Assembly (NCBI GenBank): GCA_002215645.1
Contig: NGFI01000012.1
Span: forward strand, 1-64,000
From: Gemmatimonadetes bacterium 2013_60CM_65_52
GTDB taxonomy: Bacteria > Gemmatimonadota > Gemmatimonadetes > Gemmatimonadales > Gemmatimonadaceae
Length of the DNA stretch: 64,000 bases
Reading direction: 5' to 3'
Shown piece by piece: positions 1 to 64,000 of the stretch. Within the stretch, counting starts at the first letter, position 1. Every line of letters starts with the position of its first letter. Below the pieces are notes generated by a model, which ran no database searches, had not been told where the DNA came from, and saw nothing but the letters and a program-made list of their open reading frames with translations. Both the position numbers and the translations under genes were made by a program.

Positions 1-145
1 CGTCCTGAGCGGTCCATGGCGTTGGCTCGGGCTGCGCGACGGGCGTCTGTTGTGCGCACGCCCAGGCCGCTACCAGCGGCACTGCCACCATGAAAGCACA
101 GGTAACCAATCGAGACGTACACGGGGCGTTCGACGATGCCATCAT
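1..145 (-). CDS. N-terminus of a secreted protein, running off the left edge
   Basis: An open frame begins at an ATG at 145 on the minus strand and stays open to the window edge (48 codons). It starts MMASSNAPCTSRL and is followed by a hydrophobic stretch (about residues 15-30) ending in AWACAQQ, which looks like a Sec signal peptide with a cleavage site after ACA. The mature part begins with a Pro/Thr/Gln-rich stretch. No clear ribosome binding site precedes it, and nothing downstream is visible, so no function can be given. It could also be a lipoprotein if the Cys in WACAQ were the lipidated residue, but the lipobox is poor. Confidence 0.4.
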   Translation of the reverse strand, partial: MMASSNAPCTSRLVTCAFMVAVPLVAAWACAQQTPVAQPEPTPWTAQD

Positions 146-188
146 GTTTGGAGGAGTGGCTGGTCCGGTCAGGCCAGGCTCGTGAGCG

Positions 189-938
189 TCATCCGCTGCC
201 CAGCGTTCGATGGCGTTCGCTGCCGCTCAGGTGCCAGAGCGCCATTCCATGCAGGAGAATCGAGACGGGTACCAGAAAGACCGGCACGAGCACCAGCGGA
301 AAGGACGTGATCAATGTATTCGGCGCGTCGAGCGCGAACTGCTGCAAACGCCCCGGCGCCGTGAGCACACCCATTGCGACGGCGATGAACAGATCGGCGA
401 GGCCAAGGACGTTCCAGAGCACCGCGAGTCCGCGCCACCGAATCGCATCGCGCCGGTAGAGCCACGCCACGAGCGGCGCGGTCGCTCCGATCATCACGTC
501 ACCCCAACCTGCGGGAAGCCCGAATTCTCCCGGGAGGCGCCCGGCCGCATACATGATCAGGAAGATCGCACCCTCCACGCGGTAGAGCTGGACGGCGATC
601 AGGAGATGTACCGGCGTGGCAGCCACGATGTCGCGCGCCCGCTGTGAGGTGGCGAGAATGACCAGCGCGATCGCCATCGGCACGACGAGACCGAAGGCCA
701 CCTTCGGTACCGTCTCGGTAGGGCTTCCGTGGAAGAAGCCGCGGGATCCAAGCCAAATGGCAAGCGCAAGCCACGCGCCCATGAACACGCCGGCGAGTGC
801 GAGTGGCGCCGTTCGGTCCGCCGCCGAGTAGTCGAGTGTCCGGAGCGCGCGATAGACGCCGGCCCAGACGAGACAGGCGAGCACGATGACGACGGGGGTC
901 GGCGACGCGCCGACCACGCTGATGATCTCGGGTGACAT
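189..938 (-). CDS. multi-pass integral membrane protein, function unknown
   Basis: The 249-residue product is mostly hydrophobic, with about seven predicted membrane segments (first near residues 14-30, last near 215-235) separated by short charged loops such as SQRARD and YRRDAIRW. I recognise no catalytic motif and no family. The start at 938 follows a GAGGGG ribosome-binding-like stretch. It lies downstream of, and in the same direction as, the MarR gene. An inverted repeat (971-982) in its upstream region matches one in front of the MarR gene, so it is probably a target of that regulator, which is inference. MarR targets are often efflux or membrane stress proteins, but this sequence does not look like an MFS or RND pump. 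Confidence 0.75.
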   Translation of the reverse strand: MSPEIISVVGASPTPVVIVLACLVWAGVYRALRTLDYSAADRTAPLALAGVFMGAWLALAIWLGSRGFFHGSPTETVPKVAFGLVVPMAIALVILATSQRARDIVAATPVHLLIAVQLYRVEGAIFLIMYAAGRLPGEFGLPAGWGDVMIGATAPLVAWLYRRDAIRWRGLAVLWNVLGLADLFIAVAMGVLTAPGRLQQFALDAPNTLITSFPLVLVPVFLVPVSILLHGMALWHLSGSERHRTLGSG

Positions 939-970
939 GAAGCCCCTCGTGCGCGCAACCGCCGGTTAGA

Positions 971-982
971 GTGTAGATACAC
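971..982. promoter_or_regulatory. candidate MarR operator 1
   Basis: GTGTAGATACAC is an inverted repeat with 5-base arms and a 2-base spacer, about 33 bases upstream of the membrane protein start. It matches 10 of 12 positions of GAGTATATACAC at 1525-1536, just upstream of the MarR ATG. Two near-identical palindromes in front of a MarR gene and its neighbour are what an autoregulated MarR system would show; binding itself is inferred. Confidence 0.5.
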
Positions 983-1035
983 ATATCATGGCCAACAACA
1001 GCCCGCCGCCCGGTTGAGCGGTCCTCGAACACTCC

Positions 1036-1518
1036 CTACGACGCCAGATTCGTGCTTCCGTCTTCCACGGCGCCGACCACTGCGGAGAGATCGGACAGCA
1101 ATCTGGTGAGTCTGTTGTGCCCCATGTTGGCGGCGACCTGGCTCTGCGCCTTCTGCCACAGCGGAAGGGCAGTCACAGCAGCCTCATCACCTGCAATGGT
1201 CAGCTCGACGACGCGGACGCGTGCGTCCGCACCCGATCGGATGCGGACCAACCTTCGCTGCTCGAGGATCGCGAGATTCCGCGTCAACGTCGTGCGATCA
1301 GTACCCGCTGCCTCGGCCAGACTATTGATGCTCATTGGCCCGTTGCCCTGGAGCAGCACGAGCAGCGTGAACTGCGTCGTCCGCAGATCACTCGGCCGCA
1401 GCACATCATCATAGAACTGGGTTACGGCGCGCGTTGCCTTCCGAATGTTGAAGCAGGCGCACGTTGCCGCCACGTCGGCGGCTTTGGCGCGCCGGCTCCC
1501 GCGTGTACGCTGATCCAT
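1036..1518 (-). CDS. MarR-family transcriptional regulator
   Basis: This 160-residue protein has the MarR layout: an N-terminal dimerisation helix (CACFNIRKATRAVTQFYDDV), a winged helix in the middle (GPMSINSLAEAAGTDRTTLT is the helix-turn-helix, then NLAILEQRRLVRIR leads to the wing with GADARVRVVELT), and C-terminal dimerisation helices. I chose the ATG at 1518 (MDQRTRG) rather than the upstream GTG at 1536, because the candidate operator 1525-1536 would otherwise lie inside the coding region. MarR dimers bind palindromes and are usually released by small ligands or oxidation. Two Cys residues near the N-terminus (TCACF) could be redox sensors, which is speculation. It likely controls itself and the membrane protein downstream. 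Confidence 0.9.
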   Translation of the reverse strand: MDQRTRGSRRAKAADVAATCACFNIRKATRAVTQFYDDVLRPSDLRTTQFTLLVLLQGNGPMSINSLAEAAGTDRTTLTRNLAILEQRRLVRIRSGADARVRVVELTIAGDEAAVTALPLWQKAQSQVAANMGHNRLTRLLSDLSAVVGAVEDGSTNLAS

Positions 1519-1524
1519 GATTGG

Positions 1525-1536
1525 GAGTATATACAC
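1525..1536. promoter_or_regulatory. candidate MarR operator 2
   Basis: GAGTATATACAC lies directly upstream of the MarR ATG (1518) and matches operator 1 (971-982) at 10 of 12 positions, with a central palindromic GTATATAC. The position fits autorepression. Confidence 0.45.
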
Positions 1537-1580
1537 CTAATTGCAGGGATCAAGGGAGATTCGCTGCATGGGCTCGCGGC

Positions 1581-2250
1581 CTAGAGAAACGGCGGACGCC
1601 AGTGCCAAGGCCAGAATTCCCGTACGAGCGACGTCGCCGAACCCGCAGCCACCACCGTCAACCCATTCCTGATTCCGTGAGCGACGTGAAGTCCGTCTGA
1701 TCGCGCTCCAGTTCCCAGAATGCCACTCACGATCTCCGTCAGCGGATACATCATGGACAGGCGGATCCCGCTCGGAGTGCTGACGCGCAAAGGAGCGACG
1801 AATGGCGTGGGCGAAACGAGACACGGAATCGCCACAGACGCACGGCTGATATCGGATCGTCCGCTCATCAACGGCGCGAGCGATCCCGAACCGCAGCGTG
1901 TGCGATATCACCACCTGCGCATAGCACGACCCGAGCCGATCCGCGAACCCTCGGCCATTCTGAGGATATGCCGGCGGACGCATTCGCCACTGATCGAAAC
2001 CGGCGAGCCCCAAGCTGAGGATGACGGGCCGCGGACCGAATGTGCCAAGGAGATAGCTGCGAAGCGCCTCAGGCTGATAGATCGAGTCCGCGCCAACCGG
2101 CATTCGCGCCGCGACAGCGGACGAGTCGCCCGGGATCACCTGCGCGCCGGCCGGACGTGTCCAACCGATCGCCAAGACAATGCCGGCGATGGCTCGTCGA
2201 ATGGATGTCACAATCGGAACCAGCGACCGTTCCTGTCGCTCGTGTGACAT
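1581..2250 (-). pseudogene. frameshifted secreted protein of unknown function
   Basis: The 5' part (from 2250) encodes a signal-peptide-like N-terminus ending PAGAQV, then a mature domain with FGPRPVILSLGLAGFDQW and YAQVVISHTLRFGIARAVDERTIRYQP. Around 1790-1800 this frame turns into low-complexity Arg/Ser-rich sequence, while the neighbouring minus-strand frame continues plausibly (VAPLRVSTPSGIRL, then SATSLVREFWPWHWRPPFL to a stop at 1581). The simplest reading is one gene of about 220 residues broken by a single frameshift near 1795, or a sequencing error there. I do not recognise the family. The gene sits immediately beside the left IS remnant, where decay is common. Confidence 0.55.
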
Positions 2251-2301
2251 TGGAAAGTGCGAGCGCGAACGGGAGTCCGGGAAGTGTCCCTTAATAAATT
2301 C

Positions 2302-3552
2302 GGGTCTTCCGGGAATTGAGTGAGTGAAATAGCGTGCCCCTAGCCGTTAAACCGGGGCGTTATGGACGACCGGACGCTGTATGCGACGATCTTAGGGCTG
2401 GATGCGCCGCGGAACGTGGCGCGGGTAGAGCTCAGGCGATCAAGCACGTCGTGCACGTGTGGGTAGTGGCCCGACCGGGGACACCTCTTGTCTGCCCCGA
2501 ATGCGGCGAGGCCGGCCCAATCCATGATCATACGCAACGGAGCTGGCGGCATCTGGACACCTGCTAGTTCCAGACGCTGCTCCACACGGCCGTGCCGCGC
2601 GTCAGCGGCTCAACGCATGGCGTGCGGACGACGCTGGTGCCTTGAGCCGAGCGGCGGTCCCACTTTACCCTCCCCTTTGAGCGACTGCCGATTGCGTGGC
2701 TGAAAGAGGCCACTCCGCTCGCGGTGGCGCGCCCGCTCGGCCTCACGTGGGAGGAGGTGAAATGGCATCGTCGAGCGCGCCGTCCGTCGCGGGCTCGCGC
2801 GCCGCCCGAGTGTCGCCGGCCGACGACTCGGGATCGATGAGCACTCGTATCTCAAACGCTTCCAGCTCGTGACGATGGTCATGGATCTCGACGAACAGAC
2901 GGTGCTCCACGTGGCCGATGATGCGATGGCCATGTGGGAATCCTACACAAAGACCGTGCGGCGTACGTGCCGAACGCCGATGCGAAGATCGTGTTCAATC
3001 ACTACCACGTGATGCGGTGTGATGGAAACGATGGACTAGGTGTGCCGGACGGAACAGCAGGCGCCCAGGCAGCGCAGCGATCGGCGACTCACCGGCGCCA
3101 AGTTTCTCAGACGCAAGACGCGAGGAGAGTCCGTCACGGCCGATCAACGACGTGCCTTCGCGCGGTTGCGCCAGAGCACGCTCACGTCGGCGCGCGCGTG
3201 CGCGACGAAAGTAGCGCTGCGCCGTCTCTGGGAGTTTCGCTCCATTCCGCGAGCCCAGCCTTCTTCGCACACTGGCTCTAGGCCAATGCGCTCGCGCCTC
3301 GCGCCCACGCGCTATCTCGCCAAGACCCTGCGCCGTCAGACGACACATCCTGACCTACCTGACGCATTGGATCACCAACGTCGTGACTGAAGGCCTCAAC
3401 GCCAAGCTCCAGTGGGTCAAGTACCCCTCCCGCAGCCCTCTGCGCTCCCGAGCGCTTCAAGCTGGTCATCTACCTCCACCGCGACGGCCTCGATCTGGAG
3501 CCGCGCGCTGAGAAAATCTTAAGCCTCAACCTGCTCTAGAGCCGGACGACCC
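2302..3552 (+). mobile_element. decayed ISL3-family insertion sequence
   Basis: The element is bounded by imperfect inverted repeats: GGGTCTTCCGGG at 2302-2313 and its counterpart GCCGGACGACCC at 3541-3552, which match at 10 of 12 positions. Between them lies a transposase broken into several frames. No convincing 8-base target duplication flanks the ends. It marks the left border of the A/T-richer island. Confidence 0.7.
2361..3540 (+). pseudogene. ISL3-family transposase, multiply frameshifted
   Basis: Recognisable ISL3 pieces appear in order but in different frames: the start MDDRTLYATILGLDAP (2361), the zinc-binding N-terminal region with CPECGEAGPIHDH and SWRHLDTC, the helix-turn-helix piece WLKEATPLAVARPLGLTWEEVKWH, the DDE core piece NADAKIVFNHYHVMR, and the C-terminal ITNVVTEGLNAKLQWVKY followed by a GLDLEP-like piece. 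Internal stops and shifts separate them, so no active transposase can be made. The order and spacing match a full-length element, so this is decay and not a chance fragment. Confidence 0.75.
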
Positions 3553-3764
3553 AACTCCTATAAGCATTCGACCAGGCTGAGAGTCCCCTCGGCGCTGTCA
3601 GTGCCGAGCGTATAGGGGCCGTGCATGGAATGCTATTTACAGAGGCTCCGTTGCCGCCCTACGCCGCCTCTGGCGCGGCGTCAGCTTTAGGCGCACCTTG
3701 ATTGTATGGCTAGCAGCGGCGCCGCTGTAGTCCAACGACTTTCTATGGCCGCCTGCGATAGACC

Positions 3765-4400
3765 ATGTGTCTCAAGGTACTTTACGTAGTAGACGAGCCA
3801 TCGCTTGTTAGCGACGCCCTCCATCTCCTACTGAACACGCACACACACTTCATCGTACGTCGTTGCGGTATTGGAGAGGTTGTATGGGCGACCGCAGCTC
3901 TTAAGGCCGATGTATTGCTGCTCAGCGCACACAGCGGTCGCAAAGCGGTCGCCGCTTTGGTCCGCGAGGTAATAGAGTGCGCGTCGGGACCTCCTCTCGT
4001 CGTACTTCGCACGCGACCTACCTGGAGCGAAGAGAACGCCCTGCGAGCAGCGGGCGCTGCTGCGGTGGTAGGTACAGAGGCAAGCTTCACGCATCTCTTG
4101 CGGACGTTTGGGGATGTAACGGCAAGCCCAAGCGCTCACACTTCGCAGGTGGTGGTCGGCGCCATATGCCGGAACCCGCGGACGCCGAATGAGAAAGGCG
4201 AGCCTACACACCGTGCGCTAACTGCGCGTGAGTATGAGGTGGAGCAACTCATCGCACAAGGCTTATCGAATAAGGCAATCGGTCGTCAGCTATCGATTGC
4301 TACCCACACAGTGCGCGCACACATCCGGCATATCATGTCAAAGATCGGTGTGCGCACACGAGTGCAAATCGCGGTTCATACACTAACGTGCGAGCGCTGA
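3765..4400 (+). CDS. LuxR-type regulator with a degenerate receiver domain
   Basis: The 211-residue protein has the layout of a NarL/FixJ response regulator. Residues 1-125 resemble a receiver domain (VLYVVDEPSLVSDALHLLL keeps an acidic pair at 10-11). Residues about 149-205 form a LuxR helix-turn-helix (LTAREYEVEQLIAQGLSNKAIG, then IATHTVRAHIRHIMSKIG). The strand that normally carries the phosphorylated Asp reads ADVLLLSAHSG, so the phosphoacceptor is replaced, by Ser54 or nearby, and the conserved Lys is not evident. Phosphorylation control is therefore doubtful; it may act constitutively or bind a ligand. It is the first gene of the co-directional cluster and sits 170 bases before the small-peptide gene, so it is the obvious candidate regulator. 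Confidence 0.85.
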   Translation: MCLKVLYVVDEPSLVSDALHLLLNTHTHFIVRRCGIGEVVWATAALKADVLLLSAHSGRKAVAALVREVIECASGPPLVVLRTRPTWSEENALRAAGAAAVVGTEASFTHLLRTFGDVTASPSAHTSQVVVGAICRNPRTPNEKGEPTHRALTAREYEVEQLIAQGLSNKAIGRQLSIATHTVRAHIRHIMSKIGVRTRVQIAVHTLTCER

Positions 4401-4461
4401 CAAGTATATATGCCGAGCGCAGTCCTAGGCGCTGCACCCCGCTCTTCTGGTCTCGTCACAC

Positions 4462-4478
4462 GGCTATGCGACATAGCC
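4462..4478. promoter_or_regulatory. perfect inverted repeat upstream of the peptide gene
   Basis: GGCTATG-CGA-CATAGCC has 7-base perfect arms and a 3-base centre, about 93 bases before the peptide ATG. No T-run follows, so it is not an obvious terminator of the LuxR gene (stop at 4400). It could be a LuxR operator or an RNA hairpin in a leader. Confidence 0.4.
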
Positions 4479-4570
4479 CACATGGCCGATAGCTGGTTCA
4501 AGGCGGCAGTGATATCGTGCACGGTTAAGGGGAGTTGTGTTGACCAACCACTTCAACAAGGACAGTAAAT

Positions 4571-4795
4571 ATGAAGCCAATCAAGAAGCGTTTCGCTCTT
4601 AGCGCCTTGAGTGTCGCAGGCGCAGTCGGGCTGGCGGCGTTTGCGCCAGTAACCAGCCAGGCTAATGGGCAAGGTCTGAAGGTCGGAGTACAGGACGCGT
4701 GTGCCGATGGCTCATGCGCTCCTTTCACGGACTACATTTGTGGCCTTAACGGCTCAAATTACCCGGATAAAGTGTTTGTACCCGCTGGTTCATAG
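4571..4795 (+). CDS. small secreted cysteine-containing peptide (candidate peptide precursor)
   Basis: This 74-residue product has a classic Sec signal peptide: basic MKPIKKR, a hydrophobic core (about 9-25), and an SQA site predicting cleavage after Ala31. The mature part would be about 43 residues, beginning NGQGLKVGV and carrying three cysteines (44, 49, 57) in the pattern CADGSC followed by YIC. A good ribosome binding site (AAGGA, about 4558-4562) precedes the ATG. The gene opens a block with a propeller lipoprotein, a signal peptidase and a TonB-receptor-like gene. The arrangement recalls Bacteroidota NVEALA-type peptides beside TolB-like propeller lipoproteins (from memory), but the NVEALA motif itself is absent. 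Function unknown; a signalling, toxin or surface peptide are all possible. Confidence 0.7.
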   Translation: MKPIKKRFALSALSVAGAVGLAAFAPVTSQANGQGLKVGVQDACADGSCAPFTDYICGLNGSNYPDKVFVPAGS

Positions 4796-4885
4796 CCATA
4801 GCGGAGGCTTCAGAACAACCAGTACGTAGATGTACCCCTGACCCGGTCGGCACCTCCCCTCCACTTTTGCCGCGTCAAACGCTGA

Positions 4886-6082
4886 ATGCGCATAGCTGCA
4901 CCTTTGTGGGCGCTTTCCGGCGCTGTCTGTATTGTTGGAGTGCTCAGCATTCTCTCCTGCCGCAATACGCCGCCAAAGAGCAACGAGCCGTATGGGAAGG
5001 GTCTTCCATACGTGAGTAGCGCTCCAACTCCTAACGTAAGGGAGGACACTCTACGTCTCGACTCCGTCTGGGCCATACCGCTGAGACCGATACGAAAGTT
5101 TGCCCTTTCGGCCAACGCGCTACGCTCGCCGACGGCCATACGCATGATTGGAAGACGATTGATTGTTCTCCAGCCCACTGCGACTCACGGGCTCTTTGTG
5201 ATCGACCCACAGGTGGGCCGCATCATTGCAACTGGTTTGCCGACGACAGACGCTCCTCGCCAGTATTTTGGCAGTATCGTCGAAGATCCCAATGACCATA
5301 AGGCCGTATGGGTCCATGACGTCTACTCCCAAAGACTCCTGCACCTCCGGCTTGCATCGCTCGCGGATGTCGGTGCCGAGCTCGAACCAGACTCCACAGT
5401 AGCTTTAGCGTTTCGAGGAGCACTCAGAACACCGTGGCCTGTGCGGTCCGGGTTTATAGCAAGCGGGTTCCTTGATCGCGGAGTACTGGTGAAGTTCGCC
5501 GCAGATGGCCGGCCTCAGCGCCTCCTGGGAGGTAGCGCGTTTGACAGCCTCGGTCTAGTTGACGACGTTCGACACCACCTAACAGTCGCCAGAATCGTTG
5601 CTCAGCCAAGCACCCAAAGGATAGCGATGGCATACTTATCATCGCCCTTTCTCGAACTTCGCAATAGCGCTGCAGCACTGCAAGCGCGCTGGTATGTCAC
5701 GCTCGGTACTAACGCGTTCACAGTGCCTAGACCTGTACGCGATGGCAGCGGTCGACTGCGCTTCGGCGCCGACTCAACGACAAGAAGCATGTTTCTCGAT
5801 ATTGCTAGCAGTCAACGCTTTGTGTATGCGCTTTACAGCGGTCATCGTCTAATTACGCGGCCGCGCGACTCGACCGCGGCCGCCTTCCGGGATGCTTCAG
5901 GGGCACTAGGCATGTTCGTAGTTGCGATGACGTGGTCGGGAGTAGTCGAACGGGTGATTTCAATCCCTGAAGGCGCATCGCGCATAGCGGTAAGTCATGA
6001 TGACCAGTACCTGTATACGGCCGGCCTCATTCGAGATTCAATCAGCGAGTATCGCCTCGCCATGCTGACCAATGTCCACTAG
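4886..6082 (+). CDS. TolB/6-bladed beta-propeller-like lipoprotein
   Basis: The 398-residue protein starts MRIAAPLWAL with a hydrophobic stretch and a possible lipobox ILSC (Cys25), so it is probably a lipoprotein. The rest is made of repeated beta-rich blocks that look like propeller blades: AIRMIGRRLIVLQP...GLFVIDP, AVWVHDVYSQRLLHLRL, SGFIASGFLDRGVLVKFAADG, RIAMAYLSSPFLELR, QRFVYALYSGHRLI, and RIAVSHDDQYLYTAGL. The FIASG...RGVLVKF block resembles the TolB-like 6-blade propeller lipoproteins of Bacteroidota. Its 3' end overlaps the signal peptidase gene by 11 bases, so the two are probably co-translated. It may bind the neighbouring peptide at the cell surface, which is inference. No enzyme motif is seen. 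Confidence 0.7.
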   Translation: MRIAAPLWALSGAVCIVGVLSILSCRNTPPKSNEPYGKGLPYVSSAPTPNVREDTLRLDSVWAIPLRPIRKFALSANALRSPTAIRMIGRRLIVLQPTATHGLFVIDPQVGRIIATGLPTTDAPRQYFGSIVEDPNDHKAVWVHDVYSQRLLHLRLASLADVGAELEPDSTVALAFRGALRTPWPVRSGFIASGFLDRGVLVKFAADGRPQRLLGGSAFDSLGLVDDVRHHLTVARIVAQPSTQRIAMAYLSSPFLELRNSAAALQARWYVTLGTNAFTVPRPVRDGSGRLRFGADSTTRSMFLDIASSQRFVYALYSGHRLITRPRDSTAAAFRDASGALGMFVVAMTWSGVVERVISIPEGASRIAVSHDDQYLYTAGLIRDSISEYRLAMLTNVH

Positions 6083-6752
6083 GCGACGCGGCCTAGCACT
6101 ACGCACCATGTCTTGGGTGGTCACGACAGTGGCGCTAGCTGCGCTCGTGCGCATGAGCGCGGTCGAGCCATACCGCATTCCAAGTAACAGCATGGAGCCA
6201 GCCTTGCTAGAAGGCGACTACGTCGTGGTTGACAAGGCGTCCATGGGACTACGGTTCTTGGAGTCACGCCTTCAGCCATATCCAACCCGCGCGTTGCGCT
6301 CAGGCGACGTAATCGTGTTCACCTCGCCCGATGACCCAGAGACGGCATACATAAAGCGAGTCACTGGCATTCCCGGGGATACCTTGGAGATGCGTAACGG
6401 AGTGCTTCTTCGTAATGCAAGGCTGCAGCGGGAAGGGTATGCTCGTAGGTCGCCGGATAAGGTTTCGGACGCGACGGACTTTCTCTGGCAGCGGCGCTAT
6501 TTGCTGCCAACGGAAGATCGTGCATCGTATCTACCCACTTCGGCCAACTGGGGCCCAATAGTCGTACCCCGCAACTCATACTTCGTGCTTGGTGACAATC
6601 GAGGCAAGTCGTTTGATAGCCGACACTGGGGATTCGTGCCGTTCTCGCGCATACGTGGGCGCGCACTGTTCATATATGGTAGTCTCGGGGGGCGAAGTGC
6701 GGGCGATAGCAGTCAGCGCCTCCGGTGGGCCAGAATAGGCATGCGCTTGTAG
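6072..6752 (+). CDS. lepB: signal peptidase I (S26 family)
   Basis: The 226-residue protein has a single N-terminal membrane anchor (about 12-30) followed by the S26 boxes in order: EPYRIPSNSMEPALLEGDYV with the catalytic Ser, SGDVIVFTSP, AYIKRVTGIPGD with the catalytic Lys, and FVLGDNRGKSFDSRHWGFVP. All key residues are present, so it should be an active periplasm-facing leader peptidase. It overlaps the propeller gene by 11 bases and sits inside the island, so it is likely an extra copy dedicated to neighbouring products such as the small peptide rather than the housekeeping enzyme. That dedication is inferred from context. Confidence 0.93.
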   Translation: MSTRRRGLALRTMSWVVTTVALAALVRMSAVEPYRIPSNSMEPALLEGDYVVVDKASMGLRFLESRLQPYPTRALRSGDVIVFTSPDDPETAYIKRVTGIPGDTLEMRNGVLLRNARLQREGYARRSPDKVSDATDFLWQRRYLLPTEDRASYLPTSANWGPIVVPRNSYFVLGDNRGKSFDSRHWGFVPFSRIRGRALFIYGSLGGRSAGDSSQRLRWARIGMRL

Positions 6753-6836
6753 GACAGCGCGCACCAAACTAGCGAGAGCTGCGAAAGCGCCTGCTGTCAA
6801 ATGGGCTGCCGGGCACCTCAATTGGCGGTTAACACT

Positions 6837-9800
6837 ATGTGGACCTTATCGTCTAAGCAGTTACCCCCTTCGGGGGCGACCACAATCTATAAATGCGTCT
6901 TGGCCCTATCGCTATGTGCCTTCGCCATGGATCTCCCCGCGCAGCAGCCAGCGCCGCACCGCAAAGATACTATTCGTGGCACGGTGACTGACGAGCGAGG
7001 GGACGCCATCAAGAATGCCTCTATCATAGTGACGCGTTCAGGTGACTTTGCGGTCTTTCAATCAACGACTGACACTTTAGGTGTGTTCTCGCTGACCATT
7101 GCTGAAGGTACCGGTGACTACCTGCTACATGTTAGCGCCATCGGCTTTCAGGCATTGCGCCGACGTGTCTCGAGTGACACCTCTGGTCGCATCGGAGATA
7201 GCGTTTTCGTACAGAATGTGCGGTTGCGCGCAGCAACGCAGAAACTAGCGACGGTGCAAGTTCAGGCGAATCGTCCAAAGCCTTCTCGGATGCCTGATTC
7301 TGGCATCGAGACAGGCGCCGCCGAAAGAACGCCTGACGCCTTTCTTGGGATGCTTACCGTTGATGCACTCGGCGACCTCGCTTCCATCGCCGCCACACAA
7401 CCAGGCGTGCTATCCGTCAACGGCGGCTATTCAGTCTTCGGGCTTGGCACCGATCAGAACCGCACGACTCTCAATGGCCTAGGCTTCACCGGAACAAGTC
7501 TACCACGCGACGCGCCAGTTCGTACTCGTGTTGCCACCTCCACTTATGATCCATCTCGCGGGGGGTTTAGCGGCGGGACCATTGCCATCGACGCGCTGCC
7601 CGGTGGCGTGTTCTCCTCGCTATACGCACACGCGTCGCTTGATGCTCCCGCCCTTCAGTATACTGACCGTATCGGCTCACAACTTGGCGGCAAGTTCACA
7701 GACCTCGACGCTAGCGTGGGCGCGCGAGGTCCGCTGGGTTATAGTGACCGCTACTTCTACAGCTATGGGGTACAGGCTGATCACCGTTCGGCCGCGACCG
7801 CATCCCTCCTCAGTGCGGAGACTGACCTTCTGCAGCACGCGGGGCTGTCTGTTGATTCCGTCCGGCGCTTTTTGAGTCTCATCACTGCACAGCAAGTGCC
7901 GTTAGGAGGTTCGGCTGCTCCGACTGTGCTTACGACTGATCAGCTGCGAGTGTTGACCCGGCTCGATTGGGCCCCCGTCAACTCTCGGACGCTAGCTCCC
8001 CCGAAAGAGACGGCTGGCCTTCTCGCCATCGGCAACGTTACGAGCATCGCGCCCTTTGCTCTCGGCCCGACGGCGACGCCTGGACATGCCGGCGAACACA
8101 CAATCTCACGGGGTCAGCTGCAAGCGGTATACTCACGGTATATCGGCAACGACTATTTATGGGAGACAAAGACTGCCGTGTCCGCTGGCCGCGATCACAG
8201 CCTACCACATCTTGCCGTTCCTGATGCTCACGTCTCTATCGCGTCGCTATTTGGTGACGCCACAGCCGGCGTCAGTACATTGCAGTTCGGTGGCAATGGA
8301 AGTCAGTCGGTAAACTCCGATCTTCGACAATGGTCGTGGGAATCACGCAGCGAGCTGCAGCTGTATGCGCCAGGCCGTAGCTCGCATAAAGTGAAGATTA
8401 CGGCAGATTATAGATTGGACGGCTTCAAGAGCATTTCAGCAAATGACGCCTACGGCTCCTTTGTCTTCACTTCGCTGGCGGACCTCGCCGCACAACAGCC
8501 GAGCAAGTACACGCGCACTCTATCGACGCCGTCACGAAACGGCGGCCTAGCAAGCGGCTTTGCGTCCATTGGCGACCTTTGGCGCGCACTGCCGTCTCTA
8601 GAAATCCTATACGGCGGCCGAGTGGAAGGAGAAAGGTACACCAGCACTCCAGCCCGGAATACCGCTGTAGAAGTCGCGTTTGAAGGCGTCCGGACCGACG
8701 CCGCGCCGAGAGGGCTTCATGTGAGTCCACGAGTGGGCTTTACGTGGATCAGGTCAGGGGCGGCGAGCAACGGAGGGATTGCAGCCAACAAGACCGGAGT
8801 TTTCAATATGGGCCCGACGAGTTATGTGCGGGGCGGCTTTGGGGAGTTTCGCAATCTTCCTTCGGCCCAGCTGCTTTCCGACGCAATGGCGTTTACGGGC
8901 CTCCCTGATGGTGCTCGCACTGTCACATGTTGGGGGGACGCGGCACCGACTCCGCAATGGCAGGACTATATCACAGACGCAGCGACGATCCCGCGCGCCT
9001 GCCAGGGGAGTGCTGCGCTGTTCACCGATGCTGCACGCGCGGTCGAACTTTTCAGTCCGAACTTTGCGCCACCTCGAAGCTGGCGTGGCAACCTTTCCTA
9101 CACATCTCAGTACCGTCGGCTGTCGTATTCCGTCGAGGGCATTTACTCATGGAACCAGAATCAGCCTGGTGTAGTGGACCTCAACTTTCGCGACACGCCA
9201 TCGTTTGTATTGCCCGGTGAGGGACGACCGATATTCGTGCCGCCAACAGCCATCGTTCAGAGCACGGGTGTCGTATCACCTGTGCCGATGCGCGTCGAGT
9301 CGGCATTTGGCAGAGTCGTGGATCATCGCTCAGATCTTACATCAGTTAGCCGGCAGGTCACGTTCACGGTCTCACCAGACTTGCTGCGGCTAACCAATTG
9401 GTATGGGGCGCTGTCGTACACCCTCGGCGATGCCCGTTCGCTATCACGCGGCTTTGACGCCTCGACGTTTGCTTCGCCGACGGTGGCCGACTGGGCGCGC
9501 TCTCCACTTGATGTGCGTCACCAGTTCCTCGCTCGCGCAGGCTATGCCGGACGTAGCGCGGCCTTCACGCTCTCGGGAACCCTTAGATCCGGGCTCCCGT
9601 TCACTCCGCTGGTGGCGGGCGACATCAATGGCGATGGCTTGGCAAACGATCGAGCCTTCGTATTCGACCCAGCGCAAGTACGCGACACCGACTTGAGGCG
9701 CGATCTACGAGCGCTGCTGAGCGGCTCCGAGGCCGCGCGCCGTTGCCTTAGTAGCCAGCTCGGTCATGCAGCAGGCGTGAATAGCTGCCAATCGCCATGG

Positions 9801-10574
9801 GTCGCTCAGCTGAATGCGGAGGTTACCCTAGTTGGGCGTGCGCTACATCTTCCCAACAGAGTAACACAGGTCGCCCTGAGCTTTGCGAATCCCCTTGCAG
9901 GAATAGATCAGCTAGTTCACGGCGCTGGCAGGCTACGCGGCTGGGGCGTGCAGGCATTTCCCGATCCAATACTATATGAGGTTCGTGGCTTCGACCCGAC
10001 AGCGCGTGCCTTCCGGTATGTCGTCAACCCGCGTTTCGGCACCACTAGTCCCTCGTTAACAACGTTTCGCGCGCCGTTTAGGGCAACGCTTGACGTGGCG
10101 CTTGATCTTGGGCGAGATGTATCTCTACAGCAGATCGAGCGCGCCTTGAAGCCCGGGCGCCGCGGTTACCCGGGACCACGCCTCTCACTCGATGAGATAA
10201 AGCAGCGCTATGCGCTGAATATCCCGGAGCCCTACGGCGCTATCGTGGCAGATCCCGATTCCTTGCTGCTCTCGAAACAACAATTCGAGAGTATTCAGGC
10301 GGCACGAGAAAAGTGGCTTGTCGCACGGGATAACTTACTTAGGGAGTTCGCGGAGTATATCGCTTCTCTTGGAGAAAGCTATGATGTGAGTCAAGCACTC
10401 GCACGTCAGGAGGATTTGATCGCGCGCGGCTACGAGATGGCGCGCGTCGATGTTCAGGCGACGCTCCCCAGTATCATGTCGCCCATTCAGCTTCAAATGG
10501 TGCCAGGCGTGGCCAGCGTGCTACTCCGCGCCAAGCCCGGTGAGGGTCCCGGGGGACGCACGTATCGCCCGTAG
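6837..10574 (+). CDS. TonB-dependent-receptor-like outer membrane protein with carboxypeptidase-regulatory-like domain
   Basis: I use the ATG at 6837, which places a signal peptide (CVLALSLCAFAMDLPAQQ) near the start; an upstream start at 6801 is possible. The 1245 residues run: signal peptide, a CarboxypepD_reg-like domain (about 43-130, DTIRGTVTDERGDAIKNASIIV...GVFSLTI), a plug-like region (about 175-265, QPGVLSVNGGYSVFGLGTDQNRTTLNG), a long beta-barrel rich in alternating aromatic strands up to about residue 1090, and then an unusual C-terminal extension of about 150 mostly helical, charged residues (SLQQIERALKPGRRG onwards). Such proteins normally import large or peptide ligands with TonB energy. 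The context suggests its ligand is linked to the small peptide. A classical TonB box was not identified. It is A/T-richer than core genes. Confidence 0.82.
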   Translation: MWTLSSKQLPPSGATTIYKCVLALSLCAFAMDLPAQQPAPHRKDTIRGTVTDERGDAIKNASIIVTRSGDFAVFQSTTDTLGVFSLTIAEGTGDYLLHVSAIGFQALRRRVSSDTSGRIGDSVFVQNVRLRAATQKLATVQVQANRPKPSRMPDSGIETGAAERTPDAFLGMLTVDALGDLASIAATQPGVLSVNGGYSVFGLGTDQNRTTLNGLGFTGTSLPRDAPVRTRVATSTYDPSRGGFSGGTIAIDALPGGVFSSLYAHASLDAPALQYTDRIGSQLGGKFTDLDASVGARGPLGYSDRYFYSYGVQADHRSAATASLLSAETDLLQHAGLSVDSVRRFLSLITAQQVPLGGSAAPTVLTTDQLRVLTRLDWAPVNSRTLAPPKETAGLLAIGNVTSIAPFALGPTATPGHAGEHTISRGQLQAVYSRYIGNDYLWETKTAVSAGRDHSLPHLAVPDAHVSIASLFGDATAGVSTLQFGGNGSQSVNSDLRQWSWESRSELQLYAPGRSSHKVKITADYRLDGFKSISANDAYGSFVFTSLADLAAQQPSKYTRTLSTPSRNGGLASGFASIGDLWRALPSLEILYGGRVEGERYTSTPARNTAVEVAFEGVRTDAAPRGLHVSPRVGFTWIRSGAASNGGIAANKTGVFNMGPTSYVRGGFGEFRNLPSAQLLSDAMAFTGLPDGARTVTCWGDAAPTPQWQDYITDAATIPRACQGSAALFTDAARAVELFSPNFAPPRSWRGNLSYTSQYRRLSYSVEGIYSWNQNQPGVVDLNFRDTPSFVLPGEGRPIFVPPTAIVQSTGVVSPVPMRVESAFGRVVDHRSDLTSVSRQVTFTVSPDLLRLTNWYGALSYTLGDARSLSRGFDASTFASPTVADWARSPLDVRHQFLARAGYAGRSAAFTLSGTLRSGLPFTPLVAGDINGDGLANDRAFVFDPAQVRDTDLRRDLRALLSGSEAARRCLSSQLGHAAGVNSCQSPWVAQLNAEVTLVGRALHLPNRVTQVALSFANPLAGIDQLVHGAGRLRGWGVQAFPDPILYEVRGFDPTARAFRYVVNPRFGTTSPSLTTFRAPFRATLDVALDLGRDVSLQQIERALKPGRRGYPGPRLSLDEIKQRYALNIPEPYGAIVADPDSLLLSKQQFESIQAAREKWLVARDNLLREFAEYIASLGESYDVSQALARQEDLIARGYEMARVDVQATLPSIMSPIQLQMVPGVASVLLRAKPGEGPGGRTYRP

Positions 10575-10639
10575 GTTACAAGTGCCGAGTGTCGCCTGAC
10601 ATCTGCGGCACATAGTTGGGACTTCTTAAGGACGCGCCA

Positions 10640-11863
10640 ATGCGATTGTTCGAACAACTTGGAACCGACATTGATGAGCGATGGAAAGCGACCGACTTTG
10701 ACACAAGGGCGTTTCCTGCGATTGCATCAGAAGCCCTCGAAGGTAGCCAGGCGATTGCGGATCTTGACGCATTCGATGTCGTGCGATGGGTACTAGACTC
10801 CGACGAACTCCCGCCCCAGCGTAATATCGAGTCGATGTTTGGCGAGCCTCCTGTCCAGGTCTATGATCACCCTAAATTCGTCATCCAAGTGCTGCACTGG
10901 CTTGATGGCACTACGGCAATCCATCAGCACAGTTTCAACGGCGCTTTCCATGTACTAGCGGGGTCCAGTGTACATTCTCTATTTCAGTTTACCGAAACAC
11001 GGCGTGTCAATACGGCAGTGCTTCTTGGTGATGTTACGCTGATGAAAGCCGAAATCTTGGAGCGGGGCGCGACGCGGCCCATTCTTCACGGTAATGCTTT
11101 AATCCACTCTCTGTTTCATCTAGAGCGCCCGTCTGTTACGGTGGTGGTGCGTACAGTATCGCAGGCGAACGATGTGCCGCAGTATCAATATATCCGCCCT
11201 GGTATCGCCTTCGATTCATTCTATAAGCCACAGTTAGTGCGGCGGCGTATTCAAGCTCTGACACTGTTCTCACAGTCAGGACACTGCGACTACAAGGATC
11301 TGTTGCAGGATACGCTCGCGCGCGCCGACGAGTTCACGTTCTTGCAGGTGGCAATCGCTTCGCTTCAGCACATGACAGTGCCCGATCTTGAAAGGCGGAT
11401 ACGTGAGGCCGGCAGGGCTGATGAGGCATTTGTTGACGGAGTCTGCGCTGCGCTGCACGGATTGGCTCGTGAGAGTCAGATCGTCCGCTTGCGAGGTCAC
11501 TATCACACGCCGGATCAACGCTTCTTTCTCGCCCTCCTCATGTCCTTTCGCAGCGCCGGTGAGATGTGGCCTTTGATCCGCGCGCGCTACCCAGATGCAG
11601 ATCCCGAGGTCCTCGTAATGAGGTGGCTAAAGGAGCTACGTGGAGCCACTTACTCAACGCCTTTTAGCGATGTCGCGTTCGATGATGCTACGGAAGATGT
11701 GGTACGGCTGATGCTGGGCGGCACGCCGATAGATGAAGTTCACAACTCACTACGGCGGGAGTTTGACGAGGCTGACGTCGACGCTCATTTCGCGACAGTA
11801 CTGCAGATTCGGGAGGCGCTTCAGGCGTCGATCTTTAGCCCAGTCTTCACTATGAGTGCGTAG
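10640..11863 (+). CDS. cysteine-dioxygenase-like cupin protein with a long helical C-terminal region
   Basis: The ATG at 10640 has an AAGGA ribosome binding site 7-8 bases upstream and gives 407 residues. Residues about 78-172 look like a cupin barrel of the cysteine-dioxygenase type: GTTAIHQHSFNGAFHVLAGSS supplies the HxH pair (His95, His97), and LIHSLFHLERPSVTVVVR supplies a third His (156 or 160). The usual Glu of cupin motif 1 is missing, as in thiol dioxygenases. Residues about 195-407 are helical, with no family I can name. There is no signal peptide, so it should be cytoplasmic. As last gene of the cluster it could oxidise or hydroxylate a thiol or a peptide, possibly the Cys-bearing precursor. 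Metal binding and substrate are inferred. Confidence 0.6.
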   Translation: MRLFEQLGTDIDERWKATDFDTRAFPAIASEALEGSQAIADLDAFDVVRWVLDSDELPPQRNIESMFGEPPVQVYDHPKFVIQVLHWLDGTTAIHQHSFNGAFHVLAGSSVHSLFQFTETRRVNTAVLLGDVTLMKAEILERGATRPILHGNALIHSLFHLERPSVTVVVRTVSQANDVPQYQYIRPGIAFDSFYKPQLVRRRIQALTLFSQSGHCDYKDLLQDTLARADEFTFLQVAIASLQHMTVPDLERRIREAGRADEAFVDGVCAALHGLARESQIVRLRGHYHTPDQRFFLALLMSFRSAGEMWPLIRARYPDADPEVLVMRWLKELRGATYSTPFSDVAFDDATEDVVRLMLGGTPIDEVHNSLRREFDEADVDAHFATVLQIREALQASIFSPVFTMSA

Positions 11864-11994
11864 CGTGGCCAGTTATGAACGCGGTTGGCTAGCTGTACGG
11901 AAACACGTTGCGGAATCACGTTAGAGGGCATGTTGAGGCTTCCCCGATGTGATTGACACCCCACTTACCCTGATAGTCAGGGTGGAGGTGTTCA

Positions 11995-12350
11995 ATGGTC
12001 AACCAGAAACGACCGCGCCGTGGGTTCAGTGCGGAGTGTAAGCTGGAAGCGGTGCGACGAATCCAGGAGCGACGGTCGAGCGGGATCAGTCTCGCGCAAA
12101 TCGGCAGAGAGGTTGGTGTAACGCCGGCTCTCCTGCGCGCGTGGACCCGACAGGCCGAAGCGCGCGTTGGCGCGGCGCCGCTGGATGTCTTTCTCAGGTC
12201 AGGGTCGATTGCGCGCTGAGCAAGAGGAGCTGGGTCGGCTGCAACGAGAGAACACGCGGCTTCAGCAGGAGAATGCATTCCTAAAACGCGTGGCGGCGTA
12301 CTTCGCGAGGGAGTTGTGCAAGTACACCAAATATCCCGCAGCTCGTGAAC
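11995..12350 (+). pseudogene. IS3-family transposase orfA, frameshifted
   Basis: The first frame (11995-12219) encodes the helix-turn-helix part: RRGFSAECKLEAVRRIQE...SLAQIGREVGVTPALLRAWTRQ. Near 12190-12215 the reading moves to the next frame, which continues with the expected leucine-zipper end RAEQEELGRLQRENTRLQQ and NAFLKRVAAYFARE. One frameshift therefore breaks a normal OrfA. The usual programmed frameshift of IS3 lies between orfA and orfB, not here, so this is decay. Confidence 0.75.
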
Positions 12351-12382
12351 AGCCTAATTCCCGCACGCGCTGTTCCGCCTTT

Positions 12383-13217
12383 CTATGGATGTGGGGCACC
12401 TCCCGTGTCAGGCCGTGGGGTCAAGGACGACTCGGGCCGCGGCCCGAGGAGCGCCCCGAGCTCACGAAGCCGATAGCTCCGTCCATCGATATGCAGCACC
12501 TGGACGTGATGAAGGAGCCGGTCCAGGATCGCGGTCGTCAGAATCTCATCATCGGCAAAGACCGCTGGCCAGTCACGCACATGCTTGTTCGACGTGAGCA
12601 CGATGCTGCCGCGCTCGTAGCGGGCGGAGACCAGTCGAAAGAACAAGTTCGCCTCACTCCGATCGAGCGGCCGAAAGCCGACCTCGTCGATGATCAAGAG
12701 TCCCGAGTTGAAGTACCGCTTGGCGCGGAGTCGGGCGGGCGGCACCGCGGCATCGGCGCGTCACACGTGCATCAGATCATCAAGCACGAAGTGCGTGACG
12801 GAGGAGCCGTTCTTGATCGCCTTCACCCCAAGCGCTGCCGCGAGATGACTCTTCCCCACACCCGGTGGCCCGAGAAAGAGCACGTTGGTCTTTTCGCGGA
12901 TGAAGCTGCAGGTCGCGAGCGCCTCGATCTGCCGCCGGTCCACACGCGGCTGGAAGCTCCAGTCGAAGTCTTCGAGCATCTTTCCCGACGGTAAGCCCGA
13001 GAGCTTGAGCATCGTCGTGACGCGACGCTCGTCCTTGCGATCGAGCTCGCCGCTCAAGACCAGCTCCAGAAAACTCACCGGTGAGAGCTGTTCGCGGCTC
13101 GCTTGCTCGACGAGTTCCGCCAGGCAGCTTGCCGGATAGTCGGAGCCCTAACGCGCTGAGCTTCGCCGCCACCGGGTCGAGGGTGACAATCGGCACCTTC
13201 TTCGGAACGGGACTCAT
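12383..13217 (-). pseudogene. istB: IS21-family helper ATPase IstB, frameshifted
   Basis: Reading from the ATG at 13217 (MSPVPKKVPIVTLDPVAAK), the IstB sequence is complete but split over frames. The N-terminal part shifts near 13080-13140 into SFLELVLSGELDRKDERRVT with Walker A FLGPPGVGKSHLAAALG. A second shift near 12750 leads to the C-terminal half with Walker B GLLIIDEVGF and SIVLTSNKHVRDWPAVFADD. Two frameshifts make it inactive. It lies antisense to and inside the IS3 element. The preceding istA fragment overlaps its ATG by ATGA, the normal istA-istB junction. Confidence 0.8.
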
Positions 13218-13382
13218 CGGCACGCCTCCTCGACCAGAGCGATGTATACACTGAGGGGACGCGTCACCGCACTGGGGGCCGGCCGGCCCGAGATCCCCGC
13301 GAGTTGCAGTTGCGCGCGACGTCCGAGCGGTGTCGGTGCACGGACCGCCACCGTGGACTCGCCCTCATAGTGCGACGAGACC
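13214..13382 (-). pseudogene. istA: C-terminal fragment of IS21 transposase IstA
   Basis: A short minus-strand frame reads SSHYEGESTVAVRAPTPLGR, then RRAQLQLAGI and ALVEEACR with a TGA at 13214-13216 overlapping the istB ATG. This matches the end of IstA proteins and the coupled istA-istB arrangement. The catalytic part of IstA is gone; the sequence joins IS3 orfB territory upstream. Too short to be functional. Confidence 0.6.
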
Positions 13383-13473
13383 AAGACCAGACGGGCGGCG
13401 GTGTATCGCGCGTGACGCGCCCACCGTCGTCAAGCGAGTGCGGGAATTTGGGTGTTCTTCTACAGGAGTCGCG

Positions 13474-14103
13474 ATGAGCGACAAGTACGCTGCGATTGCG
13501 GCCGATCGGGAGCGCTATCCGGTCCGCCTCATGTGCGCGGCACTCGGCGTCAGTGAAAGTGGCTTCTATGCGGTGCAGGAGCGCGCGCCCTGTGCGCGAA
13601 CGGCACGCAATGAAGCGCTGCGCCTGGCGGTGCGGACGGTGTTCACGACGACACGTGGCCGCTACGGATCGCCGCGTATTCACGATGAGCTCAGCGAGGA
13701 CGGTCTCGTTCGCGCGGCCACCGCGCCGCTCCGTCCGCACGACCGATTCCGCTCACGGCGATCCCATCGCGCCGAACGTGTTAGCTCGTGACTTCCTGGT
13801 TCGGGACGACTGTGCGATGGATGCGGCGTCGGTCAGCGACATCACCTACATCTCGACCCGCGAAGGGTTCCTGTGTCTCGCCGTGTCTTTGGATGTCGCG
13901 AACCGAGGGGTCGTGCGACGGGGCATGGACGACACGCCCGAAACGGCGCTACCCTTGGCCGCCCTAGGCATGGCGATCCTCCAGCGACAACCGGCGCCAT
14001 TCACCATTCGGACCGTGAAAGCCAATACGCAAGCCGCGACTACCGCGCCTTGCTCGACGCCCATGGCTTTCGGCTCAGCATGAGCGGCAAGGGAGATTGT
14101 TGG
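13474..14103 (+). pseudogene. IS3-family transposase orfB, frameshifted and truncated
   Basis: The start MSDKYAAIAADRERYPVRLM follows a ribosome-binding-like CAGGAG and continues through RGRYGSPRIHDEL, typical of OrfB. After about 13700 the frame breaks. The integrase core then appears in other frames: SDITYISTREGFLCLAVSLD, DDTPETALPLAALGMAIL, and IHHSDRESQYASRDYRALLD. The match ends at SGKGDCW (14103), just before the usual DN, where IS630 sequence takes over. At least two frameshifts plus a 3' truncation. Confidence 0.75.
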
Positions 14104-14745
14104 GTTCAAGCTCTCGACCGATCCGCTCTTTGTCGAGAAGGAATGTGATGTCGTCGGCGTCTATCTGAATCCCCCGAGAACGCCGTCGTGCTGCGTGTTG
14201 ATGAGAAGAGCTGGATCGGGGCGATCGAGCGCAAGCAGCCCAACTTGCCGTTGGGATCGGCTATGTCGACGGCATCACGCACGACTATCCGACATGGGAC
14301 GACCACGTTATTCGCCGCGGTCGACATTCAGAGTGGCGAGGTCCTCACCCAGTGCAAGTGTCGGCATCAAGAGTTCCTCAGCTTCCTCGAGCACATCAAC
14401 GCCAGCGTCCCTGCGCGGTTTGACGTTCATCTCGTGCTGGACAACTACGCGGCGCACAAGCATGCCAACGTGAAAGCATGGCTGGCCCGTCAACCGCGAT
14501 TGCACCTGCACTGCACGCCCACCTACGCCTCGTGGCTCAATCAGGTGGAGCGCTGGTTCGGCCTCATCACGCAGCGCGCCATCCGCCGTAGCTTGTTCCC
14601 ACGGTTCGTGAGCTGATCGCAGCATCGAGTCGTTCATCACCCCCTAAACGCCGCCGCATGCCTGTTTACCTGGACCGCCACTGCCGACTCGATCTTCGCC
14701 AGAGTAGAGCGACTTGCGAAAGCAATTAACGGGACATCACACTAG
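14104..14745 (+). pseudogene. IS630-family transposase, 5'-truncated and frameshifted
   Basis: The sequence begins mid-protein with FKLSTDPLFVEKECDVVGVY, moves frame to VVLRVDEKSWIGAIERKQPN, and again to TIRHGTTTLFAAVDIQSGEVL...VHLVLDNYAAHKH...THEAD-like PTYASWLNQVERWFGL (14280-14616). The C-terminus (FTWTATADSIFARVERLAKA, stop TAG 14743-14745) is in yet another frame. The DDE catalytic parts (VDEKS, LVLDNY, NQVE) are visible but split by at least three shifts. The N-terminal DNA-binding half is missing. Confidence 0.75.
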
Positions 14746-14778
14746 CTGTCCTCTGAACTTCTATGTGCCGCAGCCTCG

Positions 14779-15645
14779 TCAAAGTAGGATGTTATCAAGA
14801 CGTGTACTTGCGCTCGCCTCCTGAAACGGAAGTAGTGGTAGCGTGACAGTTGCTCCGAGCAGGGGCACGTCTTTGACCGTTGCCGGCCGCCCTAAGAGTG
14901 ACGACAGGCGGCGAACTACTTCGACTCGCGCGCCGACCACAGCAGCCTGCATGTACGCGTCCGCCATGACGTGTTGCCAGAGTCCCCGAAATATTGGTGC
15001 AATCACCGGAAGCGATGGCGTGACTGGGCCTTGGGCAGTCTCGATAATTGACCTATTGTGATCCTGACGACCGGTAAAAGGCAAGAATGGACAAATATCA
15101 CGCATGTGGATTGTTGAGCAGTCCCCTGGCACGAAATCGAGCCATCTGCAATGCAAGTGCTCGCTAACCGCTCGGCGCGCAGCGAAGGTAGAACTGCACG
15201 TGAGGATCTCGTGCGGTCTTGCCCCAACACCGCATAGAATGTCAGTGATGTGCGACAACGTAATTCCGGACGATGCCGCGTCGTCGAGGATGCCGACGAG
15301 TCTGCCGTACAATCTCTGCAACTGATATTGCTGCGTGATTATGTCGGGCGATGCTAACGCTAAGTGCGACTCTGCTAGCTTACGCGTCATACGCACGCGC
15401 AATGTGTCGCCGTTTTTGCTGGAACTTGGAAAGAGGGGATCGAGAATGATCCAGGTGAGGCTGGTATCCATTTGCTGAACCGCCCACGACGCGAAGTCGT
15501 TGTGCGATGTCCATTGCCAGCGGTGGACCGCTGCGAATGTGATGCATGACTCCTTAAGTCGTCTTGCAGTCGGGAGTACTACCTCGCGGCCGAAGGGAGT
15601 CAGTGAGCGACCCGCCGCTTCAATGTCATCGATAATTATACGCAC
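14779..15645 (-). CDS. phosphoribosyltransferase-like protein, function unknown
   Basis: The 288-residue frame starts at GTG 15645 (VRIIIDDIEAAG), giving no clear ribosome binding site. Residues about 118-135 read LVGILDDAASSGITLSHITD, which matches the PRPP-binding loop of type I phosphoribosyltransferases (hydrophobic strand, Asp-Asp, then SSG-T). A further strand GARPHEILTCSS follows as expected. Earlier, SLTWIILDPLFPSSS could be the preceding strand. The C-terminal third (HMRDICPFLPFTGRQDHNRS and onward) is unfamiliar. It lies alone between IS630 and IS21 remnants, is A/T-richer than the core genome, and has no visible partner gene. Defence-linked orphan phosphoribosyltransferases exist, but nothing here proves such a role. 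Confidence 0.55.
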   Translation of the reverse strand: MRIIIDDIEAAGRSLTPFGREVVLPTARRLKESCITFAAVHRWQWTSHNDFASWAVQQMDTSLTWIILDPLFPSSSKNGDTLRVRMTRKLAESHLALASPDIITQQYQLQRLYGRLVGILDDAASSGITLSHITDILCGVGARPHEILTCSSTFAARRAVSEHLHCRWLDFVPGDCSTIHMRDICPFLPFTGRQDHNRSIIETAQGPVTPSLPVIAPIFRGLWQHVMADAYMQAAVVGARVEVVRRLSSLLGRPATVKDVPLLGATVTLPLLPFQEASASTRLDNILL

Positions 15646-15923
15646 AGTGTCGTGGCCACGTTACTAATGAGGGGCCAGCGTTGTTAGAGATAGCCCATCC
15701 GAGGCAGTTACCAATCTGTCTATTACTGCCTCTTCATGATAGGGTGACTAGGATGAGCGCTTTGCCTTTGGACCCCCGTGTTATCGGCGGCGTGAAAGTG
15801 CACAGAGTCGGCGGTTGAGAGTGCACACTCGGGGTGACGATCCAGTTGGCGACCTGAGCGGCTGAGCCGGTCGCCGGTATCAACGCCGAGTTGCGCTTCC
15901 CTCAGGTTCGATGAAGTGCGTGT
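15646..15923. other. intergenic, IS21-end-like repeats, no gene seen
   Basis: GTGCAC occurs at 15798-15803 and 15821-15826, flanking AGAGTCGGCGGTTGAGA. Short repeated boxes of this kind are found at IS21 ends. The stretch leads directly into the istA fragment, so it is probably the left end of that remnant. No coding frame with recognisable content. Confidence 0.4.
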
Positions 15924-16216
15924 GTGTATAGATGGGGCACGCCCACGTTGCTCGAACACCTCTTCGACCAGAACGGCAATAGGACCGCGATCGATGCGCG
16001 GCTTGGGATGAGCCGCCGGTTGATCTACCACTTGATCGAGACCGGGCAGCTTGATCGCGATCTCGCCGCGTCACCGCCGCACCGGGCGCGCATCCCTGCG
16101 GCGATATAACTTGAGCTTTACAAACCAATCATCACCGCGCCTCGAGACGACCCGAGGCTCTCGACGGTGCGACTGTTCGCCGAATGTCGCGCGGCGGGCT
16201 ACGACGGCTCCGGAAG
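15924..16216 (+). pseudogene. istA: N-terminal fragment of IS21 transposase IstA
   Basis: WGTPTLLEHLFDQNGNRTAI followed by LGMSRRLIYHLIETGQLDRD is the N-terminal helix-turn-helix of an IstA-type transposase. After a stop and shift near 16110 the match continues with LYKPIITA, then RLSTVRLFAECRAAGYDGS (to about 16216). The catalytic core and istB are absent here. It points opposite to the IS21 block at 12383-13382 and marks the right border of the island. Confidence 0.65.
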
Positions 16217-16493
16217 ACGGAGGGGAGCGAAGGCATCATGACGGGGGGCCTTCCCTACGAGATGATCATCGTCGGCATTCAGCCGTGAGCGAGGAATAGC
16301 TCACGTTCCAGGACGAGCCTGTAATTCCGTCGGGGACATCCAGCGCGATTCTCGGTGCCATTCCCCAGGCGTGAGGAGCGACCGGTTGTCAACAGAGCAT
16401 TGCGCACGCGGGGCGCAAGAGAGATCATACGATCATCGGCACCGAGGCCTGGTACGCTGCCGGGCCCTCCCCGCGCTCACTCTCCCGATCCCC

Positions 16494-17180
16494 GTGTCCA
16501 GCTCATCGGAATCTCCGGGTCATACGCCGGGCTCCTCCAGCCAGTTGCGCGTGCTGGTGGTCGACGACCAGCAGACCGTGCGCGCAGCCATCTCGGGACT
16601 GCTCGTGGCGCGGGGTTTCGACGTCGTCAGCGCAGGAACTGGCGAGAAGGCGTTAGAGCATCTACGCACCGAGTACTTCGACGTGATGCTCTGCGACGTG
16701 CGCATGCCCGGAATGCCGGGACTGGAGCTTCTTACGAACGCCCTCAACATCGAGCGCTCGTTGCCGGTGCTGATGCTCACGGCGGTAAACGATCTCGAGA
16801 CGGCGCGCGATGCGCTGGAACGGGGCGCCATGGATTATCTCACCAAGCCGATCGAGATGGACGAGCTCGATCAGGCGGTACGAAGCGCCGCGTACCACCG
16901 ACGCAGTGAGCTCAAGCGAAACAGCGGACCGCAGCCGGTCATTCCACAGATGGATTCGGGCGCAAGGCAGGTCGAGCTGGTCGGCGGCCCGCTCGATGCG
17001 CGCCGAGTTCGCGTGGAGGACGCGCGGTATCGTCTATGGGTGGTCATGCAGCCCGACGGGGAGCACGTATGGGCGTCGATCGACCCGCCCTCGAACCTCC
17101 CCGATGGAACGCGCCCCATCGGCTCGTACACCTTCTCGGCGGAGCATCAGGCGATGCACTGGACGCCGGAGCGGACCTGA
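16494..17180 (+). CDS. response regulator: receiver domain with an uncharacterised C-terminal domain
   Basis: I favour the GTG at 16494 (228 residues); an ATG at 16371 in frame adds 41 low-complexity residues. The receiver domain (about 15-135) is intact: LRVLVVDDQQTVRAAI gives the Asp pair, YFDVMLCDVRMPGMPG the phosphoacceptor Asp, PVLMLTAVND the Thr, and MDYLTKPIEMDEL the Lys. The C-terminal part (VELVGGPLDARRVRVEDARY onward) is a small beta-rich domain without a DNA-binding motif, possibly a protein-binding output module. No histidine kinase is adjacent. The gene converges on the amidohydrolase gene with only 4 bases between stops. Confidence 0.85.
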   Translation: MSSSSESPGHTPGSSSQLRVLVVDDQQTVRAAISGLLVARGFDVVSAGTGEKALEHLRTEYFDVMLCDVRMPGMPGLELLTNALNIERSLPVLMLTAVNDLETARDALERGAMDYLTKPIEMDELDQAVRSAAYHRRSELKRNSGPQPVIPQMDSGARQVELVGGPLDARRVRVEDARYRLWVVMQPDGEHVWASIDPPSNLPDGTRPIGSYTFSAEHQAMHWTPERT

Positions 17181-17184
17181 CGCG

Positions 17185-18414
17185 TTAACGCGCTGACGGC
17201 CGTTCGGGGAACGCGGCCTTGTAGACGCGACCTCCCTTCATCACGAAGACCACGCGTCTCAGCGCGGTGATGTCTCGACTGGGATCGCCGTCAACGGCGA
17301 TGAGGTCGGCCTGATATCCCGGCGCGATAGTACCCACGACGGTTCGCAGACCCATGGCGTCAGCGCTCAGCGACGTCGCCGATACGATGGCCGCCATGGC
17401 ATCCTGTCCGGCGTCACGAACGCGGCAGACGAGATCCTCCGCGTTCCGCCCATGCGCGCCGGCGACGGCGTCCGTTCCAAAGACGAGCTTGAGGCCACGA
17501 GTGCGCGCTGCCATGCGCACGACACTCACGGCGGTGGGGAGCGCGCGCTCCATCGCCGCGAAGCCGGCGGCGTTGTAGTTGCCGATGCCCTCGTATTTCG
17601 GCCGGTTGTCGAGATAGTTGCGGAACACGAGTGCGCACTGCGGGTCGAATGCCGTTCCGTTCTGCGCCATGAGATCCAGCACGTCCTGTGTGGCAAACAC
17701 GCCGTGCTCGATCTGCGTGCACCCCGCTTGCGTCGCGGCACGCATCGATTCGGGACTATGGGCATGCACCATCGTTCGAAGCCCGATCGCCTTGGCCTCG
17801 CCGCAGGCGGCTTTGAGCTGTTCGTCGCTCCAGGTTTGCCGCCCGCCTTCGCGAATGCTCGCGGACGCAAAGATCTTGACGAAATCCGCGCCATCGAGGC
17901 GCCGGTGTCGCACGAGCGCGCGGATGGAGTCGGGCGTCAGCTCGGGATCGACGAGCGGCTCGAGCGACGTGAGAATCCGCGGGCCCGGAATGACGCCCCG
18001 AGCGATGGCATCGCGAAGAGGAAGATCGGCCACGGCGCCCGGACTCGCGATGGTCGTAAAACCGGCCATGAGCGTCGCGTAGGCGTTGCCCGCGCCGGCG
18101 AGCGTCTCGTCCGCAGGTGCTTCCCCGTCACCGGCGGTGTGCAGGCGCCCACTTCTATTGAAGTGCCAAATGATGTGCGAATGCAGGTCGATGAGGCCCG
18201 GAAGAACCGTGTACTTCGACAGGTCATAGGTGATCGGGGCACCGGAGACGGGGCGCAATACAGCGATCTTGTCGCCCGTCACCGTGATGAAGGTGTTCAT
18301 CGAGTAGCCGCCGCGTCCATCGATCAGGCGGCCGGCCTTGATGACGACGGCCGCCTGTTGCGCGATCAGCGGCGTGGCACAGACGAGCGCGGCGAAGGAG
18401 GACAGTAGACGCAT
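17185..18414 (-). CDS. secreted amidohydrolase (metal-dependent, imidazolonepropionase/Xaa-Pro dipeptidase-like)
   Basis: The ATG at 18414 gives a signal peptide (MRLLSSFAALVCATPLIAQQ) and 409 residues; the reading frame stays open far upstream but that is overlap with the T2SS genes. Amidohydrolase landmarks are clear: the N-terminal beta sandwich VVIKAGRLIDGRGG, LPGLIDLHSHI with the metal-binding HxH, VKIFAS with the bridging Lys, the His of TMVHAHSPESM, TQIEHGVFAT with the next His, and LVFGTDAVAG with the catalytic Asp. Such secreted enzymes usually cleave dipeptides or cyclic amides in the periplasm. Substrate cannot be read from the sequence. It is divergent from the T2SS operon, separated by about 120 bases. 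Confidence 0.88.
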   Translation of the reverse strand: MRLLSSFAALVCATPLIAQQAAVVIKAGRLIDGRGGYSMNTFITVTGDKIAVLRPVSGAPITYDLSKYTVLPGLIDLHSHIIWHFNRSGRLHTAGDGEAPADETLAGAGNAYATLMAGFTTIASPGAVADLPLRDAIARGVIPGPRILTSLEPLVDPELTPDSIRALVRHRRLDGADFVKIFASASIREGGRQTWSDEQLKAACGEAKAIGLRTMVHAHSPESMRAATQAGCTQIEHGVFATQDVLDLMAQNGTAFDPQCALVFRNYLDNRPKYEGIGNYNAAGFAAMERALPTAVSVVRMAARTRGLKLVFGTDAVAGAHGRNAEDLVCRVRDAGQDAMAAIVSATSLSADAMGLRTVVGTIAPGYQADLIAVDGDPSRDITALRRVVFVMKGGRVYKAAFPERPSAR

Positions 18415-18534
18415 CGGGGGACGTCTCGGGTTCTGGCACGTCTCGGAGCAAGACGCCAGCTTATCCCATGGCAGGACGATCCGTCCAGAGCCATCCCGCA
18501 GACGTCCAACGCGGACATTGTCCGGCAGGCCAGC

Positions 18535-18999
18535 ATGACCCCCATTCAACGGAGCTCGCGGCGACGCGCACGACCGATCGATCATGGCTTCACGCTGATC
18601 GAGGTGCTCGTCGTGGTCGTCATCATCGCGGTGTTGGCGTCGCTCGTGGCGCCAAATGTCTTTCGCCACGTGGACACCGCAAAGCGCGTGACGGCGGAGG
18701 CGCAAATCGCGTCGCTGAGCGCGGCACTCGACGCATATCGTCTCGACAACGGCCGCTATCCGACCACCGAGCAGGGGCTGAACGCTCTCTGGATGACGCC
18801 GGCCAATGAGCCACGGCCGACGAACTGGCGTGGCCCGTATCTCCGTCAGCCGGTTCCCGCAGATCCATGGGGCGCTCCCTACGTGTACAAAGCGCCCGGC
18901 GACCATCTTCCGACCGGCTTCGATCTGTCGTCGCTCGGCGCCGACGGACAGCGGGGCGGCACCGGCGAAGCGGCCGACATCACGAACTGGAAGCCCTGA
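18535..18999 (+). CDS. gspG: type II secretion major pseudopilin GspG
   Basis: The 154-residue protein has a basic 18-residue leader and the prepilin peptidase site HG-FTLIE, with cleavage before Phe19 and the conserved Glu at mature position 5, followed by a long hydrophobic helix. The C-terminal part has the GspG signature: RYPTTEQGLNALW, GPYLRQPVPADPWGAPYVYK, and SLGADGQRGGTGEAADITNW, which carries the calcium-site loop. It assembles into the T2SS pseudopilus. It is the first gene of the operon, directly before gspF with a 6-base gap. Confidence 0.95.
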   Translation: MTPIQRSSRRRARPIDHGFTLIEVLVVVVIIAVLASLVAPNVFRHVDTAKRVTAEAQIASLSAALDAYRLDNGRYPTTEQGLNALWMTPANEPRPTNWRGPYLRQPVPADPWGAPYVYKAPGDHLPTGFDLSSLGADGQRGGTGEAADITNWKP

Positions 19000-19005
19000 C
19001 CTACC

Positions 19006-20211
19006 GTGGCGCTTCTCCGCTACCGGGCACTCACACGGGACGGCACCCGCGAGGCAGGCACGATGGAAGGGCCGACGAGTGACGCGGTAACATCCGCGCT
19101 GCGGTCGCGCGGCCTGATCGTCCTCGAGGTGACGCCCGCCGGAGCATCGCCCGGACGATTCTACAAGCGGGCCAGCGGCGCGGACCTGACGGAATTCACG
19201 CGCGCTTTCAGTGCACTGCTCCCAGCCGGTCTGCCACTGGCCCGGGCGCTGAGCGTCGCGCGCGACATCGTGCCTTCCGCGATGCAGGCACCGCTCGCCG
19301 ACGTTCATACGCGAGTGGAGCGCGGCGTTGCACTCTCGGACGCATTTGCCGCGCATCCGGACGTGTTTCCCGCCTCGTATGTGGGATTGGTCCGGGCGGG
19401 TGAGCGGTCCGGCAATCTCAACGAGTCCATGCGCCGGCTGGCGGACGCACTCGAGCGCGACCAAGCGTTGCGTTCCCGATTGCTGACAGCAGCGATCTAT
19501 CCCGCGCTGCTGGCGCTCGTCGGAGGCGCCGCCATCCTGGTGCTCCTCATGGTGGTGCTGCCGCGCTTCGGGGCGCTGTTTGCCTCATCGGGAAGCGCAC
19601 TCCCCACCTCCACGGCCGTGGTGCTCGCTGTCTCGGCGGCGTTGCGCGCACATGTGGTATCGGTGTCGATTGTTGTCATCCTCTTCATGAGCTTCAGTGT
19701 GTGGCTGGCCGTGGCGGATGACGCGGCAGCGGGGCGCTCGCGCCTGCTTCTTTCGATGCCGTTGGCGAACCGGCTCTATCGAGAGGCGCTCGCCGCGCGC
19801 GCGGCGCGGCTGATCGCAATACTACTCGGCGGCGGGGCGCCATTCATCACCGCGCTGGACGATGCAGCAAAATCGCTTGGCGATCCGGCGGCTCAACAGG
19901 AGATTTTGCGCGTCCGCGCGCGTGTGCGCGAGGGCAGCAGTCCCGCAGCCGCCCTTGCGGAAGGCTCTCTCTTTCCGCCACTCCTCGCCCGATTAGTAGC
20001 AGCCGGAGAAGAATCGAGTCAGCTCGAGAGTTTCTTCTCGAAGGCCGCCGATCTCTTCGAGGAGCGATCGACCCGCTCCGCCGCGCGGTTCATGGCATTT
20101 GCGGAGCCCGGTCTGATCGTCGCGTTTGGTCTGGTCGTGGGTGTGATCGCACTCGCGCTCGTTCAGGCGATCTACGGTATCAACGTGGCGCCCACCCGCG
20201 CATTGCGATGA
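19006..20211 (+). CDS. gspF: type II secretion inner-membrane platform protein GspF
   Basis: Starts at GTG 19006; 401 residues. The N-terminal YRALTRDGTREAGTMEG is the usual cytoplasmic start, followed by two T2SSF domains (about 65-190 and 265-390), each ending in membrane segments: FTRAFSALLPAGLPLARALS...VGLVRAGERSGNL in the first and RLVAAGEESSQLESFF in the second. Three or four hydrophobic helices are visible. It is the platform that couples the ATPase GspE to the pseudopilus. Its stop overlaps the gspH start (ATGA at 20208-20211), indicating translational coupling. Confidence 0.95.
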   Translation: MALLRYRALTRDGTREAGTMEGPTSDAVTSALRSRGLIVLEVTPAGASPGRFYKRASGADLTEFTRAFSALLPAGLPLARALSVARDIVPSAMQAPLADVHTRVERGVALSDAFAAHPDVFPASYVGLVRAGERSGNLNESMRRLADALERDQALRSRLLTAAIYPALLALVGGAAILVLLMVVLPRFGALFASSGSALPTSTAVVLAVSAALRAHVVSVSIVVILFMSFSVWLAVADDAAAGRSRLLLSMPLANRLYREALAARAARLIAILLGGGAPFITALDDAAKSLGDPAAQQEILRVRARVREGSSPAAALAEGSLFPPLLARLVAAGEESSQLESFFSKAADLFEERSTRSAARFMAFAEPGLIVAFGLVVGVIALALVQAIYGINVAPTRALR

Positions 20212-20645
20212 CGGAGCACGGATCGGGCTTCACCCTGATCGAGCTGCTGGTGGTCCTTGCGTTGCTCGCGATCACGAGTGCCGCCGCAGTTCCGGCGCTG
20301 CTTCAGGAGCGACACGAAACTGCGGAGCGCCGGCTCGTGCGCGATGTGGCGGGGCTTCTTGCGACGACGCGCGATCTGGCGCGCACGACGGGCCGGTCTG
20401 CCACCTTCGTCCTGGCCCCCACCGAGCAGCGCTACTGGATCACATCGGGCGATTCGACGGCGGCAGGAATCCTCTCGATGCCGGAGGACGCGCGGGTGGT
20501 ACGTCCGACGACGGCTCGTGTCTCCTGCTCGTTCGCCGCGGATGGCCAGGCCACACCGTGTGCGCTCACGGTGCGGGGAACAGGTGAACACACCATTCTC
20601 GTGAATGTGTGGAGCGGCGAGATCGCCGTGCGCGATGCGCGTTAG
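20208..20645 (+). CDS. gspH: type II secretion minor pseudopilin GspH
   Basis: The 145-residue protein has a short leader and prepilin site SG-FTLIELLV with Glu at mature position 5 and a hydrophobic helix. The globular part has SATFVLAPTEQRYWIT and CALTVRGTGEHTILVN, typical of GspH/FimT. It begins at an ATGA overlap with gspF and itself overlaps gspI by 11 bases. It is a minor subunit of the pseudopilus tip. Confidence 0.88.
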   Translation: MTEHGSGFTLIELLVVLALLAITSAAAVPALLQERHETAERRLVRDVAGLLATTRDLARTTGRSATFVLAPTEQRYWITSGDSTAAGILSMPEDARVVRPTTARVSCSFAADGQATPCALTVRGTGEHTILVNVWSGEIAVRDAR

Positions 20646-21030
20646 TCCACGGAAGGCCGGCTTCGCACTCCTGGAGGCCGTGGTAGCGCTCGCGATCATC
20701 GCGCTCGTGTGCGTGAGTGTTCTGGGTGCGTACGGAGGTGCGCTACGCGCGGACGCCAGCGCAGCAAGTCGTCTGCCCATGGCGTCGCTTGCGACCGAGC
20801 GGCTGTCGGTGCTCGATCTGAATCTCGCCACTCTGGATCATTTGTCCGACTCGCTCGTGCATGGGCAGTTTCCGCCGCCATACGACGGTGTGCACTGGGA
20901 GGTGGTGGCGCGGCGCGTGCCGGGAATGGACAATCTCTTCGACATCGTCGTGCGTGTCGATGATGGACATGCGGAATTCGTCCTCCGAACTCGCCGCTAT
21001 CGTCCGACACTCGCCGGAGCCATCTCGTGA
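20635..21030 (+). CDS. gspI: type II secretion minor pseudopilin GspI
   Basis: I take the ATG at 20635 (MRVSPRKAG-FALLEAVVALA), inside the end of gspH, giving 131 residues. An upstream start at 20605 would put ten extra residues before the leader. The prepilin site has Gly-Phe with Glu at position 5 and a hydrophobic helix. The rest (LATERLSVLDLN...HWEVVARRVPGMDNLFDIVVRV) fits GspI, which nucleates the pseudopilus tip with J and K. The stop overlaps the gspJ GTG start by four bases. Confidence 0.88.
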   Translation: MRVSPRKAGFALLEAVVALAIIALVCVSVLGAYGGALRADASAASRLPMASLATERLSVLDLNLATLDHLSDSLVHGQFPPPYDGVHWEVVARRVPGMDNLFDIVVRVDDGHAEFVLRTRRYRPTLAGAIS

Positions 21031-21659
21031 GCATTCATCGTTCGTCGCGATCTGGCATGACGCTCCTCGAAGTAATCGTCGCGCTCAGCGTCACCGCGAC
21101 CGCGCTGGCAGCCGGCGCCGGCACGCTCGGCTTTCTCAGCGATCGACAGGCGACATCCGCCGGGCCGGCGCTCGCGTCGGCACACGCAGTGCGTACGTCG
21201 CTGCGAAATTGGTTGGCTGCTGCGACACTGACCACCGAAGGAGACGCAGAGCTTCGCGGCGTGCACGCGAGCCTTGGAGGGGACGCCAGCGCAGCAAGCA
21301 AGGACGAGTTGACGTTTCTAACGCGCGCCACGACGCCGCTTGGCTCAACCGGCACGATCGTTCACCTGTACGTCATTGGAGGAGCGGACTCGCTTCGCGG
21401 CATCGTCGCCGAGCTTCGGCCGTGGCGCAGCGCGGGCTCCTCGATGGTCATTCCGCTCGCGACGGACGCAATCGGCCTTCGCATTCGCTATCTGTCCAGC
21501 ACCGCTGCACAGGGCGACTGGCGCACGGACTGGGTGACGAGGAACGTTCTGCCGGCGGCATTCAGGCTGGAGGCGCAATTTCCGTCGCTGGATCAACCAT
21601 CATCGGCGCGGGCGCTCCTTGCGGTGCCCATCACTGTCGTACTGGCGGAACGTCGATGA
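21027..21659 (+). CDS. gspJ: type II secretion minor pseudopilin GspJ
   Basis: Starts at GTG 21027 in a GTGA overlap with gspI; 210 residues. The leader ends RSSRSG-MTLLEVIVALSVTA, a prepilin peptidase site with Met at mature position 1 and Glu at 5. The larger globular domain (about 40-210) includes LRIRYLSSTAAQGDWRTDW, in line with GspJ. The stop overlaps the gspK ATG at 21656. Confidence 0.85.
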   Translation: MSIHRSSRSGMTLLEVIVALSVTATALAAGAGTLGFLSDRQATSAGPALASAHAVRTSLRNWLAAATLTTEGDAELRGVHASLGGDASAASKDELTFLTRATTPLGSTGTIVHLYVIGGADSLRGIVAELRPWRSAGSSMVIPLATDAIGLRIRYLSSTAAQGDWRTDWVTRNVLPAAFRLEAQFPSLDQPSSARALLAVPITVVLAERR

Positions 21660-22606
21660 GACGGCGCGAGGGTTTCGCATTGATGGCCGCGCTGTGGCTC
21701 GTGGTGCTCCTTGGAGTGATGGGCTATGAGCTGTCCGCGCTCTCGCGCACTCGGCGCCTGGCTATCGTGAATGCGCTCGAAAAGGCGCAGGGCGACGGGG
21801 CAGCGGATGCAATGGTCGAAACGGTGCGCGCTCTGCTCGAGCGTCGTCTCGCGAATCCCGGAGAAACGACGTTGCGCATGCGCGATGCACGGCTCGATCC
21901 GTGGGGCGACCTCGCATCCATCGCGACCGACTCGCTGTCGCTCGGCGAAGAGCGCGCGATCGCGCACGTATACGATGCGTCCTCACGCCTACAGATCAAC
22001 AAGGCAACGGAAGGCGACCTTCGGCGCCTGTTCATCGCGGTACATGTGGACGCCGATCTGGCCATGCGATTGGCGCAGCGCATCCTCGACTGGCGCGACG
22101 CGGACGATGTCCGCCGCGTGAACGGTGCAGAGCGTGACGACTACCTCATGGCTGGCGCGAGAGTCCTACCCTCCAACGCTGACTTTCGTGATCCGGCGGA
22201 GTTGCGGAATGTCGAGGGCATGACTCCCGAGCTGCTAGCACGCATCTCGCCGCTCGTGACCACTCGCGGCAGCGGCACGATCAACGCGAACTCCGCGTCC
22301 CGTGAAGTTCTGTTGTCGCTGCCGGGGTTCAGCGACGAGGCCGCAGCGGTCGTCATCAGAGCGCGGCAGAACCGGTCCCCACTTCGCTCGCTCGACGAGC
22401 TGACGAAACAGCTCTCGGGAGGTGGCGGGAACGCGATTGCCGATGCCATGAGCGAGCTGAATTCACGCTTGAGCTTCGACACACGCGAAGTCGCAGTCGA
22501 CGTCGAAGGATGGGTTGACGGAAGCCCGGTACGTTCGCGATTCAGCGCGGTGTACGAGCGAACGGGTGACGCGGTTCTCGTGAAGTGGAGAGGGACCGAG
22601 CCGTGA
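21656..22606 (+). CDS. gspK: type II secretion minor pseudopilin GspK
   Basis: The ATG at 21656 overlaps the gspJ stop. The 316-residue product begins MRRREG-FALMAALWLVVLLG: it has the prepilin helix but lacks Glu at position 5, the known hallmark of GspK. The large domain has QINKATEGDLRRLF, RILDWRDADDVRR, and INANSASREVLLSLPGFSDE, the helix-hairpin-type GspK region. It caps the pseudopilus tip. A reading frame that stays open further upstream is overlap with gspI and gspJ, not coding. Confidence 0.9.
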   Translation: MRRREGFALMAALWLVVLLGVMGYELSALSRTRRLAIVNALEKAQGDGAADAMVETVRALLERRLANPGETTLRMRDARLDPWGDLASIATDSLSLGEERAIAHVYDASSRLQINKATEGDLRRLFIAVHVDADLAMRLAQRILDWRDADDVRRVNGAERDDYLMAGARVLPSNADFRDPAELRNVEGMTPELLARISPLVTTRGSGTINANSASREVLLSLPGFSDEAAAVVIRARQNRSPLRSLDELTKQLSGGGGNAIADAMSELNSRLSFDTREVAVDVEGWVDGSPVRSRFSAVYERTGDAVLVKWRGTEP

Positions 22607-23928
22607 CAAAGGGCGAGACTGGCGCGTTGGGAATCGCGCTCGACGGCACCTCACTCACGGCCGCATGGCGTCGCGCCAGCACCGAATGGAGCGAGACCAG
22701 CATCACGTGCGATGCGACGACAGGGTCGATTGCACGTACTCTTGCCACGCTCACCGATGAAGTGCCCGCGCCGCGTGACGTGCGCGTCACATTGCTTCGC
22801 CCGCTGGCACAGACGCGCACCGTCGAGCTGCCACGGTCATCGCGTACGCAAATCGAGCGAGTGCTGGAGCGCGACTGGACAAGATACATCGTCGGTTTTC
22901 GCGCGACGCCGCATACCGCGGCTGCCAGGCGGGTCGCTACCAATCGCTGGTCCGTCGCCTTCGCGCCAACCGATGTGCTGGAGGCGATCCTGATATCGTG
23001 CCGGGAGCTGGGCTGGCCTGCACCGCTGATACAGACGGCGGATGTGGTGCTTGCCAGCATCATTCGCGAGCGCGGCGAAAGCGGCTCGGAACCCGCATGC
23101 GCAATTGTTTGCGACGACACGGGAGCGACTGATGGAGTAATAGCTCGTGGAAGCGAACCATGGGTTGGGCGGCGCTTTTTCCCAAACGCTGGCGCACACG
23201 ACGTCCAGGAGTTCGCGTGGGACGGCCTTCGGTATGCCGGACCTACGGAATCTCAGATGCCAATCGTGCTTCTTGGTGCGGCGACAACTATCACAGAGGT
23301 GGCTGCCAAGCTGAATCCCACCGACTTTCGCGTTCGCATGCTGCCTGTAAACGTGAGAGATGCGCCTGCCGCGTTCGCCGCCACGGGTACGCTGGCCCAG
23401 CCTATACTGAGGCTACTTCCTCCTGGGGCGGTCAGGGAACGTGCGCGTCATGCTCGCAAGCTGACGGCATGGCTCGTTGCGGCCTCGATCATGGTCCTCG
23501 TCACCGGCTTGGGCGTAGAGCGGGCGGGCATTCGGCGTCAGCTCGAGGCCATTCAACGCACACGCGCAGACATTGGCACGCCAGTACAACAAGCACTAGG
23601 GTCTCGAGCAGCGCTGGAGTCATCCGTCGAAGCAGCGACCGCGCTCGCGGCACACGAGCGCTCGCGAGCGGGAACCAGCAGCCTCCTCGCTGCAATCGTA
23701 ACGGTGCTGCCACCCGGAACGGCGCTCACAATCCTCGCCATTTCAGGAGACAGCGTCACGGTGGAGGGCGAGAGTGCGCGCGGCGCGGCGGTGTACGACG
23801 CGATTCGGCGAGTCAAGGGCATCTCCAGCGTCCGGTTATCGGCGCCACTCAGGCAGGAGCGAGCTGTCGGCGACATATCTGTCGAGCACTTCGCGTTCAC
23901 GGCGCGATCTCAGAGTCCGGCGCAGTGA
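22603..23928 (+). CDS. gspL: type II secretion assembly protein GspL-like (PilM-like plus PilN-like)
   Basis: GTG at 22603 (GTGA overlap with gspK) gives 441 residues; another GTG lies 18 bases upstream. Residues 1-280 look like the cytoplasmic actin-like part of GspL/PilM (LGIALDGTSLTAAWRR, RTQIERVLERDWTRYI). One membrane helix follows (about 288-305, AWLVAASIMVLVTGLG). The periplasmic end has a coiled coil and a ferredoxin-like domain (TALTILAISGDSVTVEGESA) like PilN. GspL links the ATPase to the inner-membrane platform. The sequence is diverged from proteobacterial GspL; assignment rests on topology and operon position. Confidence 0.75.
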   Translation: MTKGETGALGIALDGTSLTAAWRRASTEWSETSITCDATTGSIARTLATLTDEVPAPRDVRVTLLRPLAQTRTVELPRSSRTQIERVLERDWTRYIVGFRATPHTAAARRVATNRWSVAFAPTDVLEAILISCRELGWPAPLIQTADVVLASIIRERGESGSEPACAIVCDDTGATDGVIARGSEPWVGRRFFPNAGAHDVQEFAWDGLRYAGPTESQMPIVLLGAATTITEVAAKLNPTDFRVRMLPVNVRDAPAAFAATGTLAQPILRLLPPGAVRERARHARKLTAWLVAASIMVLVTGLGVERAGIRRQLEAIQRTRADIGTPVQQALGSRAALESSVEAATALAAHERSRAGTSSLLAAIVTVLPPGTALTILAISGDSVTVEGESARGAAVYDAIRRVKGISSVRLSAPLRQERAVGDISVEHFAFTARSQSPAQ

Positions 23929-24512
23929 CGACCATGGCAGCTCCGGAGCGGCAGGGTTTACGCGCTCGCGACCGCCGAGCCATCACGCTTGGCGCAATCG
24001 TTCTCGTGATGGTGCTCGGCTATGCGAAGATCATTCGTCCGTTGCGCACCGATATTGCGCACGATCGTGAAGCTTTGCATGAGCAGCGAGGGCTTCTCGC
24101 CAGGGAGAGAGCACTCATCGCTCGAGCGCCAACACTACCGGCGGCGCGTCGCGACGTGGAGCAGGCACTCTCCGCGGAACAAACGCGGCTCTTCAGCGGC
24201 GATTCCGTCGCGGCGACGTCCGAGTTGAGCGGGTTCGTGGCCGACGTCGCGCGAGCGACGGGAGTAACGCTGACCAGCCTGGAGGGACGCGCACCTGCAG
24301 GGGCGGGCGGCGTCTACCGCATAGGCGCCGACCTGAGAGGCGAGGGAGCCTGGCGACAGGTGCTCACGTTCATTCGCGCACTGGAGTCGTCATCGCGATT
24401 GATCGAAGTCACGTCGATCCGAATCGAGCGAGGCCCGCGAGGCGGACCATTGGGCGGTGCGGCACTGCTGCTGACCGCCAGCATTACGGGATATGCAAGG
24501 GGGGGCCGATGA
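23925..24512 (+). CDS. gspM: type II secretion assembly protein GspM-like (PilO-like)
   Basis: GTG at 23925 overlaps the gspL stop; ATG 23934 is the alternative. The 195-residue protein has a short cytoplasmic tail, one membrane helix (about 20-38, ITLGAIVLVMVLGYAKII), a coiled coil (HDREALHEQRGLLARERALI), and a periplasmic ferredoxin-like domain ending LIEVTSIRIERGPRGG. This is the GspM/PilO layout, partner of GspL. It overlaps the next gene by ATGA. Confidence 0.72.
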   Translation: MTTMAAPERQGLRARDRRAITLGAIVLVMVLGYAKIIRPLRTDIAHDREALHEQRGLLARERALIARAPTLPAARRDVEQALSAEQTRLFSGDSVAATSELSGFVADVARATGVTLTSLEGRAPAGAGGVYRIGADLRGEGAWRQVLTFIRALESSSRLIEVTSIRIERGPRGGPLGGAALLLTASITGYARGGR

Positions 24513-25015
24513 ATCGGCTGGATTGGCGTGAGTGGCCCGTGCACACCCAGTTCGCCGCCGCGGCGCTCGCGCTTTCGATTCTGGTTGCACTCACTTCCAC
24601 ATGGCGCGCGTTTCGGAACGACACCGTGCCCGACGACGTGCTCCCAGCTGCCTCCACCGCGCCACGAATCATCATCAACATTCCGGACGATGCGGGCGCG
24701 CTGCGTGACGCGGCAAACCGGTCGCCATTCGACATCACGCCTCCGTCGAATGCGACGCAGCTCACGAGCTCTGTCGTCCAACAGAACGCGCCACCGCTCG
24801 TGCGACCACGCCTTGCAGGCACCGCGATAGACCCGCAGAGCGGGAGCTTTGTCGTGGTCGAGACGCCTGAAGGGCGGATACAACTCGTACGGATTGGCGA
24901 GCGCACGGGCGAGCTTCGTCTCCGATCCGTCTCCGTCGGCGAAGCCGTCTTCGACGATGTTCGCGGCAACCGAATCACCCTCAAGGCATCACGACCGGGG
25001 TCCGACCAGCCATGA
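24509..25015 (+). CDS. type II secretion GspC/GspN-like periplasmic linker
   Basis: The 168-residue protein has one N-terminal membrane helix (about 14-32), a disordered periplasmic linker with SPFDITPPSNA, and a small beta domain (about 95-160: LAGTAIDPQSGSFVVVE, VGEAVFDDVRGNRITLK) resembling the homology region of GspC or PilP. Such proteins connect the inner-membrane platform to the secretin. Its position directly before gspD supports this. Whether it counts as GspC or GspN cannot be decided by eye. Confidence 0.65.
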   Translation: MNRLDWREWPVHTQFAAAALALSILVALTSTWRAFRNDTVPDDVLPAASTAPRIIINIPDDAGALRDAANRSPFDITPPSNATQLTSSVVQQNAPPLVRPRLAGTAIDPQSGSFVVVETPEGRIQLVRIGERTGELRLRSVSVGEAVFDDVRGNRITLKASRPGSDQP

Positions 25016-26553
25016 CACGAACTGTGAGATCTCATCGCGTCCTCAGCATCGCGGCGGCGATCATCGTGCTCACCGCGCCGCTGTCCGCTCAGGACACAGC
25101 GCGAGTCGTTCCGCCGCCGCGCCTGGATTTTCAGGACGCTGACATTCGCGCCGTCATTGCAGCAATTGCCGAGGCAGGCGGGTTGAACGTGACGTACGGC
25201 GAGTTCGCTCCGCGCCGCGCGACCCTTCACCTGTCGCGTGGTGTAGCGCGAAGTGAGATGCCCGAGCTCCTGCGCACCTTGGCGTCGGCAAATGGCCTCC
25301 GCGTGGTAAGTGACGGCGGCCTTCTGCGCGTCGAGAGCGCTGAGGCGCCGTCGTCGGCGCGTGCGACGTCGAAGCAAGGAACCCAACTCTTCGTCTATCG
25401 CCTCAAACATGCGCGCGCCACCCGGCTCGCCTACACGCTGCAGCTTCTCTATGGAACGCGGGGCTCCGAAACGCCGCCGCAAGGGTATTCGCTGTCCCAG
25501 CGGCCTCTCTCTGAACAACTCCGTGCCATGCAGGTGCCACCCCTGAACATCGACACCATCGGGCGCGGCGCAATGACGACGGGTGTTCAGGTCCTGCAGG
25601 GCGGCACAGTGGGAGACATACAAATTGTTCCTGACGAGACCACCAACTCACTGCTGATTCGCGCGCAGCCCGCGGACTACGAAACGATTCGACAGGCCGT
25701 GGACGCGCTGGACCTCCGTCCGCTGCAGGTGTTCATCGAGGTGTTGATCGCGGAAGTTCGCCGCACGCGCGCGCTGGATCTCGGCGTCACATCGAATCTC
25801 ACAAAGCGGAGAGACGGAAACGAAACCTCCGCCTCACTCACCTCGCAGACGCCCGACAACTTTCTCGTACGCATCTCGCGCGGCGGATCCGTGCAGCTCG
25901 ATCTGGCGCTCTCGGCGCTGGCGGAACAAGGTGACGTGCGCATCCTGTCACGTCCGCTCATCCTCGCCGAGAACAATCTCGAGGCGCGCATTCTCGTGGG
26001 GAGCCAGCGTCCGTTCGTGCAAGTCTTCCGGTCGCTACCGACGGAAGGGGCGGTACGCGACCAGGTCGTTCAGTATCGTGACGTCGGTACGTCGCTCAGC
26101 CTCATTCCGACGATCAATCCCGACGGATACATCAACCTCCAGGTGAAGCAAGAGGTCAGCTCCGCGACGGCGGAGCTCCAATTCGGCGCGCCTGTCATCA
26201 GCACGCGCGAGGCGACGACGCATCTGTTCGTGAAGGATGCGCAAACGGTCGTGATCGGCGGCCTGGCCGACCGGCAGCGAGAGCAGACGCGCTCGGGTAT
26301 CCCGATTCTGAGCTCGCTTCCTGGCATCGGTGTCCTCTTTGGCGCGACGCACGCCAGCGACGCGCAGAACGAGCTCTATCTCTTTCTCACACCGCACATC
26401 GTCACGACGGACGAAGATGCAAATCGCTTGCGGCGCGACATCGAGGGCCGACTCGATGCCGTGAGCGGCAGACCGCAAGACAATCCACCCGTAACGGCAG
26501 CGCCGAACGGAACGCTGCCCGCGCGCCCGACACCACCAATAGCCAAACCATGA
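25012..26553 (+). CDS. gspD: type II secretion secretin GspD
   Basis: The 513-residue protein has a signal peptide (IAAAIIVLTAPLSAQ), an N-domain with LDFQDADIRAVIAAIAEAGG, a second ring domain VPDETTNSLLIRAQPADYETIRQ...LDLRPLQVFIEVLIAEV, and the C-terminal secretin barrel (VRILSRPLILAENNLEARIL; VGTSLSLIPTINPDGYINL; TQTVVIGGLADRQ-type LFVKDAQTVVIGG; GIPILSSLPGIGVLFG). It is shorter than typical GspD (about 650), with fewer N domains. It forms the outer-membrane pore. It is coupled to gspE by an ATGA overlap. Confidence 0.95.
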   Translation: MTRTVRSHRVLSIAAAIIVLTAPLSAQDTARVVPPPRLDFQDADIRAVIAAIAEAGGLNVTYGEFAPRRATLHLSRGVARSEMPELLRTLASANGLRVVSDGGLLRVESAEAPSSARATSKQGTQLFVYRLKHARATRLAYTLQLLYGTRGSETPPQGYSLSQRPLSEQLRAMQVPPLNIDTIGRGAMTTGVQVLQGGTVGDIQIVPDETTNSLLIRAQPADYETIRQAVDALDLRPLQVFIEVLIAEVRRTRALDLGVTSNLTKRRDGNETSASLTSQTPDNFLVRISRGGSVQLDLALSALAEQGDVRILSRPLILAENNLEARILVGSQRPFVQVFRSLPTEGAVRDQVVQYRDVGTSLSLIPTINPDGYINLQVKQEVSSATAELQFGAPVISTREATTHLFVKDAQTVVIGGLADRQREQTRSGIPILSSLPGIGVLFGATHASDAQNELYLFLTPHIVTTDEDANRLRRDIEGRLDAVSGRPQDNPPVTAAPNGTLPARPTPPIAKP

Positions 26554-28037
26554 CGATTCCCGCGTCGTCGATCGAGGTGACGCGCCTCTCTCCGCGCATC
26601 AGCCCCGAATACCTCGAGGAGAATGGCGTCGTTCCTCTCGGTGTCATCGAGGGCGCGCTCCATCTTGGCGCGTGGACGGACGTCCACCTGCACGTCCGCT
26701 ACGAGCTCGAGGCCATTGCCGGTGTACGCGCGCAGATTCACCGCATGGGCGAGGACGAGGCGCGCGCGCTCATTCGCAGAGCGTATGGCGAGACGTCTGC
26801 GCAATCGCTCATCGATTCGATCGGCGTCACGGCGGCGTCAACGAACGAGGACTCGGTCGCCATCGACGACCTGCGCGCGATGGCGAACGAAGCGCCCGTC
26901 ATCCGGCTCGTGAGCATGCTGTTGACGGAGGCGCTGGGGGCTCGGGCGTCGGACGTCCATCTGGAGGCGTATCCTGACGCACTGCGCGTTCGCTATCGGA
27001 TCGACGGTGTGCTGCGTGATGCACCGTCTCCACCGCTGACGATGGCGCCCGCGGTCGTCAGCCGCCTCAAGGTGATGGCGAATCTCGACATTGCCGAGCG
27101 GCGCCTTCCTCAGGATGGTCGGATCCGACTGCCATTGCAGGATCGGCAGGTGGACGTGCGCGTCTCCACCGTGCCGACCCTGCACGGCGAGAGTCTCGTG
27201 CTCCGCCTCCTCGACAAGTCCGCGAGCACGCTGGATCTGGATGCGCTCGGCATGTCGTCCGCGGATCTCGCGCGATTCGAGGACGTGTTGCGCCGTCCAC
27301 ATGGCATCGTGCTCGCCACCGGTCCAACCGGATCTGGAAAAACGACGACGCTGTACGCGGCGCTTCAACGACTCAGAACGGGCCGGGAGAAGATCGTGAC
27401 GGTCGAGGACCCGGTCGAATATCAACTTGCCGGCATTCCGCAGGTGCCGGTGAACGAACGCGTCGGCGTCACCTTTGCCAGTGCGTTGCGCTCACTGCTG
27501 CGTCAGGACCCCGACGTCATGCTCGTGGGTGAGATCCGCGATGGCGAGACGGCCGAGATCGCGACGCAGGCCGCGCTTACGGGACATCTGGTGCTGTCCA
27601 CGCTTCACACCAACGACGCGGTCGGCGCGCTCACCCGACTCGTCGATCTCGGTGTTGCGCCGTTTCTGGTAGCCGCCACTGTCGAAGCTGTGCTCGCCCA
27701 GCGCCTCGTGCGAACCACCTGCATCGTTTGCGGAGCCAAGGTGCACGCCACGGATGCCGAGCGCGCTGAGCTTGGACTTGCCACGCTGAAGGAGGTGCGG
27801 CGCGGTGCGGGTTGCAATGCCTGCGGAAATAGCGGCTATACAGGGCGCACGGGCGTGTATGAGTTGATCGTGCTCGACGACGATATGCGTACCGCCATCA
27901 CCGGCGGTGGCGGGGCGACGGCTGTTCGGGCGCTCGCACGGGCGCGAGGTATTCCGCTGCTTCGCGACGATGGTGCCCGATTAGTCGTCGAGGGGCGCAC
28001 GACGCCGGAAGAAGTGCTGCGCGTGTGCCGGACGTGA
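26550..28037 (+). CDS. gspE: type II secretion ATPase GspE
   Basis: The 495-residue protein has an N-terminal MshEN-like region (LSPRISPEYLEENGVVPLGV), then the ATPase: SDVHLEAYPDALRVRYRIDG, Walker A GPTGSGKTTTLYA, the Asp box IVTVEDPVEYQL, Walker B DPDVMLVGEIRD, and the His box GHLVLSTLHTND. The four-Cys zinc motif of GspE follows (CIVCGAKV ... CNACGNSGYTGRTGVYELI). All catalytic parts are intact. It powers pseudopilus assembly from the cytoplasmic face. It is the last gene of the operon; having E and D at the end rather than the start is unusual compared with the proteobacterial gspC-O order. Confidence 0.96.
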   Translation: MTIPASSIEVTRLSPRISPEYLEENGVVPLGVIEGALHLGAWTDVHLHVRYELEAIAGVRAQIHRMGEDEARALIRRAYGETSAQSLIDSIGVTAASTNEDSVAIDDLRAMANEAPVIRLVSMLLTEALGARASDVHLEAYPDALRVRYRIDGVLRDAPSPPLTMAPAVVSRLKVMANLDIAERRLPQDGRIRLPLQDRQVDVRVSTVPTLHGESLVLRLLDKSASTLDLDALGMSSADLARFEDVLRRPHGIVLATGPTGSGKTTTLYAALQRLRTGREKIVTVEDPVEYQLAGIPQVPVNERVGVTFASALRSLLRQDPDVMLVGEIRDGETAEIATQAALTGHLVLSTLHTNDAVGALTRLVDLGVAPFLVAATVEAVLAQRLVRTTCIVCGAKVHATDAERAELGLATLKEVRRGAGCNACGNSGYTGRTGVYELIVLDDDMRTAITGGGGATAVRALARARGIPLLRDDGARLVVEGRTTPEEVLRVCRT

Positions 28038-28064
28038 GATGTACGCTGCCGCGCAGCTGATCGA

Positions 28065-29333
28065 TCAGTCGTCCGCCATTCGGCCGCTCGTCTGCGTCTC
28101 GGGCATCGACGCATAGACCGCGAGCGATAGCCCAATGCAGGCGGTCACGTACCAGAAGTACCACACTTCGTGTCCGATGCTCTTCGCCCACAGCGCGAGA
28201 TACTCGGCCGTGCCACCGAAGACCGAGACGGTGAGCGCATATGGCAGTGCGACGCCCAGTGCGCGAATTTCAGTCGGGAAGAGCTCCGCCTTTACGACGG
28301 CATTGATGGCCGTGTAGCCGCTCACCGCGACGAGCGCCGAAATCAGCAGGGCGTACGCGCGCGCCTCCGTGTGGGCCTGCGCAAGGGCGGTCATGAGCGG
28401 AATCGTTCCGGTCACTCCGAATACGCCGAACGCGATGAGCACCGGACGCCGTCCAACATGGTCGGAGATCAGGCCGACCAACGGCTGCATGAGTACGAAC
28501 ACCAGCAATGAGACGGCAGAAATGCGCGATGCGTCTCCCTTGCTCCATCCGGCGGAGTTCGCGAGAAACTTCTGCGCGTAGGTGGTGAAGGTATAGAATG
28601 CCACTGTGCCGCCGGCGGTCAGACCGACCACCGTCAGCACCTGACGTGGATACCGGAACAGTGCGCGCAGACTTGCCCGCGGCCGTGCGCCGTCGTGTGC
28701 GACGTTGCGAAACGCAGGCGTCTCGTCCAGCCCGCGTCGCACCCAGAGAGCAACCACCGCCAGTGCGGCACCGATGACAAATGGAATTCGCCACGCCCAC
28801 GCTTCCAGCGCAACCGTACCGAGCGTGCGCTGCAAGAGCAGCAGGATCGCGAGCGCGATGAGCTGCCCGCTGATGAGCGTGACGTATTGAAAGCTGGAGT
28901 AGAATCCGCGCAAGCGCTGGCCGGCCATCTCACTGAGATAGGTCGCACTTGCGCCGTACTCTCCACCGACGCTGAGTCCCTGAATCAGCCGAGCCACCAC
29001 GAGCAACACCGGGGCGAGCACGCCGATTCGGTCGTACCCGGGCGTCACCGCGATCATGAGCGAGCCGAAGCACATGAGCATGACCGAAGCACTCAGCGCG
29101 GCACGTCGCCCGTGACGGTCAGCATAGCGTCCCATCAGCCATCCGCCGACCGGACGCATGAGAAACCCGACGGCGAACACGGCGGCCGCGTTGAGAAGCT
29201 GGGCCGTCTGACTTCCTTGTGGAAAGAAGACCTTGGCGAAGTACAACGAAAACGCCGAATACGCGTACCAGTCGTACCACTCGACGAGATTGCCCGCTGA
29301 TCCCCCAACGATCGACTTGAGGCGATGAGTCAT
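28065..29333 (-). CDS. MFS metabolite:H+ symporter (alpha-ketoglutarate permease-like)
   Basis: The 422-residue protein has 12 predicted membrane segments and the MHS-family marks: GNLVEWYDWYAYSAFSLYFA at the N-terminus, the loop signature GRYADRHGRRAAL, and LIQGLSVGGEYGASATYLSE. These are characteristic of KgtP/ProP-type symporters importing dicarboxylates or osmolytes. The exact substrate is not readable; the NLVEWYDWY start is closest to KgtP. It converges on gspE and stands alone. Confidence 0.88.
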   Translation of the reverse strand: MTHRLKSIVGGSAGNLVEWYDWYAYSAFSLYFAKVFFPQGSQTAQLLNAAAVFAVGFLMRPVGGWLMGRYADRHGRRAALSASVMLMCFGSLMIAVTPGYDRIGVLAPVLLVVARLIQGLSVGGEYGASATYLSEMAGQRLRGFYSSFQYVTLISGQLIALAILLLLQRTLGTVALEAWAWRIPFVIGAALAVVALWVRRGLDETPAFRNVAHDGARPRASLRALFRYPRQVLTVVGLTAGGTVAFYTFTTYAQKFLANSAGWSKGDASRISAVSLLVFVLMQPLVGLISDHVGRRPVLIAFGVFGVTGTIPLMTALAQAHTEARAYALLISALVAVSGYTAINAVVKAELFPTEIRALGVALPYALTVSVFGGTAEYLALWAKSIGHEVWYFWYVTACIGLSLAVYASMPETQTSGRMADD

Positions 29334-29373
29334 CCACCTATCGTGCGCCGGGTGCGCTGGCTAAGCTAGGCCC

Positions 29374-30642
29374 GTGAACACGCCACCAGACGATTCCACT
29401 CCAATCACACGGCGGGAGCTCGTACGATCCGCGGGAGCCGCCGCCGGTCTCGTTGCGGCTGCACCGTTTGCACGCCTGATCGCACAGTCGCCTTCAGCGC
29501 CGGCACAAATGCCGTTCGTTCCCGACGCGCCGCTGGATGCCACCAAAATCCCCGGACTTCCCTCGGCCCCGCTCAACGCACGATCGGCCTTCGAGAATCC
29601 TGGACAGGCGCCGCCGGGAGTGATGTCGGGTGCATCCAACACGCCACTCCAGCAGCTGCACGGAACGATTACGCCCGCCGATCTGCATTTTCAACGGCAT
29701 CACAACGGAATTGCGGTTCTCGATCCTGCGCGGCACCGGCTCGTCGTGCACGGACTCGTGGCGCGTCCACTGAGCATCAGCGTGGAGGATCTTCGGCGCT
29801 TTCCGTCGGTGACGCGCACCTGCTTCATCGAGTGCGCGGGAAATGGCCGAGTCGCCTACCGCGCGCCGAAACCGGAGCTGACGCCGCAGGATGTCGATGG
29901 CATGACGAGCAACTCGGAGTGGACCGGCGTGCCCGCCTCGGTGCTGCTGCGCGAAGCAGGTGTGCAATCGGGCGCCTCGTGGGTGCTGGCGGAAGGAGGA
30001 GACGCCGCGGTGCTGTCGCGCAGCATTCCTCTCGACAAGATGATGGACGACGCGATCGTCGCCTATGCGCAGAACGGCGAGGCGGTGCGAACGGCCAATG
30101 GCTATCCGATGCGCCTCGTGCTGCCCGGCTACGAGGGCAACATGTGCATCAAGTGGCTGCGTCGGCTCAAGGTCATCGATCAGCCGAACATGTCGCGCGA
30201 CGAAACGGCGAAATACACCGATCCGTTGCCGGACGGCACGTCGCGGCAGTTCAGCTTCGTGATGGATGCGAAATCCATTATCACATCGCCGGCATATCCC
30301 GAACATCTCGCGGCGCATGGTTGGTGGCCCATCAGCGGCCTTGCGTGGTCGGGGCGCGGCCGCATCACCCGTGTAGATGTCAGCGTGGACGGCGGCGCAT
30401 CGTGGAGCGCCGCGGAGTTCGAGGGTCCGGTGCTGCCCATGGCACACACGCGATTCCAGTACATGTGGAAGTGGGCCGGCCAGACGGCGCGCCTCATGAG
30501 TCGCGCGGTGGACGAAACAGGGTACGTGCAGCCCACCCTCGCCGAATTCAAGCGCGTGCGCGGAACGGGCACGGACTACCACTACAATGCCATTCGCTCG
30601 TGGACGGTGGCCGCACATGGCGCGGTGACGTTCGGTGGCTGA
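29374..30642 (+). CDS. molybdenum sulfite dehydrogenase catalytic subunit (SoxC/SorA-like)
   Basis: Starts at GTG 29374; 422 residues. A Tat signal (TRRELVRSAGAAAGLVAAAP) indicates export of the folded cofactor protein. The oxidoreductase molybdopterin domain (about 95-275) includes HRLVVHGLVARPLSI, TCFIECAGNGR with the Cys that ligates molybdenum, WTGVPASVLLREAGV, and GYEGNMCIKWLRRLKV. A C-terminal Mo-cofactor dimerisation domain follows (AWSGRGRITRVDVSVDGGASW). It oxidises sulfite or a sulfur intermediate in the periplasm and passes electrons to the cytochrome encoded next, whose start overlaps its stop by 8 bases. Confidence 0.92.
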   Translation: MNTPPDDSTPITRRELVRSAGAAAGLVAAAPFARLIAQSPSAPAQMPFVPDAPLDATKIPGLPSAPLNARSAFENPGQAPPGVMSGASNTPLQQLHGTITPADLHFQRHHNGIAVLDPARHRLVVHGLVARPLSISVEDLRRFPSVTRTCFIECAGNGRVAYRAPKPELTPQDVDGMTSNSEWTGVPASVLLREAGVQSGASWVLAEGGDAAVLSRSIPLDKMMDDAIVAYAQNGEAVRTANGYPMRLVLPGYEGNMCIKWLRRLKVIDQPNMSRDETAKYTDPLPDGTSRQFSFVMDAKSIITSPAYPEHLAAHGWWPISGLAWSGRGRITRVDVSVDGGASWSAAEFEGPVLPMAHTRFQYMWKWAGQTARLMSRAVDETGYVQPTLAEFKRVRGTGTDYHYNAIRSWTVAAHGAVTFGG

Positions 30643-31222
30643 GACGCGAAAAGCGGCTCGTCTCATTGCCCTGCTGCTGCTCGTCGCCTGCGAGCAACGC
30701 AGCTTCGGCAGTTCGACATCGCAGCGCCCGGATCGGTACGAGCTTGGTCGCGCCGCGACGAAGACGGAAATTGCCGCGATCGACATTGATGTGAACCCCA
30801 CGGGCTCCACGCTGCCACCCGGACGCGGCACTCCGGCGAGCGGCGCGGCAACCTACGCCGCGAAGTGCGCCGCCTGTCACGGTCCACACGGTGAAGGCAT
30901 CGAGAAGAACCCGAAGCTCATCAGCAACGAGCCGCCTGCGGGCTTTGCGTTTGCGGGCGATGTGAAAGCGCCGAAGACCATCGGGAACTACTGGCCATAT
31001 GCGACGACCCTGTTCGACTATATCCGCCGCACGATGCCGCTCAACGCTCCTGGCTCGTTGACGTCGGATGAGATATACGGACTCGTTGCCTATCTGCTGG
31101 CCGAGAACGGCGTCGTTCCTGGCGATGCCACCATGGACGCGAAGTCGCTGCCCGCCGTGAAGATGCCGGCGAAGGGACACTTCGTGAAGGACAACCGGAC
31201 GGGCGGCCCGACGTTCCGGTAG
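30635..31222 (+). CDS. monohaem cytochrome c lipoprotein, partner of the sulfite dehydrogenase
   Basis: The 195-residue protein has a lipoprotein signal (LIALLLLVAC; lipobox LVAC) and one haem site CAACH (about residue 80) in YAAKCAACHGPHGEGIEKNP. The probable axial Met lies in YIRRTMPLNAPGSLTSDEIY. Only one haem motif is present, so it is closer to SorB in haem number, whereas SoxD is a dihaem protein; the domain otherwise looks SoxD-like. It should accept electrons from the Mo subunit while tethered to a membrane. Confidence 0.88.
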   Translation: MAETRKAARLIALLLLVACEQRSFGSSTSQRPDRYELGRAATKTEIAAIDIDVNPTGSTLPPGRGTPASGAATYAAKCAACHGPHGEGIEKNPKLISNEPPAGFAFAGDVKAPKTIGNYWPYATTLFDYIRRTMPLNAPGSLTSDEIYGLVAYLLAENGVVPGDATMDAKSLPAVKMPAKGHFVKDNRTGGPTFR

Positions 31223-31225
31223 CTA

Positions 31226-32092
31226 TTACGTCCGCTCGAGCAACAGAATGCCCGAGAACCTGGTCATCTGCTCCCGCTTGGCGGCCGGCATCACCAGCTT
31301 CGAGAAACGCCAGATCCACGCGAAGGGCATCTCGCGCCGGAGTCGTCGTGCTTCTTCGAGCATCGAGCGGAACACCGTTTCCTTCCAGCCGAGCGGTGCG
31401 AAGAAGGCGGCGCTGTCGGCGGGACCGAATCGAAACGGCGCATTGCCCTTCTCGAGATTTCTCCCCCAGTACTTCTCCATGAGCTTCAGCAACTGCGGGC
31501 TGGCGATATCGGTGATCCACCACCGCGCGCTCGGCACCGCATGCAGAGCGTTGGCGAGCGATTTCACCTGCGCCTCTTCCAGGTAGATGAGCAGTCCCTC
31601 GGTGATCACCAGCAGCGTCTTCGATTCGCGTCCCACCTGGGAAAGCAGTGCGTCGCGAACCGCCTCGTTGGTGAGGTCAGCCGGAACGGCTTCGTATCGG
31701 CATGCCGGCACCTCGCCACGCATGTGCGAGGACTTGTATTCCGACATCTCCGGCAGGTCGACGTCGATCCACCGCAGCTCCGGCGGCAGTGGGAGTCTCC
31801 ATGCGCGGGCGTCGAGGCCGGCCGCGAGATTGAGCACCGTGTCCACACCGCCGCCACGGACGCGGTCGAGAATCATCTCGTCCATGACGGCCGTGCGGAC
31901 GATCATGGCCCAGGCGGTACTCCGGCCGCGCTTCATCTCGCGCACGATCTGACGCCCCCGCTCGCCGGCGAGGCGGTCGGCGAACGGATCGCGGAACAAC
32001 GCATCGGGACGTGCCGTTTCCATGGCGCGATATACCGCGACCCAGCGCGCCGTGTCCGAGACGTTTTCTATGGGCATGATGCCACGAAACAT
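31226..32092 (-). CDS. SAM-dependent methyltransferase (leucine carboxyl methyltransferase-like family)
   Basis: 288 residues from 32092, or 283 from the ATG at 32077 (MPIENVSDTARWVAVYRA), which is the more typical start. Family marks: ALFRDPFADRLAG, a SAM-binding strand VDTVLNLAAGLDARAWRLPL with the acidic IDVDLPEM, and LLVITEGLLIYLEEAQVKSLA. This is the TIGR00027/LCM-like group, best known from actinobacteria and often linked to secondary metabolism. Substrate unknown. It converges on the cytochrome gene with almost no gap. Confidence 0.88.
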   Translation of the reverse strand: MFRGIMPIENVSDTARWVAVYRAMETARPDALFRDPFADRLAGERGRQIVREMKRGRSTAWAMIVRTAVMDEMILDRVRGGGVDTVLNLAAGLDARAWRLPLPPELRWIDVDLPEMSEYKSSHMRGEVPACRYEAVPADLTNEAVRDALLSQVGRESKTLLVITEGLLIYLEEAQVKSLANALHAVPSARWWITDIASPQLLKLMEKYWGRNLEKGNAPFRFGPADSAAFFAPLGWKETVFRSMLEEARRLRREMPFAWIWRFSKLVMPAAKREQMTRFSGILLLERT

Positions 32093-32210
32093 GGCTGCAT
32101 CGTGGAGATGCCGACAGACCGATCCAGTCCACGTGCTGGACGCGCGCGGCCTGCCGCCCTATCCTCATGCCGACGGTAGAGCCGGCCTCGCCCACTCCTC
32201 GGAGATTCCC

Positions 32211-32618
32211 ATGGACCTGTTCACGCATGTCAACTGGATTGCCGTTGTGGTTGCTGCTGTCGCCGCCTTTGCACTGGGCGCCATCTGGTTCGCGCCGCCC
32301 GTGTTCGGGAATGCGTGGCTCGCCGCATTGGGCAAGCCAAAGGAAGAGATGGGAATGCCAGCGTCCGCCATGGGACTCAGCTTCGTGGTGACGCTCGTCA
32401 TCTGTCTGACGATGGCGATGATCCTCACGCGCATGCCACTGACGACCACCATGGGTGCGGCGCGACTTGGCTTCGCCATCGGCGTGGGTATCGTCGCGAT
32501 GGGAATGGCGTCGGACTTCGCGTTCACGAAGTGGCCGCGGAAGCTCTACTGGATCCAGGCGAGCTATCACGTCGTGATGATGACGCTCATCGGCACGATT
32601 CTGGGCGCGTGGCGCTGA
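32211..32618 (+). CDS. DUF1761-like small membrane protein
   Basis: The ATG at 32211 has a GGAG ribosome-binding site 9 bases upstream and gives 135 residues. There are four membrane segments; the first (NWIAVVVAAVAAFALGAIWF) with APPVFGNAWLAALGK and the FAFTKWPRKLYWIQASYHV segment near the end are typical of DUF1761. No biochemical role is known for the family. It is followed after 16 bases by the Rieske oxygenase in the same direction. Confidence 0.78.
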   Translation: MDLFTHVNWIAVVVAAVAAFALGAIWFAPPVFGNAWLAALGKPKEEMGMPASAMGLSFVVTLVICLTMAMILTRMPLTTTMGAARLGFAIGVGIVAMGMASDFAFTKWPRKLYWIQASYHVVMMTLIGTILGAWR

Positions 32619-32634
32619 CGCGAACGTCCACTGC

Positions 32635-33723
32635 ATGCCGCTCGTCTTTCCATTCGACCCGAACATTGCGCGCGCCGCGACGATCCCCGCGCGACTGTAC
32701 AATGATCCTGTCTATCTCGAGCTCGAGAACGAACGGGTGTTCGCGGGCACCTGGCAGCTCGTCGGCCGTGCAGGCGACGTCGCGGAACACGGCCAATATT
32801 TCACGACGCAGGTAGGCGACAACGCGATCGTGATCCTTCGCGATCGCGACACGCTGCGAGGCTTCTACAACGTCTGCCTGCACCGAGCCGGTCCGGTGGC
32901 GACGGGATGTGGCAAGCGAAACACGCTCCAATGCCGGTATCACGGATGGACGTATGGGCTGGACGGCGGCCTCCTCCGCGCGCCGGAAATGGAAGGGACC
33001 GAGCAATTCCGTCCGAGCGAGATGCGGCTCGTGCCGGTGCAGGTGGCGGCGTGGGGACCGCTCGTCTTCGCGAATCTCGACGGTAAAGCGCCTCCGCTGT
33101 TGGAGGTGCTCGAGGACATGCCGGCACGCGTTGCCGCATTTGGCTGCGACACGATGCGCTACGTCACGCGCAAGACGTGGGACATCGCATGCAACTGGAA
33201 GGTCTACGTGGACAACTACCTGGAGGGCTACCACCTCCCGGTCGTGCACCCGGGACTGCACAAGGAGCTCGACTACGACAACTATCGTGTCGAGCCCCAT
33301 CGCTACTTGTCGTACCAGCACGCTCCGTTGCGTCCCGTCCACGGCGGAAACGCATCGATGCGTCGCTACGACCCGTCGAAGACGGACGTCCCCGAGGCGC
33401 TCTACGTCTGGCTGTTCCCCAACATGATGTTGAACATCTACATGGGGCAGATGCAGACGAATCTCGTCGTGCCAGTCGGTCACGACCGGTGTACGGTGAT
33501 CTTCGAGTGGTATTCGAGCGAACCGCCCACCGATGCCGCCGCTGAAAGCGAATGGACGAAGTTGCTCGCGTTCAGCGACGAGATTCAGGAAGAGGACATC
33601 GGGATCTGCGAGGCCGTGCAGCGCAATCTGCGCTCACGGATCTACGACCGCGGCCGCTACTCTGCGACGCGTGAGAATGGAGTGCATCACTTTCATTCCC
33701 TGCTGCACGAGTTCCTCACTTGA
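32635..33723 (+). CDS. Rieske non-haem iron oxygenase, alpha subunit
   Basis: The 362-residue protein has an N-terminal Rieske domain (about 40-150) with CLHRAGPVATGCG followed by CRYHGWTYGLDG, the 2Cys-2His cluster site. The catalytic domain (about 185-355) has NWKVYVDNYLEGYHLPVVHPGL with the two iron-binding His and a later acidic stretch SDEIQEEDIGICEAVQ that can provide the Asp ligand. It belongs to the aromatic ring-hydroxylating or quaternary-amine (choline/carnitine monooxygenase) group. No ferredoxin or reductase gene is adjacent, so electrons must come from elsewhere. Substrate undetermined. Confidence 0.92.
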   Translation: MPLVFPFDPNIARAATIPARLYNDPVYLELENERVFAGTWQLVGRAGDVAEHGQYFTTQVGDNAIVILRDRDTLRGFYNVCLHRAGPVATGCGKRNTLQCRYHGWTYGLDGGLLRAPEMEGTEQFRPSEMRLVPVQVAAWGPLVFANLDGKAPPLLEVLEDMPARVAAFGCDTMRYVTRKTWDIACNWKVYVDNYLEGYHLPVVHPGLHKELDYDNYRVEPHRYLSYQHAPLRPVHGGNASMRRYDPSKTDVPEALYVWLFPNMMLNIYMGQMQTNLVVPVGHDRCTVIFEWYSSEPPTDAAAESEWTKLLAFSDEIQEEDIGICEAVQRNLRSRIYDRGRYSATRENGVHHFHSLLHEFLT

Positions 33724-33741
33724 CCTGCCGGGAGGTTCCCG

Positions 33742-34194
33742 ATGTGGAATGACTTCAAGACGTTCATCCTCCGCGGCAACGTCATGGACCTCGCGGTCGC
33801 CGTCGTCATCGGCGCGTCCTTCGGCAGCATCGTGAAGTCGCTGGTGGACGACCTCATCATGCCGCCCATCGGCATGCTGACGGGAGGCGCGGACTTCGGC
33901 AGCCACTACGTGCTGCTCAAGGCCGGCGCGAAAGCGCCGCCGCCGTACGTCACGCCGGCCGCCGCGAAGGAAGCGGGCGCCGTGACGCTCAACTACGGCA
34001 CGTTCGTCGGCACCATCGTCACGTTTCTCATCGTCGCCATGGCGATCTTCGTGCTGGTCCGGGCGCTGAACAAGCTCCATGCGAAGCCCGCGCCGGCGAC
34101 GCCGACGACCAAGCCGTGCCAGTACTGCACGCTGCCGATTCCCCTCGCGGCCACGCGCTGTCCGAATTGCACGTCGCAGTTGAGTGCGGCGTGA
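33742..34194 (+). CDS. mscL: large-conductance mechanosensitive channel MscL with zinc-ribbon tail
   Basis: The 150-residue protein begins with the MscL amphipathic helix and first membrane helix (FKTFILRGNVMDLAVAVVIG and FGSIVKSLVDDLIMPPIGML), a periplasmic loop, and the second helix (GTFVGTIVTFLIVAMAIFVLV). After RALNKLH the usual C-terminal bundle is replaced or followed by CQYCTLPIPLAATRCPNC, two CxxC pairs forming a probable zinc ribbon. The channel opens under membrane tension to release osmolytes. The tail would sit in the cytoplasm and may stabilise the pentamer or bind a partner, which is inference. A strong terminator hairpin follows. Confidence 0.95.
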   Translation: MWNDFKTFILRGNVMDLAVAVVIGASFGSIVKSLVDDLIMPPIGMLTGGADFGSHYVLLKAGAKAPPPYVTPAAAKEAGAVTLNYGTFVGTIVTFLIVAMAIFVLVRALNKLHAKPAPATPTTKPCQYCTLPIPLAATRCPNCTSQLSAA

Positions 34195-34220
34195 AGTAGG
34201 ACAGTAGGACGGCAAACACA

Positions 34221-34252
34221 AAGGCGCCCACCACGAGAGTGGCAGGCGCCTT
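34221..34252. terminator. bidirectional hairpin terminator
   Basis: AAGGCGCC (34221-34228) pairs with GGCGCCTT (34245-34252), with an inner CCAC-GAGA-GTGG stem (34231-34242). It lies between the convergent mscL and transglycosylase genes and reads as a terminator in both directions. Confidence 0.75.
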
Positions 34253-34266
34253 CCTATGTGCTCATC

Positions 34267-35088
34267 CTACAGACCGTAGCGCGCCGGATCGTTGCCGACC
34301 TTCGCCGTCGCGATGAGTTTCGGCACGTAGTCCTGCGTCTCGCGCGGAAGCGCATGAAGGATTCGGAAGAAGTCCGCGTCCGTGCCCTTCGTCTGACCGG
34401 TCACACGCCTCAGGGCCTTCGAGACAGTTCCTGCTCCTGAGTTGTACGCCGCCGCTGCGAGATACCAGGAGCCAAACCGATCGTAGAGCGAGCTCAGGTA
34501 CGTGAGCGCCGCATCCGTCGACTGTGCCGGGTTCTTCCGCTCATCCGTTCTTCCGCGGACGCGCAGTCCGAGCGAGCGCGCCGTTCCGCCCATGAACTGC
34601 CAGAGGCCCACGGCGCCCACGCGTGACCGCGCGGTGGGATTGAAGTTGGACTCGATCATCGCCAGGTAGACGAGCTCGCGTGGCATGCTGCGCGCATCGA
34701 GCTTCCGCGTGATCATGGACGCATACGTGTCCATGCGCGACAGGGACTGACGAAAGTCCCCGTGCAGCGACGTCGTCAGTCGCGTGACCCACTCATCAAT
34801 CCGCCGATGACTGTAGTCAGTGTTGAGGCCGGTTGCGTCATTCGCCTGCGTGCCCGGGGTCGCCGGAACCATAGCAGGCTGAGCAGTTGCGACCGCTACC
34901 GGAGACGCTGATTGTGCTGCGGTCGAGCTATCCGAGCGCGCCACAGCGGCCTGCGTCCCCGTGGCCTGCACGAGGAAGCGGGAATGGTCGAGTCCGGCAA
35001 CGAGGGTCGAAAGGCCCATGGCGATCGCGAGGGCAGGGAAGACAAGGCGCGACCGCAGCTGGAGAAGGGCCTGGGAAGGGGTAGGCAA
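34267..35088 (-). CDS. lytic transglycosylase (SLT/MltD-like)
   Basis: The 273-residue protein has an N-terminal hydrophobic segment (about 12-32), an Ala/Ser/Thr-rich linker, and an SLT domain (about 130-260): PRELVYLAMIESNFNPTARS with the catalytic Glu, VGAVGLWQFMGGTARSLGL, and LAAAAYNSGAGTVSKALR. It cleaves peptidoglycan glycan strands in the periplasm and takes part in wall remodelling. LysM repeats common in MltD are absent. The N-terminus may be an anchor or an uncleaved signal. Confidence 0.9.
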   Translation of the reverse strand: MPTPSQALLQLRSRLVFPALAIAMGLSTLVAGLDHSRFLVQATGTQAAVARSDSSTAAQSASPVAVATAQPAMVPATPGTQANDATGLNTDYSHRRIDEWVTRLTTSLHGDFRQSLSRMDTYASMITRKLDARSMPRELVYLAMIESNFNPTARSRVGAVGLWQFMGGTARSLGLRVRGRTDERKNPAQSTDAALTYLSSLYDRFGSWYLAAAAYNSGAGTVSKALRRVTGQTKGTDADFFRILHALPRETQDYVPKLIATAKVGNDPARYGL

Positions 35089-35179
35089 TTATCACTCCAT
35101 CTCTATGATACTCTTGAACTTAGCCGCTTTCGAGAGAAGGAGTAGACTTGTCTTTCAGAATTGATTCCCCACCAGACCG

Positions 35180-35398
35180 CTAGCGCTTTTTGGCCTTGAC
35201 CGCCTTTTGCGGAGCACGTGGGCGCGCCTTCGGCTGCACCTCCTCGTCGGCGACTGCCACTGGCGGAGTTGCGACCTTTGGCGGGCGTCCGCTGCTGCGC
35301 CGCATGGAGTTCTTGAGCATCTCGGCGTCAAACAGCTCTTTCGCCTCGCGCATTGCCTGCAAGTACTCCGGATCTTCGCGCCGCTTCCTACGGGTCAT
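35180..35398 (-). CDS. small highly basic protein, unknown
   Basis: A 72-residue frame with start MTRRKRREDPEYLQAMREAK, an N-terminal charged helix, and a C-terminal Ala/Pro/Lys tail (PKARPRAPQKAVKAKKR). The tail looks like those of nucleic-acid-binding proteins, but no fold is recognisable. It fills the gap between the transglycosylase and the S9 peptidase and reads in their direction. It may be a real gene; conservation would have to decide. Confidence 0.5.
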   Translation of the reverse strand: MTRRKRREDPEYLQAMREAKELFDAEMLKNSMRRSSGRPPKVATPPVAVADEEVQPKARPRAPQKAVKAKKR

Positions 35399-35440
35399 TC
35401 CCTGGGACTCTGAGTGAAGTGAGAATCGAGAGGCCGGAGC

Positions 35441-37588
35441 TCAATGGGACGTGCTTCCGACGCGACCGCTGGCCGCCTGCGCGGCGGAGCGCGCAAATCT
35501 GCGCTCGAACCATGCCGCGGTCGCGGAATCTACCGTAATGAAGTTGGTATGTCGCATCATGTGATGCGTATCGTCCGGAAGGACAATTTCCTCCAGGAGT
35601 ACACCTTTTCGCTCGAGCCGCCGAGCGAGACTGATGGTCTGGCTGAAGCGCACGTTGCGGTCGTCGTCACCGTGAATCAACAATACTGGCGAGCGCCACG
35701 TCTTCACCGACGAGACGGGAGACGACGTCCATGCGACGTCGAGGGCGCGCTGGAGATCAGGCTGCTTCTCGTACCGCGGCGCGAGCAGACTCGCCGCACG
35801 CTCCGTGGTCCAATCGTGCACACCGTGAATGTCCACGCCGCCCGCGAAGAGATCAGAGTTGCGTCCCAGCGCGAGTGCGGTGAGAAAACCGCCGTACGAG
35901 CCGCCGTAGATTCCAAGACGTGACGGATCGACCTCGCGGAGTGAGCGGAGATACTGCGCGCCGGCGAGCACATCGAGATACTCCGAGGCACCACGGCTGC
36001 CGCCATTGGCAGGATGCTGAAAGTCGCGGCCATACCCGATGCCGAGACGGTAATTCACGGACAGGACGACGAATCCGCGGCTCGCGAGATATTGATTCGT
36101 CGCGTACGAGTTGGAGTAATAGTCCGAGTAATGCCAGCCGAGCAGCATCTGTCGCGGAGGGCCGCCATGCACGAAGATGACGGCTGGCTTGCGGCCTCCA
36201 CGTGCGAGAGACGCATTGTCAGCCTCGAAGAGCTGACCGTGGATCTCGAGGCCGTCGGACGCGTGGAATACGACCCTGCGCGGCACGACGAGCTGCGACG
36301 TCGGAAAATCGGACGGAATGCGGTCGAGGCCGATCCATCGGATGGCGCTCCCGGCCTGCGCCGGCATGATCGCGGGAGCGGGGGGGCGGGACGTTGTCGC
36401 GCCGATGAACGCGACCGACGCACCGTCACCGGTGAACACCGGCGTCCACTCGAGTCCCGCGCCCGGCGTCAACACCTGCGGCTCCGCACGATCCACGGGG
36501 ACGCGCACGAGGTGGCGCCTGTCGATGTCATCGACGTTGCTGCCGGCGTTGGCCGCGAATGCGATCCACTTGCCGTCGCCGCTCATCGAGATGTGCTCCG
36601 CCATGTAGCGGCCCGGTGTCAGCAACAGCGCATCGCCACCAGACTCGGCAACCGAGTACAGGTGCGGCCAGCCATCCATCTCCGAGAGAAAGGCAATGCG
36701 TCCCGCGCCGTACAAAAGATTGGTGCTACCCTGTGTGCCCGGGAGCGAACCCCGCAGCGTGAAGGGACTCTTCCACAGTTGGTGCGCGTCGCCAGTTCGT
36801 GCATCCGCGCGCCAGATGCTCCATGCTGTGGGGTGGTCGACGAGAAGCGAATCGGGCGCTCCACCATTTCCCGGCGTCCGCACGAATACCAGGTGTGAGC
36901 CATCGGGTGACCAGCGTGGAGAAAAGTCACGCTGCGTGGACGGCGCGATCCAGCGAATCGGCGTCGAGTCGTTCGTGAAGATGCCGATCAACGAGTGATC
37001 GACGCGCCCCGAGACAAACGCAAGGCGCGTTCCGTCGGGCGACCAGCGCGGATCGCCAGCGTCGCCATTCATGCTGAACAGCTTCTTCGCCGCCGTCTTC
37101 CCGTCCACCGGTGCCGTCCAGATCGCGCGATCTCGCACGAACGCCACCACGTTGCCCGAGGAGATCACGGGGTCGTCACCTTCTCCCAACCGGGTCGGGG
37201 TTCCCCCATCGAACGGCACGCTCCAGATCTCCACCTTCGGCGCGGTGGGCAGCGACAGCGGATTGGGCGGCGGACCGGCCCAGTTGGATCCATGATCTCC
37301 GCCGCGGACGTAAACGACGTATCGGCCGTCATCCGTCAGCGTGACGCTCGTGAGCTCCTGGCCGTCGTCGAGCGCATAGTTGGTGAGGCGCCGCGCCGTA
37401 TATGCCGGCGCATCGGCCACCCAGATGTTCCGCTTCCCCTGCTCGTCGAGCGCGTAGGCGATGCGGCCACCGCGCGCGGCCGCCGTCAGCTCATTGGGGA
37501 ACGGATAACTCTTGATCTGCGAGATCGAAAAGGACTGTGCCCGGGCGGATGACGCGATGACAGCAGCTGCGAGGATGGCGGCGCGCAT
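35441..37588 (-). CDS. secreted S9-family peptidase (acylaminoacyl-peptidase/DPP-like)
   Basis: The ATG at 37588 (MRAAILAAAVIASSARAQS) gives a clean signal peptide and 715 residues. Residues about 20-440 form a WD40-like propeller (DPRWSPDGTRLAFVSG, FSPRWSPDGSHLVFVR, ISMSGDGKWIAFAAN). The alpha/beta hydrolase follows: AVIFVHGGPPRQM, LGIYGGSYGGFLTALAL with the nucleophile Ser, LLIHGDDDRNVRFSQ with the Asp, and PDDTHHMMR with the His. It should cleave short peptides in the periplasm or outside. It is one of three S9 genes within 9 kb. Confidence 0.93.
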   Translation of the reverse strand: MRAAILAAAVIASSARAQSFSISQIKSYPFPNELTAAARGGRIAYALDEQGKRNIWVADAPAYTARRLTNYALDDGQELTSVTLTDDGRYVVYVRGGDHGSNWAGPPPNPLSLPTAPKVEIWSVPFDGGTPTRLGEGDDPVISSGNVVAFVRDRAIWTAPVDGKTAAKKLFSMNGDAGDPRWSPDGTRLAFVSGRVDHSLIGIFTNDSTPIRWIAPSTQRDFSPRWSPDGSHLVFVRTPGNGGAPDSLLVDHPTAWSIWRADARTGDAHQLWKSPFTLRGSLPGTQGSTNLLYGAGRIAFLSEMDGWPHLYSVAESGGDALLLTPGRYMAEHISMSGDGKWIAFAANAGSNVDDIDRRHLVRVPVDRAEPQVLTPGAGLEWTPVFTGDGASVAFIGATTSRPPAPAIMPAQAGSAIRWIGLDRIPSDFPTSQLVVPRRVVFHASDGLEIHGQLFEADNASLARGGRKPAVIFVHGGPPRQMLLGWHYSDYYSNSYATNQYLASRGFVVLSVNYRLGIGYGRDFQHPANGGSRGASEYLDVLAGAQYLRSLREVDPSRLGIYGGSYGGFLTALALGRNSDLFAGGVDIHGVHDWTTERAASLLAPRYEKQPDLQRALDVAWTSSPVSSVKTWRSPVLLIHGDDDRNVRFSQTISLARRLERKGVLLEEIVLPDDTHHMMRHTNFITVDSATAAWFERRFARSAAQAASGRVGSTSH

Positions 37589-37666
37589 GGCTCGATGATG
37601 CTCGAGAGAGGGAGAACGACGAAGATGCGGAGACAGAACGCTCTTCGCCACTGCCGTCCGCCGCGG

Positions 37667-38647
37667 CTAGTGCGTCGCGACCACCGTGTTGCGCGCCGAA
37701 TCCTCCTCGAGCACGAGCGCGTGTTCCGCGATCCACAGTTGCACCGCATCCGGTGTGATTGGCGCGCCCAGGGTCATGGCGGATCTCGGACCCGCGATAA
37801 GGCCGGCGGATCGGTTTCGTCCACCGCGTTTCGCGATGTACGTGGCCTGATCGGCAAGGGCCACTGCGCGCATCCAGGTCTCTCGCTCGGCATCCTCCGC
37901 ACGGAACGGATACGCCGCGTATCCCACCGAGCACGTGATGCGAATGGTGGGCCGCCCGTCGAGTTGAACCTCGCATGCCTCGATCTTCCGCCGGATGCGT
38001 TCGGCGTGCACCGCCGCGAGCAAGCGATCCGTGAATCGGCCCACCACGAGGAACTCCTCGCCACCCCAGCGACAGATGACGTCCGACTGCCGGCACGCCT
38101 CGCCGAGGACGCGGACTACGCTTTTCAGCACCTCGTCGCCGACCATGTGACCGTGCTGGTCGTTCACCGTCTTGAACAGATCGATGTCCAGCAGCAGAAA
38201 GACGAGGTCGGAGTCCTCGGCCCTGTCCCCCTTGTGAATGGCGCGCAGATGGCGGCGCGCGCACAGCGCCATGTCGGCAGCCATCGTCTGCTCGAGATAG
38301 CGCCGATTCCTCGCGCCGGTCAGCGGGTCCGTTACGCTCCACTGTTGCGTGAGCCGGGCGGTCTCCGTGCGCTTCCAGTAGAAGAAGAACCCGGTCATTC
38401 CGATCATCACGGCCGCGAGGAAAACGGCGTTCCGCCGGTCTGTCTCGCGGTCGGCGCGCAGCTCCGCTTCCGCGTTGTCACGGCGCAGCTTCGCGAGCTC
38501 GTGGGCGTGGCGCTCATTGGCATACCGCATCTCGAGCTCGGCAATCCGCCGTGCGGTGGCCGAGTCGGTCTGTGCGGTAGCTGTTCCGCCGGCGAGACAC
38601 AGCACGAGCGCGGCGGACAGGCGGAGGTGAAGAGCAGGTGACGGCAT
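37667..38647 (-). CDS. membrane diguanylate cyclase (GGDEF)
   Basis: I take the ATG at 38647 (MPSPALHLRLSAALVLCLAGG), giving 326 residues with a signal or first helix, a charged coiled region (ARRIAELEMRYANERHAHEL), a membrane helix (AVFLAAVMIGMTGFFFYW), and a GGDEF domain. The active site reads RWGGEEF, and DPLTGARNRRYLE and LLLDIDLFKTVNDQHGH are intact. The allosteric I-site RQSD lies five residues before GGEEF, so product inhibition by c-di-GMP is likely. The periplasmic coiled region may sense a signal. The gene overlaps none of the coding part of the divergent S9 gene. Confidence 0.93.
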   Translation of the reverse strand: MPSPALHLRLSAALVLCLAGGTATAQTDSATARRIAELEMRYANERHAHELAKLRRDNAEAELRADRETDRRNAVFLAAVMIGMTGFFFYWKRTETARLTQQWSVTDPLTGARNRRYLEQTMAADMALCARRHLRAIHKGDRAEDSDLVFLLLDIDLFKTVNDQHGHMVGDEVLKSVVRVLGEACRQSDVICRWGGEEFLVVGRFTDRLLAAVHAERIRRKIEACEVQLDGRPTIRITCSVGYAAYPFRAEDAERETWMRAVALADQATYIAKRGGRNRSAGLIAGPRSAMTLGAPITPDAVQLWIAEHALVLEEDSARNTVVATH

Positions 38648-38751
38648 CGTCACAGGCTGAGACGAATTCAGGGGACGCATGGCAACGGCTGGCCGGTCAG
38701 CAGCAACGCGGCGCCCGACGTATATGTCATGATCCCCCACTCCTCACAAGT

Positions 38752-41430
38752 ATGCCGAGAGCACACCGCATGCGATCCTACCGCGCTTTCAGTGGCCTTA
38801 CCCTCGTCGCGCTGGTCTGGGCCATCGTTCCGGCCTCAGCACAGACCACCGTGCGCCAACAGTCCGCGGAGTGGGATCCGCAGGCGATCCTGCACACCGA
38901 GTCATACGTTCGGCCGCCGGCATTGCTCGAGCGCATCATCACCGCGCCGCGCACCGACATCTCGTTCACGACGCCGAGTCCCGACCGCAAGTGGTTCGTA
39001 CGTTTGACGGGGTCTGACCGCGGTGACGTCGCCACCTACGGCAAGCCGCATGTCAACCTTGGCGGCCTGCAGATCGAAACCCGGGCCAACCGGGCACGCA
39101 CGCTGACGACGAGCACCAGGCATGGAATCGTGCTTCTCGACCCGGCGACGCAGGCCACCAGAGTGATCGAGGCACCCAGGGACGCGTCCATTTCGTCACC
39201 GGCATGGTCGCCGGATGGAGCGTACCTGGCATTCATCGCGAACTTCGAGGACGCCTCGTACCTGTACGTCGCGGACGTGGCCAATGGGAGGTCGTCTCGC
39301 GTCTCCAGGACGCCTCTACTCGTGACACTGAACACGACATTGGAATGGAGTGGCGACGCCGTAGCGGCGGTATTCGTTCCGGAGGACCGCGGACCGGCGC
39401 CGGTCTTCGGCAACAAAGGCATCGCGTCAGGTCCGGAGGTGCGGCTCACGGAGTCGCGTGCCCTGCCACAGGTAATACACCCCGCCCTGCTTCGGACGCC
39501 ATTCGACAGAGATCAACTTCGCTATTACACGACGGGGCAGCTGACGCTGGTCGACGCTCGCTCGCGTCGCGTTACGAAGCTCGGCGCGCCCACGATGATT
39601 CGGTCGGTGGACGCATCGCCTGATGGGAAGTACCTCCGCGTAACGCGGATGGTCGAGCCATTCTCGTACGTCGTTCCCGTTGCGAACTTCGGCACGGTCA
39701 CGGAAATATGGGATGCGAGCGGCAAGGTGCTCGCGACTGCCACGCAGACACCCTTACGCGAGGGCGAGCGTGGAAGTGATATCGATGTTGCCCTCACGGG
39801 TCCACGTAACGGCCAGCCCGCGACGGACACCGGCAAGCGCAACGTTCAGTGGTCGCCATCCGGTGCGAGGCTGGTCTACGTGCAGTCGGTATTTGGTGCG
39901 GACAGCTCGACGCGTCGCGGTGGCACACGTGGTGGGCAAGCGAGTGGCGCAGCGACGCCTCGTCCGCAGCCTACAGCCGTCAAGCTGATGAGCTGGCTAC
40001 CGCCCTTCGCCGCCGATGATACGCAGCTCGTGTACGAAGGCAGCGGACGGCTCGGCACCGTGGCCTACGGAACCGACGGCCGAACCCTCTTCGTATCGGA
40101 CAGCAATACCGTAATCGTCATTCCGGAGGCGGCAGGCCGGCGGCATTCACTCGGCCGCGAGGTCTCGCTCACCAGCGCAACACCCGGCGCATTTGCAGGT
40201 GCGGGGCCAGGTGCCCGAAGCAATCCCGACTCGTCGGGCACCGTGGGCACGCTTGCGATGCGCACGATGAACGGTACGCAGGCGGTGATCGTCAGCACCG
40301 ATCGCAAGTCCGTCTTCGTACGTGGCACTCGCTCGGCCGGTGTGCGATGGGACACGCAGGCTCCGCGTCCGTGGCTGGACCGGCTCGACGTCGAGTCCGC
40401 GAAGCGCGTGCGTGTATTCGAGAGCCCCGCGGATGTGTTCGACGACATCGTCGCGCCGCTCAACGACGACTACTCGGCGTACCTCTACACGCACGAGTCG
40501 CCGACCACGATCCCCGATGTGCATCTGCGTGACGTGAGCACAAACCGGAGCGTGCAGCTCACGCACAACGTCGACATCGCGCCGGAGGTATCGGGCGAAA
40601 TCCGGAAGCGTCTTGTGGTCACACGGGCGCGCGATGGACGTCGTTTCTGGACGGATGTCACGCTTCCGCGTGATTGGGCACCGGGCACCAGGCTGCCGGG
40701 CATCATCTGGTTCTATCCCCGGGAGTTCACGTCGCAGCAGGAATATGATCGCTCGCGATTCACCACCAACATCAATCGGTTTCCCGAGCTGACCTCCTCG
40801 CGGCCCGCGTCGTCGGTGAAGCTCTGGGCGACACAGGGTTTTGCGCTCATCGAGCCGGACATTCCGATCTTTGGCGACTCCGGCAAGATGAACGACAACT
40901 ACACGCGCGATCTCCGGGAGAATCTGGATGCGGTCATCGATGCCGTCGTGGACGCCGGCTTTGTCGACCGTGCACGACTGGGTATCGGTGGCCACAGCTA
41001 TGGCGCATTCAGTACCGTGAACGCGCTGACGCTGACCCCGTACTTCAAGGCGGGCATTGCCGGCGACGGCATGTACAATCGATCGCTGACGCCCTTCGGT
41101 TTCCAGAGCGAGCGGCGTGATTTCTTCAATGCGCAGGCGACGTATCTCGACATGTCGCCGTTTTACCGTGCGGACAAGATCAGCGGCGCGTTGCTGATGT
41201 ACCACGGGCTCGAGGACCAGAACGTGGGGACTGCGCCCATCAGCTCGGAGCGGATGTACCTCGCCCTCCAAGGGCTGGGGAAACCCGCGGCATTGTTCAT
41301 GTACCCGTACGAGGACCACTCGGACGCGACGTACCAGACCGATCTCGATCTCTGGGCCCGGTGGGTGGCCTGGTTCGACGTCTATCTCAAGACCGCCGGC
41401 CCACCGGCGGTAAAGAGTCTGATCCCATAA
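38752..41430 (+). CDS. secreted S9-family peptidase (S9D glutamyl-endopeptidase-like)
   Basis: ATG 38752 (MPRAHRMRSYRAF), or 38770, gives a signal peptide ending AIVPASAQ and about 892 residues. A beta-propeller spans about 60-600 (AWSPDGAYLAFIANFED, VQWSPSGARLVYVQS). The hydrolase domain has LGIGGHSYGAFSTVNAL with the Ser, MYHGLEDQNVGTAP with the acidic residue, and YPYEDHSDATYQ with the His. GHSYGAF and the long size are typical of the S9D group related to plant chloroplast glutamyl endopeptidase. It ends just before a 17-base-pair terminator stem shared with the next, convergent S9 gene. Confidence 0.93.
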   Translation: MPRAHRMRSYRAFSGLTLVALVWAIVPASAQTTVRQQSAEWDPQAILHTESYVRPPALLERIITAPRTDISFTTPSPDRKWFVRLTGSDRGDVATYGKPHVNLGGLQIETRANRARTLTTSTRHGIVLLDPATQATRVIEAPRDASISSPAWSPDGAYLAFIANFEDASYLYVADVANGRSSRVSRTPLLVTLNTTLEWSGDAVAAVFVPEDRGPAPVFGNKGIASGPEVRLTESRALPQVIHPALLRTPFDRDQLRYYTTGQLTLVDARSRRVTKLGAPTMIRSVDASPDGKYLRVTRMVEPFSYVVPVANFGTVTEIWDASGKVLATATQTPLREGERGSDIDVALTGPRNGQPATDTGKRNVQWSPSGARLVYVQSVFGADSSTRRGGTRGGQASGAATPRPQPTAVKLMSWLPPFAADDTQLVYEGSGRLGTVAYGTDGRTLFVSDSNTVIVIPEAAGRRHSLGREVSLTSATPGAFAGAGPGARSNPDSSGTVGTLAMRTMNGTQAVIVSTDRKSVFVRGTRSAGVRWDTQAPRPWLDRLDVESAKRVRVFESPADVFDDIVAPLNDDYSAYLYTHESPTTIPDVHLRDVSTNRSVQLTHNVDIAPEVSGEIRKRLVVTRARDGRRFWTDVTLPRDWAPGTRLPGIIWFYPREFTSQQEYDRSRFTTNINRFPELTSSRPASSVKLWATQGFALIEPDIPIFGDSGKMNDNYTRDLRENLDAVIDAVVDAGFVDRARLGIGGHSYGAFSTVNALTLTPYFKAGIAGDGMYNRSLTPFGFQSERRDFFNAQATYLDMSPFYRADKISGALLMYHGLEDQNVGTAPISSERMYLALQGLGKPAALFMYPYEDHSDATYQTDLDLWARWVAWFDVYLKTAGPPAVKSLIP

Positions 41431-41433
41431 GGC

Positions 41434-41474
41434 CGAAAGGACGGGCGCTCCTAGTTTGAGCGCCCGTCCTTTCG
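41434..41474. terminator. strong bidirectional hairpin terminator
   Basis: A perfect 17-base stem (41434-41450 with 41458-41474) around a 7-base loop CTAGTTT, with the T-rich CTTTCG end on one strand and the AAAG counterpart on the other. It sits between two convergent S9 peptidase stops (41430 and 41483). Confidence 0.85.
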
Positions 41475-41482
41475 TTGGCGCC

Positions 41483-44443
41483 TCAGGGCTTCTGAGGCGC
41501 CGATGGCCGCGCTTCGCCCGCCATCACCGGCTCGGTAGTGCCGGCCAACTGATCGCGGCCCTTATCCCGATACGGGATGCCGTTCACCATCCAGTCTGGT
41601 GCCGGCGCGCCCTTCAGCTTGTTGTCGAAGAACTGCTGCATGCGCATCGCGATGTCCTTCTGATTTGCGCGCGATGCCGGGTTGTGGACGTCGTTGTTGT
41701 AGTTGATGAGGTATACCTCCTTTCCGAGACGGCGCATGCCGACGAAGGTCTCGATGCCCTGATACCAGGGTACCGCATCGTCCGCGTCGTTGCTCATGAG
41801 GAAGAGCGGTGTCGTCACCTTGTCGAGCCAGAAGAGCGGCGAATTCTCCATGAAGCGCATCGGGTACTGCCAGATGCTTCCGCCGATGCGGCTCTGGCTG
41901 TGCTCGTACTGAAACGCACGCGCCAGACCCGAGCCCCACCGAATCCCGCCATACGCGCTGAACATGTCCACGACCGGCGCGCCAGCCATCGCCGCCGCGA
42001 ACATGCTCGTCTGTGTAATCATGTACAGCGTTTGATAGCCGCCCCAACTCTGTCCCTGCAACGCGAGGCGCTTGGGGTCCACGAAGCCTCTGGCGACGAG
42101 CATCTGCACGCCGGGCACGATGCTCTTCAGCGCGCTGGGGCCCGGATATCCGATCTCGTAATGGATGTCGGGCTCGAACACCACGTAGCCGTTCGAGATG
42201 TAGTGCGTCGGGTTGATGACATTGCGGCCCGTTGGCGCGATGTAACTGTGCAGGCCGCTCGAGAGCTGCTCGTAGAAGTACGAGATCATCGGATACTTCC
42301 TGGCCGGATCGAAGTTCTCCGGCTTGTACAGCAGGCCTTTCTGTTCGTGGCCGTCATTGCTCGTCCATCGCACGAGCTCCACGGTGCCCCAGTTGTAATC
42401 CTTCTGCTGAGGATTTGCATCCGAGATTCGCGTGAGCGCCGTGAGGTTTGCTCCGGAGTACAGATTGGGGAAATCGACGAACGTGCCCTTCGTCACGAGA
42501 TACTGGCTCGCGTTGCGCGCCTTGATCGGCGTGCCCCATGCAACGTCCGCCATCACGATCTTCTCCGGCGGCCTGGTCGCTCCCAACTGATCACGGTAGA
42601 AGCCGGACGCCTTGGTTTCGTCGTCGACGGCGCTCAGGAGCAGCGGAGCATTCGGCTCGAAGACGTTCGACGTATCACTCGCCGCGCCGCTGCCACGCAC
42701 GTTCCTGCCAGTGCTTGCGGTCTGTACGAGACGCAACACCAGGTGATTCCGCCGGCCGAGCGAGTCGGTGACGTTCGTCGCGGGCTTCGAACCGGTGGGA
42801 TCGACCTCCCATACGTCCCACCGATCGTAGAGCAGCAGGCTGCGGTCACCCTTGGTCCATCCGGCGATCCCCCATGCCGGCGCATCGTCCGGCATGTCGA
42901 AGGTCTCGCGCTCGAAGCTCACGTCGCGAATGGGAGCGGTGACGTCCACGGTCTTGCCCGTTGCGATGCTGTACGTGTGCCAGTGCCCCTTGTCGAAGAA
43001 GGCAATGAACTTCGCATCCGGTGACAGGTGTGCCGTACCAGTGATCCTCGTTTGAACGAGCGTCGTCTTTCCAGTCACACCGTCAATGGCGTAGACATCG
43101 GTGCCGCCCTCGCCCCACATGCTCTCGATGTTGTAGCGTTCGCGGCTCTGGCCCAGCGCGACACGCCCGTCGTCTCCGAACGCGACCTGGGGCACTGAAT
43201 CGGCAGCGAGCGTGACGAACTTTTGCGTCGCCGGATAGTAGAGGCTCGCGAACGATCGGTTGCGGTCGCGCACGGCATTGAGTCGCTGCGCGGGCTGGAG
43301 GTGCGCATCGCGATAGTGCCAGAGGTCGAAGACAGACTTGCCGACGAGCGAATCGGCCGGCACGGAATCCGGCATGATCGGCGCGACGCCGAAGGTGACG
43401 GCATTACCACTCTTCGTGAAGCCGACCGCCGTGTTGTCGGCGATACGCATCCCGGCCGGCACGGCACTCGCCGACACGGCGGCAACGGCGGCGCCGCCCT
43501 TCAGGGCAGCGTAATACAAGGCAAAGGCCGGCTTGGTCCGGCCGAATTCGTCTCTATTTGATACGAATGCGACCTGGCTCGCCGCGCGATCCACCGCCAG
43601 CGCCTTGTAGTCGCCGCCGCCGGTGAGGAGCGTCGTGACGGCGCCAGTCGCAAGATTCCGGACGAATGCGCCATCCTTGCCAGCCTGGCGTGAAACGACG
43701 GTGTAGGCAAGCACCTTCGCGCTGTCGTCGAAAGCTTGCGCCAAAACATCAGTGATACGCTCCTCGACGCCCGTATTCAGGTTGCGCAGTACGAGCGTGG
43801 AGCCGAACTGACGGCGTCCGGCCCGAGCCGAATCAGCCGGCGCCGAGGCACCGCGTGCGCCCCGCCCACCGCTCGTGTCATTCGCCGCCGCGGAGTCATC
43901 GACCACATACGTCATCCATCCAGCTGCGGCCGCAGGCAGCCGGAACGACCGCACACGACCAGCCGTCGTGATCTTTCCATCGGCGAGGTTCACGATGGCG
44001 AGGTCTGCTCGATTCTGAAGCGCCGCAGAGGCCCTGCGATTGCGCACGGCGCGATCGAACTCCGCCTGTGCCGGGTACGTGAGCACAACCACGAATCTGC
44101 TATCGGCCGTGAACTCTCCCGGTGCTACCGTGACTCCCGACGGCGCCTCCTCGGGGTTCGCGCCGGCGCGCGGACGAAGGCCGCCTGGCACGTTGTTTGG
44201 CCGGCCCAGGTAGCCTCGTGGGACGTGAATTTCCCGGCCGCCCGACAGGGAGCGGACGATCAACTCACCGTCACCGACCTGCGGAACGAGCGAGTACATC
44301 GCCCAGCTTCCGTCGTTCGAGATGGCGGTGCCCTGAATGGACTTCCATTTGTCCCAGTCGGACTGCGTGAGCGGCTTCTTCTGGCCACTCGCGAGGGCGG
44401 GGACGATCAGGAGTGCGAGGCAGGCGAGGGTGCGGATGCGCAT
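41483..44443 (-). CDS. large secreted S9-family peptidase
   Basis: The 986-residue protein has a signal peptide (MRIRTLACLALLIVPALASGQ), a long propeller-like region (about 40-690) and a prolyl-oligopeptidase domain: YPMISYFYEQLSSGLHSYIA, RLALQGQSWGGYQTLYMITQ with the Ser, LFLMSNDADDAVPWYQGIE with the Asp, and YNNDVHNPASRANQKD with the His. The stretch GRGARGASAPADSARAGRR is a low-complexity insertion in the propeller. It should degrade peptides outside the cytoplasm. A C-terminal tail of about 30 residues follows the fold (GTTEPVMAGEARPSAP). Confidence 0.92.
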   Translation of the reverse strand: MRIRTLACLALLIVPALASGQKKPLTQSDWDKWKSIQGTAISNDGSWAMYSLVPQVGDGELIVRSLSGGREIHVPRGYLGRPNNVPGGLRPRAGANPEEAPSGVTVAPGEFTADSRFVVVLTYPAQAEFDRAVRNRRASAALQNRADLAIVNLADGKITTAGRVRSFRLPAAAAGWMTYVVDDSAAANDTSGGRGARGASAPADSARAGRRQFGSTLVLRNLNTGVEERITDVLAQAFDDSAKVLAYTVVSRQAGKDGAFVRNLATGAVTTLLTGGGDYKALAVDRAASQVAFVSNRDEFGRTKPAFALYYAALKGGAAVAAVSASAVPAGMRIADNTAVGFTKSGNAVTFGVAPIMPDSVPADSLVGKSVFDLWHYRDAHLQPAQRLNAVRDRNRSFASLYYPATQKFVTLAADSVPQVAFGDDGRVALGQSRERYNIESMWGEGGTDVYAIDGVTGKTTLVQTRITGTAHLSPDAKFIAFFDKGHWHTYSIATGKTVDVTAPIRDVSFERETFDMPDDAPAWGIAGWTKGDRSLLLYDRWDVWEVDPTGSKPATNVTDSLGRRNHLVLRLVQTASTGRNVRGSGAASDTSNVFEPNAPLLLSAVDDETKASGFYRDQLGATRPPEKIVMADVAWGTPIKARNASQYLVTKGTFVDFPNLYSGANLTALTRISDANPQQKDYNWGTVELVRWTSNDGHEQKGLLYKPENFDPARKYPMISYFYEQLSSGLHSYIAPTGRNVINPTHYISNGYVVFEPDIHYEIGYPGPSALKSIVPGVQMLVARGFVDPKRLALQGQSWGGYQTLYMITQTSMFAAAMAGAPVVDMFSAYGGIRWGSGLARAFQYEHSQSRIGGSIWQYPMRFMENSPLFWLDKVTTPLFLMSNDADDAVPWYQGIETFVGMRRLGKEVYLINYNNDVHNPASRANQKDIAMRMQQFFDNKLKGAPAPDWMVNGIPYRDKGRDQLAGTTEPVMAGEARPSAPQKP

Positions 44444-44573
44444 GGCGTGTACGAGGTGAGGGACGACGGAATACTACGCTCGACTCCATGGTTGGCGTTG
44501 ATTCGGTGCCGGACGGTTGCAGTCCGTCCGACCGTTGGCGAACCTATTCGCTCACCCAAGCCAGCCAGCCCCA

Positions 44574-47500
44574 ATGGTTCGTCCTCTCACCGCAGTCTCT
44601 CTTTCGATGGTGTTCGGCCTGACGCTCGCGCCGACGCCCGCAACGACCAGTCGCCAGGACCCCCGTGCCGCCACCAGCGGGTTCGGACAGACGTTGGTTC
44701 CTGATTCGGTGCTGCTGGCGGGTTACAAATGGCGCAACATCGGCCCCGACCGCGGCGGACGCTCTATTGCCGTGAGCGGCGTCCGCGGCCATCCAAAAGA
44801 GGCGTACTTCGGCGCCGTCGGCGGAGGTCTGTGGAAGACCACGGATGCAGGCGACCACTGGGCGCCGATCACCGACGGCCAGCTCAAGTCCGCGAGTGTC
44901 GGCGCGGTGGCGGTGAGCGAGACGAACCCCGACATCCTCTACATCGGCATGGGCGAGACCTGCATTCGCGGCAACATCATGCCTGGCGACGGCGTGTATC
45001 GGTCCACCGATGCGGGTAAGACCTGGACGCACGTCGGCTTCTCGAGCTCCGACGGCATCTCGAAGATTCGCATTCATCCGACGAACCCGGACATCGTCTT
45101 CGTCGCGGACTTCGGCAAATACTCCGTGCCAAGTTCGGAGCGCGGCGTCTACAAGTCCGCAGACGGCGGGAAGACGTGGAAGCGCGTCCTCTATCGTGAC
45201 GACAAGACCGGCGCCATCGACATCGCGATCGATCGCTCCAATCCGAACGTCATGTACGCCGCCCTATGGGAGGCATTCCGGAAGGAATACACGATGTCCA
45301 GCGGTGGTCCCGGCTCGGGTCTGTTCAAGTCGACGGACGGGGGAGAGACCTGGACGGAGATCACGCGCAGTCCCGGCCTTCCGTCCGGTGTCATAGGGCG
45401 CATCGGCATTGCGGTGTCCGGAGCAAGCTCGAGCCGCGTGTACGCACTCGTCGAAAACGAGAAGGGCGGGCTCTTCAAGTCGGACGATGCGGGAAGCACC
45501 TGGTCGCTCGCGAACGACAATCGCGCCATCCGGCAGCGCGCGTTCTACTACACGCACGTGTTCGCGGATCCCAAGGATGCGGACGTCGTCTACGTGCAGA
45601 ATACGTCGCTCTTCCGCTCCAAGGATGCCGGCAAGACGACCCAGGAGCTGAGCGGCACGCACGGCGACTTCCACGATCTCTGGATCGACCCGGACAACAC
45701 CACACATCTGGTGGTTGGCAATGATGGCGGCGGTGCCGTGTCACTGAACACCGGCGGCCGTTGGACCGATCAGGACTTTCCTACGGAACAGTTTTATCAC
45801 GTCGCAGCGACGAAGCACATCCCGTACGAGCTCTGTGGATCGCAACAGGACAACTCGACGTTGTGCACGCCGTTCAACTGGAACGTCGGCGCCTTCGATG
45901 CGCGGCAGTCCGCCGGACGCCGCGGTGCGCGCGGTGCACGTCCCGGCGCCTCGGCCGACAGCGCAGCCCTGGGCGCCAACGACATCACCCTGGGCGGAAT
46001 GGCGGTGTCGTTCATCGCAGGCGGAGGGGAGCCGGGCTACATGGCGCCGGATCCGCTCAATCCCGACATCTTCTATTCCGGCACCAACAACGGCGGCTAC
46101 GTCGACAAGTTCGACCATCGTCTCGATACACACCGCGAGGTGAATCCCTATCCGTGGTTCTACTCCGGTGAGCCGAGCAAGGACGTCAGAGAGCGGTGGC
46201 AGTGGACGTTTCCGATCATCTTCTCGACGGTCGATCCGCACACGCTTTACGTGTCGTCGCAGCGTCTGTGGAAGACCACGAACGGTGGGCGCACGTGGAC
46301 GGTCATCAGCGGCGATCTGACGCGCCACGACTCGTCCACCATGGGACACTCGGGCGGCCCCATCACCGGCGACATGAACGGACCGGAGATGTACGCCGTG
46401 ATCTTCTCCGTCGCGCCGGGAAAGAAGAGCGTGAACACGATCTGGACGGGCAGCGACGATGGGCTCGTGCACGTGACGCGCGACGGTGGGCGCACCTGGA
46501 CCAACGTGACGCCGAAGGACATGCCGGAATTCGGCCGCGTCTCGCAGATCGATGCATCGGCCTTCAATGACGGAACGGCCTACGTCTCCGTGCGCCGCCC
46601 GCTGCTCAACGACCAATCGCCGTACATCTGGAAGACGACGGACCACGGCCGCACGTGGACGAAGATCATCACAGGTATTCGGCCGGACGCCTACGTGCAC
46701 GCGGTGCGCGAGGACCCCACACGCCGCGGATTGCTCTATGCCGCCACGCAGCACGGCGTGTATGTCTCGTACGACGACGGCGCGCAATGGCGCTCGCTCG
46801 TGCTCAACATGCCCGACGTCCCCGTGAGCGATCTCGTCGTCCAGGACAACGAGCTGGCGATCGCGACACACGGCCGCGGCTTCTGGGTGCTGGACGACGT
46901 CGCCGCGTTGCGCCAGATCACGCCGGCAATCGCATCATCGGAGCTGTATCTGTTCACGCCGCCGGCCGGTGTCCGCAGCGGACCGGGCGTCAGCCTATCG
47001 TGGATCACCAAGACCGCGCCGAAGGTGGCGAAGCTCGAGATCCTCGATTCGACGAACGTCGTTCTGCGAACGTTCGAGCCGGACACGACGCCTCCGGACT
47101 CCGCCGCCGCACGAGCCCAGGGCGGCGGGCGTCGAGGTTTCAGCGGCCCGTACCTTCCGAAGACAGCCGGATTCAATCACCTGACCTGGGATCTTCGCAC
47201 GAAGCCGATCGCCAGCTTTCCCGGAATGATCTTGTGGGGTGCAGGCACGTTCGGTCCCGCCGTTCCGTCAGGGCGATACACTGCGCGGCTCACCGTGGAT
47301 GGAAAAGCCGTGTCGACGCCTATCATCGTCAAGCGAAATCCGTTGCTCACGGACGTCAGCGATGCGGATCTGCGGGCGCAGTATGCGTTCGGCAAGAAGG
47401 TGTGGGCCAAGGCCAACGAGGCGAACGAATCCGTGATCGGCATCCGTCGCGTGAAGGCACAGTTTGCGGACCGCGAGAAGAAATCCACCGACGCGGCGCT

Positions 47501-47843
47501 CAAGACCGCCGGCGACTCGCTGGTGAAGCACACGTCCAGCGTCGAAGAGAAGGTCTATCAGGTCAGGAACCAGAGCGGCCAGGATCCGCTCAATTTTCCC
47601 ATCAAGGTCAACAATCGCCTCGCAAACCTGCTCTCGATGTCCGAGCGCGGTGACGGCCCGCCGAACAACAATTGGGAGGGCATCTACGGCATTCTTTCCG
47701 CCGAGTTGAAGGGTTATACCGATGCGCTTGCCCGCATCTACAAGACCGATCTCGTTGCTGTGAACAGCGAGCTTTCGCGCCTGCGGCTTGCTCCGCTCGA
47801 TCCGAGCTGCGCGAAGGTAGAAGGGTGCACCGCAGTACCATAA
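44574..47843 (+). CDS. secreted VPS10/sortilin-like BNR-repeat protein
   Basis: ATG 44574 gives a signal peptide and 1089 residues. The protein is built of repeated BNR/sortilin blades with the motif G-W-KTTDAG-TW: GGGLWKTTDAGDHWAPI, DGVYRSTDAGKTWTHVG, RGVYKSADGGKTWKRVL, GLFKSTDGGETWTEI, LWKTTNGGRTWTVIS, and YIWKTTDHGRTWTKI. Two propellers are likely (about 45-450 and 480-800), then a beta-sandwich (LTWDLRTKPIASFPGMILWG) and a C-terminal helical region. These are often annotated as glycosyl hydrolases, but no catalytic residues can be pointed to; binding or chaperone roles are as likely. A paralogue lies at 49122-52355. Confidence 0.88.
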   Translation: MVRPLTAVSLSMVFGLTLAPTPATTSRQDPRAATSGFGQTLVPDSVLLAGYKWRNIGPDRGGRSIAVSGVRGHPKEAYFGAVGGGLWKTTDAGDHWAPITDGQLKSASVGAVAVSETNPDILYIGMGETCIRGNIMPGDGVYRSTDAGKTWTHVGFSSSDGISKIRIHPTNPDIVFVADFGKYSVPSSERGVYKSADGGKTWKRVLYRDDKTGAIDIAIDRSNPNVMYAALWEAFRKEYTMSSGGPGSGLFKSTDGGETWTEITRSPGLPSGVIGRIGIAVSGASSSRVYALVENEKGGLFKSDDAGSTWSLANDNRAIRQRAFYYTHVFADPKDADVVYVQNTSLFRSKDAGKTTQELSGTHGDFHDLWIDPDNTTHLVVGNDGGGAVSLNTGGRWTDQDFPTEQFYHVAATKHIPYELCGSQQDNSTLCTPFNWNVGAFDARQSAGRRGARGARPGASADSAALGANDITLGGMAVSFIAGGGEPGYMAPDPLNPDIFYSGTNNGGYVDKFDHRLDTHREVNPYPWFYSGEPSKDVRERWQWTFPIIFSTVDPHTLYVSSQRLWKTTNGGRTWTVISGDLTRHDSSTMGHSGGPITGDMNGPEMYAVIFSVAPGKKSVNTIWTGSDDGLVHVTRDGGRTWTNVTPKDMPEFGRVSQIDASAFNDGTAYVSVRRPLLNDQSPYIWKTTDHGRTWTKIITGIRPDAYVHAVREDPTRRGLLYAATQHGVYVSYDDGAQWRSLVLNMPDVPVSDLVVQDNELAIATHGRGFWVLDDVAALRQITPAIASSELYLFTPPAGVRSGPGVSLSWITKTAPKVAKLEILDSTNVVLRTFEPDTTPPDSAAARAQGGGRRGFSGPYLPKTAGFNHLTWDLRTKPIASFPGMILWGAGTFGPAVPSGRYTARLTVDGKAVSTPIIVKRNPLLTDVSDADLRAQYAFGKKVWAKANEANESVIGIRRVKAQFADREKKSTDAALKTAGDSLVKHTSSVEEKVYQVRNQSGQDPLNFPIKVNNRLANLLSMSERGDGPPNNNWEGIYGILSAELKGYTDALARIYKTDLVAVNSELSRLRLAPLDPSCAKVEGCTAVP

Positions 47844-49009
47844 GCGCGGCGCTGCTCTGCGCCGCGTTGGTCGTCGCTGCCGCCTGCGGCGGCGGCGATC
47901 ATACGACGGGCGCGACGTCGGACGTGATTCCGCCCAGCGTGCCAGCGTGCGGACCGACGACGGCCGTCTTCGCGATTCCACCCGTTGCGCTGAGCGATTT
48001 CGTCGGATGGGAGCCGCTCGGCGCGTTCAATCCGCCGGGTCACACCTTCCCGACGGACCACCAGTACATCTACGTCAACAATCCGGCGTCCCAGGCACCA
48101 CGGCGAGAAGTGAACATCGTCGCGCCGGCGGACCTCACCATCACGCACGCGCGAAAGGGAACGTCGAATCCAGGATCGATAACAGATTACACGCTCGATT
48201 TTGCTCCGTGCGCAGAGGTCTACGGTGAATTCGGGCATGTCCTGACCGTTGCACCGTCCATTCTGAACACGCTCGAGCCGTTCGATCAGTTCTGTTCCAC
48301 CTATTCTCCAGCTCCAGGCGCCACGGTCTCCGTCTGCGAGTCGAAGAGCGTCGCCATCAAGATCGCTGCGGGCGATGTGATCGGGACGGCGGGCGGTCCC
48401 TCGCCCCACTCGTTCGGGCTGGACTTTTCGCTCTGGGACGCACGCGTTGCTCCCACGGCCTTTGCGAATCCGGCGCGATGGCCCACGGTCACAAGCAAGT
48501 TCGATCGCTTTCACGTCGTACCGGGGAGCGACTACTTCGCGGAACCGGCACGCTCACAGATTGCACCTCGCATGGGCTCTTTCGATGGTACGATTCGGCG
48601 CACGGCCCCGCCGGTGGGCGGCACGCTGGACGTCGACGTGCCCGGCACGGCGATGGGAGTGTGGTTCACGCCATCACAGCCGACGTTTCCGGAGTACATG
48701 CATCTGGCGATCGCGCCGGACCACGTAAACCCGAGTCGCATCGATATCTCACCGGGGATATCACTCACGAACTGGAATCGCGGCCTGGTCTTCTTTACGC
48801 CCACGAGCTCCGGGTTCGTGAACAGACATCCGGCGCAAATCACCGCCGACGGCCAGATCTACTGCCTGGAGACACTCGGCTCCTGGGCCGTGATCGTTCA
48901 GCTCACTAACGCATCCACGCTGCGCATCGAAGGCCTGCTTCAGCCGGCGACATGCGCGTCAGCGAAGCCATGGGCGTTCACGTCGGCGGCAGTTCAGTAC
49001 GTCAGGTAG
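47825..49009 (+). CDS. lipoprotein, possibly with a degenerate M23-peptidase-like fold
   Basis: GTG 47825 (VHRSTISAALLCAALVVAAAC) overlaps the end of the upstream VPS10-like gene and gives 394 residues with a lipobox VAAAC. The mature part has GAFNPPGHTFPTDHQYIYVN and IVAPADLTITHARKG, which recall the HxxxD metal site and following strands of LytM/M23 domains; SPHSFGLDFSLWD could be a later conserved strand. The complete zinc set (a clear HxH) is not obvious, so an enzymatic role is doubtful. It may be an envelope or wall-binding protein. The frame is co-directional and likely co-transcribed with the gene before it. Confidence 0.65.
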   Translation: MHRSTISAALLCAALVVAAACGGGDHTTGATSDVIPPSVPACGPTTAVFAIPPVALSDFVGWEPLGAFNPPGHTFPTDHQYIYVNNPASQAPRREVNIVAPADLTITHARKGTSNPGSITDYTLDFAPCAEVYGEFGHVLTVAPSILNTLEPFDQFCSTYSPAPGATVSVCESKSVAIKIAAGDVIGTAGGPSPHSFGLDFSLWDARVAPTAFANPARWPTVTSKFDRFHVVPGSDYFAEPARSQIAPRMGSFDGTIRRTAPPVGGTLDVDVPGTAMGVWFTPSQPTFPEYMHLAIAPDHVNPSRIDISPGISLTNWNRGLVFFTPTSSGFVNRHPAQITADGQIYCLETLGSWAVIVQLTNASTLRIEGLLQPATCASAKPWAFTSAAVQYVR

Positions 49010-49061
49010 AAGCCGTCGCACGATCTACTGAGCCGATCATACGAGAGAAGATCGGCCTCGC

Positions 49062-49089
49062 GGGCCCCTGACCTATAGCGCAGGGGCCC
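49062..49089. terminator. hairpin between convergent genes
   Basis: GGGCCCCTG (49062-49070) pairs perfectly with CAGGGGCCC (49081-49089) around a 10-base loop, between convergent stops at 49009 and 49122. No clear T-run, so it is a weaker terminator candidate. Confidence 0.55.
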
Positions 49090-49121
49090 CTCGTGACGCC
49101 GCCATTACGGCGCCGAGAACC

Positions 49122-52100
49122 TCATGGCTCGTTGTCCTGCGTGATCGTCACGTCGTCGCCCGTGCCATACCGTTCCACGCGGAACGTCTGCTTGAGTGTC
49201 TGGCCGTTCACCGTCAGTGTCGCGACGTACGAGCCTGGCTCGGCGAGGTTGCCCCCCTGACCGCCAAATCCACCAAGGCCACCGCGTCCGCTTGGTGCCT
49301 TCAGGCCGATGATCTCCCAGATCTTCGTCTGCGCCGCATCGGCCCGGCCACCACCGCCAAACGCCGCGGCGAGCCCTTCGGCCGATGTGTCGGCAGCGGC
49401 CGCCGCTGCTGTCGTCTGTGCTCCGCCGCGCCCGCGGCCCGCGCTCGCCGGCGGCTCCGCCGGACGCGCGCAGAACGTGTCCCACTGTGTGGCGGGGTGC
49501 TCACAACCGACGTTACCTCTTCCGAAGCCACCGGCGAAACGCGCGGCAAGACCGCCGGCCGGCGGGTTGTTCGCGATGTTGACGATGCGACGCACCGCCG
49601 CAAGCGCCGTGCTGTCGTAGTTCGCCTTCTGGAGGGAGTCGATCACCACCGGAGCGCGAGTCTTCATGAGGGTACTGTCCCGCCGCTCGGAGGGCGACAG
49701 CTCACGTTTCGCGCTGGCAGCGTTCTGGAATGCCCAGTTCACGGTGTGCACGCCGCGCCGCGACGGTCCGGTCGTCTGGAAGAGCTGCGTGCCGGCCGCA
49801 TCGGAGACGGTGATGCGAACCGGTCCCGAGACGGAGTCCTTGAGCCGATAGGAGATCGCGGCCCCGTAGGCCGGCGACGGAATGACGAGTGGGGCCTGGC
49901 CCCATCCGTTGCCCGGCAGTCCCAGCGTCGGGCCTTCGCCCCACTGGAACGCCGTGCGTGGTGCAAAGAGGGTGGCGGCGTCGGCCAGCGACTTCGCGCT
50001 GACCTGCTCGAGCGCGCCAATGTCCACGATCCAGACGCCGCGGCCATGCGTCGCCGCCATGAGCTCACGATCGCGCGGGTGGATCTTCAGATCGTACACC
50101 GGCACGCTCGGCAGACCTGCCGCGAGCTTGGTCCATGTCGCTCCGCGATCGATGGAAGCATAGGCGGACAGCGATGAACCGACGAAGAGCAGATCCCGAT
50201 TCCGCGGATCCTCGCGCACCACGTGCAGGTAATCGGCGGGCGACGACTTCGGCAGATTGTTGACGATGGACTTGAAGGTCCGGCCGCCGTCCGTCGTCGC
50301 GTAGAGATAGGGCGTGAAGTCGTTCCAGCGGTGATTGTCGAAGGTCACGTAGAACGTCAGCGTATCGAAGTGCGACGGCTCCACGCGCGAGACGTACACG
50401 TCCTTGCTCGGCAACCCGGCAAATCGGTCGCTCAAGTTTTCCCACGAGCCGCCGTCGTTATGGGTGACCCAGACGTTGCCGTCGTCGGTACCCGCGAGCA
50501 GCAGGCCGGGCTTGACGTACGATTCCGCGAGCGTGACCACCGTCCCGTACGTCTCCGCGCCCGTCACGTCCGGCGTGACGCCGCCCGTGAACTTTTCGGC
50601 GGTATCCATGCGGGCGCGGAGCTGTTTGGAGAGGTCGGGCGAGATGGTGAACATCTCCTCGCCGCGCTTGAGCGACTTGAACACCTTGTTGCCGCCCAGA
50701 TACATCACCTGCGGGTTGTGCGGCGAGAGGAAGAACGGCGAGTTCCAGTTGAAGCGTGTGTGCAGGTCGGTGGAATCCTTCCGCTGACTGGTACGCAACG
50801 TCGTGATGCGTTTTTCGACGTCTCGCGACGGTGCCACGAGTGGATCACCATGTGCGACCGCCACCGAGTCCTCCCACTGCCGGTAGCGCTCCTGATAGCC
50901 GGGCTTGTTGATGCGGAGCGTCTGTCCCGTGTGGAGGTTGCGCCCCTGAATGCCCGCGTTCTGCGATTCGCCGAACACCCAGTCGCCCGAGGGGTCCTGC
51001 GCCGTATAAAAGCCGTCGCCGCCGGAGATCGTGTACCAGTACGAGTTGTTCAGCGGCCCGCGCTTCCGGCTCGGTCCGCACCAGGCGCCATTGTCCTGCG
51101 CGCCGGCGCAGACGTTGTACGGCACCTGCATGTCGTAGCTGACTTCGTAGAACTGCCCGATGGGCAGATTCATCGGATAGAAGAAGTTGCCGCCCTTGTC
51201 GTACGTGATGGCGATGCCGCCGTCGTTCGCCAACGCCCAGCGCTCGGGATCATTGGGATCGATCCAGATGCCGTGATCGTCCACGTGCACACCCTGCGCA
51301 GCGTTGGTGCTCGTCTTTCCACCGTCGTTCGAGACCTGCAGCTCGGTGGACGAGAAGTACACGCGATCGGGATTCTTCGGATCGGCGCGCACTTGCGAGT
51401 AATAGAAGGGCCGCACGTCAATGCTGGTCATGTGCGTCCAGGTCTTGCCCGCGTCGGTGGAGCGATAGAGGCCGTTGGCCTTGGGACGCTGGCCCATCTG
51501 GACCTTTTCCGGCTTGTCCGACCATGCCTCCGTGAGCGCGTACACGACGTCGGGATTGCTCGCCGCGACGGAGAGACCGATGCGTCCCTTCACGCCCTCG
51601 GGGAAGCCGTTCCCCTTGATCTCCGCCCAGGTCTTGCCGGCGTCGGCCGACTTCCAGAGGCCCGAGCCCGGCCCCCCACTATTGAGCGAGTACGGGGTGC
51701 GGTAGCGCTCCCAGCTCGCGGCATAGATGACGTCGGGGTTTCGTGGATCGAGTGCGACGTCCACGAAGCCGGCGCGATCGCTGATGAACTTGACCAGTGT
51801 CCACGTCGCTCCGCCATCGGTGGTCTTGTACAGTCCGCGCTCCGCGCTCGGTTTCCATGCGGCGCCGAGTGCTGCGACGTAGACCACGTCCTTGTTGCGC
51901 GGGTCGACGACGATGCGGCCGATGTGCTGTGTCTTCTCCAGCCCCTTGAACGCCCAGGTGAGACCGCCGTCGGTGGACTTGTAGAGGCCGGCGCCGGGCT
52001 CGATGGTATTGCGCGAGTTCGGTTCGCCGGTGCCCGCCCACACGGTGTTCGTGTCGGACGGCGCGATGGCGAGCATGCCCATGGAGATGATGTTCTTGTC

Positions 52101-52355
52101 GTCGAACACCGGACGCCACGTGACACCGTTGTTGGTGCTCTTCCAGATGCCGCCGCCTGCGGCGGCAACGAAGAGCGTTTTCGATGGGCCAGGAATGCCG
52201 ACGACGTCGGACAGGCGGCCCATGAACGTGGCGGGACCGACGGTGCGCCACTTGAAGCCGGCAACCGTAGCGGAGTCGAGGGACTGGGCCCGAGCGGACG
52301 TCGCAGCGAAAACCGCGAGAAGTCCAAGGGCGGAGGAGATGCGACGTCCGGACAT
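49122..52355 (-). CDS. secreted VPS10/sortilin-like BNR-repeat protein, paralogue
   Basis: The ATG at 52355 (MSGRRISSALGLLAVFAATSARAQ) gives a signal peptide and 1077 residues. Blades show the same motif as in the paralogue: GGGIWKSTNNGVTWRPV, AGLYKSTDGGLTWAFKG, RGLYKTTDGGATWTLVK, GLWKSADAGKTWAEI, GLYRSTDAGKTWTHM, and LYATTDGGRTFKSIV. A beta-sandwich follows (VRITVSDAAGTQLFQTTGPSRRGVHTV is within it), and the C-terminus carries a Gly/Ala/Arg-rich linker and ATLTVNGQTLKQTF. It is convergent with the other copy. A role in binding or processing secreted peptides is inferred from location next to S9 peptidases. Confidence 0.88.
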   Translation of the reverse strand: MSGRRISSALGLLAVFAATSARAQSLDSATVAGFKWRTVGPATFMGRLSDVVGIPGPSKTLFVAAAGGGIWKSTNNGVTWRPVFDDKNIISMGMLAIAPSDTNTVWAGTGEPNSRNTIEPGAGLYKSTDGGLTWAFKGLEKTQHIGRIVVDPRNKDVVYVAALGAAWKPSAERGLYKTTDGGATWTLVKFISDRAGFVDVALDPRNPDVIYAASWERYRTPYSLNSGGPGSGLWKSADAGKTWAEIKGNGFPEGVKGRIGLSVAASNPDVVYALTEAWSDKPEKVQMGQRPKANGLYRSTDAGKTWTHMTSIDVRPFYYSQVRADPKNPDRVYFSSTELQVSNDGGKTSTNAAQGVHVDDHGIWIDPNDPERWALANDGGIAITYDKGGNFFYPMNLPIGQFYEVSYDMQVPYNVCAGAQDNGAWCGPSRKRGPLNNSYWYTISGGDGFYTAQDPSGDWVFGESQNAGIQGRNLHTGQTLRINKPGYQERYRQWEDSVAVAHGDPLVAPSRDVEKRITTLRTSQRKDSTDLHTRFNWNSPFFLSPHNPQVMYLGGNKVFKSLKRGEEMFTISPDLSKQLRARMDTAEKFTGGVTPDVTGAETYGTVVTLAESYVKPGLLLAGTDDGNVWVTHNDGGSWENLSDRFAGLPSKDVYVSRVEPSHFDTLTFYVTFDNHRWNDFTPYLYATTDGGRTFKSIVNNLPKSSPADYLHVVREDPRNRDLLFVGSSLSAYASIDRGATWTKLAAGLPSVPVYDLKIHPRDRELMAATHGRGVWIVDIGALEQVSAKSLADAATLFAPRTAFQWGEGPTLGLPGNGWGQAPLVIPSPAYGAAISYRLKDSVSGPVRITVSDAAGTQLFQTTGPSRRGVHTVNWAFQNAASAKRELSPSERRDSTLMKTRAPVVIDSLQKANYDSTALAAVRRIVNIANNPPAGGLAARFAGGFGRGNVGCEHPATQWDTFCARPAEPPASAGRGRGGAQTTAAAAAADTSAEGLAAAFGGGGRADAAQTKIWEIIGLKAPSGRGGLGGFGGQGGNLAEPGSYVATLTVNGQTLKQTFRVERYGTGDDVTITQDNEP

Positions 52356-52506
52356 GCGACTCTGGGGTGAGAGGGGGGCGGGCGGGAGCTCGCAGACAAT
52401 TACGTTGGGGAGCGCCCGGATGCTGGATTGCGCGCGACGGCGCATTGAGTGGAGGACGGGGCGCGCCTGCTGAAGGGCGGTATTCGGTCTCGCACGAGAC
52501 CTCCAC

Positions 52507-52558
52507 TATCTGGCAAAAGAGGTTTATAGCAGATACATGGCAGGTATTGGCATATCTG
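52507..52558. promoter_or_regulatory. three evenly spaced TATCTG/CAGATA boxes in an A/T-rich promoter region
   Basis: TATCTG at 52507-52512, its complement CAGATA at 52530-52535, and TATCTG at 52553-52558 start exactly 23 bases apart. The region lies between the divergent VPS10-like (52355) and AAA+ (52615) genes and is markedly A/T-rich. It could bind the winged-helix protein encoded next or another dimeric regulator. Confidence 0.4.
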
Positions 52559-52614
52559 CAAATGATAGCATAGTATTAGCCATAGGCCGGCCCAAGCCAA
52601 ATACACACGCAATA

Positions 52615-53895
52615 ATGGTCCAGCGCCCAATCCCGACCTCGTGGAACGTCTACAACCTGCTTCGTTCCCCGTTCTTCCAGCAGCCGCTCGAGTCCGGTGA
52701 GCAGACACCTCGGCCGCTGAGTCTCTTCGTCGGCCGGGAAGCGGAGCTCAAGAGGCTCCGCGGGACGATTCATGGCGCCGGCGAAAATGCCACAGTCCAG
52801 GCGATCGCGGGCGCTCCAGGCGTTGGGAAGACGACGCTCGTCAAGGAGCTGAAGGCCCTTGCCCTCGAGGACGGGTACCTCACGACGGACAGCTATGTCG
52901 CGATCCTGCCGAATGATACGCCGGAGGGCCTGTTCGGTCGCGTGCTCGGAGCCCTTTATGACACCATCCTGGCAAACCGCCCGCAGTCGGGCGACAACTC
53001 GGCGATGGCAGACGCCAAGGTCCTCGTGCGCGCGACCCGTCTGACGTCAGGAGGGATCACCCTCACGATTCCCGGCATCGGCGGGATTGGGGGAACCCAT
53101 GGCACTAGTGTCGTCACGCCGAAGGACCTCCTGATCGACGGGCCTCGGGTCATGCGCGACCTCACGCGTATGGTGCAGACGTCAGACGCCCGAGGCACCC
53201 TGCTCCACCTCAACAACCTCGAGAACCTGAGCGAGTCCGATGCGATGCGGGCGGCCGAGATCCTGCGCGCCCTCCGCGACATCATGCTTCTTCACAACGG
53301 GCTGCATTACGTCCTCGTGGGAACGGCGGACGCGGTGAACATGGCCGTCAACACGCACGCGCAGGTACGGAGCATCGTCGGAACTCTCGTTCTCGCTCCC
53401 TTCACGATCGACGAGGTCCACGCGTTGCTTCGCGCGCGCTATGACCACCTCCGAGTCGACCCGACAAGACCGGCCATGTCGCCGGTCGACGCGAACGCCG
53501 CGGCTACGTTGTATGACTTCTTCCGCGGTGACCTTCGCGGGCTCTTGAAAGCGCTCGAGGACGGCGTCGGCGTGTTAATCGGTCTGGATCACGCGACCGC
53601 ACAACCGCTCACGCTGGACGAGCTACGTCCGGTACTGCAGCAAGGCTACGCATCGGAGCTCGCCGCGTTACCCGAGCAGAAGCGTATCGCTCAGCTCACG
53701 AAGTGGGGCACAACGGCGCCGGCTAGCGTGCAGACGCAGAAATCACTCGGCACGCTATGGCAATTGTCCCAGGGAGCGGTGTCGACGGCCGTCAGCTATC
53801 TCACGCGACAGGGCTACGTGGTCGCGCTACCGCGCACCGGTACGAATCCCATTCAGTATGTACTGTCCGGTGTCAGCAGGTTGATCTTCGGCTGA
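52615..53895 (+). CDS. AAA+ ATPase with C-terminal winged helix
   Basis: ATG 52615 gives 426 residues (an upstream start at 52537 would overlap the boxes described above). The N-terminus NVYNLLRSPFFQQPLE leads to a sensor-like LFVGREAELKRLRG. Walker A is AIAGAPGVGKTTLVKEL; Walker B is probably LLHLNNLENL, where acidic residues are weak; LHYVLVGTADAVN may be sensor 1. The C-terminal part (about 355-426) is a winged helix: SLGTLWQLSQGAVSTAVSYL and GYVVALPRTGTNPIQYVLSG. The architecture recalls Orc1/Cdc6- or STAND-type ATPases. The function is unknown. Regulator, replication-related or defence roles are all open. Confidence 0.75.
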   Translation: MVQRPIPTSWNVYNLLRSPFFQQPLESGEQTPRPLSLFVGREAELKRLRGTIHGAGENATVQAIAGAPGVGKTTLVKELKALALEDGYLTTDSYVAILPNDTPEGLFGRVLGALYDTILANRPQSGDNSAMADAKVLVRATRLTSGGITLTIPGIGGIGGTHGTSVVTPKDLLIDGPRVMRDLTRMVQTSDARGTLLHLNNLENLSESDAMRAAEILRALRDIMLLHNGLHYVLVGTADAVNMAVNTHAQVRSIVGTLVLAPFTIDEVHALLRARYDHLRVDPTRPAMSPVDANAAATLYDFFRGDLRGLLKALEDGVGVLIGLDHATAQPLTLDELRPVLQQGYASELAALPEQKRIAQLTKWGTTAPASVQTQKSLGTLWQLSQGAVSTAVSYLTRQGYVVALPRTGTNPIQYVLSGVSRLIFG

Positions 53896-53909
53896 GTTCA
53901 GCATCCCCG

Positions 53910-54560
53910 TCAGCTCTCAGCAATCGCTCGCAGTGCACGGTCGTACATGGAGACAAACTCACTGTCCCGCGCAATGGTGAAGCCGAGGTCGTGCACCAGG
54001 CCATTCTGGAGCCGATAGATCCATCCGTGCACGGAGAGCGGCTGTCCCCGGTGCCACGCCTCCTGCACGATCGTCGTCCGACAGACGTTCGCGGCCTGCT
54101 CGAGCACATTGAGCTCCCCGAGGCGGTCCGTGGATTGCTGCTCGGTCATGGAGCGCGAGAAGAGCTGGTGATGTCGCGACGCCACGTCCTGCACGTGCCG
54201 CAGCCAGTTGTCGATGAGGCCGAGCGGCGACTTCTTCCATGCGGCCTCGACGCCGCCGCACCCATAGTGACCCACGACAATGATGTGCTCCACCCGCAGG
54301 ACATCGACGGCGTACTGAAGCACCGCCAGACAATTGAGATCCGACGGGACGACGATGTTCCCCACGTTCCGATGCACGAACAGCTCGCCCGGCATGAGAC
54401 CGACGATCTCGTTGGCCGGAACGCGGCTGTCGGAGCATCCGATCCACAGGTATCGCGGTGCTTGCTGGTGAGACAACCGGTCGAAGAATCCGGGATCGCG
54501 CTTTCGCACGCCCTCCGACCACTCCTTGTTTTTGCGCAGCAGCTCGGGGAGACTGGACAT
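53910..54560 (-). CDS. can: beta-class carbonic anhydrase
   Basis: ATG 54560 (MSSLPELLRKNKEWSEGVRK) gives 216 residues. Zinc ligands are all present: CSDSRVPANEIVG (Cys and the Asp-Arg dyad) and VVGHYGCGGVEAAW (His and Cys). GELFVHRNVGNIV is also typical. It interconverts CO2 and bicarbonate in the cytoplasm. It overlaps the stop of the preceding alkyltransferase gene by ATGA and is probably in one operon with it. Confidence 0.95.
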   Translation of the reverse strand: MSSLPELLRKNKEWSEGVRKRDPGFFDRLSHQQAPRYLWIGCSDSRVPANEIVGLMPGELFVHRNVGNIVVPSDLNCLAVLQYAVDVLRVEHIIVVGHYGCGGVEAAWKKSPLGLIDNWLRHVQDVASRHHQLFSRSMTEQQSTDRLGELNVLEQAANVCRTTIVQEAWHRGQPLSVHGWIYRLQNGLVHDLGFTIARDSEFVSMYDRALRAIAES

Positions 54561-55096
54561 CAGCTGAACAGATCGGCCGGCAGCGCTTCCAGCGCGCCTT
54601 CGATTTCCAGCATGCGCCGCTTGGTGTCGACACCGCCCGGTGCAGAGAATCCGCCGAGCGCACCATGTGCCGCAAGCACGCGGTGGCACGGGACGATGAT
54701 CGGGAAGGGGTTCCTACCGAGCGCGTAGCCGACCGTCTGCGCAAGCCGCGCATCGCCGAGCTGCTTTGCGATGGCGCCATACGTGAGCGTGTGTCCAGGC
54801 GCGATGGATCGCGTGATGGCGTACACACGACGATGCAACGCGGGAACATCATCATCGTCCAGTACGACATCTGTCAGGTCGACGTGCGTGCCCTCGAGCA
54901 ACGAGACGATCGCCTGAACGACGCTGCGTACGGACGCAGGCGGCGTTTGCTCCGCGGCAGATGCGAGATGTCGCCGCATGCGCGAACGCGTTGCATCAGG
55001 CGTCTCGTCAGGAAGCGCGACGCGACGGATGCCTCGATCCGTCCAGGCGATGGCGCACGTGCCGATCGCCGTATCGAACAGCGAATATCCCATCAC
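54560..55096 (-). CDS. ogt: methylated-DNA--protein-cysteine methyltransferase
   Basis: The 178-residue protein has a short N-terminal domain and the C-terminal active site IIVPCHRVLAAHGALGGFSA, with the acceptor Cys, preceded by the DNA-binding helix (TYGAIAKQLGDARLAQTVGYALGRNP). It removes alkyl groups from O6 of guanine in a suicide reaction. There is no Ada regulatory domain, so Ogt-type is the best name. The stop overlaps the carbonic anhydrase start. Confidence 0.95.
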   Translation of the reverse strand: MMGYSLFDTAIGTCAIAWTDRGIRRVALPDETPDATRSRMRRHLASAAEQTPPASVRSVVQAIVSLLEGTHVDLTDVVLDDDDVPALHRRVYAITRSIAPGHTLTYGAIAKQLGDARLAQTVGYALGRNPFPIIVPCHRVLAAHGALGGFSAPGGVDTKRRMLEIEGALEALPADLFS

Positions 55097-55170
55097 GCGT
55101 GAGTTGACCTCAGTCGTTCAATCGATTGGAGCGGACGCGAAATGTCATCAGGCAGTCGCATGAGGTCAAA

Positions 55171-56526
55171 CTACTGGGGTACTGTCGCCGCAATACGAAG
55201 GATGGCGTCCGCGCTCCGCTCGATATCCGCGTCGGTCGTCGCCCATGAGATGATGGAGATCCGCATGGCCGTGCGTCCCTGCCAGATGGTGATCCCCGCC
55301 CAGCAGGTGCCGTCCGCCTGAATGGCCTCGATGACGCGCGCCGTGCGCTCCGCGCTGCCGAACGTCACGAGCACCTGATTCAACACGACCTCGTTCAGAA
55401 TCTCGAGCCCCGCCGCCGAGAGACGATCAGCCATGCGGCGTGCCTGGCGGCAGTGACGGGCGACCAGCTCCTCGACGCCCGCGCGCCCAAGTGAACGCAG
55501 CGCCGCCCACACCTCGACACCGCGTGCGCGACGCGACAGCTCGGGCGTATAGTCCGACGGATTGCGATTGGTCGAATCCGTCGGCAGGTACTCCGCCGTC
55601 ACGGCCATTGCGGCGCGCAACGCGTCGTGATCGCGCACGAAGGCGACACCACTGTCATATGGGACGTTGAGCCACTTGTGGGCGTCGGTGGCCCACGAGT
55701 CCGCGCGCTCCATGCCGATCGCCAGATGTTGCTGCTCTTTCGACGCCCGCGCCCACAATCCAAACGCGCCGTCGACGTGCACGAACGCTCCCGTCTCATG
55801 CGCAAGGTCGCAGATGTCACCGATGGGATCGAATGCGCCCGTATTCACGTTCCCTGCCTGGAGGCACACGATGGTCGGCCCGGAGATACGCGGCACCTTG
55901 CTCGCGATCATCCGTCCCTGCCCGTCAACCGGCACCTTCACGACACGATTGCGTCCCAACCCCACGACGCCAAGCGCCTTGTACAGCGTCGGATGCGCCT
56001 CGGCGCCGGTGATGACGGTAATCGGCGGCGCACCGAAGAGACCGTCGGCCTCCACGTTCCAGCCGGTCTTTGCGAGCACGGCATGACGTGCGGCGGACAA
56101 TGCGGTGATGTGCGCGACGGTCGTGCCCGTGACGAAGCTGCCGGCGATGCCGGCAGGAAGTCCCAGTACATCGATCAGCCATCCAAGCGCGACATCTTCG
56201 ATGGTGGACGTGCCAGGCGTTGAATTGTAGAGACCGGTGTTCTGGTCCCATGCGGCCGCAAGCCACGCTGCCGCCACCGTCGCCGGTAGTGAGCCACCAA
56301 TGACGAAACCAAAGAACCGCGGACCCGCCATGGCCATCGTGGCGGGAGAGCCGAGTGCATCGAGCTGCTCGAGCACGGTGCCGGCATCCGTGGGTTTTTC
56401 CGGCAACGGAGCACGAAATCCCGTCAGGGCTCCGACGGCCTCCGCGCTGGGCGATACGCGTCGCTCCGAAAGCGAGTCGAGATACCTGATGGACCGCTCG
56501 GCCGCATCGCGAAGAAGTTCACTCAT
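55171..56526 (-). CDS. PLP-dependent amino-acid decarboxylase family protein
   Basis: The 451-residue protein has the group II decarboxylase layout: GPRFFGFVIGGSLPATVAAA, the pyridoxal-binding site SFVTGTTVAHITAL, HPTLYKALGVVGLGRN, the Asp of VHVDGAFGLWARA, and the Schiff-base Lys in WATDAHKWLNVPYDSGVAF. The C-terminal domain is short. The family includes aromatic amino acid, glutamate and 2,4-diaminobutyrate decarboxylases; HKWLNVPYDSG fits the general group but does not set the substrate. It is divergent from the Lhr helicase with a 78-base gap. Confidence 0.9.
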   Translation of the reverse strand: MSELLRDAAERSIRYLDSLSERRVSPSAEAVGALTGFRAPLPEKPTDAGTVLEQLDALGSPATMAMAGPRFFGFVIGGSLPATVAAAWLAAAWDQNTGLYNSTPGTSTIEDVALGWLIDVLGLPAGIAGSFVTGTTVAHITALSAARHAVLAKTGWNVEADGLFGAPPITVITGAEAHPTLYKALGVVGLGRNRVVKVPVDGQGRMIASKVPRISGPTIVCLQAGNVNTGAFDPIGDICDLAHETGAFVHVDGAFGLWARASKEQQHLAIGMERADSWATDAHKWLNVPYDSGVAFVRDHDALRAAMAVTAEYLPTDSTNRNPSDYTPELSRRARGVEVWAALRSLGRAGVEELVARHCRQARRMADRLSAAGLEILNEVVLNQVLVTFGSAERTARVIEAIQADGTCWAGITIWQGRTAMRISIISWATTDADIERSADAILRIAATVPQ

Positions 56527-56604
56527 CGTTCGTGGGTGTGCATGTCAGCAAGTGGATACTGACGGGAGTTCGCCTTTCGGCGAGCCTCGCGCATCTTCCA
56601 ATCT

Positions 56605-59600
56605 ATGTTGCAGGACGCGCTCGCTGGATTCCATCCGATTGTTGCTCGGTGGTTCGTCGAAACGCTTGGCGAGCCCTCGGCGCCGCAGCGCCAGGGATGG
56701 CCAGCCATTGCCGGTGGCAGTGACACGCTCATTCTCGCGCCAACCGGGACGGGCAAGACACTCGCGGCGTTCCTCTGGGAGCTGAACGCGCTGATCACGG
56801 AGGGACTCGAGGCGCCGCTCGCCAACTCGGTTCACCTGTTGTATGTGTCGCCGCTGAAGGCGTTGAACAACGACGTCCAGCGCAATCTCGAGGGTCCGCT
56901 CGCCCAACTGCGGCAGCGATTCGATCGCTTTCCGGACATCCGCGTCGCGGTGCGCACAGGTGATACGCCGAGCTCCGCGCGATCGAAGATGTTGCGGACG
57001 ACGCCGCACATTCTCATCACCACACCGGAGTCGCTGCATCTGCTGCTGACGAGCGTGCGTGGGCGGACGATGTTCAGTGCATTGCGCGCAGTGATCGTGG
57101 ACGAGATCCATGCTGTCGCTGGCAGCAAACGCGGCGCACATCTGGCGTTGACGTTGGAGCGTCTTTCTCGTGTGGCCCCAGCGCCGCCGCAGCGCATCGG
57201 ATTGTCGGCAACCCAGAAACCGTTGGAAGAGATTGCCCGCTACCTCGGCGGGTGCGATCCGTCGCCTACATCAGCGACCGCATACCGGCCAGTCACGATC
57301 GTGGACTGCGGCCTGGTGAAGCGCATGGAGACGCGCGTGGTCTCGCCGGTGCCGGATCTCGCGCGTGTGGATGGCACGGTCTGGACATCGGTCGTGCCTC
57401 TCGTCTTGAATCGCATCCGCAGCGCGCGCACGACGCTCGTCTTCGTGAACAATCGTGCGCAGTCCGAGAAGATCGCTGCGAAGGTGAATGCGTTGGCGGA
57501 GGAGGAGCTGGCGTTGCCGTATCACGGGTCGCTCTCGCGGGAGCGGCGCTTGCTGCTGGAGGAGCGTCTCAAGGCGGGCGAGCTGCGCGCGGTCGTCACC
57601 ACGAGCTCACTGGAGCTTGGCATCGACGTCGGGTCGGTTGACCAGGTAGTCCTGCTTCAGAGTCCCAAGCGTGTGTCCGCGGCGTTGCAGCGTGTTGGCC
57701 GAGCAGGGCATTCGCTCGACGCGGTGAGCCGGGGCATCTTCGTTCCGACGTTTCGTGACGATGCGATGGAGCAGCTTGCGATCCTCGAGGGCATGGCGTC
57801 CGGCGACGTCGAGCCCACGCGCGTCGTGCAGAATGCGCTCGACGTGCTCGCGCAGCTCATCGTGGCGATCGTCGCATCCGAGCCGGATTGGACCGCGGCA
57901 AAGCTCTTCGACTTCGTGCGCCGCGCATATCCGTACCATGCACTGACGCGCTCGGCGTTCGACGAAACGCTCGCGATGCTCGCGGGAAAGTATCCGAGCG
58001 ATGTTGCAGCCGAGCTGGAGCCTCGCGTCTCGTGGGATCGCATCAGCGACGAGCTGACTCCGGCGCGATCCGCCCGGATGCTGGCCACCATCTCGGGTGG
58101 CACCATTCCCGACCGGGGCCTCTACACCGTCAACCTTGCCGACCGCACGCGCCTCGGGGAGCTGGACGAGGAATTCGTGCACGAATCCCGCGTCGGCGAC
58201 GCATTTCAGCTCGGCAGCTCGACGTGGCGCATACGATCCATCGAGCACGATCGCGTCATCGTTGCATCGGCGCCGGGTGCATTCGCGCGCATGCCCTTCT
58301 GGCACGGCGAGTTCATGGCACGCTCCAACCATCTCACGCCGCGCGTGGGAGCGCTGCGGCGCCGGCTCGACGAAGCGCGGACGCTCGAGGATCTGCACGA
58401 CATCCAGGAGCACTATCGGGCCGACGAAGCCACGACACGATCGCTCGTGGAGTACGTGCAATCGCAGCGCGCACTGACCGATATCGTGCCGGATGAGACG
58501 CATCTGGTGCTCGAGCACTTTCGCGACGAGGTCGGCTCGGTACGTATGGTGTTGCATGCGCCGTTCGGAGGACGTGTGAACGCGCCGTGGGGCATGGCAC
58601 TCGCGCGCAGCGCACGGGAACGCCTGCACGTGGACATCCAGGTGCAGACGACGGACGACGGGCTCATGCTGCGTCTTCCCGACATGGGAGCGGCGCCTCC
58701 ACTCGATCTCATTCGATCGCTCACGGCGGCCGAGGCAGAGCGGCTCGTGATCGAGGAGGTCGGGGCGTCATCGCTGTTTGGCGCGCGGTTCAGGATGAAC
58801 GCGGCTCGCGCGCTGCTCCTGCCGCGCGGGAATCCGCGCCGGCGCATGCCGTTGTGGCTTCAGCGTCTCAAGGCGGCGGACCTTCTGGAAGCGGTGCAGG
58901 AGTATCCGTCGTTTCCGATCGTCGTCGAGACCTATCGCGACGTCCTCCAGGACGCGTTCGACATGCAGGGGCTCCTCGACGTGCTCGCGCGCATCGCGGC
59001 GGGTGCGATCACCATTCGTACCGTCGAGACGCAGATGCCGTCGCCATTCGCGGCGTCGCTGCAGTTCGGTTTCGTGATGGACTGGATGTACGGCGACGAC
59101 ACGCCGCGCGCGGAGCAGCGCGCCGCATTGTTGTCTCTGGACCGCGCGCTGCTCGATGAGTTGATGGGAGGCGAGGGCGCGGATGACGCGACGCTATCGG
59201 TGCTCGAGGAGGTCTTGTCGCGCCGGCGGGGGACCGCGCCGGGCCGACAGGCCAGGGATGCAGATGAGTTGGCCGTGCTCGTGGACCGGGCGGGAGACGT
59301 TACATGGGCCGAGCTGGAGGCGCGCATTGCGCCGAGTATCGAGTGGCGCAGGGGGAATCCGCTGAGGGATCTGCTCGAGAGTGGTCGCCTGATCGGCATC
59401 GACGTACCGCGGCGTGAGACGCGATTCATACTCGTCGATGCATTCGCGCGGTATGCGTCGGCGTTCGGGGTTTTTGCTACCGTGTTATCGGGCGTGGAAC
59501 AGGTGTCGCGGCCAGCCGAAGACGTCGTCCCGGAATCACTGCGCGCTCCCGCGCTTACGGAGAGTGCCGCGCGACGTGAGATCCTGGGGCGCTGGACGAT

Positions 59601-61197
59601 GCTCGCTGGAGCGGTGTCGGTCGATGATGCGCGGGCGCGATACGACTTCGACCCGCAATGGATCGAGCGACGCTTCCAGGACTGGGAGCGCAAGGACCGC
59701 CTGATCCGTGGCACCTTTGGCGGCGATCGTGGCACGGTTCGGTGGTGTGCCCGACGTCTGCTGGAGCAGGCGCGGCGCCGCGAGCTTGCGCATGCACGCA
59801 AACAGATCGAAGCGGTGCCGCTTGGCACCTTTCAGCGATTTCTCCAGCGGTGGCAGCATCTCACGCCGGCCACTCGGCTCACAGGCAACGATGCGACGGC
59901 CCTCGCCGTCGCGCAGCTATATGGTATCGCGCGGCCGGCGGAGGGATGGGAGCGCGAGTATCTGACGTCACGTGTCGAGCGATATGATCCAGCGGTTCTC
60001 TCTCGCCTCGCGGCGGGCGGCACGTTGGTATGGGCTGCGGAGCCCCGGCGCGATGCGCACGCGACGAGGGCGCCACAGGTTGGGCGAATTCGATTCTTCG
60101 AACGCGGAACGGGACGGTTGTGGACCGGCGCTCCGGCGGACGAGAGTGTGCTGACCGAAAACGCGCGACACGTGGTCATCGCGCTGCGTGCGCAGGGTGC
60201 GTCTTTCACGGCAGAAATATCTGGTGCCACCGGACTCGGTCCGCAGGCGACGCGCGAGGCGCTTCGCGAGCTCGTGGCGGAGGGGTTGGTCACCAACGAC
60301 ACGGTGGACGCGCTGCGCGACGTCATTCGATTGAAGTCCGTGTTGCCCGTGAAGCGTGGAAACGAGCCGGATCCGACGCGTTGGCTGCCCGCGGACTACA
60401 AGCCAACCGAGGGTCGGCCGGTGGTGCAGCGTCGCGTCAGCGTGCGGCGACTTCCGCGGTGGCGGCGCCCCGAGCTGGCGGACAGCTCGGCGACCACCTG
60501 GGGCGGGCGGTGGTCGTTAGTGCACTTGCCTGGAACGCTGGGTGTTGCGGCGGGTGAGCGGGAAGATGCCGAGGCTCTCGCGCGACAATGGCTCATCAGA
60601 TACGGGGTTGTGTCGCGAGACTGGTGGAAGCGCGAGCATCCGGCCGTCGCTTGGCGCGACATCTATCACGAGCTCAAGCGACTGGAATTCCGCGGCGAGG
60701 TGCAGCGTGGGTATTTCGTCGCCGGCCTGGCGGGGGCGCAGTTTGCGTTGCCCGAGGCGGTGGAGATGCTGCGCGCGACTGGACCGGATGCGGAAGAGGC
60801 GACGGTGGTGATGCCGGCGTCCGATCCGGCGAACGTGTACTCACTGCCCACGGCGGAGGGGACGACGGTGGATCCGTTGACGCGTCCTCGCGGGGCGGGG
60901 GCGCTGCTCGTGATGCGGGCGGGACTCGTAGTACTGAACGTGGAGTCGCGCGGGGCGCGGATTCGCACGCGGCCTGATGCAACGCATGATGAGGTCGTCG
61001 AGGCAGCCGCGGCTCTGGCCGAGTGGCATGCGCGTCGTTCGGCGGCAACCCGGCGTCGCGATCTCGTGGTGGATACGATAGACGGCGAGCGGGCGGCGGG
61101 ATCGCGGTGGGCGGAGGCGTTCGTCGAGGCGGGATTCAGGTCGATGGGGACAGGACTGCGGCATTTGGCGACCGTCGGGCTGGGTCAAAAACAATAA
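56605..61197 (+). CDS. lhr: large Lhr-type superfamily 2 DNA helicase
   Basis: The 1530-residue protein has the Lhr core: Walker A LILAPTGTGKTLAAF (about 43-57), the DEIH box VIVDEIHAVAGSKRG, LSATQKPLEEIARYLGG, and RecA2 motifs TTSSLELGIDVGSVDQVVLLQ and ALQRVGRAGH. A winged helix and the Lhr core domain follow to about residue 870. The C-terminal 650 residues correspond to the long Lhr-CTD, including tandem winged-helix parts (FTAEISGATGLGPQATREAL). The length matches Lhr, which is a 3'-to-5' translocase linked to DNA repair. The stop is followed by an A/T-rich intergenic stretch. Confidence 0.94.
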   Translation: MLQDALAGFHPIVARWFVETLGEPSAPQRQGWPAIAGGSDTLILAPTGTGKTLAAFLWELNALITEGLEAPLANSVHLLYVSPLKALNNDVQRNLEGPLAQLRQRFDRFPDIRVAVRTGDTPSSARSKMLRTTPHILITTPESLHLLLTSVRGRTMFSALRAVIVDEIHAVAGSKRGAHLALTLERLSRVAPAPPQRIGLSATQKPLEEIARYLGGCDPSPTSATAYRPVTIVDCGLVKRMETRVVSPVPDLARVDGTVWTSVVPLVLNRIRSARTTLVFVNNRAQSEKIAAKVNALAEEELALPYHGSLSRERRLLLEERLKAGELRAVVTTSSLELGIDVGSVDQVVLLQSPKRVSAALQRVGRAGHSLDAVSRGIFVPTFRDDAMEQLAILEGMASGDVEPTRVVQNALDVLAQLIVAIVASEPDWTAAKLFDFVRRAYPYHALTRSAFDETLAMLAGKYPSDVAAELEPRVSWDRISDELTPARSARMLATISGGTIPDRGLYTVNLADRTRLGELDEEFVHESRVGDAFQLGSSTWRIRSIEHDRVIVASAPGAFARMPFWHGEFMARSNHLTPRVGALRRRLDEARTLEDLHDIQEHYRADEATTRSLVEYVQSQRALTDIVPDETHLVLEHFRDEVGSVRMVLHAPFGGRVNAPWGMALARSARERLHVDIQVQTTDDGLMLRLPDMGAAPPLDLIRSLTAAEAERLVIEEVGASSLFGARFRMNAARALLLPRGNPRRRMPLWLQRLKAADLLEAVQEYPSFPIVVETYRDVLQDAFDMQGLLDVLARIAAGAITIRTVETQMPSPFAASLQFGFVMDWMYGDDTPRAEQRAALLSLDRALLDELMGGEGADDATLSVLEEVLSRRRGTAPGRQARDADELAVLVDRAGDVTWAELEARIAPSIEWRRGNPLRDLLESGRLIGIDVPRRETRFILVDAFARYASAFGVFATVLSGVEQVSRPAEDVVPESLRAPALTESAARREILGRWTMLAGAVSVDDARARYDFDPQWIERRFQDWERKDRLIRGTFGGDRGTVRWCARRLLEQARRRELAHARKQIEAVPLGTFQRFLQRWQHLTPATRLTGNDATALAVAQLYGIARPAEGWEREYLTSRVERYDPAVLSRLAAGGTLVWAAEPRRDAHATRAPQVGRIRFFERGTGRLWTGAPADESVLTENARHVVIALRAQGASFTAEISGATGLGPQATREALRELVAEGLVTNDTVDALRDVIRLKSVLPVKRGNEPDPTRWLPADYKPTEGRPVVQRRVSVRRLPRWRRPELADSSATTWGGRWSLVHLPGTLGVAAGEREDAEALARQWLIRYGVVSRDWWKREHPAVAWRDIYHELKRLEFRGEVQRGYFVAGLAGAQFALPEAVEMLRATGPDAEEATVVMPASDPANVYSLPTAEGTTVDPLTRPRGAGALLVMRAGLVVLNVESRGARIRTRPDATHDEVVEAAAALAEWHARRSAATRRRDLVVDTIDGERAAGSRWAEAFVEAGFRSMGTGLRHLATVGLGQKQ

Positions 61198-61241
61198 TGA
61201 CTGATATACGCCGGCCGCATACGCGCCGCGGCGATCACATG

Positions 61242-61277
61242 ATGGACATGCGTCCATATATAAATATCAATTGATAT
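61242..61277. promoter_or_regulatory. A/T-rich region with two palindromes upstream of the potassium importer
   Basis: ATGGAC-ATGC-GTCCAT (61242-61257) is an inverted repeat with a 4-base centre, followed at once by ATATCAATTGATAT (61264-61277), a perfect 14-base palindrome. They lie about 150-185 bases before the kimA-like ATG in the otherwise GC-rich window. The first could be an operator; the second overlaps promoter-like A/T sequence. No T-run, so not a clear terminator for lhr. Confidence 0.45.
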
Positions 61278-61425
61278 AAACGAGATCGTCGGGTTTTAGC
61301 GCACGCCCCATCGGTCTGCGGCCCTCCCTTTACGAAATCTTTATGGCCGCCACGCCAATCCTTGTGCCTCCCTTATCCGCTTGGCACTAGCCTATCTGCT
61401 GGCCCAGCGACCTTAGCTTTCCGAC

Positions 61426-63387
61426 ATGCCGTCCACCTATCGCCGGCTCAAACACGTGGTGTTTGGCCGGCCCTTGCCGAGCGAACGGCTCGAGCATGAG
61501 CGCCTGAACAAGAAGACGGCGCTCGCCGTTCTCTCCTCCGACGCCATCTCGTCGGTCGCCTACGCCACCGACCAGATCCTCTTCGTCCTCGGCGGCGCCA
61601 TCGGCCTCGCCGCCGTCAACTACGTCTTCGGCATCTCGGCCGTCATCGTCGGGCTGCTGGTCCTGGTGGGACTCTCGTATCGCCAGACGGTGTTCGCCTA
61701 CCCGAACGGCGGAGGATCCTACACGGTTGCGCGCGAGAATCTCGGCGTCATGCCGGGCCTCATCGCCGCCGCGGCCCTGCTTACCGACTACATCCTCACC
61801 GTCGCCGTGTCCATCTCCGGTGGCGTTGCGGCCATCACGTCGGCGTATCCCAGCCTTACGCCGCACACGGTGCTGCTCTGCTGCCTCTCGATCATTCTGC
61901 TCGCCACGGTGAACCTCCGCGGCGTGCGCGAATCGGGCGCCGCGTTTTCGATTCCGACATACGCGTTCATCTTCATGATGCTCGCGCTGCTGATCACTGG
62001 TGCATACCGCACCTGGGGCGGGCACGAGCTCGCTCCGCTGACCGCCGCGCTCAAGATCGATCCTGCCTCAGCGCGCAGCCACCCGGGCATGTCGCCAATC
62101 ACGGGATTTGCCCTGTTCTATCTCCTGCTGCGCGGATTCGCTGAAGGGTGCGCCGCCATGACGGGGACGGAAGCCATCTCGAACGGCGTCATGGCCTTCA
62201 AGGCGCCAGCGCAGAAGAACGCCGCCATCACGCTCGGCTGGATGGTGGCCATTCTCGCAGCGTTCTTCCTGGGCGTCTCGTTTCTGGCGCAACACTATCA
62301 AGTAATGCCCACTACGAGCGAGACCGTGCTCTCGATCCTGGGCCGCCACGTGTTTGGCGGCGGCCCGCTCTACTACGCACTGCAATACAGCACGTTCGCC
62401 GTGTTGGTGCTCGCCGCCAATACCGCATTCGCCGACTTTCCGCGACTGGCGGGAATCCTTGCGCACGATCGCTACATGCCCCGCCAGCTCGCTGCTCGCG
62501 GGGATCGCCTCGCGTTCTCGAACGGCATCGTCTCACTGGCGTTGGTCGCGCTCCTGCTCGTCTGGATGTTCCACGGCGACACGAACGCGCTGGTGCCGCT
62601 CTATGCGATCGGCGTCTTCGTGTGCTTTACGCTCTCACAGGCCGGCATGGTGGCGCATTGGCGGAAGACGCGTGAGCCGGGGTGGATATGGAAGGCGTTT
62701 CTCAACGGTATCGGTGCCGTCGCCACCGGGGTCGTCTCGATCATCCAGTTGGTGACCAAATTCACCTCGGGCGGATGGGTCATCGCGGTCATCATTCCGC
62801 TGATCATCCTGTTGCTGCGAAAGATTCACCGCCACTACGAGGAGTTCGCGGCGGAGATCAGGTTCACCGGACAGAGTCCAATTCATCCGCTGCACCACAC
62901 CGTCATCGTTCCGGTCAACAGCATCACGAAGGCGACGTCGGGCGCACTCGTCTATGCGACGACCATCTCGGACGAGGTGGTTGCGGTCTACGTCGAGGTG
63001 GACCCGCGCGATACAGCGCGCATCGAGTCGGAGTGGGAAGCCTGGGACATCGGCGTCCCACTCGAGGTGGTGAAGTCTCCGTATCGTTCAATTCTGAAAC
63101 CCCTCGTGGAGTACGTCGAAAACCTGCGGATGGTGACGCCCGGAGAGCTGGTGACGATCGTGGTTCCCGAGATCGTGCCGAAGCGCTGGTGGGAGCATCT
63201 GCTCCACAACAAGACGGCGTTGTACATCCGCACGGCGTTTCTCTTCAAGCCCAATGTGGTGGTGACGGCCATTCCATATCTCGTCGGCCACGCATACCGA
63301 TTGCGTGAGTGGATGGATCACGACGAGGACCTCGATAGCGCGGAGCCGGACGACGACGCCACCATTCGCCATGACAGCGCGTCGTGA
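61426..63387 (+). CDS. kimA: APC-superfamily potassium importer, KimA-like
   Basis: The 653-residue protein starts with a cytoplasmic stretch (RLKHVVFGRPLPSERLEHER) and then the KimA-type first helix LAVLSSDAISSVAYATDQIL. Twelve membrane segments follow, with YPNGGGSYTVARENLG, DYILTVAVSISGG, TGTEAISNGVMAFKAP, and HDRYMPRQLAARGDRL. The cytoplasmic C-terminus (about 480-653) has a USP-like fold: VIVPVNSITKATSGALVYA, EWEAWDIGVPLEVVKSPYRS, and HNKTALYIRTAFLFKPNVVV. These blocks recall Bacillus KimA (YdaO), a proton-coupled high-affinity K+ importer controlled by c-di-AMP. Potassium as substrate is inferred from that similarity. Confidence 0.85.
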   Translation: MPSTYRRLKHVVFGRPLPSERLEHERLNKKTALAVLSSDAISSVAYATDQILFVLGGAIGLAAVNYVFGISAVIVGLLVLVGLSYRQTVFAYPNGGGSYTVARENLGVMPGLIAAAALLTDYILTVAVSISGGVAAITSAYPSLTPHTVLLCCLSIILLATVNLRGVRESGAAFSIPTYAFIFMMLALLITGAYRTWGGHELAPLTAALKIDPASARSHPGMSPITGFALFYLLLRGFAEGCAAMTGTEAISNGVMAFKAPAQKNAAITLGWMVAILAAFFLGVSFLAQHYQVMPTTSETVLSILGRHVFGGGPLYYALQYSTFAVLVLAANTAFADFPRLAGILAHDRYMPRQLAARGDRLAFSNGIVSLALVALLLVWMFHGDTNALVPLYAIGVFVCFTLSQAGMVAHWRKTREPGWIWKAFLNGIGAVATGVVSIIQLVTKFTSGGWVIAVIIPLIILLLRKIHRHYEEFAAEIRFTGQSPIHPLHHTVIVPVNSITKATSGALVYATTISDEVVAVYVEVDPRDTARIESEWEAWDIGVPLEVVKSPYRSILKPLVEYVENLRMVTPGELVTIVVPEIVPKRWWEHLLHNKTALYIRTAFLFKPNVVVTAIPYLVGHAYRLREWMDHDEDLDSAEPDDDATIRHDSAS

Positions 63388-63409
63388 GGGGCAGCTTGCC
63401 GACGCACGC

Positions 63410-63997
63410 TCAGGGTTTCAATGCACGCACGCTCGCGGAGTCGGACGAGACGTAATACACCCTTGCGGTGTCGTTCGAGACACAATGTCCGTTCTCGCAA
63501 CCCGACACACAGGCGGCGACGGCCATCGTGCTGTACACCACCTGTGGCGCGTTGGCATTCGGGACATAGCGTGCAATCGTCGTGTCGCGGCGCAGGAAGT
63601 ACATGGAACGCGTGCTGTCCTGCGGAATGATGATCAGCCGCACTCCGGTGCCTGGGGATGTCCCACTATCGCGCCAGACGTAGTTGTTGCCGGCGCCGAT
63701 ACCCATCTTGGGATATGCCAGCGTGCTGTGAATGCGCGCCACGATGTAGGTGGATCGCACTCGGCCCGTGGTATCTGTCCGTGTCGCGGAGGCGACCGTG
63801 AGTGTTGGCAGCGTGCCGCCAGGGCCCGGCAGTATCGTGTCGGACACCGCCACGGCAGCCTGCTCCATCCCGTACGTGTAGTTCCCGCCGGCTTCGGTCA
63901 TCATCTCTCCACGTACGTCGCGATTCGTCGCATTGGTGCACGCGATCGCAGCTACTGCCGTCACGAACGCGGCCATTCTGACCACCGGTCCTGGCAT
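63410..63997 (-). CDS. lipoprotein, function unknown
   Basis: 195 residues from the ATG at 63997, three bases from the window edge; the ATG at 63976 (MAAFVTAVAAIAC) is an alternative, and an upstream start outside the window is possible. A signal peptide with lipobox AIAC predicts a lipoprotein. The mature part is beta-rich (TLTVASATRTDTTGRVRST, GVRLIIIPQDSTRSMYFLRR) with a CVSGCENGHC cluster near the end that could form disulfides. No family recognised. It converges on kimA with a 22-base gap. Confidence 0.65.
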   Translation of the reverse strand: MPGPVVRMAAFVTAVAAIACTNATNRDVRGEMMTEAGGNYTYGMEQAAVAVSDTILPGPGGTLPTLTVASATRTDTTGRVRSTYIVARIHSTLAYPKMGIGAGNNYVWRDSGTSPGTGVRLIIIPQDSTRSMYFLRRDTTIARYVPNANAPQVVYSTMAVAACVSGCENGHCVSNDTARVYYVSSDSASVRALKP

Positions 63998-64000
63998 ACC

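Follow-up and report, generated by a model that had tools for sequence, protein, structure and literature searches.

The gene at positions 10640-11863 (+) of the 64,000-nucleotide stretch of DNA analysed here (the window) encodes a 407-residue protein that is a member of an undescribed bacterial family, separate within the known thiol-dioxygenase superfamily, and for which a thiol-dioxygenase fold and homology are near certain. The family is regarded as separate because searches of Pfam, NCBIfam and PDB sequences with the cupin protein gave nothing above threshold; a match to DUF6513 (E 0.02) fell under its own cut-off and was dismissed. As the best explanation we suggest, with about even confidence, a peptide-directed iron dioxygenase with three His ligands, from a family of which at least some members would tailor ribosomal peptides, where we infer the identity of the metal, the O2 chemistry and the peptide substrate.

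The reading frame starts with an ATG that has AAGGA just upstream, and an in-frame TTG is also present 24 bases 5' of this ATG. It is not a chance frame, because 31 natural relatives with 30-43% identity to the protein, as well as divergent ones, retain the same residues. The parts of the gene are as follows:

10640..11863, + strand: whole gene, thiol-dioxygenase-fold cupin with a C-terminal helical domain, 407 residues
10640..11221, + strand: N-terminal helices and cupin barrel, residues 1-194 (VIA-align to 4qma Z 14.2, rmsd 2.6, 158 residues; to 4tlf Z 14.0)
10922..10930, + strand: H95-Q96-H97 codons, predicted Fe ligands 1 and 2 (corresponding to H89 and H91 of P. aeruginosa 3MDO)
10940..10942, + strand: G101 codon, at the position of 3MDO G95 and CDO Cys93
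10973..10975, + strand: H112 codon, family-specific His (36/46)
11105..11107, + strand: H156 codon, predicted Fe ligand 3 (corresponding to H142 of 3MDO; 46/46, partly by construction, see below)
11117..11119, + strand: H160 codon, family-specific His (42/46, likewise)
11138..11152, + strand: T167, V169 and R171 codons, at the 3MDO Ser155-His157-Tyr159 (SHY) positions (motif from PMC10966181)
11222..11860, + strand: all-helical C-terminal domain, residues 195-407, with R285 and R294-FF-LALL conserved and no PDB match

An AlphaFold2 model built from 32 natural sequences has a mean pLDDT of 91.3 and a pTM of 0.88. The best-ranked Foldseek matches of this model in the PDB are thiol dioxygenases (B. 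subtilis CDO, 3MDO, ADO, and the mercaptosuccinate and ergothioneine dioxygenases), with hydroquinone dioxygenase also among the matches. Beyond 4qma and the P. aeruginosa thiol dioxygenase (4tlf), VIA-align gave Z scores of about 13 for CDO, 11 for PCO4 and 10 for ADO; at Z 14.2-13 the alignments cover 158-170 residues, and the matched region of about residues 1-195 takes in the N-terminal helices. The protein thus shows the CDO/MDO-type cupin fold of the superfamily. The initial annotation had read a cysteine-dioxygenase-like cupin from the letters, and structure prediction with fold comparison, its proposed check, returned a cupin of the thiol-dioxygenase type. Residues 198-403 are helical in the confident model, and the region 196-407 also gives a confident fold when modelled alone. 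Compared on its own with solved structures, this domain of about 210 residues found no convincing match (Foldseek E above 0.5, best Z 6.7), the Z of 6.7 being unconvincing because it lies within the noise for helical models; the earlier impression that the C-terminal region is foreign to known thiol dioxygenases was borne out.

With the protein alone as query, no family members were found in near relatives, in the phylum, on plasmids, in viral contigs or in GTDB genomes. Short matches to the helical part in a single-protein search (E 0.001-0.1) were judged to be chance, because a profile of 32 sequences found its own genome only among 298 of the window's phylum, where the window copy is the sole member found. 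Relatives were recovered with a degenerate query, rows 2-5 of whose alignment were artificial, served for finding only and are absent from later alignments. The 31 natural relatives so obtained come from Myxococcota, Acidobacteriota, Verrucomicrobiota, Planctomycetota, Actinomycetota and Gammaproteobacteria, and a profile built from natural sequences added further members, including divergent paralogues. In one case (L115, 4205-7775, genome G431) three divergent cupin paralogues stand in tandem beside Lant_dehydr_C and a 652-residue protein without a Pfam match. In the family tree the window copy is unplaced; the shortest paths from it lead to members from Acidobacteriota and Myxococcota.

Alignment of the family profile with ten bacterial CDO/3MDO sequences (hhalign, P 6.5e-7) places H95, H97 and H156 in the same columns as H89, H91 and H142 of 3MDO, and G101 with G95. 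Among 46 members, H95 is found in 43, H97 in 45, R171 in 41 and H112 in 36; the corresponding values for H156 (46) and H160 (42) are to be read with the search pattern IH[SAT]LFH in mind, which makes the invariance of these two residues in the first 31 relatives partly a matter of construction. Because those relatives were found via this motif, a fair test of ligand conservation has to use the members found by profile, most of which retain the His ligands. We agree with the initial annotation, which had located H95-Q-H97, H156 and H160 correctly and had likened the His set to the metal site of thiol dioxygenases. Judged by the alignment, the three residues would cluster at one site, and a 3-His metal site is likely. 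The annotation had also noted the absence of a motif-1 Glu, and residue 101, its expected place, is indeed Gly, as it is in 44/46 members, so that there is no Cys at this position for a Cys-Tyr crosslink.

The surroundings of the predicted site differ from those of the characterized enzymes. The SHY motif is the mark of small-molecule thiol dioxygenases (PMC10966181), and in ADO and PCO it is replaced by a hydrophobic-Asp-Leu sequence (PMC10966181, PMC8503633). In the profile alignment Ser155, His157 and Tyr159 of 3MDO fall on T167, V169 and R171, so the motif of the CDO_I enzymes is lacking; position 169 is Val in 42/46 members, with no Asp among the listed residues, and the ADO/PCO pattern is likewise missing. 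Judged by sequence, the T-V-R pattern is of neither the CDO/MDO nor the ADO/PCO type. No conserved Arg of the family aligns with the substrate-binding Arg of the known enzymes (R60 of CDO or R168 of MDO); R171 may act as a stand-in, at a point where the alignment is uncertain.

The link to peptides comes from the neighbourhoods of the relatives, in which a gene was counted only if it had a Pfam match or clear peptide features, as greedy ORF calling in high-GC loci yields spurious genes. PqqD lies within 5 kb of the cupin in 5/28 genomes (0.14 expected, P 8e-8). Lant_dehydr_C (LanB; PF14028) has nine copies across 35 genomes; the distance to a family member is no more than 5 kb for four of them, where 0.03 would be expected (P 9e-9), and no more than 10 kb for one other. 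By these statistics the family is encoded with RiPP machinery above chance, in five or more phyla. An operon in L054 consists of LanB-N, LanB-C, LanC-like and cupin genes, and in L117 the Lant_dehydr_C gene overlaps the cupin start; directly after this latter pair (2845-5894, genome G419) come two HpaB-like flavin monooxygenase genes. A PqqD-transglutaminase protein immediately precedes the cupin in L055, and the order in L056 is Asn synthase, PqqD, cupin, ABC transporter. One Pyrinomonadaceae genome (G416, that of L034) encodes 35 PqqD-like proteins.

Candidate precursor peptides were evident at several of these loci. In L052, two GG-leader peptides with Cys cores, whose C-terminal ends are GGHAEPPDGGVCSQGRHQK and GGCEPPDGGCSKNKAR, are followed by a prolyl oligopeptidase, the cupin and a C39-peptidase exporter. 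In L109 the TAG stop of a GG-leader peptide without core Cys overlaps the GTG start of the cupin. A candidate in L061 lies between two cupins and has a core without Cys, a conserved candidate in L058 and L059 has a Cys-free core, and a candidate in L044 ends in Cys. The candidate peptides appear to share a Pro-acid motif (EPPDGG, LPGDS, RPRDEF).

Under our preferred explanation the window protein would belong to the thiol-dioxygenase superfamily as a mononuclear non-haem Fe(II) enzyme, with Fe held in the barrel by H95, H97 and H156, and O2 and substrate both binding to the Fe. The pocket would be lined by H112, H160 and R171 instead of the Ser-His-Tyr network, and the helical domain would probably serve in the recognition or positioning of the substrate, or in oligomer formation. 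For some members at least, a ribosomal peptide would be the substrate, oxygenated as a tailoring step. That part of the family acts on peptides is plausible, the odds in our view being about even; oxidation specifically of a thiol, for which Cys sulfinic acid is one option, is a more tentative proposal, and a thiol substrate for all members is disfavoured because Cys is missing from the cores of the candidate peptides in L109, L061, L058 and L059. It also counts against the explanation that the window copy has no recognisable RiPP enzyme nearby, and that in a Verrucomicrobia/Planctomycetota clade the cupin stands alone, with no RiPP genes in its neighbourhood.

Such solitary genes, of which there are many in the family, would suit a dioxygenase acting on a free small-molecule thiol, for instance a mercapto acid or a derivative of cysteine, with the RiPP neighbours concerned with the supply or disposal of sulfur compounds. 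The closest fold matches are themselves small-molecule enzymes (3MDO, CDO, mercaptosuccinate dioxygenase), and R171 could bind a carboxylate. However, the SHY motif of such enzymes (PMC10966181) has become T-V-R, the family has an additional domain of 210 residues, and members are translationally coupled with leader-type peptides and with LanC/LanB genes, so that we regard this possibility as rather unlikely. Also unlikely, and a little more so, is a 3-His cupin whose target in a peptide is a residue other than a thiol, or one that performs a further type of O2-dependent peptide modification. The Cys-free cores at the four loci just named and the loss of SHY in the family speak for it, and 3-His cupins with other substrates exist, as the hydroquinone dioxygenase among the Foldseek matches illustrates; yet thiols are the substrates of the nearest fold relatives, and core Cys is present in the candidate substrates of L052 and L044.

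The cupin region of the window has a GC content of 55-59%, as opposed to a window average of 63% and 64-67% for the other sampled genes, and the low-GC island of 3.7-11.9 kb is bracketed by IS remnants (ISL3, IS3, IS21 with a split istB, and DDE_3) at 2334-2564 and 11995-14613. The window copy is best seen as a horizontally acquired member of the family. No RiPP enzyme is recognisable beside it, its neighbours being propeller, signal peptidase, TonB and IS genes; the genome has no Lant_dehydr_C (PF14028), and its three PqqD genes are all on other contigs.

The initial annotation had proposed that the enzyme oxidises the Cys of an adjacent peptide, in the manner of N-terminal-cysteine dioxygenases. 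The peptide gene in question (4571-4795) has three Cys codons and shares the strand and the low-GC island of the cupin, but it lies 5.8 kb upstream rather than next to it, the three intervening genes coding for a propeller protein, a signal peptidase I and a TonB-type receptor. By its sequence the peptide looks Sec-exported, while no signal is evident in the cupin. Furthermore, a genome of the same taxonomic family (G034) has a homologous NDACADGSC...ICG peptide followed by a propeller-like gene, and the family profile found no cupin there. Of the window's upstream genes (peptide, propeller, signal peptidase, TonB), not one has a counterpart beside any of the cupin relatives examined. The latter absence also led us to dismiss as a family trait any coupling of the cupin to the last three of these genes. 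Since no cupin was found in the genome of the homologous pair and the relatives examined lack these upstream genes beside them, the pairing is highly improbable, and the Cys peptide is probably not the partner of the cupin. Of the original idea of peptide-thiol oxidation, then, the connection to peptides gains support across the family from the RiPP neighbours, and the window gene's own connection to the Cys peptide is lost. Chemistry on an N-terminal Cys is not indicated either, given the absence of the ADO/PCO X-Asp-Leu pattern and the several candidate peptides beside relatives that have no core Cys.

The peptide and propeller genes form a recurring module in their own right. In the window (4571-6082) a small, apparently exported ACADGSC...ICG peptide precedes a propeller lipoprotein gene, the homologous pair in G034 is L136, and in L127-L131, from a single genus of the class, propeller homologues of weaker similarity lie near other Cys-rich exported peptides. 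The run at 4571-10574, comprising the Cys peptide, the propeller lipoprotein, a dedicated signal peptidase I and a TonB-type receptor with CarboxypepD_reg, all co-directional, may form a unit that exports and takes up the Cys peptide.

A non-catalytic cupin for binding or sensing is very doubtful. A few members have lost ligands (Q95 in L112 7953-9215 and L113 3715-5001, N95/A97 in the second copy of L044, 14331-15698) and on their sequences are possibly non-catalytic paralogues, but the other members and the window copy retain all three His.

ADO and PCO are peptide-oxidising thiol dioxygenases that act as oxygen sensors in animals and plants. We tentatively suggest that the present family is a new class, made up of 3-His Fe(II) dioxygenases that descend from thiol dioxygenases and are directed at peptides. 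It would have a recognition domain of its own and an active site of a third type (T-V-R), and would introduce an undescribed oxidative modification into ribosomal peptides across many phyla. If true, a branch in bacteria whose active site differs and which has a dedicated extra domain and RiPP neighbours would widen the known substrate range of the fold. Candidate enzyme-peptide pairs are offered by L052, with its two GG-leader Cys peptides, and by L109, where the peptide overlaps the enzyme gene. A literature search, with most subscription journals outside its coverage, returned no paper that joins thiol dioxygenase, cupin and RiPP.

With the 3MDO/CDO enzymes (PF05995) the family shares the cupin fold with N-terminal helices, the HxH-13-G spacing and the three His ligands, and with 3MDO also the Gly at the Cys93 position. 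It differs from them in that the curated CDO_I model of Pfam matches 0/32 members, T-V-R stands in place of SHY with H112, H160 and R171 in addition, a helical domain of 210 residues is added, and identity is about 9-18%. ADO and PCO have in common with it the fold (VIA Z 10-11), the three His and the lack of an SHY motif, but they carry hydrophobic-Asp-Leu where the family has T-V-R and no Asp, and they are without the helical domain. As a kind, the RiPP tailoring oxygenases are resembled by the relatives of the window cupin, which occur in LanB/LanC, PqqD/lasso-like and C39-exporter neighbourhoods, whereas the window copy is set apart from them by its different neighbours.
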